Positions 1-64,000 of a stretch of 64,000 bases of DNA are shown piece after piece (the stretch's first letter is position 1; each line of letters starts with the position of its first letter). The notes under the pieces were generated by a model, which saw only the letters and a list, made by a program, of their open reading frames with translations, searched no databases and was not told the DNA's origin. Source of the DNA: Sordariomycetes sp. S80-01Y (lineage: Eukaryota; Ascomycota; Sordariomycetes). A program made the translations under genes and the position numbers. The stretch lies in NCBI GenBank assembly GCA_037042185.1, contig JAXQJY010000021.1:372001-436000 (forward strand), read 5' to 3'.

Positions 1-744
1 GGGCGACATGTGATTGCGCGAGGCTATGATCAAAAGTAAATAAGGCTGCCCCGCGTGGGGACCGCAGACGCGACGGTTAGTGGAGGACGCGTCGAGGTTG
101 ATGATGTCGGGCTTGGCGGATGCTTCCGCAATGAGTCAGCAGCCGCCCCCCTTTTCGGCTGCGCCGACTACCTATACCTTACCGGCTCCATTCACATCGT
201 CGCTCCGTCGAGGTAATCTCAACTGGGCTCCAGCCCAAGGCAGCGCCATTGCTCGCCTTTGCATGCCTCTTTTGAAATTCTATTTCGGGCAATGTTCCAA
301 GTCTAGTCACGGAAATAGCGGACACCCAGGAATCTGAGTAAGGTGCACGTCTCCCCTGTGATTTGACGAGCATGTTCACCTAGAAGGCTCCCCACGAACA
401 TCTGAGAAGCTCTTAAAAATGCAAAAAACAACAGGAACCCTGAGACTGGAACTGAGATCGCAGACAATGTTGCGCTCAGAGGAAAACATTCAACTTTTCT
501 CAGGTATGTCTTGGGCAGCTTCGAAGTTCGCTGTTGTACCTCCTGTCATTATAGGTAGTTCAGGAGAAGGGTCAATGTCTTCGTACTTGCATTTGAGGAT
601 CTACCCCCTGCTTCTAAAGAATATCAATGGTATCATGCATGCAATTTGTTCCCGGTTTCGACCGCCCACCGTACGCATAGACTCCTCCTCCTCATCATCA
701 TCATCCTCGTGAATTTGTACATGCTGCTCCACCCGATACCCGGC
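1..744. other. Left-edge non-coding stretch
   Basis: No supported gene. The open frames here are short and show no recognisable domain. A short TCC/TCA microsatellite lies at about 681-708. The stretch ends at the 3' end of the minus-strand mpaB-type gene and probably includes its 3' UTR. Confidence 0.5.
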
Positions 745-1671
745 TCAACCAGCCTTCTCAAAGACCTTTTGGCGAGACTTGAGCCGTTTCCTCATGTCTT
801 TCATGTACATCCTAGCTGGATAACTCCTTACCGACAGAGGCAAAGGTCGGTAAGTGGCCTTGGCCACGAATTCTAGGAGCTTGTATGTTTTGGGGTGGTA
901 GTTCACGCCGAACTCGCGCCTCATTCGCTCCGGTAGCAGCTCGGCAGTGGCAACACGCACGCCTGGCATGAATATGCGGAGGTAGAACGGCGCTCGCCTC
1001 AGAGTGAGCAGATCAGCTGCAACTTCCTTGGCGTGCCTGCCGACCTCGATCGTGTTGATCTTGTGGTCCCAATATTCCCAGAAGGCCTTCCGGGTTGGCG
1101 GCCACATCTCGGGAGGCACTTGGAGAGCAGAAGCGAGGATGGAGTACTCATGATATATCTCCTCTTGGAGGATCTCGTCGTCGATCGTACCGAAGATCTT
1201 TTCGTAGGTTGGGATGGCGGTAGCGTATAGTGTGGCCGCAACCCACATCTGTAGGTCAGGGTCCAAGGCGCTATACGTTTTGCCCTTGTCGCGTCCCTCC
1301 TCGAGTGTCCCGCTGACTTGGCTGTGAACTTTGTCTATCATGTCGCAGATTGTCCGCTTTTCCTCGGGGGTACCGTAGCTCATACAATAGACAAAGGTCA
1401 TCGTAGTACGGAGTCGATCTGCGACCCTGTATGCAAAGTTGCTGTGCTGGTTGACACCCTGACCGACACCGGTCTCGGCAACCTGGAGGAGAATGGCTGC
1501 GGCTCCAGCGCCGAGGATGATACCCTCTTGCACGATGAGGTTGAGATGCTTTGGGTTGAAGTCGGGAGACAACAAGGTCTCCTTGGTGACGCCTGTCGCT
1601 CTGGTTTTCTCATTGTCACTCTCAAGCGACGGCGTTGAAGACCCCATGTTGTTTTGAGAAATGGCTGCCAT
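745..1671 (-). CDS. mpaB/rubber-oxygenase-fold protein (DUF2236-like)
   Basis: Intronless, 308 aa. The body resembles the ER-bound oxygenase mpaB/rubber oxygenase catalytic domain (DUF2236 family). The family signature is visible: an arginine-rich helix (RVADRLRTT, about residues 82-90), a histidine in KVHSQV (about 114) and ALDPDLQMWVAATL (about 134-147). Known family members bind heme b through a conserved histidine and oxidatively cleave hydrocarbons such as polyisoprene or, for MpaB, a meroterpenoid side chain. A substrate cannot be read from sequence. A hydrophobic segment at residues 50-62 could anchor it or form the first helix of the fold. The start at 1671 opens a plausible polar N-terminus. 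No polyketide or terpene synthase lies nearby, so a role in secondary metabolism is unproven. Confidence 0.8.
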   Translation of the reverse strand: MAAISQNNMGSSTPSLESDNEKTRATGVTKETLLSPDFNPKHLNLIVQEGIILGAGAAAILLQVAETGVGQGVNQHSNFAYRVADRLRTTMTFVYCMSYGTPEEKRTICDMIDKVHSQVSGTLEEGRDKGKTYSALDPDLQMWVAATLYATAIPTYEKIFGTIDDEILQEEIYHEYSILASALQVPPEMWPPTRKAFWEYWDHKINTIEVGRHAKEVAADLLTLRRAPFYLRIFMPGVRVATAELLPERMRREFGVNYHPKTYKLLEFVAKATYRPLPLSVRSYPARMYMKDMRKRLKSRQKVFEKAG

Positions 1672-3651
1672 ATTGGAGACAGTACAGCGAGCTGAGGAGC
1701 TTAACAGTTTGAGTCAAGGGTCGAGGAGAGTCTGAGACTGCGAATGAAAGACTACTTTGAAGGCGAACGGTCAGCCTCTTAGCGCGAGAACTCAAATTTC
1801 TTATAGAATTCAATCGACAGCAATGTTACAACGTCGGGATCTTCCAATACTCCGTCAGAATGCCCCTGAGTCTTGATGGCTCACGACCAGCCAACATTAG
1901 GAGGTTGGCTGGCCACCTTGGCCACGGACACGATATACGGGAGGGGTACCGAGGGGCAACAAAGCAAATAAACCTCGGAGGAACCCCTCCCCCTCTTTCT
2001 CCTCATATAGGCGGTAGGAATGTGTCTTAAGTAATTTGTAGTATTCGAGTTCAAGAGGCGTAAGAGGCGTCAATCATTCCGTCGTGGCGACTGGTTGAAG
2101 TACAGGGAGATGTCTCTTTTAGGAAACCACATCGCGGAGAGGGTGTCTGCCGAAACAGGTGCTACCCAACGGCTCTATACCTTGCATTTTCCTCGAAAAT
2201 GCTACAGAGAAACCTCAATGGATTCTGCCATCCCAAATGGTGCCAGTGTGCAATGACGGCAGCGGCTGCAAGGTGGCGCACCTAAGCTGACGATGTGTGC
2301 TGCCCCTCGCGCAGTCGATAAGGGCCACTTGCAGCCGCGGCTCAACAAGCGGGGTTCATTATTTCTCTATGTGAGAAATGTAGACTTGAGTTAAGAAGCT
2401 TCGTTGACGAGCCGAAGTCAGACTGTCCCAGTGAGGAAACCAGCTCGTAGTGTCGGCATGAACCAAACAGCTTGTAACTGAATTGACTATGGGGTTTGAT
2501 AAAGGTTGTGTCCTAGAAGCAGGATACACCGCACTCCAAAACAGCATGAGCTTGTTATCACAGTGTGTATCCACTATTGCTGTTCTAGATTGTCATGAGT
2601 AAGTTCTGTCACTCAGGTACGGCGGCTCTGATCCCCGCCGACTCAAGATGATTGCCACTGCAGGAGGTAGCTTGCGAGCTAGTCTCAACCTCAGCATTGA
2701 GACGATCGAGGCGGCGGCCTTGGCGTCCCCCATTACGGGGTAACTGGGTCTCAGTCCTAGGATAGTCCAACGATAAGGACTTCCTCACAGGTCCAGATCC
2801 ATAACCAAGCGAAACTGGAAGCCCAGAAAATCTCGGAGAGCCTCTCAAGACCTTAGACAGTATGTTCAGTTGGTTTAATGTAAGTAGGGGGCGTTCCTAT
2901 GTTCGGCATGATGACATGCGGGGAAGCCGAGGGTTTCTCATCTGGAACGCTGCCATGCGCACCAAGCATGCGAATCATGAGCTTGGACGACAGAGTGTTC
3001 GGGAGGTCAGACCCCGCATTTCATCTTTCCAGCTCTGGAATCTGGGGTTTCAAAGGGTGGTGCGGGACATGGGTTGTAGTGTTGGCAGCCGTTACGTGTG
3101 GAGGCCCATGCATGTGCTCCCCACACCTCCGATGTGGTACCCGAATCCGTAGACGGGCTATAACCCCGATGTTACATCCCGCATGAAAATTGCATCGTAA
3201 GCAGTCTGATTCCAGGCTAGATCAGCCTTCAAGGTGAAATCTGGGGAACGTGCCTAACAGAGTCAAGCCGTGTTGATCTGTTGGTTCTGGAGGGTGGACG
3301 ACCCCGCTTGAATCTTGGGGTGTTCAGTAAGTAGAACCTCCACAATCTTAGGGGGATGGATTGAGCTATAGTCATTACGCACATCGAGATAGAAGCCGAG
3401 TATCATTCGGAGGTCTTTACGTTCTGGGGGGCCAGAAGCGGGGGATACGAGAACGCCACGAAGCCACGAGAGAGTGTGTCAACTCAAGGAAGGGTAATGA
3501 CATCGTCCATATAGCCTATGTAAAGACACGGGGGCTTCTACTTTTCGAAACAAAATTCCATACCTCTCCTGACTCATAAGGAAGACTTCGATTTTGCCCT
3601 ACCTTGGGTTTGAACGCCTGTGCTTTGATCAGATCAACTAGCTCTCCGATC
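1672..3651. other. 2-kb intergenic region, no gene seen
   Basis: This lies between the 5' end of the minus-strand mpaB-type gene and the DUF3712 gene and should hold both promoters. Frames at 2609-2848, 2862-3152 and 3361-3579 are short, unrelated to known domains and lack a credible intron structure. I see no clean repeat boundaries. Part of it may be decayed sequence, but nothing can be assigned. Confidence 0.5.
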
Positions 3652-5224
3652 ATGGGAAGGAGTGACAAAAGAGACGGGACCGTTCATGTAGATGGTACAA
3701 ATCCCTATCGATTGTGTATGAAGTTGATCCACTGATAGAACTAAACCAGATGTCCCCGGATCGTCGAAGCCAGACAAAGGCAAGGGCCGTGACAATGACC
3801 TGACTAAGACGACGACTGCCACCAGTGGCAAGATTGACCTAGTGCACCTTGAAGATGTGCAAGATGAGAAGAAGCCAAAACTGAGCAGAAAACAGAAGTT
3901 TGGCAGACATTGCGCACGCTTCTGGTTTTGCTATCTGCTTGGCACCGTTATCTTGCTGGCCATTGGTCTACCTATTCTGTAAGAGCGCACACCAATAGTT
4001 TGTCTGCAGTTGCTAACGCCTAAAAGTTTCTTGGTAATAGTACCGGCTCTGGCTCAGCGTATTGTCGACGACACAAAACTTCCCATCTTCGGCGGTTCAC
4101 TGGTGGCTATGTCCGACGATTCGGTCAAGATCGGGCTGAACACGGCTCTAACCGTCCCGGGAGGCCTTAGCGTTGGGCTCGATGCGCTTGAGCTCTGGCT
4201 CTACAACTCAAAAACAGACGGATTCAAGCCTTGGTCCATGGTGCCTCTTGAAAGTTTGACTGCCAGTGGTCGAACCGAGATCAACGTCAAAGACCAAGTT
4301 GTTGGAGTCGGGGACAGAGACGAGCTCCACTCATGGCTCTCGAAGATGCTGTACAACGAAAAGGCTGAGATCAGTGCGAGAGGAAATACCACTGCCCATA
4401 TAGGAGCTCTCAACTTCGACATTGGTCTGGATAAAACCGTCTCGATCGATGCTCTGAGGAAACTCGAAGGCTTCAGTTTGACGAACTCACAGCTACTTCT
4501 TCCACCCAGGGACAACGGAATTAACCTTATGGGTAATCTCACCTTACCTAATTGGTCGATTCTCACCATTGGCTTGGGAAACCTGACGTTTAATGCGTGG
4601 GCAGGTGACATCCTTATTGGCAACGTTGCTGTCTACGATGTCCTTCTCGAGCCAGGCAACAGCACGCTTCCATTTGAAGGCGAACTGTACTTGCCGGTCA
4701 TATTTGACAATCTGGTCGAAATAATTGGTAGCCAAGCACTAGCAATTGGCAGCGCTTCTTTAGAGCTTGGCATCAGCGGCAATACGACAATGGTTGACGG
4801 AGAGCACATAACCTACCTCGAGAACGTTCTTAACGAGGCGCACATCCTGAGCAGGGTGCCTATCTTCCAGATCTTGACAGATGCCCTGTCAAGTGTCAGA
4901 GACGGTGATATATCCCTGGATGGACTGCTCGATGTTGTGTCCGACGGCCTTGGACCTCTTTTGGATGATCTTCTTGGAGGGATTGGGGATGGTAGTGGAG
5001 GAGGTGAAGATAACGGTGGTTCAAGCAGCATACCTGTAGATGACATCTTTCAAGACCTCTTGGATGATCTAGAGGAGAACGATAGCAGTAGTGAGGATGG
5101 TGGTGAACAGGATGATGGGGGCGACAGCGAGAGCCCCATTGCAGATCTCTTGGATGGACTTGGGATGAGGGATGCGGCAGCAAGGCGGAAAGTGTCAAAC
5201 GCGTGGAGAAGGCTGAAGAGATAG
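3652..5224 (+). CDS. DUF3712 membrane-anchored protein
   Basis: Three exons (3652-3694, 3750-3978, 4027-5224) give 489 aa in a continuous frame. Intron 2 has GTAAGA and a GCTAAC branch site. Intron 1 uses GTACAA and is inferred from phase. The N-terminal 75 residues are polar and cytosolic-like. A basic stretch (KLSRKQKFGRHCARFW) and one strong transmembrane segment (CYLLGTVILLAIGLPIL, running on into exon 3) follow. The long extracytoplasmic part has beta-rich repeats and NxT/NxS sites, as in fungal DUF3712 proteins with the LEA-like PRE C2-type fold. The C-terminus (about 400-470) is low-complexity acidic and rich in D, E, G and S. Function is unknown; related proteins are predicted to sit in the ER, vacuole or plasma membrane. 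The family call is good. Exon 1 is the weakest part. Confidence 0.8.
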
Positions 5225-5634
5225 GCAGAACATGATACCCAGATTGAATCAGCGCAACAATTTGAAAACTATATTTCTGAACCCAGCGCCTGTGCCACAA
5301 TCCTAATTCCTATATTCGAATGAAATCACAGGAAACAAGTTTTCACCGTCCGATGATAGACGAAAATGTCTTGTTCACAGCAAAGGGGAGTGGCAAAGAC
5401 GCAGTATGGACCCCACGTCAGCGTTCCCCTCTTCGGTGCTGGCAGCCTCGGTTCAGGGGCTTCCCCGATCACAAGGGATGGAATGTCGCGTAACCTGCTG
5501 CACAACCTACGCTCATAACCGCGCTCCGAAATACCATCCCTACTTTGCATACTTTGGTCCTCACCTACCACTTCATAGCGCGGGCTTGTCTGATGACATC
5601 TGTTAGAACATTGACTTCCACTCATACTAAGTAC
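5225..5634. other. Intergenic region between DUF3712 and cytochrome b5-like genes
   Basis: About 410 bp between two same-strand genes, presumably holding the 3' UTR of the first and the promoter of the second. An in-frame upstream ATG for the next gene exists at 5545. No other feature seen. Confidence 0.4.
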
Positions 5635-6454
5635 ATGGCTTTTGAGGAGCTTATGATGATGGAGACTTTGCAAATGTCACCGGATGTCCGAACCTCCATG
5701 ACTTTCAAAAGATTTACATCGAGCAACGATGAAGTCTTGTCAATCCATGTTGAGGATGCGAAATCGGACTCGCCAGGCCAACGTGAGCACCGAGGGCCAG
5801 CATGGCTGCAACTCAACCCTGATACTGAAACAACCGCAACTCAAACGCATCCCGCGCCACGAAACGGGTTACAAAAAGAGCCAAATGAAACAGAGACTGT
5901 ACAATGGCCCGCCGAGAAGGAGGGTCTGCCATGCCAACAAGCAGGCGGTACATCACAAGTTTCACCCGACCCTGAAGGCGCGCAAGATAAGGAGTCAGTG
6001 CGAACCGACCCGACCGAAACCTTCGCCAGTGCTGTCGAGAGCCGGTGCTCGGAGACCTTTGACGACACTGACTCTATCAATGTCGACCCTCCAGAAATAC
6101 CGCTCAGAATCCTGACCATGAACGAAATTTCGAAGCACAATAAACTACACGACATGTGGGTAGTCATCAACAACGAGGTCTACGATGTGACTCAATTCCA
6201 GCATCGGCATCCCGGTGGCCCCAAACGTGAGTCATTGTGGCAATCGGTCAGAAGCTTGACCAGCTAATATCTTCAAAGCGCTTTACGGTGTGGCCGGAAA
6301 GGACGCAACCAAGAAGTTCGACAAATACCACAGGCGGGCTATCCTCGAGACTTACAAGCCCATCTTCAGGATAGGCGTTGTTGAGCGGCGACAAGGGAGT
6401 GTTTCTCCAAGGAAAGGGCTATTCAAGAGATTGGGATTGAGCAAGAAAGAATAA
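5635..6454 (+). CDS. Cytochrome b5-like heme-binding domain protein
   Basis: Two exons (5635-6226 and 6279-6454; 52-bp intron with GTGAGT and GCTAAT) encode 255 aa. The N-terminal 150 residues are polar and apparently disordered. The cytochrome b5 fold begins near residue 160 with MNEISKHNKLHDMWVVINN, followed by VYDVTQF and the HPGG loop, which carries the first axial histidine. The intron splits that loop. Exon 2 supplies VAGKDATKKFDKYHRR with the second axial histidine. The tail is basic (LFKRLGLSKKE) without a membrane anchor, unlike microsomal cytochrome b5, so this is probably soluble or a domain partner in electron transfer. A further upstream in-frame ATG at 5545 would add 30 residues; 5635 was preferred because the added residues look non-conserved. 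The partner enzyme is unknown. Confidence 0.8.
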
Positions 6455-6625
6455 ACATGTCGACCGGGCTGGGTCCCTCCCCCTACACATGGCCGCGGCT
6501 CTTTAGCTCCAACGTGTTGGCCTGGTCTTGCTTTCGGAAAACGTAACTCTCGTAGAAAAGCATTAAACAAGTTCTTTCAGAAATTATTACATACTATGGT
6601 ATCATTGACACGACTTTTGGGATCC

Positions 6626-7495
6626 TCACTTGCTTACACAACAAAAGAATGCGGGCAACACTGCAATCGCAAAGTACATGACTCTAAACGCCCTAGGCCA
6701 CGGGGTTAGTCACAGATTTAGATCAGTTCAAGGATAGCAACTCACCCGTTGGTCATCATCAGCGCAATGGCAACAGTAACCTCGTTCACTCTTCCAAACG
6801 GCTCAAACACACCGTCTCTAACGCCGGTCCTCCACCAGGTGGAGATGGCGAGACAAGCTCCCACGGTTATTGCAAAGTCCACATAGCCTGAATTCCCCGA
6901 TGAAACTTTTCTCATTTTATTGACAGATGCCAAGGAGAATATCTTGAACGAGTCGAGACCTAGCGCAGACAGCCCCTGCGTAGCGTTTAGCCAACCAACC
7001 CCAGACGACGCTTGGTCGCAGCCCTCTGACACTTACAGCTAGCTGCCCAGCACCCGCGGAAGTTCTCAGGGATTTAACGTGCACGCACAGGTGTATGGCA
7101 GACGAGAAAGCTCCAAGAGCTGCGGTCCAGGACACCAGGCGCACAATCAACTCAATGAGCGCCGAACGCGAGTATTTCTCGGAACTACTAGGCTCTGACG
7201 TATCATGTTCAGCGTCTGTCTGACTGCGACGGCTCCCAAGGTATTGAGCGGCGTACAACTCCGCTGCATGCGGATTGTTGACGAAACGACGGGTTCGACC
7301 TCTGCCGGCCTCGGGGTCGGGTCCTCCCGTCCAGCGCCATTCTTGACGAGGCTCGTGGATGGTTGGCGGTCTGCTTACGTATGTCGGAGGAGCAGTCGGT
7401 ACATTCTCATAAGTTGGAAGAGCCTCCTTCTCCGTCCCGTCGTCGCCCGGGACAAATGTGCTGTCTCTGTCAAAGGTAGCGCTGGATGAACTCAT
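6626..7495 (-). CDS. Fungal multi-pass membrane protein, function unknown
   Basis: Proposed three exons on the minus strand (7495-7037, 6975-6746, 6692-6626) give 251 aa. Both introns (61 and 53 bp) have consensus donors (GTAAGT, GTGAGT) and keep phase. The N-terminal 100 residues are proline-rich and polar, with PPTYVSRPPT-like motifs. Four hydrophobic segments follow: about 112-135 (LIELIVRLVSWTAALGAF), one after intron 1, one around VDFAITVGACLAI, and a final one made by the exon 2-exon 3 junction (MYFAIAVLPAFFCC). The topology resembles small four-helix fungal membrane proteins (MARVEL-like), but I do not recognise a named family. The third exon is short and inferred from frame and hydrophobicity, so the C-terminus is less certain. 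Confidence 0.6.
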
Positions 7496-7955
7496 AACGA
7501 ATAGTGCGCCTGGGGCGGAATCTTAGCAAAAATACGATGCATTAACATCCCAAATTGAAACTCTGCAAAGCCGACAGTGGCGCATACTATTCAATATAAA
7601 GATATTCGGTGGGTTGGTACGGCTAACGGCCAAGCATTGGCAGTTGCTGAGAGTGGCTTAGCTTTTCAACGCTGCTGCCACCACACGTCGCCTCATAGGC
7701 TGAGCGGAACAAGCAAGTAAGTGGGTGGCACAGACCGATCCCGTGACTTTCCTCGGGCGTTTCTATTCGTTGAGACAGCAGAGCCGTGGTTCTTTACGGA
7801 GGGCGGAGGCCGCGCCTGGTTCATATACGGCGCTGTGCCCAAGGCAGACCGAAAGGCTCTCTGAAGCCGCCCCCATTTCGGCGCCCCGAACTGTATCCAC
7901 ACCAACCCCCGAATCCCCGGAGCCGTCGCGGACTTCGGGACCCACCTCGGCGCGA
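7496..7955. other. Intergenic region upstream of the small membrane protein
   Basis: About 460 bp that should contain the promoter of the minus-strand membrane protein and the 3' UTR of the minus-strand O-methyltransferase. Overlapping frames here are antisense shadows. No feature seen. Confidence 0.4.
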
Positions 7956-9318
7956 TCAGGTCGGCTTCTTCAAGATGATGACCGCATCCTCGAAAGGCGT
8001 AAACTTGCGCATCTCCTTGATTTCGAGACCTGCTTGAGGGATCAGCTGCCTCCAGTGCGATTCGTAGCGCTCCTGCGCATTGAACATGGCCAGCATTGCC
8101 AAGCTGAGGCTGGTCTTGTACTCAACGCCAGGCGCATCGGGCGGTGGCTTGTCATCGGAGAGGGCTTTGTCGTCGATGATAATGACGCTCTTCTCGCTCA
8201 TGGCCTGTGCAGTGGCCCTGAGGATTTTCAAGCACGTCTCATCGTTGTTGTTGTGCATTATCTGGCGGAAGTAGTACACTCGCGCACCTGGAGCGGGTTA
8301 GCTGCATGCGCCCTTAGTAGATGCCCTGCTTACCTTTCACAGGCTGCTCCTCGAAGTAATTATGCGCCATGCCTTCCATACCTGGTACACTCAAAGCCCT
8401 CTCGACCACGTAGGGCTTGTCCTGCAGGACTAGTCTGCCCGGCATACCAGGGGAGGCTTCCCTTAACAACTGGCATTGCTGGCCGATGCCACCGCCAACA
8501 TCTACAAAGACAACTTCGCCATCCTCCACATCCACAGCAAACTCTGCCTCGAAATCCACAGCAGAAAGCCAAGCTGGCAAGCTCGACATTTGCTCCTCCA
8601 TGAAGTGGTGGAACGCTTGTCTTTCCACTGGATGGGTCTTGAACCACGTGTACAGATCCTCATCCGTCTTAAAAGCATTCTGAAATGCAGTCCGCCCGCT
8701 TTCTGAGTTCTTGAGCGTCTTGTTCAGATTTGCAAACGGCGGGATGATGGTATCGTGGCTATCTGTAGTGAGTGTATGCCCTCAGGTAACATGGCAAGAC
8801 TCACAAGTGGGTTATAGCAGAGATGAATAGAGGCTCCAATAATTGATGTGTCAGCCTGGTAGCAATGAAGCAGCCGGGAGTGACTTGACGAGCCATGTGC
8901 TGTGCGCAAAGATAATCCACAAGGGGATCCAGAATGAGGGGTCGAATGTTAGTTGCTTTCGACAGCTCCAGCACGGATACTGGCTTTCTGCTAGTGGCGA
9001 GTGCTTCCAGAACCCCACGGTCCTGGCCAATGCGAGCTGCAACCAGTGGCAGAGGCTATGGGAAGAGGACGATCAGCGTGGCACGTCTTCCATGGATACA
9101 TAAACACAGCCACTCACAGCGTATGCCAGCCTCATCATCGTCTCAAAAGGCTGCTCCAGGGCGCGACTTGCAGTCAAGGACAACCGTTGAATTTCATTTC
9201 GTTGGTAGATGCTGATGCCGTCGAGTGCCTCCTGCGGATCTTCGACAATCTTCTTCAACTGCGAGATGAGAGTTGCAGCATCCACCTTGGCGCTGCCGTT
9301 GGTGATTATACTTCCCAT
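7956..9318 (-). CDS. SAM-dependent O-methyltransferase
   Basis: Four exons on the minus strand (9318-9118, 9055-8805, 8758-8334, 8287-7956) give 402 aa with all phases consistent. It has the layout of fungal small-molecule O-methyltransferases of the plant COMT type. An N-terminal winged-helix dimerisation region (about 60-170: VAARIGQDRGVLEAL, RPLILDPLVDYLCAQHMA) comes first, then the SAM-binding motif VFVDVGGGIGQQ (about 235-246) and the later VYYFRQIMHNNND strand-loop. The last family element is the C-terminal FTPFEDAVIILKK. Intron 2 must end at the second AG of CAGATAG, because the first gives an immediate stop. The usual catalytic histidine of the family would fall near the YFRQIMHN block. 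The start at 9318 (MGSIITNG) fits the family; a further in-frame ATG at 9420 exists. It sits near a membrane protein and a Zn2Cys6 regulator, but no backbone synthase is present. Confidence 0.88.
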
Positions 9319-10570
9319 ATTGTAGTCGTGGGGGTTACAATAGGCTGAGTCAATTCCAATGTCTAGAGCCGGAGGAGTGAACAATTCAAAACCTGGGAAC
9401 TTGAGAAAAATGGAGCGCAAGGAGTCTCGAGAGGCATTTTATAGAGAGATGACCACCCGCAACGTTGGGAATGTAGGATTCCCGGCAAACCGGGACATTA
9501 CACGCGGAGACTTGCATACACTACGACCCTGTTGGTTCTCCTTGTCTTCCAACAGTTATCTCGGCATACAAACATTAGAATCAAACACCTAAGGGTGAGA
9601 TCTGGCTTGGTCGTCGGCCAATTGACGATCGACGACAAACTCGAGGATGGGTGTCTGCAAGCTTCCAAATTATGCGACACAAGAAAAACAGCTCGAAAAG
9701 TCTAGAGTTAGGCAGAGTGCAAGATCAGTCTTGTTGCCAAGAACTCCTGCATATAATATATGCATCTAGTGGTAGTGGCTGTTGGTCGGCTACGGATCTA
9801 CGGCCGCTTGGCCTGCAATGTCCGCGGACCTCAGGCTTAATGGAATCCCATCTACCACCAAGCACATCGCCTTTTCTTGACCCCTCTGGAGTAATGTTTC
9901 TCGCTGAGGATCAAGAGGGGCATATCAGCTTGGCTACTGAATATGCTGCATAAAAATGGCATACCAAATCCAACCAGCGTGGAACAACGATGGTTGATTG
10001 CGAAGCTCTCGGAGCAGCCGCTCTGTTACCGACTGTCTGGATATCACCTCATCTCATGTATCAGCTTTGTGGTTGGCTGTGTCATCTTAGAACCTCGAAG
10101 TTTCCGCCTCTTGAGAGATTCGAGCCAGATATTCTCGATTACGGCGGAGCAAAATATCCATCGAGACGTACAATTGCGCCTTGTTGAAGGGTCTTCTTCC
10201 CCAGAGGATACCTCATTCTGGGACGCATGGCCTGAAAGTTCTAGCGCTCTGGGGTAAGGCCTGTCGACTCTGGAGCAGAACCTTGAACCTGTAAGCCGAC
10301 CCCTGGCACACTCACTGCTTTTGATTCAAATCCTAGCTTGCCCGTACGGTTGGTTGCAGTCTGCGTCTGGACCAACAGTCGAGCAAATGGCCGCGCTCTT
10401 GATTTTCTATTTCAAAAGGCAGGGCCTCCTCTTGAGTCGCAGAGTACGGATACTCTCCCGAAGCAAGTGACCTTAGCCAGACAGTTTTTTGCCATAGCTC
10501 GAGCCATGAACACGCCAACGCCATCCGGGGAAACGGTACCAGATCGGGGGCCAACGCTCGTGAGCACAAC
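9319..10570. other. Intergenic region, no gene apart from a possible 5' remnant
   Basis: About 1.2 kb between the O-methyltransferase start and the rhodopsin-domain gene. Frames at 9651-9953 and 9943-10257 have no recognisable domain. The last 65 bases (from ATG 10506) encode MNTPTPSGETVPDRGPTLVS, which looks like the missing N-terminus of the next gene in another frame. Confidence 0.5.
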
Positions 10571-11711
10571 ATGGTCTCTGATATTCTGACCGGGCTCGCA
10601 TTGCTGACCACAGCATTGCGGGTGGCTTCTCGCGCAAATCACGGCCTGTTCGGATGGGATGACGGTTTTATGGTCCTGACAATGGTGGGCACTGGGACCG
10701 TGGAAGACAGAGAATATTGCTGACGAAGTCACGCAGATCTGCTTTGTCGGATGGACTGTGGTCTTGACACTGTACAGTGCTCGAGGCGGCAACCAACACG
10801 TAGGTGACGTCCAGGCAAGTGGACTTGACAACCTCGCCAAGGTTCAACTCTTCAATTGGACGAGCCAGGTCTTTGGCATTATGGGCGTAGCCTTTGGCAA
10901 GGTCTCAATATCCGCTCTGCTGCTGGGCATCATCGGTACATCCGAGCTCCAATGGCAGCGATACTACATCTGGGTGGTCACCGTGTGGCTGTCCGTTGCC
11001 ATTTCTATCGCCTGCTCAATCCTCACGTTCTCCCAATGCCAACCAGCAGCGGCTCTTTGGGACGTGCGAGTCGACGGAACCTGCATCGACCCGAAAGTAA
11101 TGTCCAGCTACGGAACATTCACCGGCTGTACGTACAAACAAGCACCGCATCGCGCCACTCAAGACTAGTAGCTGACTTCGCGCCCAGCTTGGAACACCTT
11201 TGCCGACGCCAGCCTCGCGATCCTGCCTGCTACCATCTTCTGGAAGCTCAACTGCAGTCGAGTCAAAAAGGTGCAGCTGAGCATCGTCTTCGGGTTCAAC
11301 ATCCTGACCAGCATCTGCTCAGGCATCAAGACTCAGTACCTGGTTGAGCTTGGCAATCGGACAGACTTTACTTGGGCGACGTATGACATCTTCATGTGGG
11401 TGACGGCAGAGTTGTTCCTGATGGTCTTCTGCGGGACCATACCGACGCTGAGCCCTACTTACCACTGGTTCGTCCGTATGTACGAAAGCGTCTTATCATC
11501 CTCGTCGCGGATGGGAGGATCATCACACGTGACCGACCCGGAGCATGAGCTCAGCGGTGGCGTCCAGGTTCGAACAACGACGACGGTTGAGCACCATTGC
11601 AGAGCCTCGTTTGCTGAAAGTGCGGACAATTTGGTGATCAAGGGCCACGAAGGCGTGCATCATGTGGGCGTAATTGGGGGAACCGAGGGAGCACCCTGGA
11701 GTCGTCGATGA
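10571..11711 (+). CDS. Rhodopsin-domain (PTH11-type) integral membrane protein, N-terminus possibly disrupted
   Basis: Exons 10571-10684, 10737-11127 and 11188-11711 give 342 aa. Hydrophobic helices and motifs match the fungal rhodopsin domain family common in plant-associated ascomycetes. They include FGWDDGFMVLTM near the start, a helix around VAFGKVSISALLLGIIG, WVVTVWLSVAISIACSILTF, the conserved CQPAAALWD, and SWNTFADASLAILPATIFWKL across intron 2. The C-terminal 80 residues are a polar cytosolic tail. Family members normally begin with a segment such as xRGPxL before helix 1. Here that segment (DRGPTLVST) is present 5' of the ATG but in another reading frame. Either translation starts at 10571 with a clipped N-terminus, or one base is missing near 10565-10570 (mutation or sequencing error). 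The first intron donor is GTGGGC. Confidence 0.75.
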
Positions 11712-12125
11712 CCTGCGAGGATCCACGATCTTAAAAACGGTGACGGTGGTTCGCGTCAGAAGTCTAGACGCGTTAAAACAAATGCCGGTCCACTATAGCA
11801 CGTGGAATGCGGTAAAACTTATAACGAATGAGTCGCATTGACCGAATCTGCGTCTGCGATAACGCGATTGGCGCCCCCTTCTGTGCATACACACCTGTAG
11901 CTGCATATTTCATCACCTAGTAGGAGTCTCCGACGCCCGCCTGGCGAACCTCTCACTTTATCAGCACCGTTCGACACCGCCATGACACCGCGAAACTCAC
12001 AACATTCAGTCGGGAGGAAAGAGCTGTTGTCCACTTGAACTCAGCAGGTTGCGCCATTGATTTGGGACGCGCCAATCGACGAGGATGTCGCAGATTCTGA
12101 GCAGCTCTGACCGGGTCTCAAAACG
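11712..12125. other. Intergenic region before the Zn2Cys6 regulator
   Basis: About 410 bp, expected to hold the 3' UTR of the membrane protein and the promoter of the regulator. A CACGTG E-box lies at 11799-11804. No gene seen. Confidence 0.4.
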
Positions 12126-14681
12126 ATGTCTGCGAGCGTAAGTGAATCCGACAGCAGCGCTCTCAAATTCGACAAAAGGCTAAAAGACCATCCAGATGTG
12201 CGAGATGTCGCGACATGAAGGTTCGCTGCTCGGGCGACGTCCCCTGCAATCGGTGTCAGAAGAGCGGAGAGACGTGCTACTTCAGGTCCGAGGACGCCCG
12301 CATAACTGTTTCGCAAAGGTAATACACCAAGCCTCGCCGCCCTGAATTGAAAGCTAATCGTGTCTGAGCTATCTGCAAAGCCTCGAGGACCGTGCCCGAG
12401 GTGACCAACTCCCGGGTCTTCGCCCATCCTCACCCAAGCGCCCGCCAGCCATGTCACCACCGCGGTCTGCGGCACGCTCGGCACCCCAGAGCGTGCCACA
12501 TACACGACAGGCGAGTGTTTCCACCACAGCTAGGAAACCATCCCCGTCTAGAAGCAGTCATGTATCTGGTACGATATCCCTAGGTGGATGGTCGTCCTGG
12601 CGGGATGACCATACTGACTCTCACTTAGAGAGGCTGTGTGTCCCGACGTTTGACCAGGAAGAGCATGAGTACAGTCCTAACGATTCAGCGCATAATGTTT
12701 TCATCTCGAACCCATTAGTAGACAATGGCGAGACCTTCGCCATGGACCCCACGGGGAAGTACTGTAAGCTTGAGCCGCCGGCAGGCCCGTGGCAGCAAGC
12801 TGACATTTCCAGGGTATATGGGGCCAACATCATCGTGGGCTTTTTGCCGAAGAGTACTAGCCATTATCGGTGATCGTATGCCGAAACCGAAACATCCGGT
12901 GAGCCCGTGGGATCTCGAAACCGTTCATCTGGAATGGAGTCCGATCGGGCTCAAGGAAGCGCCAGATGTCGAAAACTTGCCGTCCAAAGACTACGCGATT
13001 TTTCTGGCGTACACCGTCAAATATCACCTCGGATCTCTCTACGACATAATAGATCACGAAGTCTTCCATCAGCACCTGCACGAGTTCTATGATAACCCCG
13101 CCGAGGTGGCCAAAGAGCATCGTTACTGGTTCTCCCAGTTCCTGTTCGTCTTGGCCTTTGGTGAGGCGTTCAGCAAGACAGAGTCCAACGAAGAAGTGCC
13201 GGGCTTGAGCTACGCCTCCAGGGCACTGTCACTCATCCCAACCCTCGTACCCATTGACAAGGGTTCGCGGCCCGCCGTCGAGGCACTCTGCCTGGCGGCG
13301 TTGTATCTCCAAGCTGTAGACTTGCGGCTTATGGCTTTCCAGTTGGTAAGTGACACCTAGCTCCTGAAGAAGTACCCAGGCTGATGGGAACAGATCGGGC
13401 AAGCGCTCAGGATATCTGTCATCGAAGGATGGCACAGGCACATGCCCCCTGAAGAGGTTGGCGCGCAGCATTCTCGCCGCTGCAACACAATATTCTGGAC
13501 GGCGTACATCATCGATCGAGAGTTCGGGACGCTTGTTGGAGCGCCGAGCTCGATCAGAGATGAGGATGTCACGACGCGGTTGCCGTCCGCGATAGAAGAC
13601 TCGGCGCGAGCGGCTGCCCTTTCACTACAGATTCGGCTCTCCCGCCTAACAGCTACGATCTTGACAGGTGAGAATGTTTAATCGAAGTCCTTTGGCAGAA
13701 TGCTGAGTATGTGCAGGCGTTTATGGCGTAGATCGCTACTTCAATGGCTCTCTCATCACCGACACGCAGTCTGTTCTTCAGGATCTGGCATCCGTCTCCC
13801 GAGACCTGAGCAACTACCTCGACACCGAGCTTCGCGGCACCGAGGTCAGCACCTCAAAAGTCGCAACAAGGCTAATTATATCGTACCACCACGTAAGTCC
13901 TGTCTCTCCCTGATTGCATCTGTTGCTGACGATGAAGTGTGTTGTTCTGACAACGCGGCCGCTGGTCATGTGCATCCTGCAAAGACGCCTAGCCAAAAAC
14001 GACGAGAACACGTCGATCCCAGAAGGTCCAATCAACTCGCTGTTCCAAGCATGCACGTACTCGGCCTTTAACATTCTGAAGACGCTGAAGACCCTGGGCG
14101 ACAGAAACCTGCTGGGTAAGCTGCGAATGAACCCCTGAAACATCTCGATCTAGGCTAACCGCTGGAACAAAGACTCCTTCCTGCCGTTCCAGCTTGAATC
14201 AGCGTTCTCATCGGCGTTCCTGCTCTACGTAATCGACGCCGTCGCGCCGACCTTTGTCAGCGACAAATCATGGCTCCCCATCACCCACGGCATCTTCGAC
14301 CTGATGATCTCGCGGGGCAGCCCAGCAGCGCAGCTCCGAAAGCGGGAGTTCGCGCGGCTGGAGCAAATCATGCTCGACTTCATGCAGAGCAACTCAGACA
14401 TGTACGATCAATCAGCATACGATCACGCGACGCATCAGAATTCTCGCCAGCCCTCCGAGCCCGGTGAGAAAGCGGATCACTCGGTGGAGGCTGCCGACCA
14501 CGCCGGGCAGGCTCATGGCAACCATCAAAATCTCGGCTTCTCTGAGGACATGGCGGGGAGCGGGATGGGGCACGACGGGGAGCAGTCGTGGGATCTGCTG
14601 GGCAACTTTGGCGAGTTCACCATGTCGCCCACCGAGTTATTGAATCTGGCGGAAGACTTGCAGGTAGAGGATTTCATGTAA
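12126..14681 (+). CDS. Zn2Cys6 fungal transcription factor
   Basis: Eight exons (12126-12137, 12179-12318, 12369-12763, 12813-13345, 13394-13667, 13717-13892, 13938-14115, 14173-14681) sum to an exact frame of 738 aa. Exon 2 carries a binuclear zinc cluster, spacing CX2CX6CX5CX2CX6C (CARCRDMKVRC through GETCYF), with an arginine/lysine-rich flank. After a serine/proline linker comes the fungal_trans middle homology region: YMGPTSSWAFCRRV across intron 3, then ALRISVIEGWHRHMP, and WTAYIIDREFGTLVGAPSSI. The C-terminus is acidic and glutamine/serine-rich, probably activating. The tiny first exon (four codons, 41-bp intron) is the weakest element; no in-frame ATG precedes the zinc cluster otherwise. 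It probably regulates nearby accessory genes, but the target is unknown. Confidence 0.85.
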
Positions 14682-15418
14682 GAACAAACCCACCAACAAG
14701 AACTGGGTCTAGGTCCGTCCCGAGCCAAGAGAAAACTCTGAATGCCGTGTCCTGTCACTTCCGAACTCGTGGGCTTCCCAATCCTGGCCCGCCACGACAT
14801 CGTGATTGAAATTACCCATGTCCTTGTCATCCGAATCGCGGGGGAGCCAGCTCGAACTTTCTGGTGCGATTGGTAATAGCTTCCTCACCGAGACGCGCTC
14901 TGTGTATTTCCATGCCCGATTTGGGACTCACGGCGCGGTCTTGTGACCACCTCAGAAACGCCGGACCATCCAGTCCGTTATCAGGGCCGAAGGGTCGGCA
15001 AGTGGGGCCGACACCGAGTCCGGGCTGTGTAAGTCGGGTGACCCGACCGACGCTTGGGCCGTCCGACTTCGCTTGTAGATCAGCGATCAGCAAACTCTCT
15101 CTTTATCGTCATCCTGACGTTTCATTGGTAAACCCCGTCCAAGGTCTGAGATAAGGCCCCCCCGGCCGGGGTATGTCTGATGTCTGAGTTGCCGCTGAGG
15201 AAGGCTTGTCTCGAGGGATGCACGGCTGGCCTTATCGCGGCTTCAACTCCTCCCTGTTTGAGTTGCGCGGCGTGGCTGATCGCCCGCCCCTCCGATATAG
15301 GCTTCTCGGGGCGAAGTCAAGGGAGATATCAAAGACGGGTCGCGATATGGTTCGACGGATGGGGTAGCAGAGTGAGACGTGATCTATACCTTATCAAGAT
15401 GATCTACCACAGCTCCTA
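14682..15418. other. 3' intergenic region between convergent genes
   Basis: About 740 bp lying between the 3' ends of the regulator (plus) and the racemase-family gene (minus). GC-rich, with a CCCCCCCGGCCGGGG run near 15157. No gene or repeat structure recognised. Confidence 0.4.
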
Positions 15419-16468
15419 TCATCGCAGCAAGAACCCCGGATGAAGCTCTTCTGTTGGGTCGATAAAGAATTCCATGCGTCCAACCAGATTGGCCCTGCCC
15501 CTGACTCTCGCCACACTCTCTGTCCACCCGTGCCCGACGCCGTGGCTCTCCTGTGAAACGACCTCTGCCTCGAATGTACTTCCGACGATGGACTCGTGGA
15601 TGAGCTTCCCCTCTCCCACATCAAGCTCCCGCTCGTGCAGGAGGGCCACGCGCGCCGCCGTGCCCGAGCCGCAGGGCGAGCGGTCCAGCTGCCCGTCGGC
15701 AAAGATTGTGACGTTTCTCTGGTGCAGGTACTGGGACTTTGCGTTCTTCTCCGGATCCTCGTAGTAGAATATGACGCCGTAGAGACCGTACAGGTCTTCA
15801 ATGTAGTGCCTGCGACCCACCGCCGCCTTGATCTCGCGGGCTAATCGGATGAAGTCCTCGTACTCCCTGGGCTTCACCTTCATCCCCAGCTGCCTCACGT
15901 CGACGGAGGCGTAGACCGCGCCGGCAAATGACAGTTCGATGTAGATGTCTCTGTCCAGGGACTCGAGATACAGGGGCTCGATGCCTCCCAGCCGGTGCCC
16001 GGGCACGTTAATGAAGTCGCAGTGCACCGGCTTGCCCCCCTCGAGCGTCATGCTGGCCTTGACCCTGCCCGACGGGACATCAATGACAACGTCGACCTTC
16101 CCATCCGGGGCCCTCGGCTTGACCAGCCCGTTCCGCAAAGCCCAGTACCCGAGCGCAATGGTCCCGTGGCCGCAAGCCGTGGAGAAGCCATCCTTGTGCC
16201 AGAAGAGCACCCCGAAATGCGCACCCGCGTCGTCCGGCGGCGTGATGAAGCCGCCGTACATGTCCGCGTGCCCGCGCGGCTCATGGCACAGAGACCGCCG
16301 CAGCAGGTCGAGCGGGTGATCTGGGGTGCTGATGATGTGGAGCCGGCGTTGGGCTACGGTTGCGACGTCCGGGAGTGAGAGGTTGTCCGGGAGGCCGGGG
16401 ACGATGCGAAAGGGCTCGCCGGCGGTGTGCCAGTCCTCTGTCTTTATCCAGAACTCGCCGTGAACCAT
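15419..16468 (-). CDS. Proline racemase-family enzyme, probably hydroxyproline epimerase/racemase
   Basis: Single exon, 349 aa, the usual length for the family. Members deprotonate and reprotonate the alpha carbon of proline or hydroxyproline without a cofactor, or dehydrate 3-hydroxyproline. The two catalytic positions are visible: C99 in STACGHGTIALG and C266 in DRSPCGSGTAARVA. The Cys/Cys pair is what proline racemase and 4-hydroxyproline 2-epimerase carry; trans-3-hydroxyproline dehydratases have Thr at the second site. Epimerase/racemase is therefore favoured over dehydratase, though this is inference from one residue. There is no signal peptide, so it is cytosolic. It is transcribed divergently from an amino-acid permease across about 600 bp, and proline dehydrogenase follows, which supports an imino-acid catabolic role. 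Confidence 0.85.
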   Translation of the reverse strand: MVHGEFWIKTEDWHTAGEPFRIVPGLPDNLSLPDVATVAQRRLHIISTPDHPLDLLRRSLCHEPRGHADMYGGFITPPDDAGAHFGVLFWHKDGFSTACGHGTIALGYWALRNGLVKPRAPDGKVDVVIDVPSGRVKASMTLEGGKPVHCDFINVPGHRLGGIEPLYLESLDRDIYIELSFAGAVYASVDVRQLGMKVKPREYEDFIRLAREIKAAVGRRHYIEDLYGLYGVIFYYEDPEKNAKSQYLHQRNVTIFADGQLDRSPCGSGTAARVALLHERELDVGEGKLIHESIVGSTFEAEVVSQESHGVGHGWTESVARVRGRANLVGRMEFFIDPTEELHPGFLLR

Positions 16469-17073
16469 GATTGCTTGGGTTTCTTTGAAGGGTTGACCTC
16501 TCCGGGGCTAAGCTAGCAGAGTGTTAGATTTACGGTGAAAATATTCAAAGCTAATTTTCTAGGTTTGTGGCCGAGGTGTGAGGGGTCACCTCGGGGACAC
16601 CTGCTCCGCACACGCCCCTTTTCTGGATGTATCGGACCCTCGCGCAGTAAATCGGAGTTTCGAGAGAAGCGTATTTTCAGGAATATATCTGCCTTATGCG
16701 AGTTACCAAAGGTCGAGTGCTCGCCTAACACCGGTCCGGCCATCGGCATGAAGGACTAGGTGGCTGAGAAAAGGGGACCGGCGTTGACAGCGGGAGACTA
16801 CACTACACGATGAATGATCACAGGTGGGTGGTATCCCCTCTCCTTTCGTAGTTCCACGGTCGAGAGGAGGGTTGGGTGTGTCCAGGATGGCATCCTGGAT
16901 GGGCGTCCATCGCGCCTTTTCACATTCACTTTGGCTTTGGGCAAGCTCGCCGCTGCTCAAGCTTTGTTCTGAACCATTTTACAGCCCATGTCCATCCCCC
17001 ATACTTCCCACGCGGAGGCCTCCAGGATGGTCTTCAATCTGGGAAACCCCCTTCGCCAACGCAACAATCTGAC
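16469..17073. promoter_or_regulatory. Divergent promoter of racemase-family gene and permease
   Basis: A 605-bp shared upstream region. It holds a near-perfect 17-bp palindrome at 16882-16898, and the left half CCAGGATGG recurs at 17022-17030, close to the permease start. I find no HGATAR GATA site here. No binding protein can be named. Confidence 0.5.
16882..16898. repeat. 17-bp palindrome CCAGGATGGCATCCTGG
   Basis: Inverted halves CCAGGATG and CATCCTGG about a central G. It lies 176 bp upstream of the permease ATG. A second copy of CCAGGATGG lies at 17022-17030. It could be an operator-like site for a dimeric regulator. This is seen directly; the function is inference. Confidence 0.6.
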
Positions 17074-18723
17074 ATGGACGCATCAAACGGAGACGACGTC
17101 GACGACGACGCAGAAAAACAGAATCAGTCCAATGCCCAGAATGGCGAAGGCCACGACTCCAGAGAGGGGCTGAAGCAGAAGCTCAACGCCCGCCACCTCA
17201 CCTTCATCTCGCTCGGGTCCGTCATTGGAACGGGCATCTTTCTCGGCATCGGCGAGGCCCTGGCCAAGGCCGGTCCCGTCGGCCTCATCCTCGCCTTCGC
17301 AGTCATGTGCTCCGTCGTCTTCTGCGTGATGTGCTGCGTTGGCGAGATGGTCACCTATCTCCCCCTCGTCGGCGCCCACCTACGTCTGGCGGGACGGTTC
17401 GTCGATCCCTCCATGTCGGCGGCCATGTCGTGGAACTACTGGTACTGCTGGGGCCTGATCTCGGCCGCCGAAGCCTCTGCCTTTGCAACCTTGGTCACGT
17501 ACTGGACGGATGCGTACTCGCCTGCCGTCTGGGTCAGCATCTGCCTGGGTGTCACCCTCGCCGTCAACCTTTGCGGCCCGAGAGTGTACGCCGAAGTTGA
17601 GTTCTACATGTCGACGATTAAGGTGTTGACCATCGTTGGGCTCATCATCCTGTCGATCGTCATCGATGCTGGCGGCAGCCCCAGTGGGGAGCGCATCGGA
17701 TTCAAGTACTGGAAGAGACCGGGGCCATTCATTCAATACCTGGGCATCCAGGGGGGGCTTGGCCAGTTCCTGGGCTTCTTCTCCGGCCTGACGGTCGCCG
17801 CATTCTCTTCAATCGGTACCGAGATGCTGGCACTCGTCGCTGCCGAGACACGCAACCCGCGCAAGGTCGTCCCACGAGCACTCAAGTCAACGTGGATCCG
17901 CGTCGTGCTCTTCTACTTCCTGGGCGCCTTCTGCGTCAGCTTGATCGTCCCTTCGAATGACGATCGCCTGGGGTCGTCGTCGACGGCATCGGCAAGCCCT
18001 TATGTCATTGCCATTCAGAACGCAGGCATCAAGGTTCTCCCCCACATCATCAACGCTTGCATCCTGACGTCGGCGCTGTCCGCTGGTGTCTCAGACTTGT
18101 TCACCGCAACGCGGACCCTGCATGCTATGGCAGGCAGTGGACTCGCGCCAGGGATCTTCAGGACGACGAATAGCTGGGGCTGCCCCTGGGTGGCTGTTTT
18201 GGCAACGTGGGTGCTTGGCCTGCTGGCTTACATGGCGGTCGGGTCCAGCTCAGCCAGCGTATTCACATTCCTGGTCAACCTCACGGCACTGAGCGGCGTC
18301 ATCACCTGGCTGTGCATCGCGGTGACGTACTTGCGGTTCAGGGCGGGCATGAAGGCGCAAGCCATCGCGCACGCCTCGCTGCCGTGGAAGAGCCGCTTCA
18401 GCACCGCGGGTGCGTGGTGGATCATCCTGGTCATTTCGTGCGTTCTGGTGTTCAGTGGCTGGCCGGTGTTTAGAAGCGGACACTGGAACACGGCTCAGTT
18501 CTTTGGCAACTACCTCCCGGTGCTCATCTTCGGGCTGGTGTACGGGGGCTTCAGGGTTGGCACGAAGAGCAGGTTCGTGCGAGCCAAGGAGATGGACTTT
18601 GATTCTGATCTGGAGCAGATCGAGAGAGAGGCGGCGCGGTGGGATGAGGAGGAGGAGGAGGCGATGGCGGCGCAGAGAGGCCGGAGCAAGGTCCGGGCAT
18701 TCTGCAAACGGGTGGTAGCGTAA
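17074..18723 (+). CDS. Amino-acid permease (YAT family), candidate proline/hydroxyproline importer
   Basis: Single exon, 549 aa, about 12 transmembrane segments at the plasma membrane. The N-terminal cytosolic tail is acidic and polar (DASNGDDVDDDAEKQ), as in fungal amino-acid permeases. The family signature follows: LKQKLNARHLTFISLGSVIG then GTGIFLGIGEALAKAGP in helix 1, with later blocks FSGLTVAAFSSIGTEMLALV and AAETRNPRKVVPRALK. The C-terminal tail is charged (EREAARWDEEEEEAMAAQR). The ATG at 17074 was chosen over an in-frame ATG at 16876, because the extra 66 residues look like promoter sequence. Substrate cannot be read directly. Its divergent pairing with a proline-racemase-family gene and its position before proline dehydrogenase suggest proline or hydroxyproline uptake, as in the Aspergillus prn cluster, where PrnB sits beside PrnD. 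Confidence 0.88.
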   Translation: MDASNGDDVDDDAEKQNQSNAQNGEGHDSREGLKQKLNARHLTFISLGSVIGTGIFLGIGEALAKAGPVGLILAFAVMCSVVFCVMCCVGEMVTYLPLVGAHLRLAGRFVDPSMSAAMSWNYWYCWGLISAAEASAFATLVTYWTDAYSPAVWVSICLGVTLAVNLCGPRVYAEVEFYMSTIKVLTIVGLIILSIVIDAGGSPSGERIGFKYWKRPGPFIQYLGIQGGLGQFLGFFSGLTVAAFSSIGTEMLALVAAETRNPRKVVPRALKSTWIRVVLFYFLGAFCVSLIVPSNDDRLGSSSTASASPYVIAIQNAGIKVLPHIINACILTSALSAGVSDLFTATRTLHAMAGSGLAPGIFRTTNSWGCPWVAVLATWVLGLLAYMAVGSSSASVFTFLVNLTALSGVITWLCIAVTYLRFRAGMKAQAIAHASLPWKSRFSTAGAWWIILVISCVLVFSGWPVFRSGHWNTAQFFGNYLPVLIFGLVYGGFRVGTKSRFVRAKEMDFDSDLEQIEREAARWDEEEEEAMAAQRGRSKVRAFCKRVVA

Positions 18724-19631
18724 GGGTCGAATTACGCAGCCCAAGAAGGCCCTGACGTTAGAAATAACATCATGAATCACATCATAAGGGACGTGGGTGT
18801 GACGGGCAGTTTCCATAAAAGTGAGATCGATCAGTGAAGATCTTGAGCGCCGTGCAACAGTCCGACAAGACGGCAACAACAGACAGCTGGGGAATGCTGG
18901 GCAGCAGCCGTTTATCTGGGTCCTCGCGCTCATGCGTCTCCATTTTAACGTCATGTCCCCGAGCGCAGGGGTCCTGGCAGCCATGCGGAATGCTGCACGC
19001 CGGACCCTACCTCCGGGCAGAGCCTCATTCTTGTGGTGGGATTACGTTGCTGTCCAGGTCGCCAGCGCCGATCCGATGGCCACGACCCCTAATTCTTGCC
19101 AGGAACGAGCCGACGCCAGTGAAGTAATGGTTACGTCTTGACTGGGGGGGGACGGGGGTGTGTCTCTGGTGCCACAGAGGCTTTCAGAGGAGAGGGGAGA
19201 GGTGTCAGCAGGTGACTGTGCGACAGGGCGAGGAGGGCCAGGCCTGATCTGGCTCGATCTCGACGGATCCATGACACTCGCTTTCAGTCGGCGCCGACGA
19301 TCGGTCATGCTTATCTGGAACAATCACGATGGTCAGGCGCCAAATGCCATCGGGTGCCCCCACCGACGCCAGGTCCGACCATCGGACGCCCGTTTTTCTG
19401 GCGTGGCTCCTCGCCTCTAGCGTGGATCCCTATCAGTCGGCTTGGCCTCCCGACGCGGTCCGGCCGGAGCCTCTGGGGCACTTACAAAGAGGTGATGAAA
19501 GGGAGCCGCCCTCGCTCTGGAATTTTGATAGCAGTCCCAAACTACTTAATACTTTAACTCCTAATTCCTCATCTGAGCTGCTTGCACTCTTCAAACTCAA
19601 GCACTCGTGCAAGAAACACCACATTCGAAAC
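18724..19631. promoter_or_regulatory. Upstream region of proline dehydrogenase
   Basis: About 900 bp with no gene. It has three HGATAR-type GATA sites on the minus strand: 18912-18917, 19311-19316 (both AGATAA) and 19430-19435 (TGATAG). AreA/NIT2 nitrogen control of proline catabolism is known in Aspergillus, so such sites would fit. The motif is short and common, so this is only suggestive. Confidence 0.4.
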
Positions 19632-21055
19632 ATGCACAGAACGTCTACACGGCGTGCCCTCGCAGTGGCCTCGAGCCTAGCACCATCCTCTACACAGAAA
19701 GCCGTCACCCCCTTCGCCGATGTCTTCACTCAGCAACGGCGGCGGCCCATGGCCGAGCTCACCAACCCCGTCATGATGCGGTCCATGATGGTTAACTACA
19801 TGATGGCCTCGCCCTTTCTGAGCTGGCTGTCCATGGGCGTCCTGCGCCAGGCCCTGCACCCTCGCCTCGCCATCTTCGACACCGAGAAGAACCCTCTTCT
19901 GCGATTCGGACTCAAGGCCATGGCCTACGACCAGTTCTGCGCTGGCTCGACCAAGGCTGCCGTTGCCCGCAAGATCGAATCCCTGCGCGGCGTCGGTTAT
20001 CAGGGAGTGGCCCTCTGCTACGGTCGCGAAACCGTCCTCAAGGGCGACTCCAACTCCAAGCAATCCTCCATGGAGCAGGAGGCCCAGAACCTCGAAGCCG
20101 CTCACCAGTGGAAGGAGGGTCTTCTGAACACCCTGGATTGCCTTAGCGAGGGCGACTTCTTGGCTATTAAGTGAGTGACTCTCTTATCAGCATCCCTGCA
20201 GCTTCACCTGCTAACAATCCTAGGTTCACCGGAGCTGGTCCCATTGCGACTGATGCGCTCAAGAACAAGCAGCCTATGCCTGAGGCCATCGACGAGGCTG
20301 TCACTGCCGTCTGCGAGCGCGCATCCCAGAAGGGTGTCCGCGCCTGGTTCGACGCCGAGCAGGCTATGCTGCAGGACACCATCGACAACTGGACCATTGA
20401 TCTCATGCGCAAGTACAACAAGAACGGCAACGTTGTCGTCTCCAACACCATTCAGGCCTACCTCAAGTCCGCCCCCGCCAACGTCGCCCGCCACGTCAAG
20501 CTCGCCTCTGAGGAGGGCTGGGCGCTTGGAATCAAGCTCGTCCGCGGCGCTTACATCGGATCCGACCCTCGTCACCTCATCCACGACACCGCCCAGGACA
20601 CTCACAACTGCTTCGACAAGATCGCCAGCGACCTCATCAACATGAAGGTCCCTGAGGGATCCGGCCTTTCCGAGCACCCCAAGACCCTTCTCTTCCTCGC
20701 CACCCACAACGCCCACTCGGTCCGCAACGCTCTCACCACCTACCGTGAGCGTGTCGCCGACGGAAAGCAGAGCGTCCAGCTCGAGTTTGGCCAGCTGCAG
20801 GGCATGGCCGACGACGTTTCCAGCGGGCTTCTCGAAGAGTGCCGCGTCGCCCAGGAGGCTGCCCCCGGATCCGCCAACGCCATCGCTCCCCGCGTCTACA
20901 AGTACCTCACCTGGGGCACCCTCACCGAGTGCCTGGGCTACCTCTACCGTCGCGCCCTCGAGAACAAGGGCGTCTCGGAGCGCGCCTCTCACCTCGCCCG
21001 CATCTTGGGCATTGAGCTGCTGCAGCGATTCAAGGATGTCCTCGGCAGCCGCTAA
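19632..21055 (+). CDS. PUT1: Proline dehydrogenase, mitochondrial
   Basis: Two exons (19632-20170 and 20224-21055; 53-bp intron with GCTAAC) encode 456 aa. It oxidises L-proline to delta-1-pyrroline-5-carboxylate with FAD and feeds electrons to the respiratory chain. The N-terminus is basic, hydroxylated and free of acidic residues (MHRTSTRRALAVASS), a typical mitochondrial presequence. The FAD-binding TIM barrel shows conserved pieces: FTGAGPIATDAL just after the intron, WFDAEQAMLQDTID, GIKLVRGAYIGSDPR, FLATHNAHSV, EFGQLQGMAD and YLYRRALENKG near the C-terminus. These include the RR pair that contacts the proline carboxylate. An in-frame extension to 19329 is open but carries no conserved sequence. 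Codon use is strongly C-ending, which suggests high expression. Orthologues are called PUT1 in yeast and prnD in Aspergillus. Confidence 0.95.
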
Positions 21056-21924
21056 AGGCCTTTGGATCTTGCTCAGATCCGGGCACGGAAATGGCGTTAC
21101 GAATTTTCTTTGACTCATTGATACCACGAATTTACGACTGCATAGCGAATCAGCGAGATAACGGAGTTACTGGTCTGGGTGGACTAGCGAACAGCGAAGC
21201 GCGGAAATGGAGTTCAAGCGCAACAGCATAGATATTGCGGCAAAGCCGACAAAGACACAAAAATAATACAAAAATTCATAAACAACACCTTGCTATCCCC
21301 TATCAGTGACCATGACATCAACTCGGTACCAGCACAATCAGATCAGCGCTCCTAATGTCGCTCTGTGACAAGGTCAGTTGCCTTTTCGAATTTCTCACCA
21401 TTGCCTGTCCACGTTCTGGAGGGAGATCAAGCACACCATTCCGAACAAGACTGACCCATGAAATTGTGTCAATTGCAGGGCAAACCCTCCTCGCGTACTT
21501 AGAAGGTTCAGTCGATCGTCGCTCAACAACGCACCGCGTGGAGACGCCCTCCCACGCCTTCTTGGCTCATACTCATACTCCACTCACGGGTCGGGACCTG
21601 CAGCAACACCCCGTGAAGCACGAGACCTCCATTCGTCAGCATTACCGAACTGACCGGAATATGGATCGTAGACCGAGTCGATGCGGGCTTTAAGTGGATA
21701 TCGCGTCCGGACGGCGATATCGGGTTCCCGAACACCACTCCGGACCCCGCATCCACACGCCCTGCTTGTCACTCGGCCGACATCACCTTTGCTCTTTAAT
21801 GCAGGCTCAGCGATAATCTCACAAGAGAGAATTCTAGAGCGCTTCGCTTTCACATTGGACTCGAACAACTTGACGCCGTCCTGCTTGCCACTCAAGAGCT
21901 CGCTTCCGCAAGTAGCAACTGACC
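21056..21924. promoter_or_regulatory. Upstream region of the OCD/mu-crystallin-family gene
   Basis: About 870 bp without a supported gene. The first part is the 3' UTR of proline dehydrogenase. GATA-type sites lie at 21156-21161 (AGATAA) and 21811-21816 (CGATAA), the latter 109 bp before the ATG. Short frames here have no domain. Confidence 0.4.
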
Positions 21925-23034
21925 ATGGGATTGACAGTTTTGTCAGATGCTGACGTCGGCAAACTCCTCGACAATTTGTCCAACGCAGAGCTCTCAGGAA
22001 TTATAAAAGATCTCGGAAATGCTCTCACGACGTATTCCCTTGGGGACGAACAGCAGCACCAACCGCATAGAGCGGTAGTCTCCAGAGATGGGCAAACAAG
22101 CCTCTTCATGCCCTCAACCACCAAGCACATGATCGGTACCAAGATGGTGGGAGTCGCACCTCCTCGGAAGACTACTGAAAACGACGGGAACTCAAAGATA
22201 GCACCGGGCTTGAAGAGCGTCTTGACGCTGTGCGATGCTTCGGGCGAGGCTATCGGTATTCTCAATGCGGCGGAACTAACAGCGTTCCGAACCTCGCTGG
22301 GGATCATGCTGTTGTACCAGTTCCGCAAGCAGACTGAAAACGTTCTCGTGTTTGGTGCCGGGAAGCAAGCTTTATGGCACGTCCGGCTCGCCCTATTGCT
22401 GCATGGGGACAAGATCCGGAAAATCACGATTGTCAATCGCTCGCGGGAGAGGACAGAGCAGCTCATACAAACCATCGAGAGGGCTGGTCAGTCCGTGTCG
22501 GCGATTGAGATCTTCGACGACGCAAGATCTGACAGAGATCAAGCTCTCGAAGGCTTGGTGTCGTCCTCGGACGCCATCTTCTGCACTACCCCCTCAACCT
22601 CACCCTTGTTCCCAGCCTCGTTCCTTACGTCAGATCGAGCACGCTCGAAACCGCGCTTCATCTCTATGATCGGATCTTATCGGCTCGACATGCAGGAAAT
22701 CGACCCTGATTTTCTCAAGGCTGTTGTCGATAAAACTGGCCAATTGGCTGGGCAGGTTCACGGTGGCGTTGTTGCGGTCGACACGAAGGCCGGATGCCTG
22801 TCGGAGGCGGGTGAACTGGTCAAAGCCGGCATTAACGAAACCACCATGAGGGAGGTGGGAGAACTGTTGAACTCTAAAGAACGGTCGGAAGAGGAGGGCC
22901 TTACGAAGTGGCTCGAAGAAGGTCTTGTCGTCTTCAAATCTGTTGGGATTGGTATCATGGACATTGCTGTTGGGTCGTCTCTTCTCAACCTGGCTAACGG
23001 AAAGGGGGTGGGCACGATTGTCCCTCAGTTCTGA
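21925..23034 (+). CDS. Ornithine cyclodeaminase/mu-crystallin-family protein, possible pyrroline-2-carboxylate reductase
   Basis: Single exon, 369 aa. The family uses NAD(P) and acts as ornithine cyclodeaminase, ketimine reductase, or delta-1-pyrroline-2-carboxylate reductase. Seen here: the N-terminal substrate domain with LNAAELTAFRTS (about 113-124, the arginine that binds substrate carboxylate), and the Rossmann nucleotide motif VFGAGKQALWHVRLAL (about 140-155). IMDIAVGS lies near the C-terminus. Its place directly after proline dehydrogenase and near a proline-racemase-family enzyme fits two readings. One is reduction of pyrroline-2-carboxylate to L-proline, as known in bacterial hydroxyproline and D-proline pathways. 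The other is conversion of ornithine to proline. Sequence alone does not choose between them. No targeting signal is evident, so it is probably cytosolic. Confidence 0.85.
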   Translation: MGLTVLSDADVGKLLDNLSNAELSGIIKDLGNALTTYSLGDEQQHQPHRAVVSRDGQTSLFMPSTTKHMIGTKMVGVAPPRKTTENDGNSKIAPGLKSVLTLCDASGEAIGILNAAELTAFRTSLGIMLLYQFRKQTENVLVFGAGKQALWHVRLALLLHGDKIRKITIVNRSRERTEQLIQTIERAGQSVSAIEIFDDARSDRDQALEGLVSSSDAIFCTTPSTSPLFPASFLTSDRARSKPRFISMIGSYRLDMQEIDPDFLKAVVDKTGQLAGQVHGGVVAVDTKAGCLSEAGELVKAGINETTMREVGELLNSKERSEEEGLTKWLEEGLVVFKSVGIGIMDIAVGSSLLNLANGKGVGTIVPQF

Positions 23035-23503
23035 AATTGCGATGCTGTCCAGCCAGAGACCTTTTTGGAATTGCCGTTTCGACCAGGCCTTCTAGCGATT
23101 TAGGCAACGTGGTAGAGGCTTCGGGAGACCAGCGCCTGGAAACGTCCAGAAGCTATCCAAACATACGAGGAAGACCCATCAATATTTCACGACTTTTTTC
23201 ACGGGCAACGCCTTAACCCCTTCCACGGGATACCACGACCAACCATCTGAGAAGTTGCCAGTGAACGTTTAAATTCAAAGACTAGAATACGTAGCCAAAT
23301 CAGAAAGACCACAAGACTGACTTGATCTAGAGAGTACGAAGCTCTTCCAAGAGTTTATGATCTTCATGAGAGGCCGCGCTTGCTTGCTACCGATATCCCA
23401 CCCCCGATATGACGCTGCCCCTCCCAAAGACTACCCTGCGTCATCCGACAAAGCCCTGAACAAGACTAATTAGATCCTACCAGACCCTTGACTAGATCGA
23501 GGT
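23035..23503. other. 3' intergenic region between convergent genes
   Basis: About 470 bp between the OCD-family gene (plus) and the MDR oxidoreductase (minus). Presumably both 3' UTRs. Nothing else seen. Confidence 0.4.
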
Positions 23504-24634
23504 TCAGTCTGACGACGCGGGCTGCTCGATCTTGATGACAACCTTGGAGAAATGCTTTTTCTCCTTTAGTCGACGATATGCATCCTTGACGTGGGTCAAA
23601 TCGAATACAACGTCGTCGACAGCTGGCTGGATCTTCTTCTCATCGACGAAGTTGACGAGATCCTTGAATTGATTTCTTGTCCCTGCCAAGCAGCCTCGCA
23701 CGATACATGTATGGAGCAAAGCCATGATCATGGGCACAGGGGCGGCATCCGCGGAACCGACGGCACCAATGACAGAGACGACGCCGTCTAGCCGCACAGC
23801 CTTCAAAGAATGACTCAAAGTCTCGTTTCCTCCAACGTCTAGGACGTGGTCAAACCCTCTTCCGGCAGGGGTCAATTCCCGAGCCTTTTGCCCCCAGTCA
23901 TCGGCGTTCGTGCAGTAGTTGATGACGTGTGCGGCTCCCAAAGTCTTCAGTCGAGAAGCCTTTTCTTCCGTGGATGTAGTGGCGACGACATTCGCGCCGA
24001 GAGCGACTGAAAGTTGCAGCGCTGCCATGCTCACGCCGCCCGTTCCCAGGACCAACACCCAAGACTCCGGTCTGGCTTGGCATCCTTTCAATCCAAAGAG
24101 GGCGTTCCACGCGGTGAGCCAAGTGCAAGTCAAGGTAGAGGCCGGCAGCCAATCCAACGTTTTGGGAGCGTGGACCAATGCGTTCTGAGAGAAGACGCCA
24201 TGGGTTCGCAGAGTGCCGTCGGTTCCCTGGCCCAGCGCACCCGGAACATCTGCAAACGTGAAAGGCTTGTCGTCTCTAGCATCGTTCGTGGTTGGATCCA
24301 AGTGTGTGAGAACTCTGTCGCCGGCTCGGAATTTGACAACGCCGGGGCCAACAGCCTTGACGACTCCGGCACCATCGCCGCCTGGAATGACAGGAGGCTT
24401 GATGGGACCGTTGACACCCTAAACTGGTGAGCGACTTGATCTGAGTACGCCTTGCATGTGACTCACAACAGGACCGGCAATGATTAGGTCCCGGTAGTTC
24501 AGGGACGCAGCATGAAGTTCTAGAAGCACTTCGTCCTGGCCGAGCTGCTGAGGGGATGGCACGAGGACGTTTTGCTGATATTCAAGTGCAGCCTCAAACC
24601 CGTCTTGGTTGGCTAAAATCCACTGCGAGGCCAT
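23504..24634 (-). CDS. MDR-superfamily oxidoreductase, zinc-independent type
   Basis: Two exons on the minus strand (24634-24467 and 24418-23504; 48-bp intron with GTGAGT) give 360 aa. The N-terminal GroES-like domain includes LELHAASLNYRDLIIAG and, across the intron, PPVIPGGDGAGVVKAVG. The NYRD motif replaces the CxxD zinc-ligand motif of classical alcohol dehydrogenases, so catalytic zinc is probably absent, as in quinone oxidoreductase-like members. The Rossmann domain has VLVLGTGGVSMAALQLSVALGA (about 187-208) and VVATTSTEEKASRLKTLGA, which suits NADP(H). The C-terminus ends FSKVVIKIEQP. The substrate is unknown; enone or quinone reduction is usual. It may belong to the adjacent imino-acid group or simply neighbour it. 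Confidence 0.85.
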
Positions 24635-25086
24635 GATAGTAGTAGTTGTCGGTCTTGTTCAGAAATCAGATGGAACTGTGAAATGAGAATGATCGGGCAA
24701 CAGCTAAGAATTGCCAAAAGGGTGCCGCTTCTTATATTTGATCTATATTGAACTTCTTGCAGTAACCATAATACCAGCCACGCAGCTTTAACTGGCTCCC
24801 GCCTTCTGCGCGTAAGTCTATCGGAAAAATCTCCCAGATGACAAACATCTAGTCAATTACAAGCTTCAACTGAATATACGAACAAGGTTAACCAACATCT
24901 CCTTGACCCGCGCATCTTTGACTGTGTTTCATAAGCTCAAAGCTGACTTTCCTAATCGGGCAGTCCAACTATACTTGCGGTCCATCAGTGGCTGACCAAT
25001 CTCAGCTGACGCATATCTTGGCACAGTTCCCTGAGCTTTGCTCCTAAATTCATACCAGACTCAATGTCTGTAAATGGCAAACCATA
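24635..25086. promoter_or_regulatory. Divergent promoter region, MDR gene and regulator-like gene
   Basis: About 450 bp of relatively AT-rich sequence shared by two divergent genes. TTGATCTATATTG at 24737-24749 could be a weak TATA-like element for the MDR gene. No strong repeat seen. Confidence 0.35.
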
Positions 25087-26468
25087 ATGGCTTCAGGCGA
25101 TTTCTTATTTCTAAACACTACAGGGCCCCCAAAGTTCTCGCAGGCGACTGCCAATCGGGTCAGAGGACATGTCACTAAGGTCAACTTTGCCAACCGGAGG
25201 CGGCTCAGGGATCAAGCAGAGACGCAGAGGCTGAAGACGACGGCACCTAGGATGCAGAGCCGAACTCCGAGCTCCGCAACCGAATCTCAAATATCGTGTA
25301 GCAGCTTAGCAACGGCGCTGTCGGTCGCTACTCTGAGGAGCGATGGGAAGCATGCAGCCGAGCTACGTGGGTAATGCTGTGTCTGTCCGCATGTTCGAGA
25401 ACTGACGTAAACAGTCAATGCATTCTGGCCCATCGTATTTCTACACGACCGGAGCTTATCAGGCGGTGAAAATAACCAGCTGTGGCTCGAAGCACTTGCT
25501 TCAGAACCAGCCTTCGTCGAGGCTACCGTGGCTACAGCAATCCGATTCTGGCTGCCCGATAGCATCTGCAAAATGAGGTCCGACTTCCACTCATACCGAG
25601 CTACGAGCATGGTCAGAAAACGGTTGCTCTCGGACGAGATCTGCTCTGACGGATTCTTTGGAGCCGTGATAACCATGGCAATCTCCGAACGATTCCTGCG
25701 AAACGACGCTGCTTGGAAGATTCACATGGACGGATTGGTGCAGGTTATCACAGCGCGACAGGCTCGAGGGATAGAAAGCATCCCATCTTTGTTCACAGAC
25801 CTTACGATTCTGTAAGATACAAACAATGTCCTGCGTTATTATACTGATATTGGATTAGAGACACAGTCAATGACGCTATAGGCTTTCCTCGTGTTTACCG
25901 CCCAAATCTTATTCAAGCGCTTGGGAAACACGAGGGAGGCATCATTCTGGAAACAGCCACACTTGCACAGAACGTCAAAACACTGCGCCGAATGGTCAGC
26001 TCATGTCGAGCGCACGGCTGCAGCGATGCAGAGGCCGAAGCAATATCAGAGCTGTCTGATTCCATTCACCGGAGTGCCAAGCTGCTCGGATCAAATGCCA
26101 ACGCTTACGTCCGGAGCACTGTCCGGGCCAACCGACTACTTTCTAGCTTATGCTGGCCCTTACAGGTCGATGAAGAGGCGTGTGCCCTGCTAGCGGATGA
26201 ACTAAAGGAGGAGATGAGCAACTTGCCCGGAAGGTCTTGCCTTCTCATGGACTTGACATCGTGCGAGCTCATAGTCGGAACTGTTACATCAGCCCCGGGA
26301 TCAGACTCCCAAGCTTGGTTCGTGAGTAGGTTAAAACGGGCCGTGGAAGGGTTGCGCCGAAGGGGATGGGACAACCCTGCTGGACTCTTAGAAGCGGCGC
26401 TCAGCTACGACAAAGACCTTCGCGAGCAGTTCGCAAATTCATGGACAAAGATCTCGGGTCACCTTTAA
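25087..26468 (+). CDS. Fungal transcription-factor-like protein without a zinc cluster
   Basis: Three exons (25087-25366, 25415-25811, 25859-26468) give 428 aa in exact phase; the first donor is GTGGGT. The N-terminus has the motif DFLFLNTTGPPKF followed by RVRGHVTKVNFANRRRLRD, a basic stretch typical of a fungal group whose C-terminal part resembles fungal-specific transcription factor domain 2. Exon 2 starts with LNAFWPIVFLHDRSL after splicing and continues with helices such as GFFGAVITMAISERFL and WKIHMDGLVQVITARQ, which match that domain. No Zn2Cys6 cysteines are present. It is probably nuclear, and DNA binding by the basic region is unproven. It is the first gene of the amino-sugar group and could be its regulator, but that is inference. 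It is convergent with the transporter (185 bp apart). Confidence 0.7.
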
Positions 26469-26652
26469 ACGAGCGGGTCTACACTGTCGAAAATGCAACA
26501 GAAAGTAAAAATACTACTTCGAACTTCCCTGTCAAGGCTGACTATTTTGCGAGCTCAGTGATACTCGGTTGACATGGGCACATGCGGAATTCATCTAAAC
26601 TTCTCTTCTGATATCGAAATGTAGACACCATAGTGCTTCAAACCCAAACTCT

Positions 26653-28148
26653 TCATGCCTCCGTCTCCGTCTTCTCCGGGTTGACCGGAGGTGGAGTAAA
26701 GCCAGCTTCTTCCTCCGCAGTCGTGGTCTTCGAAACAGTCAGGACAGCCGGTAGCGCAACCACGAGCGAACCGATGCAGAGGCCCCAGTTCATTCCGAGC
26801 TGCGCTCTGCCACTCGTTCCCACCGCATTGACACGCCATGCCATGGCTCCGCCCGTCGCTTGAAAGGTCTTGTACGCACCGACGAGAACAGCCGCCCGAC
26901 CGGCACTGTTCGATTCGGAACCGATCAGCCAGTAGGAGAAGCCTTGCCACAGAGCATCGTACGCTCCGTAGAAGATGTACAGGATGATCGGTCCCGTGGA
27001 GATACTTCCCTGCTTGTAATCGATGTCTTGCTTGAGCCCGCGGCTCATGCGCTCTTCCTGCCATAGCTCGAACGCGTAGCCTCCGCCCCAGATAGCCATA
27101 CCGGTGACCAGCAAGAAGGCCCAACCTAGTCTGGCGCGGCCGGGGCGTTCAAACCATGGAAGATCCAGTAGGAAGCCCATCAACATCCCTCCAAGCATCT
27201 GCGCTATCCAGTACAACGCGCTGTTGAGTGACCGTGTGCGGATGTTGAAGGTTAGCCCGTTGACGTTGTTCTGCTGGTAGCTGTAGAAGACGTTGGCCGA
27301 AAAGAAGAGTGGTATCATGCAGGCGACGCGCCACCTGAAGAGCGTGCTGACCGCTATCCGGATAGATCCTTTGATGGACTGCTTCTCCGTTTCGACAGCC
27401 CGGTGCAACTGAGCCAGACGGATACGGGAAGGGGAGCAAAGGAAAACGCCTAGAAGCCAACCAAAGGCCATTATGGCGAGAAGCGCAATGTAAGTCGAGT
27501 CGGTCACCGTTCCGTCAGTTGAGTTGTAGTTGAGTCCAAACGACACGATGGCGCCGATGCCTCCGCCCAGGTTGAAAATGACCCAGAAAGTTGCAATGGC
27601 GCGCCCTTTCTGCGACTCCTCCACGTAGGTTGTCATGATAGCTCCCTGAACCACCCATATGAACGAAGCGCCAACACCAAGGATGGCACCGGAGGCAATC
27701 ACGAAAGCACCGTTGCTGTGGTGGTTGAAGTGCAGAAGGCTGCCGCTGTAAAGCGCATAGGTCCAGCCACCGATGAGGAAGCAAATCCTGGGCCCAACGC
27801 GCGAGAAAATAGGTCCGACCACGAAAAGTGCTGTACCAGCGGTGGCGGACAGGAGGGCGACATTGGCGTTTGCAGCGACGGTTGAGTCGATCTGTCCGGA
27901 ACCACCAAGACCCGTGAGGGCATTGTACATCTGCTCAAAGTCAATGGCTCGGACTATGGTCACAGTATCTGAGGGGCACTTACACCCGGAAGACAGAAGC
28001 AAATGAAACTTATGAGAATGATTTGAGACCACGGATGAGAGTAGAATCTAATAATCTTCGAGGAAGAGGGTTGCCACCCGCCGAGTTCGTCGCGAGAAAC
28101 ATCCCCCGGGGACGCTGGCGAGGCAGTTTCGTCAAGTGTTTTAGCCAT
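26653..28148 (-). CDS. UNC-93-like major facilitator transporter
   Basis: Two exons on the minus strand (28148-27984 and 27930-26653; 53-bp intron with GTAAGT) give 480 aa. It has about 11-12 transmembrane helices of the UNC-93-like branch of the major facilitator superfamily (formerly DUF895 in fungi). The first helix is SQIILISFICFCLPG, followed by MYNALTGLGGSGQID, the family hallmark formed across the intron. Other helices include YALYSGSLLHFN, AIATFWVIFNLGGGIGAIV and LYIFYGAYDALWQGFSYWL. The N-terminus (MAKTLDETASPASPGD) and the C-terminus (PPPVNPEKTETEA) are polar and cytosolic. The substrate is not evident. Divergent pairing with a sugar kinase and closeness to a NamZ-like hydrolase suggest uptake of an amino sugar such as MurNAc or GlcNAc. 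Confidence 0.85.
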
Positions 28149-28528
28149 CGTGACAAAGACGCAGTTGTATGCCGATGGAGCACAAGGAGTTCCAACGGCG
28201 CACGTTGGGGTCTTATAGGACATGCATCCGCAAGGTATCAATTGTTGCGAACGGGGGCGTACTCACGGCCGCCTCCACCCCTGTTCCGAGCCGAACCCCC
28301 GGAGATCTTATCAAAACGATGCTTCGGTTACCAATAAGAACGTTCTTGTTGGTAACATCCGATGTGGGCTTCGGATAACCCGACGGCATGAGTGCGGGGG
28401 AGCAGGGACTAAGTACGACCGATTCGGGAATAAGTCGTGCTGATGGCTGCAACAGGTCAGAGGGACATTACATAAGGCTAGATTGGCCCAATTCATCGAT
28501 GAGGTTCAATCTGGGTGACAGTTCCAAG
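28149..28528. promoter_or_regulatory. Divergent promoter of transporter and kinase
   Basis: A 380-bp region controlling both genes. A 30-bp near-perfect palindrome sits at 28327-28356, about 178 bp from the transporter ATG and 173 bp from the kinase ATG. The word GCTTCGG occurs twice around it (28321-28327 and about 28368-28374). Coordinated control is the natural reading. Confidence 0.55.
28327..28356. repeat. 30-bp near-perfect palindrome in a divergent promoter
   Basis: The left arm GTTACCAATAAGAAC pairs with the right arm GTTCTTGTTGGTAAC. Fourteen of fifteen pairs are Watson-Crick and one is T-G. The centre is AACGTT. An operator for a dimeric regulator is plausible. The inverted repeat itself is seen directly. 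Confidence 0.85.
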
Positions 28529-29692
28529 ATGGCACTCGACAGGGCACAAACGGCAACTGAGGACTCCCCGCTGTCTCGGCCAGATGTCTCAGGTCGCGAG
28601 TTGGTGCTTTGCGTCGACGCTGGTGGAAGTAGTTGCAAAGCAGCACTGTTGTCTGATGACGGGATACTGGCCTCGAGTGTTGGAGAACCCTGCAATGTGT
28701 AAGAATCTCTGGATTGTCATGGTCTGTCCTGGTTCACTGATCAAGATCTCAGCTCCACAACAGGGCTCGACGCTGCCCTCCTGACCCTCAAGACAGTGGT
28801 TTCTGATGTTCTTCAGAAACACCCAGTCACGAGGGGCCAGTCGATCTCCACGGTAGCTTTCAGCAAAGTTTGGGTGGGAATGGCAGGCTACAGTCGCCTG
28901 TCTTTGATGCCCCTAGTCAACGATGCGCTTTCCAAGATGTTCCGGATGTCGCTCAATGGGGGCTTGAGGATATCCTCCGACATTGATATCCTCCCTGCTA
29001 CGGTTGCGCCTAACACAGACATATCGTCGGTGATTGTGCTCGTTGTTGGTACGGGCTCAGTAGCCATGGCTTACGAACGGAGTGGTCACGACTTCGTTCG
29101 AACAGGCCGCGCCGGGGGCTGGGGAAGGCTTCTCGGCGACGATGGTTCAGGATATGCTATCGGCCGAGAGGCAATCCGGGCTACTTTGAGGCAATGCGAC
29201 ATGCACAACCTCAAGAAAGCGGCACGCGTTGGACCAGAACTTTTTGAACCTTTGCCACAAGCAGTTCTGGAGCATTTCCAGGGTCTCGACCCCGATTGTA
29301 CCCCTGAAAGTTTCCTCGACTGCGTACTGTTCCCTGGTTCGTCACGACAGTCAGGAGAAAGCAACGATACCGCCAGGACAAAGGCCGTTGCTAGCGCCGC
29401 ATCGATTGTTTTGTCTATGGCTCCAAGCAATATTGAAACGGAACGGATTCTCAAATCAGGAGCTTCTAGTGTAGCCGAGCTTGTGCATACGCTTGTCGAG
29501 GGGCAGAACATCGATTTAGCTCATTGCGCCCTGGTACTAGGTGGAGGCTTAATGGGGAGTCATATGTACCGAGAGACAGTCTGCGGTATCCTGCAAGAGA
29601 AATGCGGCGAATTCAGGCAAGTTAGACTGATGGATCAACCAGTCATTTCTGGGGCAGAATATCTGCTACAATGCGAGAAGAATCCAACGTAA
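28529..29692 (+). CDS. BadF/BcrA-type N-acetylhexosamine kinase (GlcNAc/MurNAc kinase-like)
   Basis: Two exons (28529-28698 and 28753-29692) give 369 aa. The intron must end at the second AG (CTCAG) to keep phase. The actin-like ATPase fold is clear: phosphate-1 loop LCVDAGGSSCKAALL (about 26-40), VLVVGTGSVAMAY, the family hallmark GGWGRLLGDDGSGYAIGREA, and the adenosine motif ALVLGGGLMGS near the C-terminus. These enzymes phosphorylate N-acetylglucosamine at C6; a bacterial member (MurK) also takes N-acetylmuramic acid. It differs from yeast-type hexokinase-fold GlcNAc kinases. It is probably cytosolic. The divergent transporter and the downstream NamZ-like enzyme make MurNAc or GlcNAc likely substrates. 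Confidence 0.87.
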
Positions 29693-30402
29693 CCATTCAT
29701 CTGAACATTGAGCACAAGATCAAAATGAACTTGTAGTTACAGGGCTGTTTGTCATCTACAGATAACATGTCACTCGAGAAACATGGTAACTGCTATATTC
29801 GTGACATGAAGAGTTTGGAGGGGTGTACCCGAATGACTTGGGGGAGAACCCCGGTAGCTTAGGCTCGGCCCAGAATAAGATCACCTTACTTTCAATAATC
29901 ATTTCGCTGTCCCTATAAAAGTATGGTCTTAATGGAACTCTCAACTGGGAGATGACCTAGGCACGAGTGTCGGATTCGCGGACGGATCTGGAGGTCAAAC
30001 GGAGAAGCCTATCTGAGGAATGCTGCAGCTAGCATGATATCTGCCCTTCATAGCCATCGTTTTCCCTTATCTACGGAAGCTTCCTTTCATAGACTCTCAA
30101 CGCCTCTGATTCGGATGTGACGGCCGTGCTCAATATCAGAATGCCCACCCCCTTGGAGAAGCCACGTGGGGCCACGCGAGATTGGGGAAGTTGGCTGTTC
30201 CGGATATCCCGATGATAGGCACTCCCCAGTCGGATCATCGGCTGGCGATGCGGGGTTCGATGTGTAGTTGTAAGTTACATTGGGCTCAATCCGGGGTCCC
30301 TGGCTACTAAGTTTGAGGAAGAATTACGCAGCGAGACATTCAAATAAGAGGGCACACCTCAAAATGCGTCTAAGATAGTACCGTGGCTTCCAAACAATAA
30401 AG
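29693..30402. other. Intergenic region before the NamZ-like gene
   Basis: About 710 bp with no supported gene. It includes the kinase 3' UTR and the promoter of the secreted hydrolase. ACAATAAAG just before the ATG at 30403 is AT-rich. No other signal recognised. Confidence 0.4.
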
Positions 30403-31758
30403 ATGTCTTTTTTACAGTCAATGAAGTCGTTTCTGGTTGTGGCGTTCCTGGCCTCAATTGCTGAATCCAGTAAATGCGTCAAGACTGGACTAGATGTTCT
30501 CATCGAGAGTGACTACAGCCAGCTCGCTGGCAGAAAGGTCATCGCCCTCAGCAATCCGACTGGTGTCACCCCGCAGCTAGATCTTGGAATAGATGTCATG
30601 GTTCAGTCAGGCAAGGTTGACATAGTAGGCATTATGGGGCCTGAGCATGGCTTCCGTGGGACGGCGCAGGCAGGAGACGCTGAAGGAACCTTTGTTGATG
30701 AGAAGACCGGGATCACAGTGTACGATGCTTACTTGGCGAACACGACGGAGCTTGTCAGTTTCATCAAGGATTCGGGGGCTGATACTGTGCTGTTTGACAT
30801 CCAGGATGTTGGTGCGCGCTTCTACACATGTGGGTGGCTAAACCGTGCCTCTTCTGTGGTGCTTCGCTGACAGAATATAGATGTGTGGGCTATGTATGAC
30901 ACGATGATTGCGGCTGCCGAAACGAACTCCTCATTCGTGGTATTAGATCGTCCAAACCCTATTTCAGGTCTCGACGCCTTCGGTCCCGTCCTGGATGAGT
31001 CTTTTATCACTTCCTACGTTGGCAGGCGTGCCATTGCGCAGTCTCACGGTATGACCACGGGTGAGCTCGCCCGCATGTTTGTTGGTGAGGGGTGGATCAA
31101 AGAAGCTTCCGGAGGAGCAGACCTATCTGTGGAGGTTGTGCAAATGCATAACTGGAAGCGTTGGATGACCTTCCATGATACAGGTCTGCCTTGGGTGATA
31201 CCCTCCCCGAACATGCCTACGGTGGACACGGCGATGCTGTATCCCGGTACCTGCATGTTTGAGGGTGTCAGTATCTCAGAAGGTCGAGGAACCACGAGGC
31301 CTTTTGAACTGCTCGGTGCGCCATGGACAAACGAGTCATGGGTGTCGGCCATGAGAGACTTGAACATTCCCAACACCAAATACCGCTTTCAGTGTTTCAC
31401 ACCTACAGCCGACGATTTCGAGGGGAATGTTTCGTGTGGTCTACAGACATATTTGGACATCCGCAACGCCGACATACTTCGCGACCTTGATACCCCTTAC
31501 ATTGGAGTGTCTCTTCTCTACACAGCCCGGAAGCTATATACAGTCGACAACACCACGAGTCAGCAACCAAACACCGGTGCATTCCACTGGCTACCCAGCT
31601 CGGCCAATGAATCAACATACAACATTGACGTCTTGACAGGGTCTTCGCTCATTCGGGAAGGCATCGAGAGCGGCTTGACACCAGATGAGCTCCGAGACCA
31701 GTGGACGCCGCGCCTGGCAGAGTTCAAGGAGAAGAGACACCAATATTTGATTTATTAA
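30403..31758 (+). CDS. Secreted DUF1343/NamZ-like exo-beta-N-acetylmuramidase (GH171-type)
   Basis: Two exons (30403-30829 and 30881-31758) give 434 aa. The intron uses GTGGGT, and splicing restores the family block DIQDVGARFYTYVW. A signal peptide is visible (MKSFLVVAFLASIAESSKC after a short lead), so the protein is secreted; an alternative start is ATG 30421. Conserved family features are LAGRKVIALSNPTGV, IMGPEHGFRG (the catalytic-site region), VLDRPNPISG, SHGMTTGELARMF, SPNMPTVDTAMLYPGTCMFEG and SEGRGTTRPFELLGAPW. Bacterial NamZ (YbbC) removes terminal MurNAc from the non-reducing end of peptidoglycan fragments and is classed as GH171. Fungal copies exist but are little studied. Neighbouring transporter and kinase genes suggest uptake and phosphorylation of the released sugar. 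Confidence 0.88.
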
Positions 31759-32661
31759 AGGGCCAATGGAGAACTTGAAGATCAGAATTCGTTTCATGCA
31801 TTACAAGGACAGACGTCAGAGTGAATATTAGACTTAATTCTGGCGGTGCATCGACCTACATGCTGGCGAGAAGTCGATCATTATCATAGTCTGGACTCAA
31901 AGTTAAGCAAGACCCTGCAAGACTTTTGTGGTATCAGAAATAGCTTTTTTTTGCACGCCTGATTCGAGCCTTGGACCACAGCCGTCGCCAAGTCTTCCCT
32001 TGCATCATCCATACAGTATCGGTTGGTCTCTGGCATACCAGCTGCATTTAGTACAATGACTGTTAACCCGATGTCAATATCTTCGAATCTCACGTGACCT
32101 TTTCAAACAGTGCAACCTGGATCTCTCTTTTGACTACTAAAGTGCTTTCGAGCTCCCATGGAAAAAAAAATATATCAGACCATCAGGCATTGTCTGTATG
32201 GAACAGGGAAGGATGGCACGGTGAGACATATAGGTCATACACGTGTGCCTTAACACATTTCGCTCAATGATGTTACCATTGAGTCTGTACATTCTCAACT
32301 TCAATTGTCGGCTAATTTCTGTTTGCGATAACTTACACGGTGACCCCTGTGGTGCGGGCGCGCCGAAAGCCGCGCGAGGTCCCGTCTTAAAGCCGTCAGC
32401 ATTTGGCAGTGCGACAATAAACATTGACATCGATGACGCGCTTGAAGACGCAGCTTGATGATGCGAACGACCGCTGAGAAGACTTGCTCACCTTGCAGCG
32501 CTTTTAAATCCCTGTGATAGGTCGGCAACACATTCTCGATACACCCGTCAAGACTTGCAGGGACAGCCGCGAGGTAGCACCGCCCTTGGGCCATCACGCG
32601 ACTTGTCCTCCACGACGCCAACGAGTCACGACAACGGCGCAGGCCGCCGTCAGCTCGCGAG
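31759..32661. other. Intergenic region between NamZ-like and TDT transporter genes
   Basis: About 900 bp, no gene found. Frames at 31884-32093, 32137-32430 and 32301-32786 (minus) have no domain; the last overlaps the transporter start antisense. It should carry the promoter of the downstream transporter. Confidence 0.4.
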
Positions 32662-33858
32662 ATGCCCAAAGACAAGCATGGAGCGAGCGAGAGTCCCGAG
32701 GATGGGTCCCAACCGCAAGCGAAAAGGAGGAAAGTCGGTCTCCGGGATCGACTGAAGCACTTTACTTGGGCCAACTTCACCTGCACACAGTCGACAGGTG
32801 CCGTCGCAACTCTGCTCTCAGAGACACCTCATCAGTTCCATGGTCTGCAGACGATTGGCAAGGTTGTCTTCATCATCCAGCTGCTCCTCGTCATGGTCTT
32901 CTGCACAGCAATGGTTGGGAGGTTCATCCTACACCCCGCCGCGTTCAAGAGATCATTCGTCAACCCTCCGGAGCTTTACTTCTTTGGGTCGTTCTGGCTC
33001 ACGTTGGCCACGGACATCCTCTGCATCCAAAAGTTTGGTGTACCAAGCGCGGGTGAATGGCTTCTCGTGGTGGTGCGTGTCTTGTTTTGGATGTACGCAG
33101 CAGTGACTTTGGTGTACACGTCGACTATCTTTGTCGTCCTGTTCGGCAGGAGAACAGTCACGCCAAACAAGATGCACCCAGCGGTTTTTCTTATGGTTTA
33201 CAATGCCATGCTTACAGGAACTGTCGCCTCCACGATTGCTGAGACCCAGCCGCCTGTGCAGAGAATGCCCATCATCGTTGCTGGTGTGGCATACCAAGGA
33301 CTGGGCTGGATTCTATGCCTTCTCCTACTCCCGCTTTTCCTAGGGAGCCTTTTTTCTAGTGGCTTGAGCAATCCAAATATGCGTCCCGGCCTCTTCATGT
33401 CAGTTGGATCGGTTGCGTATACGATCGTCGCTCTGATAGGCTGCGCGAGGGCTCTACCCGTGGGTTATGACTACTTTGCGAGTCATCCCAATGCAGTCGA
33501 GATACTTCAAGTTTGCGCCTTGTGGGTTGGCATTTTCCTGTGGCTTTTCAACTTTTGGTTATTCGCCATCGCTCTCATCGCCAATCTGCAAACCATGATT
33601 CCCCGGAAGGAAAAGGGTCAGAAGATGCAGCCGCGGATGCACTTCACCCTTTCGTGGTATGCCCTCATCTTCCCCAACGTGGGATTTGCGCTGGCGACGA
33701 CTTACATCGGCGAAGAGTTGGGGTCCGAGGCCATAAAGTGGATTGCATCAGCGATGACTGTTATAATCTTTGCCCTTTGGCTATTCGACCTCGGTTTGCA
33801 CCTCAAGTCACTGATCAAGCGGCAGATCATGTGGCCAGGCAAGGATGAGGATGCCTGA
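32662..33858 (+). CDS. TDT/SLAC1-family transporter (Mae1/Ssu1-like)
   Basis: Single exon, 398 aa, ten predicted transmembrane segments. This is the voltage-dependent anion channel/C4-dicarboxylate transporter fold (TehA, Mae1, Ssu1, SLAC1). The N-terminus is polar with KRRKVGLRDRLKHFTWANF leading into the first helix, where fungal members have the FTWAxF...STGAVATLL pattern. Other typical pieces are NPPELYFFGSFWLTLATDI, the central WILCLLLLPLFLGSLF and LSWYALIFPNVGFALATTYI. Fungal relatives export sulfite or import malate. The sequence does not say which. The plasma membrane is expected. It is not obviously tied to the adjacent amino-sugar genes, though it is same-strand with the NamZ-like gene. 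Confidence 0.87.
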   Translation: MPKDKHGASESPEDGSQPQAKRRKVGLRDRLKHFTWANFTCTQSTGAVATLLSETPHQFHGLQTIGKVVFIIQLLLVMVFCTAMVGRFILHPAAFKRSFVNPPELYFFGSFWLTLATDILCIQKFGVPSAGEWLLVVVRVLFWMYAAVTLVYTSTIFVVLFGRRTVTPNKMHPAVFLMVYNAMLTGTVASTIAETQPPVQRMPIIVAGVAYQGLGWILCLLLLPLFLGSLFSSGLSNPNMRPGLFMSVGSVAYTIVALIGCARALPVGYDYFASHPNAVEILQVCALWVGIFLWLFNFWLFAIALIANLQTMIPRKEKGQKMQPRMHFTLSWYALIFPNVGFALATTYIGEELGSEAIKWIASAMTVIIFALWLFDLGLHLKSLIKRQIMWPGKDEDA

Positions 33859-34916
33859 AGGACTTCCTTTCCTCTACTTAGCGCTAGAAGCTTAAATGAG
33901 AGACCAGACATCCCCGAGTGTCGCTAATTGCCTGCTTCGTCGCTCATAGCTAGAGGTTAATGACACTCAATCTTCCGCCATCCTGAATGGAAATATCCCG
34001 GTTCATCAGAGCTCCTATTTCCTGCCCCGGGGCCAACATTTTCATCCCACGCTTTCGCAAAAATGCTCGGTCACTTCGTGTCGGGTACCTTCCCCTTATC
34101 CGTATAACCACGGGGTGATCATTGTAACCAGGACAGTAACTTTGGTGTTGTTTCGGTTCTCATCTCTCAAGCTACCAGAGAAGCCGAGGAGGCCTCCTCT
34201 GTATGCATCAATCCTACATTAAGCTTAGACTCTGACAAGCACGAGATTCTGCAAGCCAGTGGCCAGAATGTGATTCAACTTGACGGTGGTTGTGAGTGCC
34301 CAGCTTGCAGATTCGCTGCTGAGAAATTGCAAGAATACATGAATGCCTGAATACATGGAAAATCCCCCACAAATCTCAAATATATCACTTGGTTCAACTG
34401 ATCATTTGTCTTTATCTTGCTGTCCCACGACGTGATCCCTGAGCAACTGTTGGCTACCCTGCACCACCAAGGACTGGTCTGTGAGCGAAGTTGAATCGCC
34501 CATATACGGGGAAAATGTGTGAAATAGACGATGAATAAAATAGAAACGTTTCCATAGTACTAGTAAGTATTCTTGTACACATTCGTAGAGGGTTGCCTAT
34601 TCCAAGCTGAGTATTAATACCGCCAATAGCCACTCGCCTTAGCCACACAGCTTTGATAATGTTGTCGTTCCCAAAAATCGCAATGAGAAACGTGAACATT
34701 AGCTAGGCAGAACTTCCGAGACTAAATCATTACCAATTTCCAGCTGCTCACTATGCATGGATATCTTTCATGGTTCTTCAAACCGTAAACGGTAGTATAA
34801 GTGCTGAGAGCGGAGGAGGTGCAAGTGCAAGTATTGGACTGAGGTTCGAGTATTTGTGCTCAGAGGTGTGGCATGTGCTTTTTCGAATGCACCATCGTTG
34901 CACACTAGATCTTAGA
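33859..34916. other. Intergenic region between convergent genes
   Basis: About 1.06 kb, AT-richer than its flanks, between the transporter (plus) and the Rpc53 gene (minus). The frame at 34454-34699 has no domain. No repeat boundary recognised. Confidence 0.4.
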
Positions 34917-36505
34917 TTAGGTTTGCATACCTCCATCGACCTCTAGATCTTTGGGATCGACTTCCCATTCTTCTTCCTCCGCCCAGACGGGAGCCAGCAC
35001 AAACCGCCCCATTATCTTGCCCATGCCGATGCTCTCCCCGCCGTTGATGCCGGGCTGAGGCTTCTCGTCGTTTTGCTCAAGAATGACTGCTGTCGTGAGA
35101 AAGTTCATTCCCGTTGCTGGGCTCATCTCCAGTATCCTGCCACCCCAGTCGAGCTCGACCTTGCCTGACTTCCGGACATTCATCTTTCCAACCATGCCGC
35201 CCTCCGTCAGTAAGGACGACATGAAACCATTCTTATCTTCCGGATCATCCTCTTTCCTCGCTTCTGCTTCCTCCGCTGTCAAGTCCACGGGCGTGTCACT
35301 CTCTGCGGGCGGCGCGTCGGCCATCGTGAACTCCTCTGCCTCGGGATCTGCCTTGACCTTGCTCTTCGGCTTATCGCCTGGTTTCAAAGGCGGAAGCAAT
35401 GGCGGGAACTGGAAGAGGTACATTCGCCCGTCCTTGTTGGCGGGACCCTGTGACTTCGCCTCCCCGTCCTCTTCGATCGTGACTGAGCCAAGCTCACTTC
35501 TTAACAAGTCGAGGTCTTGCTGAATGACACGATCCTCCGGATCTTTCGGAGGCCCTTTCTTGATCTTGACTTCGACCTTGGGCTTCGTTTCCTTTTCCAC
35601 CTTTTCATCAACATCCATCTTCTCCTCTGCTTCCTTTTTGACGAACGGCTTTGGGGTATCCCAGACCCCCTCCTCAGGCGGCTGCTCTGGTATAGGCTGC
35701 GTGGCTTCTCGACTGCTGTCGTCTACAACCACAGTCTCCTCTTCGCCAGCATTTTCGGCAGCCTCCAGCTCTGCAGTCGTCGCGACCACAACTTCCGCTT
35801 CCTTGTGCGCTTTCCGGTAGATACCCATCGGTAGAACGGTTGTACGCTGACCAAGAGTTGCCATCATGGCTTCGTCGTCGCTGTCGAGCTCTTCTTCGGG
35901 TTCCATAACGTGTAATCGGTCGGCGTTGATTCGTGCTTCTCGATTTGGGTCCCGCGCTTCGCCAAAGCCTTTCTCGCCCTTCACGCGCGATGAACCGCCT
36001 CTGAAGCCGCCCGCACCACCACCTCCAGCCATGCCGCTGCCCAGACCAAAGCCGCCGCCGCCGTCACCTCCGCCAAACCTACCTCCACCGCCTGCGATTG
36101 TTAGAGCCCGTCGGCCTGTCGCTATCACGAGGAAGAGAGCTTACCTCCAAGTCCTGCCAGAGGACCACTGGCAGTCAACGCCCCTCCCCTGCCGCCTCTC
36201 GCACCCATTGCATCTCCACGGCTTCGCTTCGAGCGGAGCTTTCCTCGTGTAGCCCTGGCTTCCTGCGCGGCTCGGTCGCTCGCCTTCTTCTCCTCTTGTC
36301 GGGCTATGGAGTCTCGCTCCGCTTCATCGCGACGAATGTTCTTTGGTCGGAAGCGCGCAGTGGTTGGAGCAGAGGCGCCGCGGCCGCCTCGTGTTGTGCT
36401 GGGTGTGCGGCTTGGAGTTGGTGTCGCACTGGATCGAGAGGTGTTGGAGGGGCCTGCTGCGGCTCCAGCGCGGCCTCGCGCGCTGCCTCGACCGCCGCGA
36501 TTCAT
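34917..36505 (-). CDS. RPC53: RNA polymerase III subunit Rpc53/RPC4
   Basis: Two exons on the minus strand (36505-36145 and 36091-34917; 53-bp intron, GTAAGC) give 511 aa. Rpc53 pairs with Rpc37 in a TFIIF-like module that helps initiation, termination and reinitiation by nuclear Pol III. The N-terminus is arginine/glycine-rich (NRGGRGSARGRAG), then RFRPKNIRRDEAERDSIARQ. A glycine-rich stretch surrounds the exon junction, and a long charged linker runs from about 220 to 340. The conserved RPC4 C-terminal domain shows RMYLFQFPPLLPPLKPG, GGMVGKMNVRKSGKVELDWG and GRFVLAPVWAEEEEWEVDP. The conserved block near the end is what identifies it. A polar linker of this length is usual in fungi. Confidence 0.92.
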
Positions 36506-36910
36506 GGTGAAGTCGGCTTGAAGGTGCTATAACATTGGATCAGGTTACAATTGACCATGAAAACCAAAGCGTGGGTTCGGAATGTTGTTGAAAATGCAAA
36601 TATTAGGCTCCGAAAAAAAGTTGAGGATGGAATGTCGACGGGATGATTTCGTGGTGGGGTCCGAGAATGTGTCATTCACCCCGCCGAGTCCAAGCTCAGA
36701 TATGGAGACATTTGAGGTCCACGTTAGCTGTATTTACTTACGAATTGTGCTCTCTATCTCTAAATTCAATGAAGCTATACATATGTACTGCGTAAATTTG
36801 TCGGGCTTCTTCCCTCGAATGAAGTTGCGAGATACGTCTAGACTCGGTTGCAGGACTTCTCTATAGAAGCCAAATAGGCTAGATGCAAGATATCTCGAAG
36901 CCGCTAACAA
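36506..36910. other. Intergenic region between ureD 3' end and Rpc53 start
   Basis: About 400 bp holding the RPC53 promoter and the ureD 3' UTR; both genes are on the minus strand. Nothing else seen. Confidence 0.4.
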
Positions 36911-37900
36911 TCACCTCAGGCACATCAGCGCATCGTCCCCAAATTGCGAGGCGATTGTGCCCTCCTTGAGCAGCATCGCTGCTAGCCACTCTCTGGCCGC
37001 TTCGACAGTCCTTGCGCCAAGCTTGACAACTACACAGCCACGGACCTGAGCTGCGGACCACAGGACACCACTGTCCTTCTCCTTATTGATCCTCGCTGAC
37101 CGCCAGCGCTCCAGTTCCGATAGCTGACTATCCTCCTTGACCTGGTCTTCTAAGGTACGAAAGTCGCGCGCTCCAATGCGCGGGAGTGCATCGAACTCCT
37201 TGAGGAAAAAGTCCCCTACGGGATCCATCCGCTCGCCACGAGTGATGAGAGTGCCAAAGACGCCCAATTTGTGCATGGTTTCTCTCAGCGGTCGCCCTAG
37301 CATCATGCTTTCAGGTCCGGATAGCTCAACCGTGTCCCGCACCAGTAGCCTCGATTTCCCACCCGTGCCAGCTCCCCTTAGCCAAACCTCATTGCAGCCT
37401 TTCCAGCGAACAAAGCCCCAGTCCTCTCCGCGCGCAACTCGGCCCTGGGTGACCCAGTCCAAGAAGCACAAGGACGATGCAGCACCCACCGTGAACATTT
37501 GCTTCTGGAAATAGACGCTGTCCTCGAATGGCTGGACCGGATCGGGCAGCAAGCACAGAGCGGCGCCATCCTCGACCTGCACATGCAGGGTCTGGCTTGT
37601 GAGAACATCTGGTGTTGGGGACTTGAAGATCTTGGTGTGGCCTTGAGTGACAAGGCTCAGCTTTGAGCCACTTTTGACAGCGATGTAGAGGTTGACGCTA
37701 TCACCTCCTACCAGGCCACCACCGTAAGAGAGTAGGAAAACTAGCACACTTTTGTGCTCGACTGAAGGGCTTGGGGATATGAGCTTCAGAGGGTATTGGT
37801 ACGTAATGGTTTCCAAGCCACTACCCCCTGCAGGAAGTGGTTTGACGAGGATGTGGCCTTCACCCGCAGCTGAGGATGATGTCGGGAAGGGGGAGTTCAT
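36911..37900 (-). CDS. ureD: Urease accessory protein UreD
   Basis: Single exon, 329 aa. UreD (UreH in some bacteria) binds apo-urease and, with UreF and UreG, delivers nickel to the active site in the cytosol. Family blocks are easy to see: LVKPLPAGGSGLETITYQYP, VFLLSYGGGLVGGDSVNL, LSLVTQGHTKIFKS, LLPDPVQPFEDSVYFQ, LDWVTQGRVARGEDW and LLVRDTVELSGPE. Length fits fungal orthologues. It lies away from other urease genes, which is normal in fungi. It is divergent from the cohesin gene across 500 bp. Confidence 0.95.
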   Translation of the reverse strand: MNSPFPTSSSAAGEGHILVKPLPAGGSGLETITYQYPLKLISPSPSVEHKSVLVFLLSYGGGLVGGDSVNLYIAVKSGSKLSLVTQGHTKIFKSPTPDVLTSQTLHVQVEDGAALCLLPDPVQPFEDSVYFQKQMFTVGAASSLCFLDWVTQGRVARGEDWGFVRWKGCNEVWLRGAGTGGKSRLLVRDTVELSGPESMMLGRPLRETMHKLGVFGTLITRGERMDPVGDFFLKEFDALPRIGARDFRTLEDQVKEDSQLSELERWRSARINKEKDSGVLWSAAQVRGCVVVKLGARTVEAAREWLAAMLLKEGTIASQFGDDALMCLR

Positions 37901-38401
37901 GACGGGCGACGACTGTCGCGTCGGGGGCTATTTCGTGTATTCAGGGGTCGTTCAAGTGTCTCATCATGTTGGGCATGTCTTTTCCAACACGGGAGAAGAA
38001 TATAGATGAGGCCACAGGTCAAGTGAGGGCCATTGGGTGTCGTTGAAAAGTAGTAGTGTATTAGGGATCTTATCTTCGTTTGTGGTTATGTACTCTGGAG
38101 GAGCGCCTTCTGAGATTGGCTGATGACAGCGCTGTTTGAAGTGGAGCAAAATTGAGCTGTTTCATTGGCCTCGGACAGCCGACGTTTGTCCGCAAAAGCC
38201 GTGCAGCTCAGTTGCACCGCCAGGGTTCAGTGGCAGCGGCGTACCGACCCCCCGACGCGCTCCTCCATAATAATAGCAGCCCACTTCAACGGCGCAAGCG
38301 ACCAACTCTACGCGACAATACAACGCAACGCGACGCACAGCACCGCAACGCACCGCAACTCTCGAGATCAGGCTGGCGCTTCCTGATCTTCGCCACCGCA
38401 G
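37901..38401. promoter_or_regulatory. Divergent promoter of ureD and the cohesin Scc3 gene
   Basis: About 500 bp. A stretch of repeated CGCAACGC/GCACCGCAACGC words lies near 38311-38358, upstream of the cohesin gene. No other motif stands out. Confidence 0.4.
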
Positions 38402-41400
38402 ATGCAGTCTGCGCGCCGCCCACTGCAAGAAATCATGGACAACAACGCCACCTCCAGTCCAGACCCTGAGACAGCGCGTCGCCGCTCTGGACGCGTCTCG
38501 ACACAACCCAACAGATTCGCGCCAGATCCGTCTGCGACGAAAAGAAAGCGCGATGGTGCCGACGACGACGAGAACGATGTCCCGGAATTGGACTCGGAGG
38601 GCAGCGACGACCCCGATGAGAGTTCTGACGACGAGCCCGCGCCGTCGCGCAGACGATCGGCAGCCAAGTCCAAACGCGCGAAAAAGCCAGCGAACAAGAA
38701 GCCCAAGATAAATGGCAACGGTCCTGAAGGCGGCAGCCGCACAATGACTCTGCCTCGCATGCCCAAGAAGCCGACGCGCTTGGACGTAGATGGCAAGAGT
38801 AATCAGTTATACAGTATGTTTGCGATGCACATAATGGAAGGACGATTCTAATGGAATATAGCGGAAATATTCGGCTCGGGTGAACTGCCGAACATTGTCG
38901 CGCAACAGTGGTTCGAAGGCTATCGAAAGAACGAGGCCGCAGCCGTGCTGGAGCTCATCAATTGCGTGCTACTGTGCGTTGGCTGCAACGCGACTGTGAC
39001 CATTGACGATATTCGCGATCCCGACAACATCCCGAACAGATTGGCAGATCTTCAAGATCAATATCAAGAGGTTCGACACTGTCACGAATCGATGTGGTCC
39101 ATGCTAACCTGTATAAGCAACAAGAAACTGAGTACCCCCTCATATCGAAAGCGAAGACAGCCAGGTCCTGGCGCGAGCTACTGGTATCCTTCTTCACGGC
39201 TCTTGTTGATGTTTTCCACGAGTCGGAACTCCTTTACAAGGACAAGGACTTCATAGAGAACATACTCGCATGGCTTGGCCCGATGTCCTCCACGGCCATG
39301 CGGCCGTTCCGTCACACCGCGACCACTATTTCCCTCGCTATCACCACTGGGCTTGTTGAGGCCTCGTCTACGCTTGACCACAGAATCACCAACATAGAGC
39401 AGCAGCTCAATGCGTCCAAGCGCAGCACAGCCAAGGCCAAGTCTTTCGAAATCGGATTGAACTTGAATGAGGCTACCGAGTACCGCAAGGCTTGCGGCGA
39501 GTTCCTCCAATCCTTCTTCGACACAATTTTTGTGCACCGATACCGCGACACCGACCCAAGGATCCGTTGCGAGTGTGTTGAGGCTTTGGGCTCGTGGATC
39601 TTGGGGCTTCCTGACACCTTCAATGACCCTCAATACCTACGCTATCTAGGATGGATGCTCTCAGATACGAGCCACCTTACACGCCAAGAAGTTCTCAAGC
39701 AGCTTGCCAAGATCTTCAAGCGCGATTCCGAATCTCTAGGACATTTCATTGATCGGTTCCGACCTCGTCTTGTTGAGATGGCCACGCGCGACGCGGATGT
39801 CTCTGTACGGGTTGCAGCCATTGCCGTCGTTGATGCACTTCGCTCCGCAGCTCAACTTGAGCCCGATGAGATCGACACAATCGGCGAGCTGATTTTTGAC
39901 AGTGAGACAAGAGTTCGCAAAGCCGTTGTCGGGTTCTTTGTTGCTTGCGTTGGCGACGGCCTGGAGGCCAAGATTGAAGAAATCGGCGGCAACGATGTCT
40001 TGGAGGAGTTCGACGGCGTTGATGAGGAGGATTTCGAGTCCCCGAGGAGAGAATGGCTAAACGTCAAGGCCCTTGCCGAGACCTTGGCCAGCTACGATGC
40101 CCGAATTGAAGAGCGTCAACAAGATACGACGGCTGCCGGACTCGATGTCGCTGTCGATCTTCTAGGTGCCTCTGCACCGGAGACTCGCATCTCGCTGGCT
40201 GCTCAAGTATTATACGACAAGATCCCCGAGGTCAAGCAATGGCAGATTCTTTCCGGCTACTTGCTATATGATCACACAATCAGCACACGGAAGAAATCGA
40301 GGTCCAAAGAGGGGCCCGAGGCAGCTTTTAAGAGAGCCGTTGCCCCGGAGCCTGCTGAGGAGACTATTCTACTCAAGGTCCTAGCCTCAGCTGTGAAGAC
40401 CAGTCTGGCGCAAAGTGCTGAGCTTGACAAAGGCAAACGCAGGGGCCAGAGGATGGAAGGTGCCGAGCAGCAGGAACAGACTGCCATTGAGTTGGCGAGC
40501 ATGATCCCTGCGTTGCTGGACAAGTTTGAGGCCGATCCTGAGACAGCAACGATTGTGCTGAGGCTGGAGCACCTGCTAAATCTTGGAATCTTCCAACAAC
40601 TACGGCAAGACTCCAGCAAGTACGAGAAGCTGTTGGATGAAGTCTGCGCGCAGTTCAGCCGTCATGACGATAGCAGAGTCATCGCGGAAGCAGCCGCAGC
40701 TCTCTTGCACGCTCGTCAGCATGAGGAGTTGGAGGAGCTCGTTGACCAGAAGCTTTCAAATCTCTGGGAGACCTCTATCACGGCTCTGAGGAACCTTGAT
40801 GGCAGCGCTGAGCTCTCTGTCCGGGGTAATCTCGACGCTGGGACACTTCGTACTTTGCGAAATATGCTTGTTAAGATTAGCAAGCTCGCCGGCATCGCCG
40901 ACTGTGTGGATGTGATGGACGTGGAGGGCGGCGAGAACAACCAATATGGCTCAACTGCTACCGTTATCGACATCCTGTGCCAGATCGTCCACCGTGGTAG
41001 ATACGAACCTCAGGAGGAAGAGATTGACGACCTTGAAGACGAGGTCGTCTCCTATGCCATCAAGAGCGTCCAGTTCTATTTCATGTGGCGGACGCACAGC
41101 ATCTCAAAGTTGCTGTCGCAGGGTACGACGATCTCAGACCTTACGCTCAGCCGACTGTCGGTCCTGCGCCAGACCTACCGTCGTTTCCTCATCGAAACGC
41201 TGTCGTCACGAGCGGCAATCGACCAACTTCGTCTCTACGCCACTGGCAGTCTCTGCGACCTTCATCTTACGTTTGCAACGCTGCGACAACCGATCAAGAA
41301 CTTCGCTCCTGCCAAGAACTCTGGCATCCCAGTCACCGCGGCCGATGGTCTCAAAACCCTGACGCAAGACGTCGAGCCTGGTCTGATCAATGAGCTGATC

Positions 41401-41970
41401 TCCATCTTCGACGGCGCCGAGAAGTCGTATGCCAAGAAACTCAAGCGTGAGCGCACACTCAATGGCCCTGCAGACGACGAAGACCCCGCCGATGACGAAG
41501 ACGATGAGGACGACGAAGATCTCGACAGCCTATCACCAGAAGAGCGCGCGGCGGCTGAACTTAAGGCGGAGAAGGCCCTGTGCGAGCTCACTGGCAAGTA
41601 CGTCATGGCTCTCGCGGCCAAGGTCCTCGACAACTCCGGGCCCAACAAGGGTAAGCTGCGACGTCGCATGCTGCGCAACCAGGGCAAGTTGGGCCACAAT
41701 TTCAAGGCAGTGCTTGACTACCTTGACGAGGACAAGTTCTTGCGCAAGAGCGCTGGTAGCAAGAAGCCCACAAACAAACCTGGTATGCCAGCCCAGCCGG
41801 CCAAGTCCGCCGAGGTCATCGAAGATGACGACGAGGCAGAGGACGAGGATATCTACCAAAACTCCGAGAAGGGCGGTGATCTGGAAGCAGACCCCATCGA
41901 GGACGAGCCGGAAGAGCCGGACACGCCGAAGCAAAATAACGAGAGAGAAGAATCGATCCTTGGAGACTAG
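38402..41970 (+). CDS. SCC3: Cohesin subunit Scc3 (SA/STAG family)
   Basis: Three exons (38402-38813, 38862-39070, 39118-41970) give 1157 aa in exact phase. The second intron has GTTCGA as donor with a GCTAAC branch site. Scc3 binds the Scc1 kleisin and DNA, and supports cohesin loading in the nucleus. The N-terminal 135 residues are disordered, acidic and basic by turns. The STAG domain begins near 140 with TEIFGSGELPNIVAQQW and continues through FFTALVDVFHESELLYKDKD and FRHTATTISLAITTGL. The SCD region follows with FVHRYRDTDPRIRCECVEAL and DTSHLTRQEVLKQLAKIF. HEAT repeats fill the middle. The C-terminus is acidic with a long D/E run around 790-810 and a basic patch after it. An in-frame ATG at 38435 could also serve as start. 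Confidence 0.93.
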
Positions 41971-42221
41971 GATTACTTAAGACTTGACGAGTTGACGGAT
42001 GGCTTGGGTTCTCAGGATTGCTGGTCAGGGTATCGCGAAGATTTTGCCGGGCGGATTTTTATTCGCTGTATTTCGTTTCCTTCCAAGGCAGGCTTATGTA
42101 CATAGCGGCTTGAGATATGTCTGCGGTGTTATGCGAGGATATCACGATGATGGTTCGTAATTGCAGGCGTTCTTTTCACTCCCATCCATTCGACATACTC
42201 ATCGCCCTTTCGTGCCACTGA

Positions 42222-43068
42222 TTATCGCGCTGTGTAGCCTCCATCAAGCCTGATGTCAGTCCCGTTGATATTCAAACTCTCGTCCTTGCACAGCCAGTCC
42301 ACAATACTCGCCACCTCCTCAGGCTCTGCAAACTTGCCCGTCGGGACGTTCCGCTGGTACTCTTCCCTCACGCGCTCGTCGGCCCACGCCTTCTTGCCCA
42401 GCGCCGTCCACACCGGCCCCGGGGACACGGAGTTGCTCGTGATGCCATGCTTGCCCCACTCATTGGCCTGGCAGCGCGTCAAGCCCAGGACGCCGGCCTT
42501 GGAGGCGCAGTAGGCGCCGTGGTTGTCGAGGGCGACGTGCGCCGCCTGGCTCGAGATGTTGACTATGCGCCCGGGACGGTCCTGGCCGACCGCTTTCTTG
42601 TGGGCGAGGAAGAGGCGCGCGAAGGCCTGCCCGGTCAGGGTCGGTCCGTAGAGGTTGATCATGTAATGTCTCATGATGTCCTCGGGGTCCGTCTCCTCGA
42701 GCTTGCTCAGGTTCACGTAGCCGGCGCTGTTGACTAGGGCCCAGGGGAAGGCCCCGCCGCCCTTCACTTCGGGGTCATTTTCGATGGCCTGGAATGCTTC
42801 GTTGACGGACGTAGCAGAGGTGATGTCGCAGGCGTAGGTTGAGATGTTGGCCGGTGCGGAGGACCCGTATACTTGTTCTAGGACGGGAGCTACGGAGGGC
42901 TTCTCAAACGGCGCGTACAGAAGGGCCAACTTATGGCCCTGTGAAAGTAGCAGTTTCCCCACCGAAGAGCCGATGCCGCCTAGGTATGTTAGTGAGGTTC
43001 TTGAACGAGTGAGATATGGACCGACCTATGCCGCCTGAGATGATGGCGAGACGGGGCGAGGATGCCAT
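42222..43068 (-). CDS. Short-chain dehydrogenase/reductase
   Basis: Two exons on the minus strand (43068-43026 and 42979-42222; 46-bp intron) give 266 aa, a classical SDR length. The cofactor-binding glycine motif is formed across the junction (IISGGIGGIGSSVGKLL, residues 9-25). WALVNSAGYVN supplies the NNAG-like motif. The catalytic triad appears as NISS (Ser about 154), then YCASK (Tyr/Lys about 168-172) in DNHGAYCASKAGVLGLTR. The C-terminal NGTDIRLDGGYTAR is typical. NAD(P)-dependent oxidoreduction of a carbonyl or alcohol is expected; the substrate is unknown. The donor GTCGGT is not consensus, so exon 1 is inferred from phase and the glycine motif. Confidence 0.85.
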
Positions 43069-43523
43069 GACGGCAGAAACAAGGCTACAGCGCACCCTGT
43101 TATCAATTGAGCAATGTGGGAACTGCAATTGTCCAGTAGAACAAAAACGAGAATGACAGCTCGTAGATGAGTTGGGCGACTGGGCTCACAGGCATCGTCT
43201 TATGCGGAGTTGCTGATGACTAAGGAGTCTTGGGGTCGGTCCATCACGACTCCATCGCCACTCCACCTCCTTTCTCCATCAGCAACATTCCCGCGTCCCA
43301 TAATTGAACAAGTAGGTTCGAATGTGGCGCAGAATCTGTACATTTAAGAGTAGTTCTGAAGTATTTCCAAGTTTTCTAAACCAAGTCCACCAAGAACGCC
43401 TTGCTACAATACACTTGCATTAATCAAACAGATAGCGCAGCACACCCAGCAACTTCACATCCGTTGTCGACATCATGATCCATGGGCGCTGATACCTCTG
43501 AAAGAACCCTACATGGCTTTCAA
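43069..43523. other. Intergenic region between SDR start and pot1 3' end
   Basis: About 455 bp holding the SDR promoter and the 3' UTR of pot1; both on the minus strand. Nothing else seen. Confidence 0.4.
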
Positions 43524-45761
43524 TCACCAAGCGATCCTGGTGCCGTCTAATCTGAAGACCCTCTGCCACCGACGTTTGTGGCCGGCGTTTGCCTCGTCAT
43601 CGTTGCTTTCAGGTACCTTGACCCCATACTGTTCGATACAACATGAGAACGGCCTGTTGGAGACCTTAGACTTGGACACGTCCTCATCATCGCTATGCGG
43701 TGGTGGCGTTTCCGATTTGCGACCACGCCCCTTCTTCTTTGCTTGTTGTGCTTTCTCCGTGTCGACGGCCGCCTTCACATCTTCCAGGTCACCCCATAGG
43801 ATGAAGAGGCTCTCACGGACTTTTTGCAGTAATTGTTTGTTCTCTTTGAGATTGTCGGCAACGTCGAGGTTCATCAGACACTGGGCAGACTGATGGTCGA
43901 CGAGAACCCAAAACCTTTGTTTCCCGTTGGCATCACTGGTAGCGTCCTCAAGCTGTAGCCAGAAACGCCATTCCCACACGCGCGAGCTCTCATCGCCATC
44001 GCCACTGTCTTCGCCGTCCGAGACAATTTCCGACCCTCCATCATTGGACAGCAGATCGATGTCGTGGCTGATCCTTTTGGGGTAGGCAAAATCCTCGAGA
44101 TTGGGCGGGTCGAAATCTACAGCCCGTACATCCATACGATATTTCCGGTTCACAAACGGGAGCGGCAAGGTGACGGTTTGACCATTGCCGATTTGCGACT
44201 CGATCGTCAGATTTTCTGTAACTGTCGATATTGACATTGCGGGCTCACCGGGGCTCTCGCATTTGACTGTATCGTCAGTCACAGCCAGCTAGTTGTGAAG
44301 TTTTGAGCTTACCGAATGTGTTCAAATTTTTGGGCACAGATACCTGCGCAGCCTCTTGCTTCCGGTCATGACCCGTTGCGGACGTGGAGGCACGCGGTAC
44401 TGCTTCGTTTGTGGGACCAGGTTGTGGTGAAGTATTCACTTGCTGCCCATCCTTGCTCTGGGCCTCAGCTGCCTTCAGGGATTCCTTTTTGGCTTTCTTT
44501 GCTGCTCTCTTAGCCCGACGTCTGGACTCAGCGTTGTCAACCTGTGGAATTGCTGACCCATTGGCTTTTCGTTTACGGCCTGCCGCAGCGGCTTCCTCGA
44601 CGAGCTGATCTTTGCGCTTTTCGGCTCGTAGGCGATCTCGCCGGCGTTCAAGCGCAGCTTTATGCCTCGGAGTAAGATCTTCACGGTCCGTCGGGTTTAG
44701 GACACTGATCTTCATGGCTCTGCTAATGTCCCTAGCATCACCTCTAGATCCCCTGAGTTTCCCTTCGAGGTTTGAGCCGGTCCTGCTGTAAATAATCTGC
44801 ACATTCTTGATAGTGATCCATGTATCTTTAGTGACGCCAAGTTCGCGGATGTGGTCCATGTGTTCGTCGAAGCAGGAGATTTGCATGGAGATCTGCCCCT
44901 TAGGAAAACTGCCGGCCCCGTCGGTATCTTCTTGGGCACTAAGATCCGGGAAATCGTAGAAGGCTGGGTTTTCCGTATAGTCGGACACCCACAGCGTCGT
45001 TGCAAGGGAGCCCTCGAACGGTTTCCTCACCACCTGAACGACAAGATCGCAAAATATTCCATCCTTGACGTCACAGAGCTCTCGAAACTTTTCCCTTGTG
45101 TTTTTTGACTGGAGGCTCATCTGAATGAACGCTTCTTCTTCTGGGATGTTACATCTGGAGATGGTTTTATGCAGATGCGACACAAAGTCGGCCTCTGATT
45201 TATCAACCTTCTTATCCAGCCCTTCAAAGAAGGGGACAAGCGCTTGGAATGGGCTGTGTGGTGGCGCGGGTATCTTGGACGCTGCAAACAGTGCAAATTT
45301 GGTCTGACGTTGGTTGGTCATCACACTAACATCGCCATTTCGAGTTTGGACCTGTGGTAATTAGCTAGTTGCTCATAATCACAGAAACACATCAGCCAAC
45401 CTTGACGTTGTTGACTACCAGGATGTCGCCGCATTTCGCCTTGGAGGTGGCATGAATGACCTTTTCAGGGAAGAACAGGTGAATCTCTAGTGGATGCCCA
45501 GCTTCCTCATCGGTAGAGATATCTACGACCTTGATAGCGGCTTTCCAATCTGAAAATGATTGCATGAGTGATACAGTGCTGTGATGAAGAAGGAAAAAGC
45601 ATACCCTCTCTGCTGGTGGGCTTAGGTTCCCTCCGGTCGACTATAACGCCTATGAAATTGACGAACGACCAAGCCTTGATCTCCTTAGGTACTTGCCCTT
45701 GGCGTCTCTTCTCCAGATTCAATATCTCTTGGACAGAGACGTAATTCGCCGGAAGTTCCAT
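43524..45761 (-). CDS. pot1: Telomere end-protection protein Pot1
   Basis: Four exons on the minus strand (45761-45605, 45549-45401, 45351-44313, 44266-43524) give 695 aa in exact phase. Pot1 binds the single-stranded telomeric overhang as part of shelterin. The N-terminal OB fold (Telo_bind) starts with ELPANYVSVQEILNLEKR and FVNFIGVIVDRREPKPTSRE, continuing across intron 1 with DWKAAIKVVDIS. A second DNA-binding domain of the Pot1PC type lies at about 185-325 (IFCDLVVQVVRKPFEG, TLWVSDYTENPAFYDFPDLS, ITIKNVQIIYSRTG). A lysine/arginine-rich linker with a possible nuclear localisation signal follows (RRRAKRAAKKAKKE). The C-terminal part includes FRLDG at the very end. It is divergent from importin alpha. 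Confidence 0.9.
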
Positions 45762-46612
45762 TCCGACAGTAGTGGTGAGAACTGTCTGGAGTCCCCTTCA
45801 AACGACCTGTAGGCGTCTAGAGCAAAGTTAGAGACGGTGGGTGGTCAGCCGTCCGAGGTCACCTGGTAACTCCAGGTGCAAGGGAGCGGCCTCAATGCTG
45901 AGGAAACTCAGCAGGACTAAATTCGTAGTTGAAGTACAAACGCGTCCAAACCGTTGTGGCGCGTCGTGGTCTCGAGGTCGCCGTCGCGCTAGCACGTGAC
46001 GCGTATTGGGCCGCTAGAACTTCAAGCGCTGGCAAAGGTAGGTGCCAGTGGTTTTCCGAATGCAGACTCTGTACTTAGAGTTTGATGGCTTCCTAGCAGA
46101 TCAGTGCACAAAGTATATCTGCAGCCTGCGTTAGTGTGCTATTACTTTTGAGATGCCTGAGGCATGAGGGCCCCACCCCCACCTGCTCAGCCTCTTGCAA
46201 GCGCTCTCACAAGCTGTGCACAGGCCCCGTACGTTGTTGGACAAGCCGATTTATGCTGCATTTGTGCGTCAAGCCACTTGAGGTGGGCATTGGCAGTCAA
46301 TCAACCCCACTACAAGTTGGAAGTCCTCACTGGTCGCCGCTCCGTCAGCGGCCTTCTGTTGCCAGCGCTCCTCGAACTTCCCATTTTCTTTTCCTCCGTC
46401 CACCGAGCTTCCCCTCCCAACAAGACTCGACTCGTCCATTATACTCTTTACCGTTCACGCGCTTTGAGTCAGGACGCTATTTATCATCACAAGCGGTGCT
46501 CTTCGACGCAAAGAGCCTTGAGTCTGCTTTTTTTTCCCCCTCCTGATTCTGAACCACCCCGCACACCACTTGACCGCCGCACACCCCGAGTTGCCGCCAC
46601 ACAGCTGCCACG
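45762..46612. promoter_or_regulatory. Divergent promoter of pot1 and importin alpha
   Basis: About 850 bp. The 3' half (46370-46600) is C/T-rich on the plus strand, typical of fungal transcription starts for strongly expressed genes such as importin alpha. A frame at 46136-46976 runs over it but has no domain. Confidence 0.4.
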
Positions 46613-48608
46613 ATGGCCGAACGATACATTCCCGAGCATCGCCGGACGCAGTTCAAGGCAAAGAACACATTCAAGCCCGAGGAGCTCCGCCGTCGCCGTG
46701 AGGAACAGCAGGTCGAGATCCGAAAGGCGAAGCGCGAGGAAAACTTGGCCAAGCGTCGAGGCATTGGCACTGGCGCAGACCGTCCTGGTGCTTCGCTGGG
46801 TGCTGCCCCTGACAGTGACGATGACACGGCTCCTACCGAGTCGCAGGTACGTTCGCTATGCCCTCTTTCAGAGTTTTCACAATTTTCCTGCGTTTTTCAT
46901 TCGATTTGTTTTGGTCCCGCACAAGCTCTTTGTTTGTTCAGCTTGTGACGGGGTGGAGGGGGCAACAATCTCCTAGTCTTATTTGCAACCCCACATTCTG
47001 CCTCGACCCTTGTCTTAGCCCTCGGGAAGCGGACCGTGGCAAGCTCACGAGCTTCGAAGGGTCTGCAACAAAGACTGACGATTCTCTATTGGTGTCGATC
47101 TTATGGGACATCGCTAACATGTTGTTTCTAGCTGAACGAGGACCTCCCTCAGATGGTCCAGGGCGTCTTCTCGGATCAGATCGATATGCAAATTCAAGCC
47201 ACCACCAAGTTCAGGAAGCTTCTGTCAAAGGAGCGCAACCCACCGATCGAGGAGGTCATCAAGACTGGTGTCGTTAGCCGCTTTGTTGAGTTCCTGCGTT
47301 CACCGCATACCCTTGTTCAGTTCGAGGCTGCTTGGGCTTTGACCAACATTGCCTCGGGATCTGCTACCCAGACTCAAGTCGTCATCGAGGCCAATGCCGT
47401 TCCTATTTTCGTCGAGCTCCTCGCCAGCCCCGAGCCCGATGTCCGCGAGCAAGCCGTGTGGGCTCTAGGCAACATCGCTGGTGACAGCCCCCACTGTCGC
47501 GACTATGTCCTGAGTTGCGGCGCTCTGAAGCCATTACTTAACCTGCTTGGCGACAGCCGCAAGCTGAGCATGCTCCGCAATGCCACTTGGACCCTCAGCA
47601 ACTTCTGCCGTGGAAAGACTCCCCAGCCCGACTGGAATACCGTAAGTTTTGTGTTGAGCCAAGATCGGTGTCGGTGCATAGTTAACACTTGCACAGATCG
47701 CTCCTGCCTTGCCCGTTCTATCGAAACTCGTGTACTCGCTCGATGATGAGGTTCTGATTGATGCGTGCTGGGCTATCAGCTACCTCTCCGACGGATCGAA
47801 CGACAAGATTCAGGCCGTAATTGAGGCCGGCATTCCCCGCCGCTTGACGGAGCTCCTGATGCACGCTTCGACCTCTGTCCAGACACCCGCCCTCCGCTCC
47901 GTGGGCAACATTGTCACTGGTGACGATGTCCAGACCCAGGTCATCATCAACTGCGGAGCCCTTCCCTGCCTGCTGTCCCTGCTCAGCTCGACCAAGGATG
48001 GCATCAGGAAGGAGGCGTGCTGGACCATCTCCAACATCACTGCCGGTAACTCATCGCAAATTCAGTCGGTAATTGACGCCAACCTCATCCCACCTCTGAT
48101 CCACCTTCTCGGCAACGGCGACCTGAAGACGCGTAAGGAGGCGTGCTGGGCCATTAGCAATGCCACTTCCGGAGGTCTTCAGAAGCCCGAGCAGATCCGC
48201 TACCTCGTCACTCAAGGTTGCATCAGGCCTCTGTGCGACTTGCTTGGCTGCCCAGACAACAAGATCATCCAGGTTGCTCTTGATGGTCTCGAGAACATCC
48301 TGAAGATTGGCGACCTCGACAAGCAGAGTGCCGGTGACGGTCCCGAGAACGTCAACCGTTATGCTCTCTTCATCGAAGAGTGCGGCGGCATGGAGAAGAT
48401 CCACGACTGCCAGAACAACGCCAATGAGGAGATCTACATGAAGGCCTACAACATTATTGAGAAGTACTTCTCCGACGAGGACGAGAACGCGGACGAGGGC
48501 ATGGCCCAGAACGTTGGTCCCAACGGTCAATTCGGCTTCGGTGCCAACGCCAGCGGCCAATCCGGAGGCTTCAACTTCGCCAACGGCGGCGATTCGATGG
48601 ACATGTAA
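46613..48608 (+). CDS. SRP1: Importin subunit alpha (karyopherin alpha)
   Basis: Three exons (46613-46846, 47132-47641, 47697-48608) give 551 aa. Importin alpha binds classical nuclear localisation signals and bridges cargo to importin beta. The N-terminal IBB domain is clear: [20 protein letters not shown] and [20 protein letters not shown]. About ten ARM repeats follow, each with the asparagine/tryptophan ladder ([66 protein letters not shown]). The C-terminus is acidic ([13 protein letters not shown]) then glycine/asparagine-rich ([20 protein letters not shown]). Intron 1 is 285 bp, far longer than any other here, and lies between the IBB and the ARM repeats. Codon use is strongly biased to C endings, in keeping with high expression. 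Confidence 0.97.
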
Positions 48609-49644
48609 GAGCCACAGACCTCGAGGTTCGTCAGGAAAAGCGAAGGCGGCTGCGACATGGAATCGGTCTCCCAGTAGCTCTCGTGGGGACTGATGGAGGA
48701 AGCGCGTCACTGAGGAAGAATGCCAACTATCCTTCGCCGCGACATCTTACACGCCATCATTACCATCGACTAGCGGCCAAGTACACCAACAATATCTTGA
48801 ACCCTCATCAGCACAACTTTTGCTTGTTATTCACATCACTCCCTCCCCGACACCCCTACCCCGAAGATGGCCCAGCTTTGTCCACTGCTTCAAGTTTCGG
48901 CTTGCAGTTACGTATGATGAGAGAAAGGAGCGGCAGGATATTCGCAAGTGGCCTTATGGTAGCTTGAAAGCTCCAGCCTGCAAAAGGAGAGAGAAGACGG
49001 TGTGGTCTCGTTGTGAGAAGACCGTTGGCGCCCCTACAGTGAGCCAAGCAACGGGCGACACCTCACAATATGCGATGATCACGACGTTCACGAGAGGAGG
49101 ACTCGACCCTGGGACTATCGACCCAGCTAGGGCTGGTGCGAGTGTGCCACGTCCCTGGAACAGCTGGACTGCGACTAATGTGACAGTCAAGTGGCTGATA
49201 TAGCACATAGAACGTAGCAAAAAAAAAAAACACCCCCCCTAAACAATGACCCTGAGATGCACATGTGAAATTGTATTTGATGTCCAAAGTTGTGAGGTCA
49301 GCATCAAACGCATAGAGCATGGATATTCGGACTGTGTAACGCAGCCAATCAGTTGCGGGCCTCACAGTGCGAGAAAAGTACATGACAGCCAGCAAAATTC
49401 GTGCGTCACCAAGAAGAGAGAGAACCTGGATGACCTTTCGCTACTCTCTACACACCACAACAACGCCGCGTGTCTGCCGCGTGCCTGTATTTCTGCACTC
49501 TTTCGATAGTAAACGTTCGCTGCCTTCTTAAGACCTACTTCCTGGAATCACCCATGTCAACAAACTTCCCGGTCTCTTTCTTCGCTTTGCTCTCACGCAG
49601 CTCACCCGTGACGGCGATTTGACGTCGCAAACTCTCTCGCAAAG
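48609..49644. other. Intergenic region between importin alpha and helicase
   Basis: About 1.04 kb. It holds a 3' UTR and the helicase promoter. An A12 run followed by a C7 run lies at about 49219-49237. Short frames have no domain. Confidence 0.4.
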
Positions 49645-52600
49645 ATGGTGAAGAAGGGTAAAGGCAAGGGTGGTCCTTCTGAGCCTCCTCCAGCCCAAGC
49701 AAAAGATGTCAAAGGCAAGAAGGGTCAGAAAGCGGCTCCAGCACAAGAACAGCTCCCGCCCCCCGACCCTCCCAAGCCCACGGTCAAGCAAATAATCGGC
49801 GGATCCTCCTGGACCGGCAAGCTTCCGGTCAACTTGCTCAGCGAACACTGCCAGAAGATGCAATGGTTCAAACCAGACTACAATATCAAGAAGACACCAG
49901 AAGGCTTTTCGGTATGGATCACCCTAAGCAGCAAGGATCCCAAGACGCAGATCACGACGACGCTGGAGCCCTTCAAGATCCCTGCGAGCCATAAACATCT
50001 GATCATGAGAGAGACGGTGCTGGAGGCAAAACATGCTGCCGCTACCTATGCACTCTTCAGGGTGTGCAGCATGCAGAACAAGCATACCGTTTTGCCGCCA
50101 GATTACAAATCTCTGTGGAAGGACTTTCAGGAGTTGAAAAAGGCAGACGTCAAGGAGGGCAGGGAGTGGCAGTACGCTGCCGATCCCTTCAAAATGCACT
50201 TGGAGAGAGAAGAAGCGAAGGCCAAGGCGGAAAAGAAGAGGAAGGAAATGGATGCCGCTAAGGCCAAGGCTAAGGAGATGCCCGGCGCGTCGGGTCTCGC
50301 TCTTCTGAACAAGGGCGGCCCAGGCGGTCAGTCAAACGTGATGAAAGGATGGACGACGGCGCCCAAGGTGGAGATGGGAAAACAAACGAGGACACAGCTG
50401 GAGAATATCCTACGCAAGGGCATATCTTGGAACCCGCACGGGATCGAAATGACTAAGGACCAGAAAGCGAATGTGGTGGAGCAGCTCAAGAAGCTGGACT
50501 TCAGGCAGAGTCACGTCGCGGAAGCCGTCGAGTATTGCAAGGACCGAGAAGAGACGCTCGAGTGGCTGCTCATCCACGTACCGGAAGACGACCTCCCACG
50601 ATGGGCACTGCCTGAGAGGTACGCAGTTGGCGTGTCAGTCGGCGCGACCGACCTGAGGAGGGAGGGCATCATCAAGCGTCTGTCGCAGACCGGGTACTCA
50701 CTCGAGCTTTGCACTCGCATAGTAGACGAGATGGGCGGTGACGAGGACAAGGCCGCGAATGCCTTGCAAAGTCTGTTGGTCAAGAGCACGCGCGAGGACA
50801 AGTCTCAGGATAGCGCAGATGACTTTCTCGACATGGGCTCACCCGAAGAACAATGGTCAGAGGAAGTCGGAAGCATCGAAGCCATGTACGGCGAGAACTT
50901 TAGGCGCGAGAGTGACAAGCTCATTGAAATCAAGCTCGAGGATGTCAAAAACGGCGGGCAAAAGGTGCCCGCCTCAATCCAGATCCGAATGGCGCCCAAC
51001 TACCCGAACGATCTAATCCTGGCCATATCAGCAAGCCTGCCTTCGTACATCAAGCTGAGCGTCATCAAGAAGGCCTTGGCGTACATGTACGACCAGCTTG
51101 CTGATGAACCGATGAAGATGTTCCTGATTGTGGATTGGATACAGCAGAATATCAACGGTATAATCGAGAACCCTGGCAAGCTGGTCGAAATCTCGGCAGT
51201 GTCGTCTGCCGCATCTGAGTCGAAGCCTGCGGCAGCGATAGGGCGTGGCAAGCGAAGCCGAGCTCAACACCGACCTATCAAGTGGATCAAGGATGAGAAG
51301 GCCGCCGAGGCTTGGTTACGAAAGCAAGAGAGCCCGGCTCAGCAAAAGATGATTGCCCAAAGGGAAAAGCTCCCCGCGTGGCGAGTCAAAGAGAACATCG
51401 TCAAGACTGTCCAGGCAAACAACGTTACGATCATCAGTGGAGAGACTGGCTCGGGTAAATCTACACAGTCTATGCAATTCATACTGGACGATCTCTATGA
51501 GAAGGGCTTAGGACAGTGTGCCAATATGATCGTCACTCAACCACGACGTATCTCGGCTCTGGGTCTGGCCGATCGAGTTGCTGACGAGCGATGTGTGAGA
51601 GTGGGAGGCGAGATCGGCTACAGCATCCGCGGCGAGTCCAAGACCTCCAAGGAGACGAGGGTCACTTTCGTCACCACAGGTGTACTCCTGAGACGCTTGC
51701 AAACATCTGGCGGTAGAGTCGAGGACGTGATTGCCTCACTCGAAGACGTGAGTCACGTCGTCATCGACGAAGTCCACGAACGGAGTCTGGACACAGACTT
51801 CCTCCTTACCCTCCTGAGAGAAGTTCTCCGCGTGAGGAAGGACATGCTCAAGCTCATCCTCATGTCCGCCACACTCGATGCGCAGACCTTCATGCACTTC
51901 TTCGCCTCCGAGGGCCTCAGCGTCGGCGCCGTCGAGATCTCGGGTCGAACGTTTCCAGTGGAGGATTACTACCTCGAAGAGATCATACGCTACACAGGGT
52001 TCGTGACTCCTGAAGGCCACGGGGTCGTGGGCGAGGAAGAGATGAAGAAGGCAATCCAGAAGATGGGCTCCCGGATCAACTATGACCTCCTCTCCAAGGC
52101 AGTCGAGTGCATCGACCTCGAGCTCGATCTGGATAACAACCCGGGCGGCATCCTCATATTCCTCCCCGGAGTGGCTGAGATCAACAGCACATGCCGAATC
52201 CTGCAGCAAAACTCCTCCCTCCACGTCCTCCCACTACACGCCTCGCTCGAAACCCGCGAACAGAAACGTGTCTTCTCCCCTCCCCCGAGAGGGAAGCGCA
52301 AGATCGTCGTCGCGACCAACGTTGCCGAAACATCCATCACCATTGACGACATCGTTGCGGTCATCGACTCCGGCAAGGTCAAGGAAATCAGCTACGACCC
52401 GCAGAACAACATGCGCAAGCTGGAAGACACGTGGGCATCGCAGGCTGCGTGTAAGCAGCGGCGCGGACGTGCCGGTCGTGTCCAAGAGGGCAAATGCTGG
52501 AAGCTGTACACCAAGGCGCTCGAACAGAAGAGTATGCCCGAGAGACCGGAGCCCGAGATCAGGAGGGTGCCTTTGGAGCAACTTTGTCTTGCTGTCAGGG

Positions 52601-53741
52601 CGATGGGGATGAAGGATGTGGCGGCCTTCTTGAAGAGGTCCCCGACACCCCCTGATTCCTCCGCCATCGAGGGTGCGCTCAAGCTGCTTCGTCGCATGGG
52701 TGCTTTGGACGGCGATGAACTGACGGCAATGGGCCAGCAGCTAGCTATGCTTCCCGCAGACCTTCGCTGTGGCAAGCTCATGATCTTCGGTGCCATCTTC
52801 AACTGTCTCGACGACTGCGTCACCATCGCCGCCATCCTGAGCAGCCGCAATGGCAGCCCTTTTTTCTCCCCTCCAGACCGACGCGGAGAAGCCAACGAGG
52901 CGAGGATGAGCTTCTTCGACGGCCACGGCGATCTCATAACCGATCTTGAGGCGTATCGAACGTGGGACGCGATGATGAACGACCGACTACCCCAACGCGA
53001 AGTCCGATCCTTCTGTGATGCTCACTACCTTTCTTACAACATTCTACAGGACATCGCCGCCGCTAAGGGCCAGTACTACTCTGCCCTGGCAGAGATCTCA
53101 GTCGTAGCGCCCAACGAAGCCGGCCGCGACTCTCACATCTCCACCTCCCCACGAGACCCTCGGCTGCTTAGAGCTCTAATTGCGGCAGCATTCACGCCGC
53201 AGGTTGCGCGCATCCAGTATCCCGACAAGAAGTATCAACAGTCCGTCACGGGCGCGGTCGAGTTGGATCCGGACGCAAAGAGCATCAAGTACTTCAACCA
53301 GGAGAACGGACGGGTCTTTGTGCACCCGAGCAGCACCCTCTTCGGCAGCCAGACCTTCTCTGCCAACGCGCAGTTCATGTCCTACTTCAGCATCATCTCT
53401 ACCGCCAAGATCTTCATCCGCGAGCTCACACGTAAGTACCTGCCGCCCTGTTTTAACCCCTGATACGGAGCGGGACTAATCGTCCACTAGCATTCAACCC
53501 CTACACACTCCTTCTCTTCTGCGGCTCCATCGAGCTCGATACCATGGGCCGCGGCCTCCTAGTCGACGGCTGGCTACGCATGAGAGGCTGGGCGAGGATA
53601 GGCGTGTTGGTGGCTCGACTGAGGGGCATGGTTGATGACTTGATTGCCGAGAAGGTGCAAAACCCAGGAGCTGACTTGGGTGGCAACGAGGTCATCCAGA
53701 TGGTGACAAAGTTGGTTCAGTTGGATGGGCTCGATGCTTGA
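49645..53741 (+). CDS. DEAH/DEVH-box RNA helicase (DHX29/DHX57/YLR419W-like)
   Basis: Two exons (49645-53431 and 53491-53741; 59-bp intron) give 1345 aa. The order is: a lysine/proline-rich N-terminus; a dsRBD-like region (about 60-160); a coiled basic stretch (EEAKAKAEKKRKEMDAAKA); a UBA-like segment near 270-320 and another near 345-385; an RWD domain (about 405-510, with EVGSIEAMYGENFRRES); and the helicase core. Motif I is GETGSGKSTQ (about 598-607), motif II is the DEVH variant in VIDEVHERSLDTDFLL (about 705), and motif III is MSATLD. Motifs V and VI are ATNVAETSITIDD and QRRGRAGRVQEGKCW. HA2 and OB-fold domains close the protein (RLLRALIAAAFTPQVARI). Relatives assist ribosome scanning or RNA remodelling; the exact role here is inferred. 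Confidence 0.93.
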
Positions 53742-56700
53742 TGATCTACGAAACGTACGACGATAGATGACAGAATACAGAGACGGCATAGACTCATGAC
53801 AATTATACCAAGTGAGTCTGCGTGAGCCGACATTGGGCGAGATCAGTGAGGATTGTCTCGCCATCCAGAAATGTCGCGTGAGCAAGGCTTGTAAGAAATT
53901 GCGGGCTGTTCATTCCCATGGAGACTCTGAGAGGTGCTTTGACGAAGAGCACTTTATCATATATTACCTGGCGTGCATCATATGGTGTATATTCAAAGTC
54001 TCAATCTACGGCTAAGTCGAGAAAGGAACCACCGCTGCCGGGGTTTCATGGCTACGAGAGGTTTTTCAAATATTCCCAACTACTCACGTCTCTTGGAGAG
54101 CACTTACTCAGCTTGGAATTGCGAAAGAGAGTTGATCAGCGGTTCGCGTTATGCCCGCTAAGGATGACAAGAGGACTGGCTGCCATTACCGCTGGAGCCG
54201 CCATGATTCACGACCGCACTGGTCGCATTACTTTGCTTTCTCTGCGAACGAGAAGATTTGAAGACAGATCCGGGAGCAATATTATAGATACTCCTCGAAT
54301 CTGGAGATCCGGTCCCATCAGGTGGAGGTAATGCGATGTTGAAGTCGGATGTCACATCGCAGCCGAACGCACGAGAAGCGTCGTCCAGCAGGAGACCCTC
54401 TCGCGAATTAGAACAGGACCACTCAAGAGTGCCTACTTTTCGAGAGGCAGCCAAAAAAATCAAATGCTCGAGGTACTTGCTCGAATAGCAACCGAGGGAA
54501 TTTCGTCGGTCGCTGCGCATGTGCGTGGCTTTGCGGAATTTTCGGGCCACCTCGAAGTTGGCAATCCAAGTTCCGAGTCGGAAGCCCGGGAGGCCAGCAA
54601 GGGCCATCTGCAAGACCAGCCGGACCCGGCCAGCAGGTGGCCTCGTTGAGCCGTCAGCGTGCGTTCCCCTACTCAGTCTCTGCACAGGACACCTTTCAGC
54701 TTGTCGAAAACAACAGCCGGTCAATCAAGCACGGCCTCACCTCCCAAAAGGCGTCTAAGGGTTGGCGGTGCATAAGAACCACCGAGGAGGAACGAGCGTC
54801 GGTCAGACGTTGCATGACCTCCTTGGATCAAAGGCGAATCGAGGAGTCGGAGGATGGAAAACAGAACTTCCGCCTCGGCCGGCTCCGCGACGCCATGACG
54901 ATTCTCATGCTCAAAAGATGTTGCTGGTCCGAATCTTAGACGAAGATGGTAGTCGCGTCGCGCAAGCGCGCTGACAGGTGAGAGAGCCAAGAGGCCAAAA
55001 CAAGGGTGTAGACGGGCCAAATCCTGGTGATCAGCGTCTTTGATTCCTGGATTGCAGATACTTCTCGGCGTTTTGGATGCGCAGCTCGAGCACAGACGAA
55101 AAGTCAAGGGATCTCTCGCAAAAAAGCATCGGCGGCACGTTACAGCCGCCGATGAAGAAGTCAGGGCCCCTTAAATCGTAACGACAGCCGCGACATGGAG
55201 GCGCTCGCATGGTAGGAAGCTAAACTCTCAGTGGTGGACAAAGGGACCTGAGCTGCACGACAGACGCTTTCCGCGCCAGGGGCCTAGGCTTCAGGGGGGA
55301 GGGGGAGGGGTGGCGCTCGTATCAATCGAGGCGAGATCTGGGGTCGCTGGCGGACGCGCACCATTGGCGCATCCGCTGTTGACGAAGAGATTGAATTTGG
55401 CCGAGACAAAAGCTGCGGGATCAGTTTCGGGCCTTCCAGGCTAAAGGCAAGACACTCAGCGTCCGCCGGTGCCGTTTCTGCGAGTCCAAGGTGCCTTGTG
55501 CAACCAGGAAGATGGTGGACGACACGCAGCGACTGGCTAGCAAGACTCGTCTGCAAAGGCGCTTGCTCGCCCGTTGGAGCGCATCCTCAACTCAACACCC
55601 CTGCCATCCCTCCTCGGGACCTGCTGCGCGAAAGGAAGGCGGGAGCGTGTCGCGGCGCGTTTGCACCTCGCTGTGCTGCTCATTTCGACTTTGTAGATTG
55701 ATCAGACCACACTGGCCGCATCCTAACTGGAGGCGAACTTGGAGAGTTCACTTTCCCCGGCAAGGCTGCATGAACGGGACTGTGCGGTGGTGCTGCGGCT
55801 GTCGCCCGTTGTCGTGCATAACTTTTGTCCAGAGCTCCCTTACAGCTGTCGCGTACCAAGCCACAGCTCAGTAGCCTTGTGGGCAGGCACAGCGAAGTAA
55901 ACATTCGGCAGGCCAACCGAAAAGCAACGCTGTCAAGGCTCTAGCTGAGTGGTGGGCAATGATGACGCCTGTTGAGCCTGGACCCTATCCGAGCTACTCC
56001 AAGCGCAACCTTCAAATGCTGCTGCAAATAATAACACGATCCCATCGCTTGCCTTGGAATAATGCAATCACCACGCTATCGATGAACGATCAGTCCTGTC
56101 GAGACTCCGCTCAGTAGTCATGCGCATCCTGCTGTTGGTCGTCGAAAGTTAACTGCCGTGTGCATCAGATTCTCAACGTTCTGGCCGCTTCACCTGCCAA
56201 GATCCTAGCCTCAGCAATGATAGACTTCGAAACTCCGCCAGTCAAATAAAACCAGTTCATTAAGCAGGTGATAGCGGCAGTTGTGCCACACCTTTCCTTG
56301 TCCGCTGCATTACGGTGGCTGCTGGGTCTGGGCTGGGCTGTAACCGGCTCTAAGCATCTCGGCCGCCGGCTTTGAGGCTTGTCTTGCCCTACTGCAGGAA
56401 GGACAGCTAGGATCGCCGCGTTGTCGTCAAAGTCGTCCAAATCAGTGGTAGGAGTCAACTTCGCTCTCTTCATTGTGTCTTTAAAAAAGTTATTTCGACA
56501 GAATCCTCCGCGATAGCTTCTGCTGTGGCGTATGTGCGCTTTCCGAGGGAGAGTTGGCTGCAAGATGGTACGGAGTAAAGTTTGGGGTCCTACGCGGTAT
56601 CCACACATCCTTCATCCCCGTCGACCTTCAGGAAGCGGCATCGACGCTCCGCTGCTCTAATTTTGTCAACCGGGGATGCCTCCTATCTGGGCTGGGCACG

Positions 56701-59700
56701 TACCAGTACTTGTCACAGTGTGCGTGACTGCAACAGGGTGATCCCCAGTGCGGTGGGGGCGATCTTCGCGGCCGACTTCCGGCAAAGCAAGGTGACAATG
56801 ATACCGTAACATGGTGACGCTGGAGGAGTCTGGGGATCTATATCAAGCTCAAGTTCAAGCTCGTTAATATCCACAAGCTGTCAGAAAGCTGTGAGATAGA
56901 CGCGAAGCCTCGTGAAATACTTGACACCCATGCTCCGGCTCAGCGAGCAGCTCTATGGGCCGTGCATACACAACCACAATCAGGCTATTTGTCGTCGTTT
57001 GCGACCTTGGCACGGCCGCTCCGCTTCAAGGGTACTGGCAGACTCATCTCGGAGCGGCTTCTGCGTGACCCTTATTAAAAACGCAACAGAGGCGATATGA
57101 CTCGACATTCGCCCGACTGGTGCTCGACCAAATGGAAATCAGATACATAGACGATGCTGTTGAAGATTGACATGATTGAGCCGTTGTTCCAAAACCGCAA
57201 TGTTTGGCTATACTCGCTTCTAGTTTGGGTTGCCTCTGAAGGCTTTCCAGCTTTGGCAAGCCGGTGCAGAGCAGCCACGGTGCTTCGAGACTCGATATTG
57301 TGCAGAGAGACGTCGGACTTGGCAGCTGGTCAAGGCCGGCCTCTTGTGCGCTTTTCGCCTGCACGGTAATGAAACTATGCTGGCTCGTCAGCGAGATAGA
57401 AGGCGACTTGCGTCATCCCAAGCCCGCACTCCTCTCCTGGGCTTTTTCGCCATCGAGGGAAGTCGCATTCATGTGTGGCTTTGTGGGGTGAAGCAACGAG
57501 TCACCAGGGCTTCGTAGGTGACAGGTTCCGGTGTGCTAGGTTGTCGCGGCAAGCAGTCTGGCGCCCTTGAGGTAACGACCCCATGTGGTCGTCTCGGTCG
57601 ACTGACGAGAAGCGCCTGAGGATCTTGCGCAGGTACTCGCCGTTGCAGCGCTGGAGGATTGTCGATCCGGTCGGCTGGCATGACGGCACTTGAGCGACGA
57701 TCTTCTTGCCGGGCGGTGGTTTGTGGGCTGGCGGTTGGGAAATGGAGGCTCGGACTGAAAGAGGAAGGTGGATGTGAGGAGATTCTGATTGACCGCAGTC
57801 AGATGATTCTGAAGGTGCTGCAGGTCGCACTGTAGGGCCTTGCAGTTTGACAGGAGACATCCAGCACCGTGACCTGTTGTTAGTGGACGCTGGGGTGTGC
57901 ACTTTGTGAAGCCGAAAGGTGCGTCTGTGATGAGAGAACAGAGAGAAGAGAATCTGGGAAAAAGAACAGCACTTGGGAAAATAAAGGTCGCCATTGGACT
58001 CGGAGGCTTCGCGACTCGGATGCGCAAAGCGCAGATGCGCCTTTGGTGTCTGGTCTGCCTCTTGCCTTTCAAGCGTATTGCCGTGCATCGAGCGTGATGT
58101 CCTGGCAGGAGCGATTAGGGTGCGCACTGACTCAGAGCATACAGTTCTCGCCCCTTATTCTTACTGTACGGGATAGAGCGTCGAGTGTGGGGGATGCAGT
58201 GGTGGGCGTCTCACCTGCGCTGTCTCCGGCATCTCTCCCAGATGCACCCGACGTCCTCGGGCTGTTGACGATACGATGCTCTGCTCGGCTCCGCGTGCGA
58301 ACTCACTGGTGTGTTGCACCTCCTTGCGGCTTCCATTCAGCCCTCCAAGCCCCCCAAGCCCTCCCAAGACCGTCACGAGCGATGGGAAGTGTCACGCTCG
58401 GACCTCAAACGACGTACTACTACGAGTGCTAGTACTAAGTACCCTGCCGTGGGTGCGGCACCAAGAGGAAGCCATGGAGGCTACTAAGCACCTCAGTCCG
58501 AAGCGCGACAAAGACGCGATGCAAGGCACGTTACCTGCAACTCAGACTGCACCGCAATAACAGCCCGCGCCTGTCTCCTGATCACTCAGAAGCTGCGACT
58601 TGGCCTGACCATCTCCGCCGAGGCTAACTGCCCCTTTGGGCAGCTTGTCTCTGATCCGGCTCCTCCACCCCAACTCGACCACCCGTCACTGTCGACTCCT
58701 CTTCTGTTGCGGCCACGCCACTCGTCGAACGCTGCCTCTGGATGGCCTCTATGGCTGGCAAACCACCTTGGCACATGGCACAGGCAGGCAGTGAGAGCGG
58801 CTTCGGTACTCTGCGCAGATGGCTTCCAGCGGGTTGACAAGCTGATGTCAGTTTGCCTAAGGAACCGTGTCCTAGCGCCAGTAGGTACGGAGTGCCTCCG
58901 TTATTGTGTCGGCCATGTCCACATCGAACCCCCACCCCCTGGCTCGTAGAGTGGACGTCCCATCGGTCGCACCGGCGCCAACCAGAGCAGTGCCGCCGCT
59001 AGAATCTGTCAATTTGCTCTGCTGGCGAACCAGATACCGCCCCGGGAAGCCCCTCGCCCGAATCGATAGCGGGCAAGACATGCTAAACAGGCGGTTTCGG
59101 CCATTTGGGAAGCCTCGCTGCAATAACTGGGACGACGACCTTTTGTCGCCTCATCTCTTGCACTGGTGCAAAGGAGTGTTCCTAAAGGCTCGACAGTAGT
59201 CCGTCTTGGCAGATGTCGCGGACAGTGACCGGCCTTGCCAGCCTCTCTCTCATCGTCGATGGTCCTCCCGGCTGTTGCTCGGATCTGGCTTGTCTCCTCG
59301 CAACGATAAACATGCAATTCCTTGCAGAAGCCGCTTCTTGTCCATATCCGCGATTTATCCCCGGCCGCCTCGGTCCACCCACTCAGGCAGCTCCAGCTCC
59401 AGCGGCCCTTTGGAAGAATTGCGGGTCAGCCGCTTGTCACAAGCCTCGGAGGATTCTGTCTCCAAATGATCTAATCAAGCGGGCTTGGTGGCTGGCCAGG
59501 GTCAGGGATTGGTCTTGGGAGCCGTCAAGGTCGTCAAGGAGGGGGGGCAAGGAGACTGGTCGCATCTCGAGTACTCTGCATCAGACTGCCAGTGACAGCC
59601 TCTTGACCCGACCCGAGGACTCCACCTTATCCTTGTCTGTTTACCGTCCGCCCCTCCATGGTGTCCGTACCGAGACAAGCCTCTTGGTCTTTTTGTTCTG

Positions 59701-60667
59701 GCCTACAGTGTGCCCGTCCGTCCACTTCGGCACCCCGGTCTCCACCGCCGTCACCGGTACATGGATGGCCTTGATGATAGGCTGGTGCTTCTGTCATGGC
59801 CCAGCAGGGCATCGCAACCCCTCGACCCCTCGGCAGACAGGTGGTTGAGTCGAGGAGACGGAGCGTGTGATGTAGACGAGTAAGTCTATATCAGATCGGT
59901 CTGAGGTTTGCTCAAGAGGAGCCTCATTCACTTCTTGAACAGCAACATCCGACCCGAAAGTGCCAGAAGTCTGTCAACGGAGCAGTCTACTGGTGTGCTG
60001 GGTTCGATGCAGACGCTAGCCCCTGGGGGGCCTGACTCTCCTTAACCAATGTTGACCTTCACAAATTTGGCCTTCGCTCTCCTTCCAGGAACGGTTGCAC
60101 ACCCATTATTAGCATCCCAGCGGCTTAGCCATCGGGCCAAAGCAGACCAACCCTGGGCTTCTCTCCGTTTAAGCTTCAAAGTTGCAGGTCCCTGACGGCC
60201 TTTTTCTGGCTGTCAACTCTCCGCCGTCCTCGAGCACCTTGATCTCCTTGCTGGGGGTTGTGTGGCTCCTAGTATAAGGCCGGCCCCATCCTGGTATAGT
60301 GCCATCCGCCTACACCCCCGGGGACACTGCCGAACCCTTCAAGAGACACTCCCCCTCCTCCATCTGCCGTCCTGAGGCTCCATCCTGAGTATACAAGTAT
60401 ACCAAGCCTGCAGCTCACACTTCGGTTCATCCACATCTCGAACCAACCTTCTTTCCCAACGTGTTGACGACCTGTGACAAAACCACTGTCAGGCCACATC
60501 CAGAGTCACTCAGCCAACGGCATCTGAATGTCAGTCAGCCTAGAATTACGCACGACTGAACAACAATACCTCGCTACGGCGCGCGCGTTCATTTGATATT
60601 GGTACCAATACCTGTATCAGGTTTCGGCCTTTCTCGACCCGTGACGATAACACCGAGAAATGCCCCC
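53742..60667. promoter_or_regulatory. 6.9-kb gene-poor region upstream of the VIB-1-like gene
   Basis: No convincing protein gene. The longest frames (54158-54724 minus, 188 codons; 57501-58127 minus, 208; 59213-59848 plus, 211) are low in recognisable content, overlap other open frames and lack plausible introns with homologous continuation. The DNA is GC-balanced with scattered short repeats such as the CCCTCCAAG/CCCCCCAAG tract near 58339-58368. A TATAAGG word lies at 60273-60279, 390 bp upstream of the next ATG, before a C/T-rich stretch that could be a transcription start. The simplest reading is an extended regulatory region and long 5' leader for the NDT80-like regulator, possibly with non-coding RNA. 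Confidence 0.5.
60273..60279 (+). promoter_or_regulatory. Possible TATA element (TATAAGG)
   Basis: Lies 389 bp before the ATG of the VIB-1-like gene and is followed, after about 120 bp, by C/T-rich sequence of the kind seen at fungal transcription starts. Position and sequence only; no direct evidence. Confidence 0.3.
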
Positions 60668-62755
60668 ATGACGGCCACTGTGGGATATCCGGCCACCATG
60701 CCCGAGTTGAGAGGAGACCCGGCACCACCGAGTCTTTGGTCGAACTACGGTGGACAGGTGCACATGTCACCGCGAATGGAGCCAGGCATGCCGCAACAGC
60801 ACACATCCTCCCCTCACGGAGGCCGACTGAAGAGCGAGGCAGGGAGTATGGACCACCATGCATATCCCTACGACCGCTACCAGTCAGGAGATGCTGACGC
60901 CTACAACGCCCAACCTGTACCAGGTCTTCAAGCCCAGTCAACGTACCCAAACAGCTTGAAAAGGCCGTTCTCTCAGGCAGAAGCGACGACAAGTCCCGAA
61001 ATGATGCAGACAACAGTTCGCGACGATGGGTCTGGAGTAACCGTCAACCAGGACCACAAGTTGCTCGCCTTTAGGAAAGCACAGGATAAGCTCACAATCA
61101 CGAATCAGCATGGACAGATTCAGCAACTTGAGATGGCGGCACAGCTCCACGGCATGTTCTTCTTGTCGGAAATGCCGCCGAACGGGAACGAGAGCGCCGG
61201 TCTTCAGCCAGAACTGACTTGCTATCGACGCAACCTATTCCAAATCAGTGGCTCATTAATCACCCCGAGAGGGCAGCTGAATGCAGTCGTCGACACGGGC
61301 GAAAGCGTACCGATCACGAACATGGAGGTTACCATCTCAGCCATCGAGTCTGTCGATGGCAACCCCGTACGACTGATTGTCATTCCCTGGAAGACACCAC
61401 CGCCGAATTCCCCAGAGATTAGCCAGGCCCCGGATCAGGAACCCCCTGCTCTCCCTCTGATTCCTTTCCAAGAGGATGGTATCGAAGCCGACGGCGAGCT
61501 TGCTGTGTACCCTATTGGTTGGAGGCGTCTGCAATTCAGGATGTAAGTACCTGCTGTAACCGGTTCAAGAGGGCTGTTGCTGACAGGAAGACAGAGCGAC
61601 TGCGAACAATGGGCGTCGAAAGGAGCTGCAACAACATTTTGTCCTTCACCTCAAGGTGCATGCTACCCTCTCGAACAACTCCAAAGTGACTTTGTCAGAA
61701 TCTGTCACTGCGCCGATTGTCGTACGAGGACGTAGCCCTCGAAACTTCCAAGCCCGCAAGGAGATCCCCCTGCTTGGATCTAGCGCCGGCTCGAGGGGCC
61801 AAGCCCTCGTCGAGAACGGTCTAGGTGTCGTTGCTGGTACGCTCAGCATGAAGCAGCAGCAGGAGAACAAGTCCAGGGGCAGCGTTGATATGCAGGTGCC
61901 ACGGTCAGCTTTTACCTTCAGCGCGCCGAAACCTCCTGCAGGGTCCATCACACCCATGCGGTCAAAGTATGTGCTTCCTTGTTCGGCGATTCAACTCATG
62001 CTAACCTCTGCTCCAGCACGTACCCATCATGGAGCTCGCCCCAAGGACCCCTCCCGCAAGTGCCGACAACCGGATCACAGGGCTACCCAGCAACGTCGAT
62101 GGGCGGCGACATGTACTCCAAGGTGTCCCTAGCTGGGGCCAACTTCAATGCCGAGCCTCACGAGATGCCTCTCCAAACCACGATGCCACCTTCGGTCCCC
62201 CTATCACTAATTGCCGAAGAGGGTCAGCAACCAATGCGCTCACAGTACACCTATGTCTCTTCGAGTTCAGCGCCTCGCCAGATGCCCATGAACACTCCTC
62301 AGGGTGGTGATGGGACGGCGAGCAACGTGCCCCGATACATGGACGATGGACGGGCAACTAAGGCCGCTCGAAGTGGAAATGGGCAACCGGTATCAAGCAC
62401 CGACTCGATCAACAGCGGCACATCCACCGACTACCGCTATGGCTCATATGGGTCAGTTACTAGCGGCGGGTCTGATGTACTACCCCCTGCGTACGGTACC
62501 GAGACTTCGGCATCGAGCACCACTGGTCAAAGAGACGTTTACCCTCCTCCGCAGAACTGGAGACCACCAGAGCAGAGTTCAACAGTCCCTTACGGCAGTA
62601 CCGACCCAAGAGCCTACGGCACGGGCTACGATCAGTACAAGCCGACTCCGGGTGATGGCCAGGCGAAGCGGGAGCAAGGGCAGCCGGACGCGTACGGCGG
62701 GACGCACCGAGGATCTTTCGATGCAATGAATAACTATTCTTGGAATCACAGCTAA
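60668..62755 (+). CDS. vib-1: NDT80/PhoG-type transcription factor, VIB-1-like
   Basis: Three exons (60668-61542, 61595-61966, 62017-62755) give 661 aa in exact phase. The NDT80 DNA-binding domain (an Ig-like s-type fold) spans about 115-370. Its pieces include DHKLLAFRKAQDKLTITNQ, MFFLSEMP, LTCYRRNLFQISGSLITPRG, VYPIGWRRLQFR leading through intron 1 into IATANNGRRKELQQHFVLHL, and ITAPIVVRGRSPRNFQAR-like sequence after it. The N- and C-terminal parts are low-complexity and rich in P, Q, S, T, Y and G. In Neurospora, VIB-1 controls heterokaryon incompatibility, secreted proteases and carbon-source responses. The assignment to this branch rather than to meiotic Ndt80 rests on length and flanks. 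It follows an unusually long gene-free upstream region. Confidence 0.87.
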
Positions 62756-63614
62756 GCGTGCCTCTGCTTCTTGGAGGTATATTCCAGAGTCAGGGTCGAA
62801 GACATGAGCCGTGGAAGCTTGAGGCAAGCGACTGAGATGGAGCTGCAACCCAGGTCGTCTCTCTGGAGTCGACGAATACTGGTGGTCACAGTAGCCTGGG
62901 AGCAAAGCAATCAGAGTCAGACGAGTATTTTGACGATGGAGTGCCCAAGCTGAATGCTGAGCAAGCGGCCACAGCTGAGACTCAAGATGAGTTCAAAGTG
63001 GACTAGGCCCGTCGAGCTGCCAGCTCTCGGGTGTCAGAGCCAGCACGCTGACTGCACAAGACGGGGAGAAGACATACAGTGGGTGATGCGGCGGATATAG
63101 CATGTAACATGAGTATACGCGGATAAAGCGAAGGGTCGCATGGAAGCATATGCAGAACTTCTTTTGGGAATAGTGTCTGGGATCATGTTAGGAACGACTT
63201 CATGTACACAGGAGGGATGAGGACGATACCCATGCGTTGAAGATGAAGCCCGATAGGGTGTTGGCAGTGCTTTTCCCCCCGAAAATTCCAAACTTCGTCT
63301 AAAGTCAATATTTGCCTGCAGAGATCTTGCGCAGGCTCCTCGAGCTGAGGTTCACGTCGTCGACATGAATGGCCCGTCCCATCCCGTTTGGCGACTGCGT
63401 GATAAGGATCCTTATCGCTCCCGCAGCTCCACAACTTTTTGGTCACCCCGGGATATCGACACTTTCACTCAACTTGGGCACAACATCGAACTTCTCACGC
63501 ACAAAAAAGTACACAACCACCCCGAGCTCTGTCACCAGTCTCAGCCTGTCGCTGAATTGCTTTTGTAGATATCGCATTAGTACACCGTCCATCCTACAAA
63601 ACGCGTTGACAGCC
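62756..63614. other. Intergenic region after the VIB-1-like gene
   Basis: About 860 bp, no gene. It probably contains a long 3' UTR and the promoter of the next gene; the sequence continuing the C-terminal codon style to about 63000 may be transcribed. No domain in the short frames. Confidence 0.4.
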
Positions 63615-64000
63615 ATGTTCGTCCTTCCAGAGGCGAAGCGGTACGTTTCTTTTCTACCCATTCGCATGACTGCTCTGACAGCCGTACAGGGTCCGCCGTG
63701 AGGATCTCATCGGCTCGGATGCCTCCTCGGCGAGTGGCTCAGAGGACGATGTTCAAGCCCGTGAGGAGCTCGAAGCGCAGATCGCTCGGTCACTGGGCAT
63801 CGATGTGAGGGTCTCACAACCACAGAAGTCTTCTTCGGCCACACAAGCACCACAGAAGACAAGCAAGGAGGGAGGTGGAGGAGTTGCAGGCGATGAGGAC
63901 GCGCATGAGTCCGAGCCGGAGGAGTTCGAGTTCGCCCTATTCGGCGGCTCGGCTGCGCCCAAAACCACCAAGATCGTGCTAGAAAAGGACGAAGGGCCCA
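63615..64000 (+). CDS. Fungal protein of unknown function, 5' part only
   Basis: The gene runs off the right edge. Exon 1 (63615-63640) encodes MFVLPEAKR, split from exon 2 (63690 onward) by a 49-bp intron with GTACGT and CTGAC. Exon 2 continues VRREDLIGSDASSASGSEDD and then a charged, serine-rich, probably disordered segment, ending EFALFGGSAAPKTTKIVLE near the edge. The short MFVLPEAKRVRREDL start is a pattern I associate with a conserved fungal family of unknown function (perhaps DUF2011). No function is assigned. Confidence 0.65.

Follow-up and report, generated by a model that had tools for sequence, protein, structure and literature searches.

A candidate two-locus system for MurNAc use in Sordariomycetes sp. 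S80-01Y

The NamZ, BadF-family kinase, and UNC-93/MFS transporter genes that lie together in the window (the whole 64,000-nucleotide stretch analyzed here, on contig C4) probably make up the outer half of a pathway by which the fungus would use N-acetylmuramic acid (MurNAc) from bacterial walls, with the MurQ, NagA, and NagB steps encoded on contig C12 and both loci belonging to a common regulon. The grouping of these three genes, already noted in the first-pass annotation, was confirmed, and each carries domains that score above the family cut-offs (Table 1). That annotation had also proposed a salvage cluster in which the sugar is freed outside the cell, imported, and phosphorylated. Release outside the cell followed by phosphorylation has been strengthened by a MurQ gene on C12, by the match of the kinase to the solved structure 8zo3, and by a separate GlcNAc cluster on contig C16. 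The C4 locus looks like one half of a two-locus system rather than a complete cluster.

Table 1. Features of the C4 locus, with positions counted from the first nucleotide of the window
Feature	Position	Strand	Basis or location
Fungal_trans_2-like neighboring gene	25087..26468	+	below family cut-off
UNC-93/MFS transporter, 480 aa	26653..28148	-	PF07690 and PF05978 above cut-offs; splice model
CGG-N5-CCG dyad CGGATAACCCG	28372..28382		common transporter/kinase promoter
BadF-family sugar kinase, MurK/NAGK-like, ~369 aa	28529..29692	+	PF01869; PDB match 8zo3; bacterial neighborhoods
11-mer CGGATATCCCG (reverse complement CGGGATATCCG)	30201..30211		namZ promoter
NamZ-like exo-beta-N-acetylmuramidase (GH171 type)	30403..31758	+	Pfam; splice model; PDB matches

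In the proposed pathway, NamZ would clip terminal MurNAc off peptidoglycan pieces outside the cell, as the function of its family suggests. We propose the UNC-93/MFS protein as the importer from the position of its gene, and an MFS transporter encoded on C12 is the other candidate on the same ground. The BadF-family kinase would convert MurNAc to MurNAc-6-phosphate, a role to which both its kinship and the gene neighborhoods of its bacterial relatives point. MurQ splits MurNAc-6-phosphate into GlcNAc-6-phosphate and D-lactate, a reaction that would fall to the C12 protein, and the second copies of NagA and NagB encoded beside it are predicted to carry GlcNAc-6-phosphate on to fructose-6-phosphate. 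The zinc-cluster protein of C12 may read CGG-N5-CCG, sequences of which occur at both loci.

The NamZ gene is spliced (exons 30403-30829 and 30881-31758, separated by a 51-nt GT-AG intron) and its model encodes 434 aa. Pfam analysis of positions 30379-31758 gave NamZ_N at 85.8 and 122.9 bits on two pieces (cut-off 26.9) and NamZ_C at 137.2 bits (cut-off 25), and NCBIfam returned 0 families for the protein. Among PDB structures, 4k05 (E 1.3e-56, aligning residues 26-434) and 4jja (E 4.8e-49) were matched. The motifs PEHG, DRPNP, and SEGRGTT are kept as invariant columns of a four-sequence alignment, their catalytic role being only putative, and the N-terminus appears hydrophobic by eye, secretion being a prediction only. 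A genome search found a single NamZ gene, seen as two exon matches, and a contig scan with the fungal NamZ alone as query (16 stretches) showed no relative. A tree of 60 rows built by a quick method placed the fungal protein within an Actinomycetota group on a long branch; because its rows come from the best 80 of 581 relatives, with 30 of 44 Streptomyces omitted, this is a hint of origin only. Contamination by bacterial DNA is unlikely because the genes carry introns, and it was rejected on that ground.

The kinase gene has two exons (28529-28698 and 28753-29692) flanking a 54-nt intron (28699-28752), and its start codon is uncertain (28529, 28499, or 28388). BcrAD_BadFG (PF01869) matched the kinase at 36.3 bits (cut-off 31.5) and at 42.2 bits in a genome search that spanned the intron, and of three BadF matches in the genome this kinase alone exceeds the cut-off. 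When PDB structures were searched with phmmer, the top match was 8zo3, named as a MurNAc/GlcNAc kinase (E 3.4e-13), with human NAGK weaker, while a six-sequence profile search ranked 1zc6, a probable GlcNAc kinase, first, and an archaeal hexokinase also outscored 8zo3. Against curated equivalog models the kinase scored only weakly (NagK_SO3507, 43.8 bits vs a cut-off of 370). One report describes a MurNAc-permissive pocket in which small residues replace the Glu/His of other sugar kinases and no Asn precedes the catalytic Asp (PMC10465942). In the fungal kinase, Ser precedes Asp133 and the loop reads A-G-G by eye; the rule of no Asn before Asp is not absolute, since 8zo3 has Asn at that position.

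Thirteen plasmid records matched the kinase, and ten loci, from only seven genera, were examined. MurQ was nearby at six of these ten, AnmK at four, either of the two at eight, and NagA at eight. The Alteromonas relative adjoins the GlcNAc-type genes nagA/nagB/nagP, and the Microvirga locus has none of the probed genes nearby. In Paenibacillus, a BadF kinase gene directly follows namZ, with an AnmK gene located upstream. In the fungus, murQ does not adjoin the kinase gene but sits on C12, and the sole link between the kinase locus and the murQ locus is a common promoter word.

The first-pass annotation had found no MurQ in the window and placed the next step elsewhere unless GlcNAc is the true substrate, and a genome search located it on C12 (TIGR00274, 353 bits against a curated cut-off of 302); the view that MurQ is absent was thereby overturned. 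Residues 13-315 of this protein match the bacterial etherases 4lzj and 1nri (E about 1e-81), with GKRP far weaker (4e-22), and by this comparison the protein is of the etherase type rather than a glucokinase regulatory protein. The C12 cluster also encodes the second NagA (247.9 bits vs a cut-off of 225.65) and NagB (399 bits vs 236.9), an AnmK/levoglucosan-kinase paralogue, a beta-lactamase-fold hydrolase (PF00144), an MFS transporter, and a zinc-cluster factor, in which Fungal_trans is matched and the zinc cluster is covered only at positions 7-32 of 39. For the paralogue, AnmK models are the best NCBIfam matches, yet 0 of 14 reach the cut-off. An outright AnmK assignment was set aside, as solved structures group the protein with levoglucosan kinase (344 bits, compared with 144 bits for bacterial AnmK), and an anhydro-MurNAc branch is doubtful for this reason. 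A copy on contig C15 (728 bits) is likely the true levoglucosan kinase. The weakest match to the MurQ model, at C12:1437488 (24.1 bits), was also set aside; our guess is that it is probably a glucosamine-fructose-6-phosphate aminotransferase. The genome also contains a GH25 lysozyme-family gene.

The transporter gene (exons 28148-27984 and 27930-26653) is divergent from the kinase gene. Beyond it lies a gene that had been labeled regulator-like, a label that we find unsupported: Fungal_trans_2 matched one piece at 17.8 bits, under the cut-off of 21, and the family search gave no match on its last piece or first ORF. Its part in the system is doubtful.

The promoter word CGGGATATCCG occurs 11 times in 30.87 Mb, and 3 of the 11 copies lie in promoters of the two loci, one in that of namZ and the others in two on C12 (nine copies are outside C12); the reversed control pattern occurs three times genome-wide. 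By our own arithmetic, a copy would land in the C4 promoters (1,090 bp in all) by chance with a probability of about 3e-4, or about 1.6e-3 after correction for the five 11-mers common to the C12 promoters. The ORFs surrounding the eight other copies, read by eye, include none that is plainly a wall-salvage gene, and one other copy lies inside a chitinase-like ORF (C16:16437). A stricter word, CGGGATATCCGAY, has three copies genome-wide, two on C12, one on C11, and none on C4. Other words common to the C4 and C12 promoters include a 12-mer in the namZ and MFS/MurQ regions. CGG-N5-CCG, a motif chosen post hoc, has ten sites spread over 6/6 promoter regions, where 1.43 to 2.25 are expected depending on the background, and C4 alone has two sites for 0.34 to 0.54 expected (p 0.05 to 0.1), which is not significant. 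Nine of 105 dyads passed the reporting filter of this post hoc test, and CGG-N4-TCC is equally strong (12 sites vs 2.37 expected). A matrix trained on C12 ranked the C4 sites 4th and 17th in the window, and some of the C12 promoter sites may fall in the first exons of the factor or MFS gene. We infer, post hoc, that the CGG-N5-CCG element may unite C4 and C12 as one regulon.

It is possible, if rather unlikely, that the kinase and transporter act on GlcNAc or a different sugar, with NamZ an unrelated secreted neighbor and the three genes a loose group formed by chance. Some BadF kinases phosphorylate GlcNAc, human NAGK being one, although it is a weaker match here, and the first rank of 1zc6 and the nag genes beside the Alteromonas relative also fit such a reading. 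Moreover, namZ and BadF kinase genes are seldom neighbors: among the 80 bacterial namZ loci compared (the best 80 of 581 relatives), a BadF kinase was near namZ at three with the Thermomicrobium roseum kinase as probe and at none with the fungal kinase. However, C16 carries a separate GlcNAc cluster with an NDT80 factor, hexokinase, NagA, NagB, and GH3, and the stretches inspected at C4 and C12 showed neither a hexokinase nor an Ndt80 factor. Because the C16 cluster has its own hexokinase, GlcNAc use probably does not depend on the BadF kinase, and the earlier suggestion that GlcNAc is the true substrate becomes less likely. The presence of murQ or anmK near most of the bacterial kinase relatives and the 11-mer common to the namZ promoter and the murQ cluster also argue for MurNAc.

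We give less credence to the view that C12 alone is a MurNAc/anhydrosugar cluster and that the C4 genes have the promoter 11-mer by chance. The C4 dyad count by itself, the post hoc choice of the motif, and the location of the two loci on different contigs are consistent with it, but the calculated chance of the 11-mer in the C4 promoters and the position of the single above-cut-off BadF-type kinase on C4, not C12, argue against it. Improbable in our estimation is a role in competition or detoxification, in which NamZ and the C12 hydrolase would trim muropeptides outside the cell, weakening bacteria or removing signals, while the catabolic genes clear the by-products. NamZ-type enzymes remove single chain-end sugars and should be poor killers, and C12, with its second nagA/nagB pair, encodes the route from MurNAc-6-phosphate to fructose-6-phosphate. 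Trichomonas has acquired wall-cutting enzymes that are perhaps aimed at bacteria but is also reported to use the wall sugar GlcNAc for energy (PMC12612818), and the murQ gene of camponotine ants has been interpreted as a possible defense (PMC13320244).

The proposed MurNAc pathway resembles murT-murK-murQ together with NamZ1/NamZ2 of Tannerella forsythia, in which exo-muramidases acting outside the cell, together with a transporter, a kinase for MurNAc, and MurQ, convert MurNAc to GlcNAc-6-phosphate; that system is bacterial, and a single operon holds its transporter, kinase, and etherase genes (PMC10465942). The fungus differs in its spliced genes, two unlinked loci, other transporter families, second nagA/nagB, zinc-cluster factor, and promoter element. 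A plasmid locus of Thermomicrobium roseum encodes murQ, a BadF kinase, a hexosaminidase, AnmK, a serine hydrolase, and nagA, thus bringing together the C12 families MurQ, AnmK type, PF00144, and NagA with the C4 kinase family; unlike the fungal system, it is bacterial and a single locus, and NamZ found no match across its 16.8 kb. Actinomycete GH3-namZ-PF00144...murQ loci, again from the best 80 of 581 relatives, encode proteins close to the fungal ones (NamZ 40-49%, PF00144 up to 44%, and MurQ up to 48% identical), and at 21 of the 80 bacterial namZ loci the gene directly downstream of namZ encodes a homologue of the C12 hydrolase. In contrast to the fungus, AnmK was not found at these actinomycete loci and a BadF kinase was found at only 3/80.

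Among eukaryotes, the RON1 GlcNAc cluster of Trichoderma reesei has the NagA and NagB steps, a set represented here on C16, and it works with a hexokinase and an Ndt80-type regulator (PMC4950302); the words "muramic" and "peptidoglycan" have 0 occurrences in the text of that paper. The transcriptome of Entodinium caudatum is also among the closest systems, although it consists of ciliate transcripts, and the accessible part of its report mentions no gene cluster, NamZ, or regulon (PMC6925433). The laterally acquired wall-cutting toolkit of Trichomonas likewise gives a eukaryote muramidases of bacterial type along with NagZ-like enzymes and allows use of the freed GlcNAc; the sugar used there is GlcNAc and not MurNAc, and "etherase" occurs 0 times in the text (PMC12612818). 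Among the open-licence papers listed in our searches, we found no description of a fungal MurNAc pathway.

Taken from gene content and promoter words, we lean slightly toward a dedicated wall-feeding regulon that would combine bacterial-type namZ, murQ, serine hydrolase, and MurNAc kinase genes with duplicates of the fungus's own nagA/nagB and a recruited levoglucosan-kinase paralogue, at two unlinked loci that share a CGG-N5-CCG element of zinc-cluster type. If true, this regulon would take a eukaryote all the way from peptidoglycan to glycolysis, along a pathway assembled from bacterial-type genes and duplicated native genes under a native regulator. Some fungi would then use a sugar made only by bacteria, and bacterial necromass in soil and on hosts could serve them as food.

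The window (C4:372001-436000) has the gene content of a fungus. The three adjacent genes named by the first-pass annotation proved real on Pfam domains and splice models: NamZ, a GH171-type exo-muramidase; a BadF-family sugar kinase; and a UNC-93/MFS transporter. Both NamZ family domains exceed their Pfam cut-offs, splicing out a 51-nt intron brings back the motif FYTYVWAMYD, and a search of the whole genome (30.87 Mb, 16 contigs) found this single NamZ gene. The kinase has a BadF/BcrA domain above cut-off and a 54-nt intron; sub-threshold BadF matches elsewhere fell on two very long ORFs on C6 and C7 (1017 and 1034 aa), which by eye look like hydantoinase/oxoprolinase-type proteins. The transporter, on the opposite strand, matches MFS and UNC-93 and has a promoter in common with the kinase; a role in salvage can be guessed at from this position. 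The neighbouring gene at 25087-26468, previously read as a regulator, is not counted as one because it scores 17.8 bits against a Fungal_trans_2 cut-off of 21 and Pfam yields nothing for its first ORF. A SLAC1-type anion channel gene lies downstream of namZ.

MurQ is absent from the window, which had been taken to mean either that the next step lies elsewhere or that the true substrate is GlcNAc; the former gained support, as a MurQ model matched on C12 in the genome search. The C12 MurQ, NagB and NagA score 353, 399 and 247.9 bits against curated NCBIfam cut-offs of 302, 236.9 and 225.65, respectively, and MurQ residues 13-315 align to bacterial etherases, with a far weaker match to the glucokinase regulatory protein. 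The zinc-cluster gene of this cluster also matches the Fungal_trans domain (Pfam).

Features of the window, of the other contigs (C) and of fetched stretches with their own numbering (L)
Feature	Location	Structure	Basis
SLAC1-type channel	window 32578-33858		Pfam 274.6 bits
MurQ match	C12:1066225-1067264	three pieces	genome search with MurQ model
MurQ	C12	six exons	spliced model
AnmK-type kinase	C12 (L011 3543-4964)	four exons	spliced model; levoglucosan kinase 344 bits
NagA	C12	three exons	spliced model
NagB	C12	four exons	spliced model
PF00144 hydrolase	C12	unspliced open frame, hydrophobic N-terminus	Pfam-supported
MFS transporter	C12	open frame lacking first exon	Pfam-supported
Zinc-cluster gene	C12	open frame lacking first exon	Pfam zinc cluster over positions 7-32 of 39
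AnmK-family gene	C15:1214180-1215667 (L017 4181-5668)		levoglucosan kinase 728 bits
AnmK-family gene	C13 (L018 3972-5147)		levoglucosan kinase 433 bits
GH3 gene	C6:779148-780278 (L015 4149-5279)	hydrophobic N-terminus	
GH25 lysozyme-family gene	C11:2622401-2622939 (L037 1186-1830)	two exon pieces	
Long ORF	C6 (L013 4046-7096)		
Long ORF	C7 (L014 607-3708)		
Thermomicrobium roseum plasmid cluster	L039 7085-14703		

Six promoter regions as drawn by us (4,560 bp; two on C4, the contig of the window, and four on C12) were scanned for 105 dyads, and nine passed the reporting filter. CGG-N5-CCG occurs at 10 sites and in all six regions, against 1.61 expected (1.43 to 2.25 under other backgrounds), and the partly overlapping CGG-N4-TCC occurs at 12 sites, again in all six (2.37 expected). 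An A follows on the right at 9 of the 10 CGG-N5-CCG sites, while the left side, read as complement, has it at 2 of 10. The excess lies mainly in C12 (8 sites against 1.09 to 1.71 expected); the two sites in the C4 promoters alone are not significant, and under a matrix from C12 only they rank 4th and 17th in the window. Of five 11-mers that occur in two or more of the four promoters on C12, one, CGGGATATCCG, recurs in the namZ promoter; it has 11 genomic copies, three of them in the promoter set, and the reversed control has three. The calculated chance of its C4 match comes to roughly 3e-4, rising to 1.6e-3 when five candidates are allowed for, for a word spotted before the test was framed.

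The use of MurNAc by bacteria is established. Excerpts of published reports describe a rumen ciliate with transcripts for MurNAc-use enzymes (PMC6925433), camponotine ants with a murQ gene (PMC13320244) and the use of GlcNAc from bacterial walls by Trichomonas (PMC12612818); no description of a fungal MurNAc pathway was found in the literature searched. Actinomycetota account for 77 of the 80 bacterial namZ loci that were retained from 581 relatives, and in a quick tree (60 rows from the best 80 of the 581) the fungal NamZ is nested within Actinomycetota on a long branch (forks 99 and 97). Homologues of the C12 hydrolase occur in 25 kept loci at E up to 1e-5 and in 23 at E up to 1e-15; in 21 of these 23 the homologue follows namZ in the same orientation, at a distance of no more than 400 nt. 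MurQ is nearby in 16 of the 80, none of them Streptomyces, and the 30 non-Streptomyces loci of at least 13 kb hold the hydrolase in 22 cases, MurQ in 16 and GH3 in 23. The AnmK, NagA, NagB and fungal kinase probes gave no match in the 80 loci; a T. roseum kinase probe matched in three. The fungal GH3 gene on C6 scores 120 bits with the NCBIfam beta-N-acetylhexosaminidase model, under its cut-off of 207, and matches the GH3 near namZ in 25 of the 80 loci; it could provide a glucosaminidase step. The product of a GH25 gene on C11 is a possible source of peptidoglycan fragments.

Among solved structures, the top phmmer match of the kinase is 8zo3, named a MurNAc/GlcNAc kinase (E 3.4e-13), followed by an archaeal hexokinase (2.2e-8) and human NAGK (1.1e-5). 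In a six-sequence profile, 1zc6 (a probable GlcNAc kinase) and the archaeal hexokinase outscore 8zo3, so the sugar is not readable from structure matches. The pocket rules for MurK excerpted from PMC10465942 would allow MurNAc as substrate but do not settle it. Excerpts of PMC9477735 and PMC10465942 describe muramyl peptides as substrates of human NAGK. Thirteen records in the plasmid collection match the kinase, and ten of these, from seven genera, were fetched and probed with fungal proteins: MurQ lies nearby in six, AnmK in four, either in eight (all except Alteromonas and Microvirga), NagA in eight and NamZ in none. Conversely, 29 plasmid records match NamZ, and one of the ten fetched (three unannotated, seven with 2-kb flanks only), from Paenibacillus, has a BadF kinase gene directly after namZ and, upstream, an AnmK gene. 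A Thermomicrobium roseum plasmid carries a compact cluster of murQ, BadF kinase, hexosaminidase, AnmK, serine hydrolase and nagA genes, a good model of the gene set.

The genome has three AnmK-family genes, two beyond the C12 copy, and all match levoglucosan kinase better than AnmK (144 bits with bacterial AnmK for the C12 protein). On these scores the C15 copy is probably a true levoglucosan kinase and the C13 copy appears levoglucosan-kinase-like; the siting of the C12 gene between murQ and nagA suggests, doubtfully, anhydro-MurNAc as substrate. Because all three favour levoglucosan kinase, fungal proteins labelled 'anhydro-N-acetylmuramic acid kinase' (for example A. nidulans AN3499, Ophiostoma) may be levoglucosan kinases.

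Other NagA and NagB copies lie on C16 with GH3, NDT80 and hexokinase genes, the gene content of the Trichoderma GlcNAc cluster as excerpted from PMC4950302. In tblastn pieces, the C12 and C16 copies are 60-64% identical for NagA and 59-79% for NagB (38% in its C-terminal piece), and C12 NagA is only 30-33% identical to bacterial plasmid copies; the C12 NagA and NagB genes look like duplicates of host genes. Since the fungus has a hexokinase in its GlcNAc cluster, we infer that the BadF kinase of the window should not be needed for GlcNAc.
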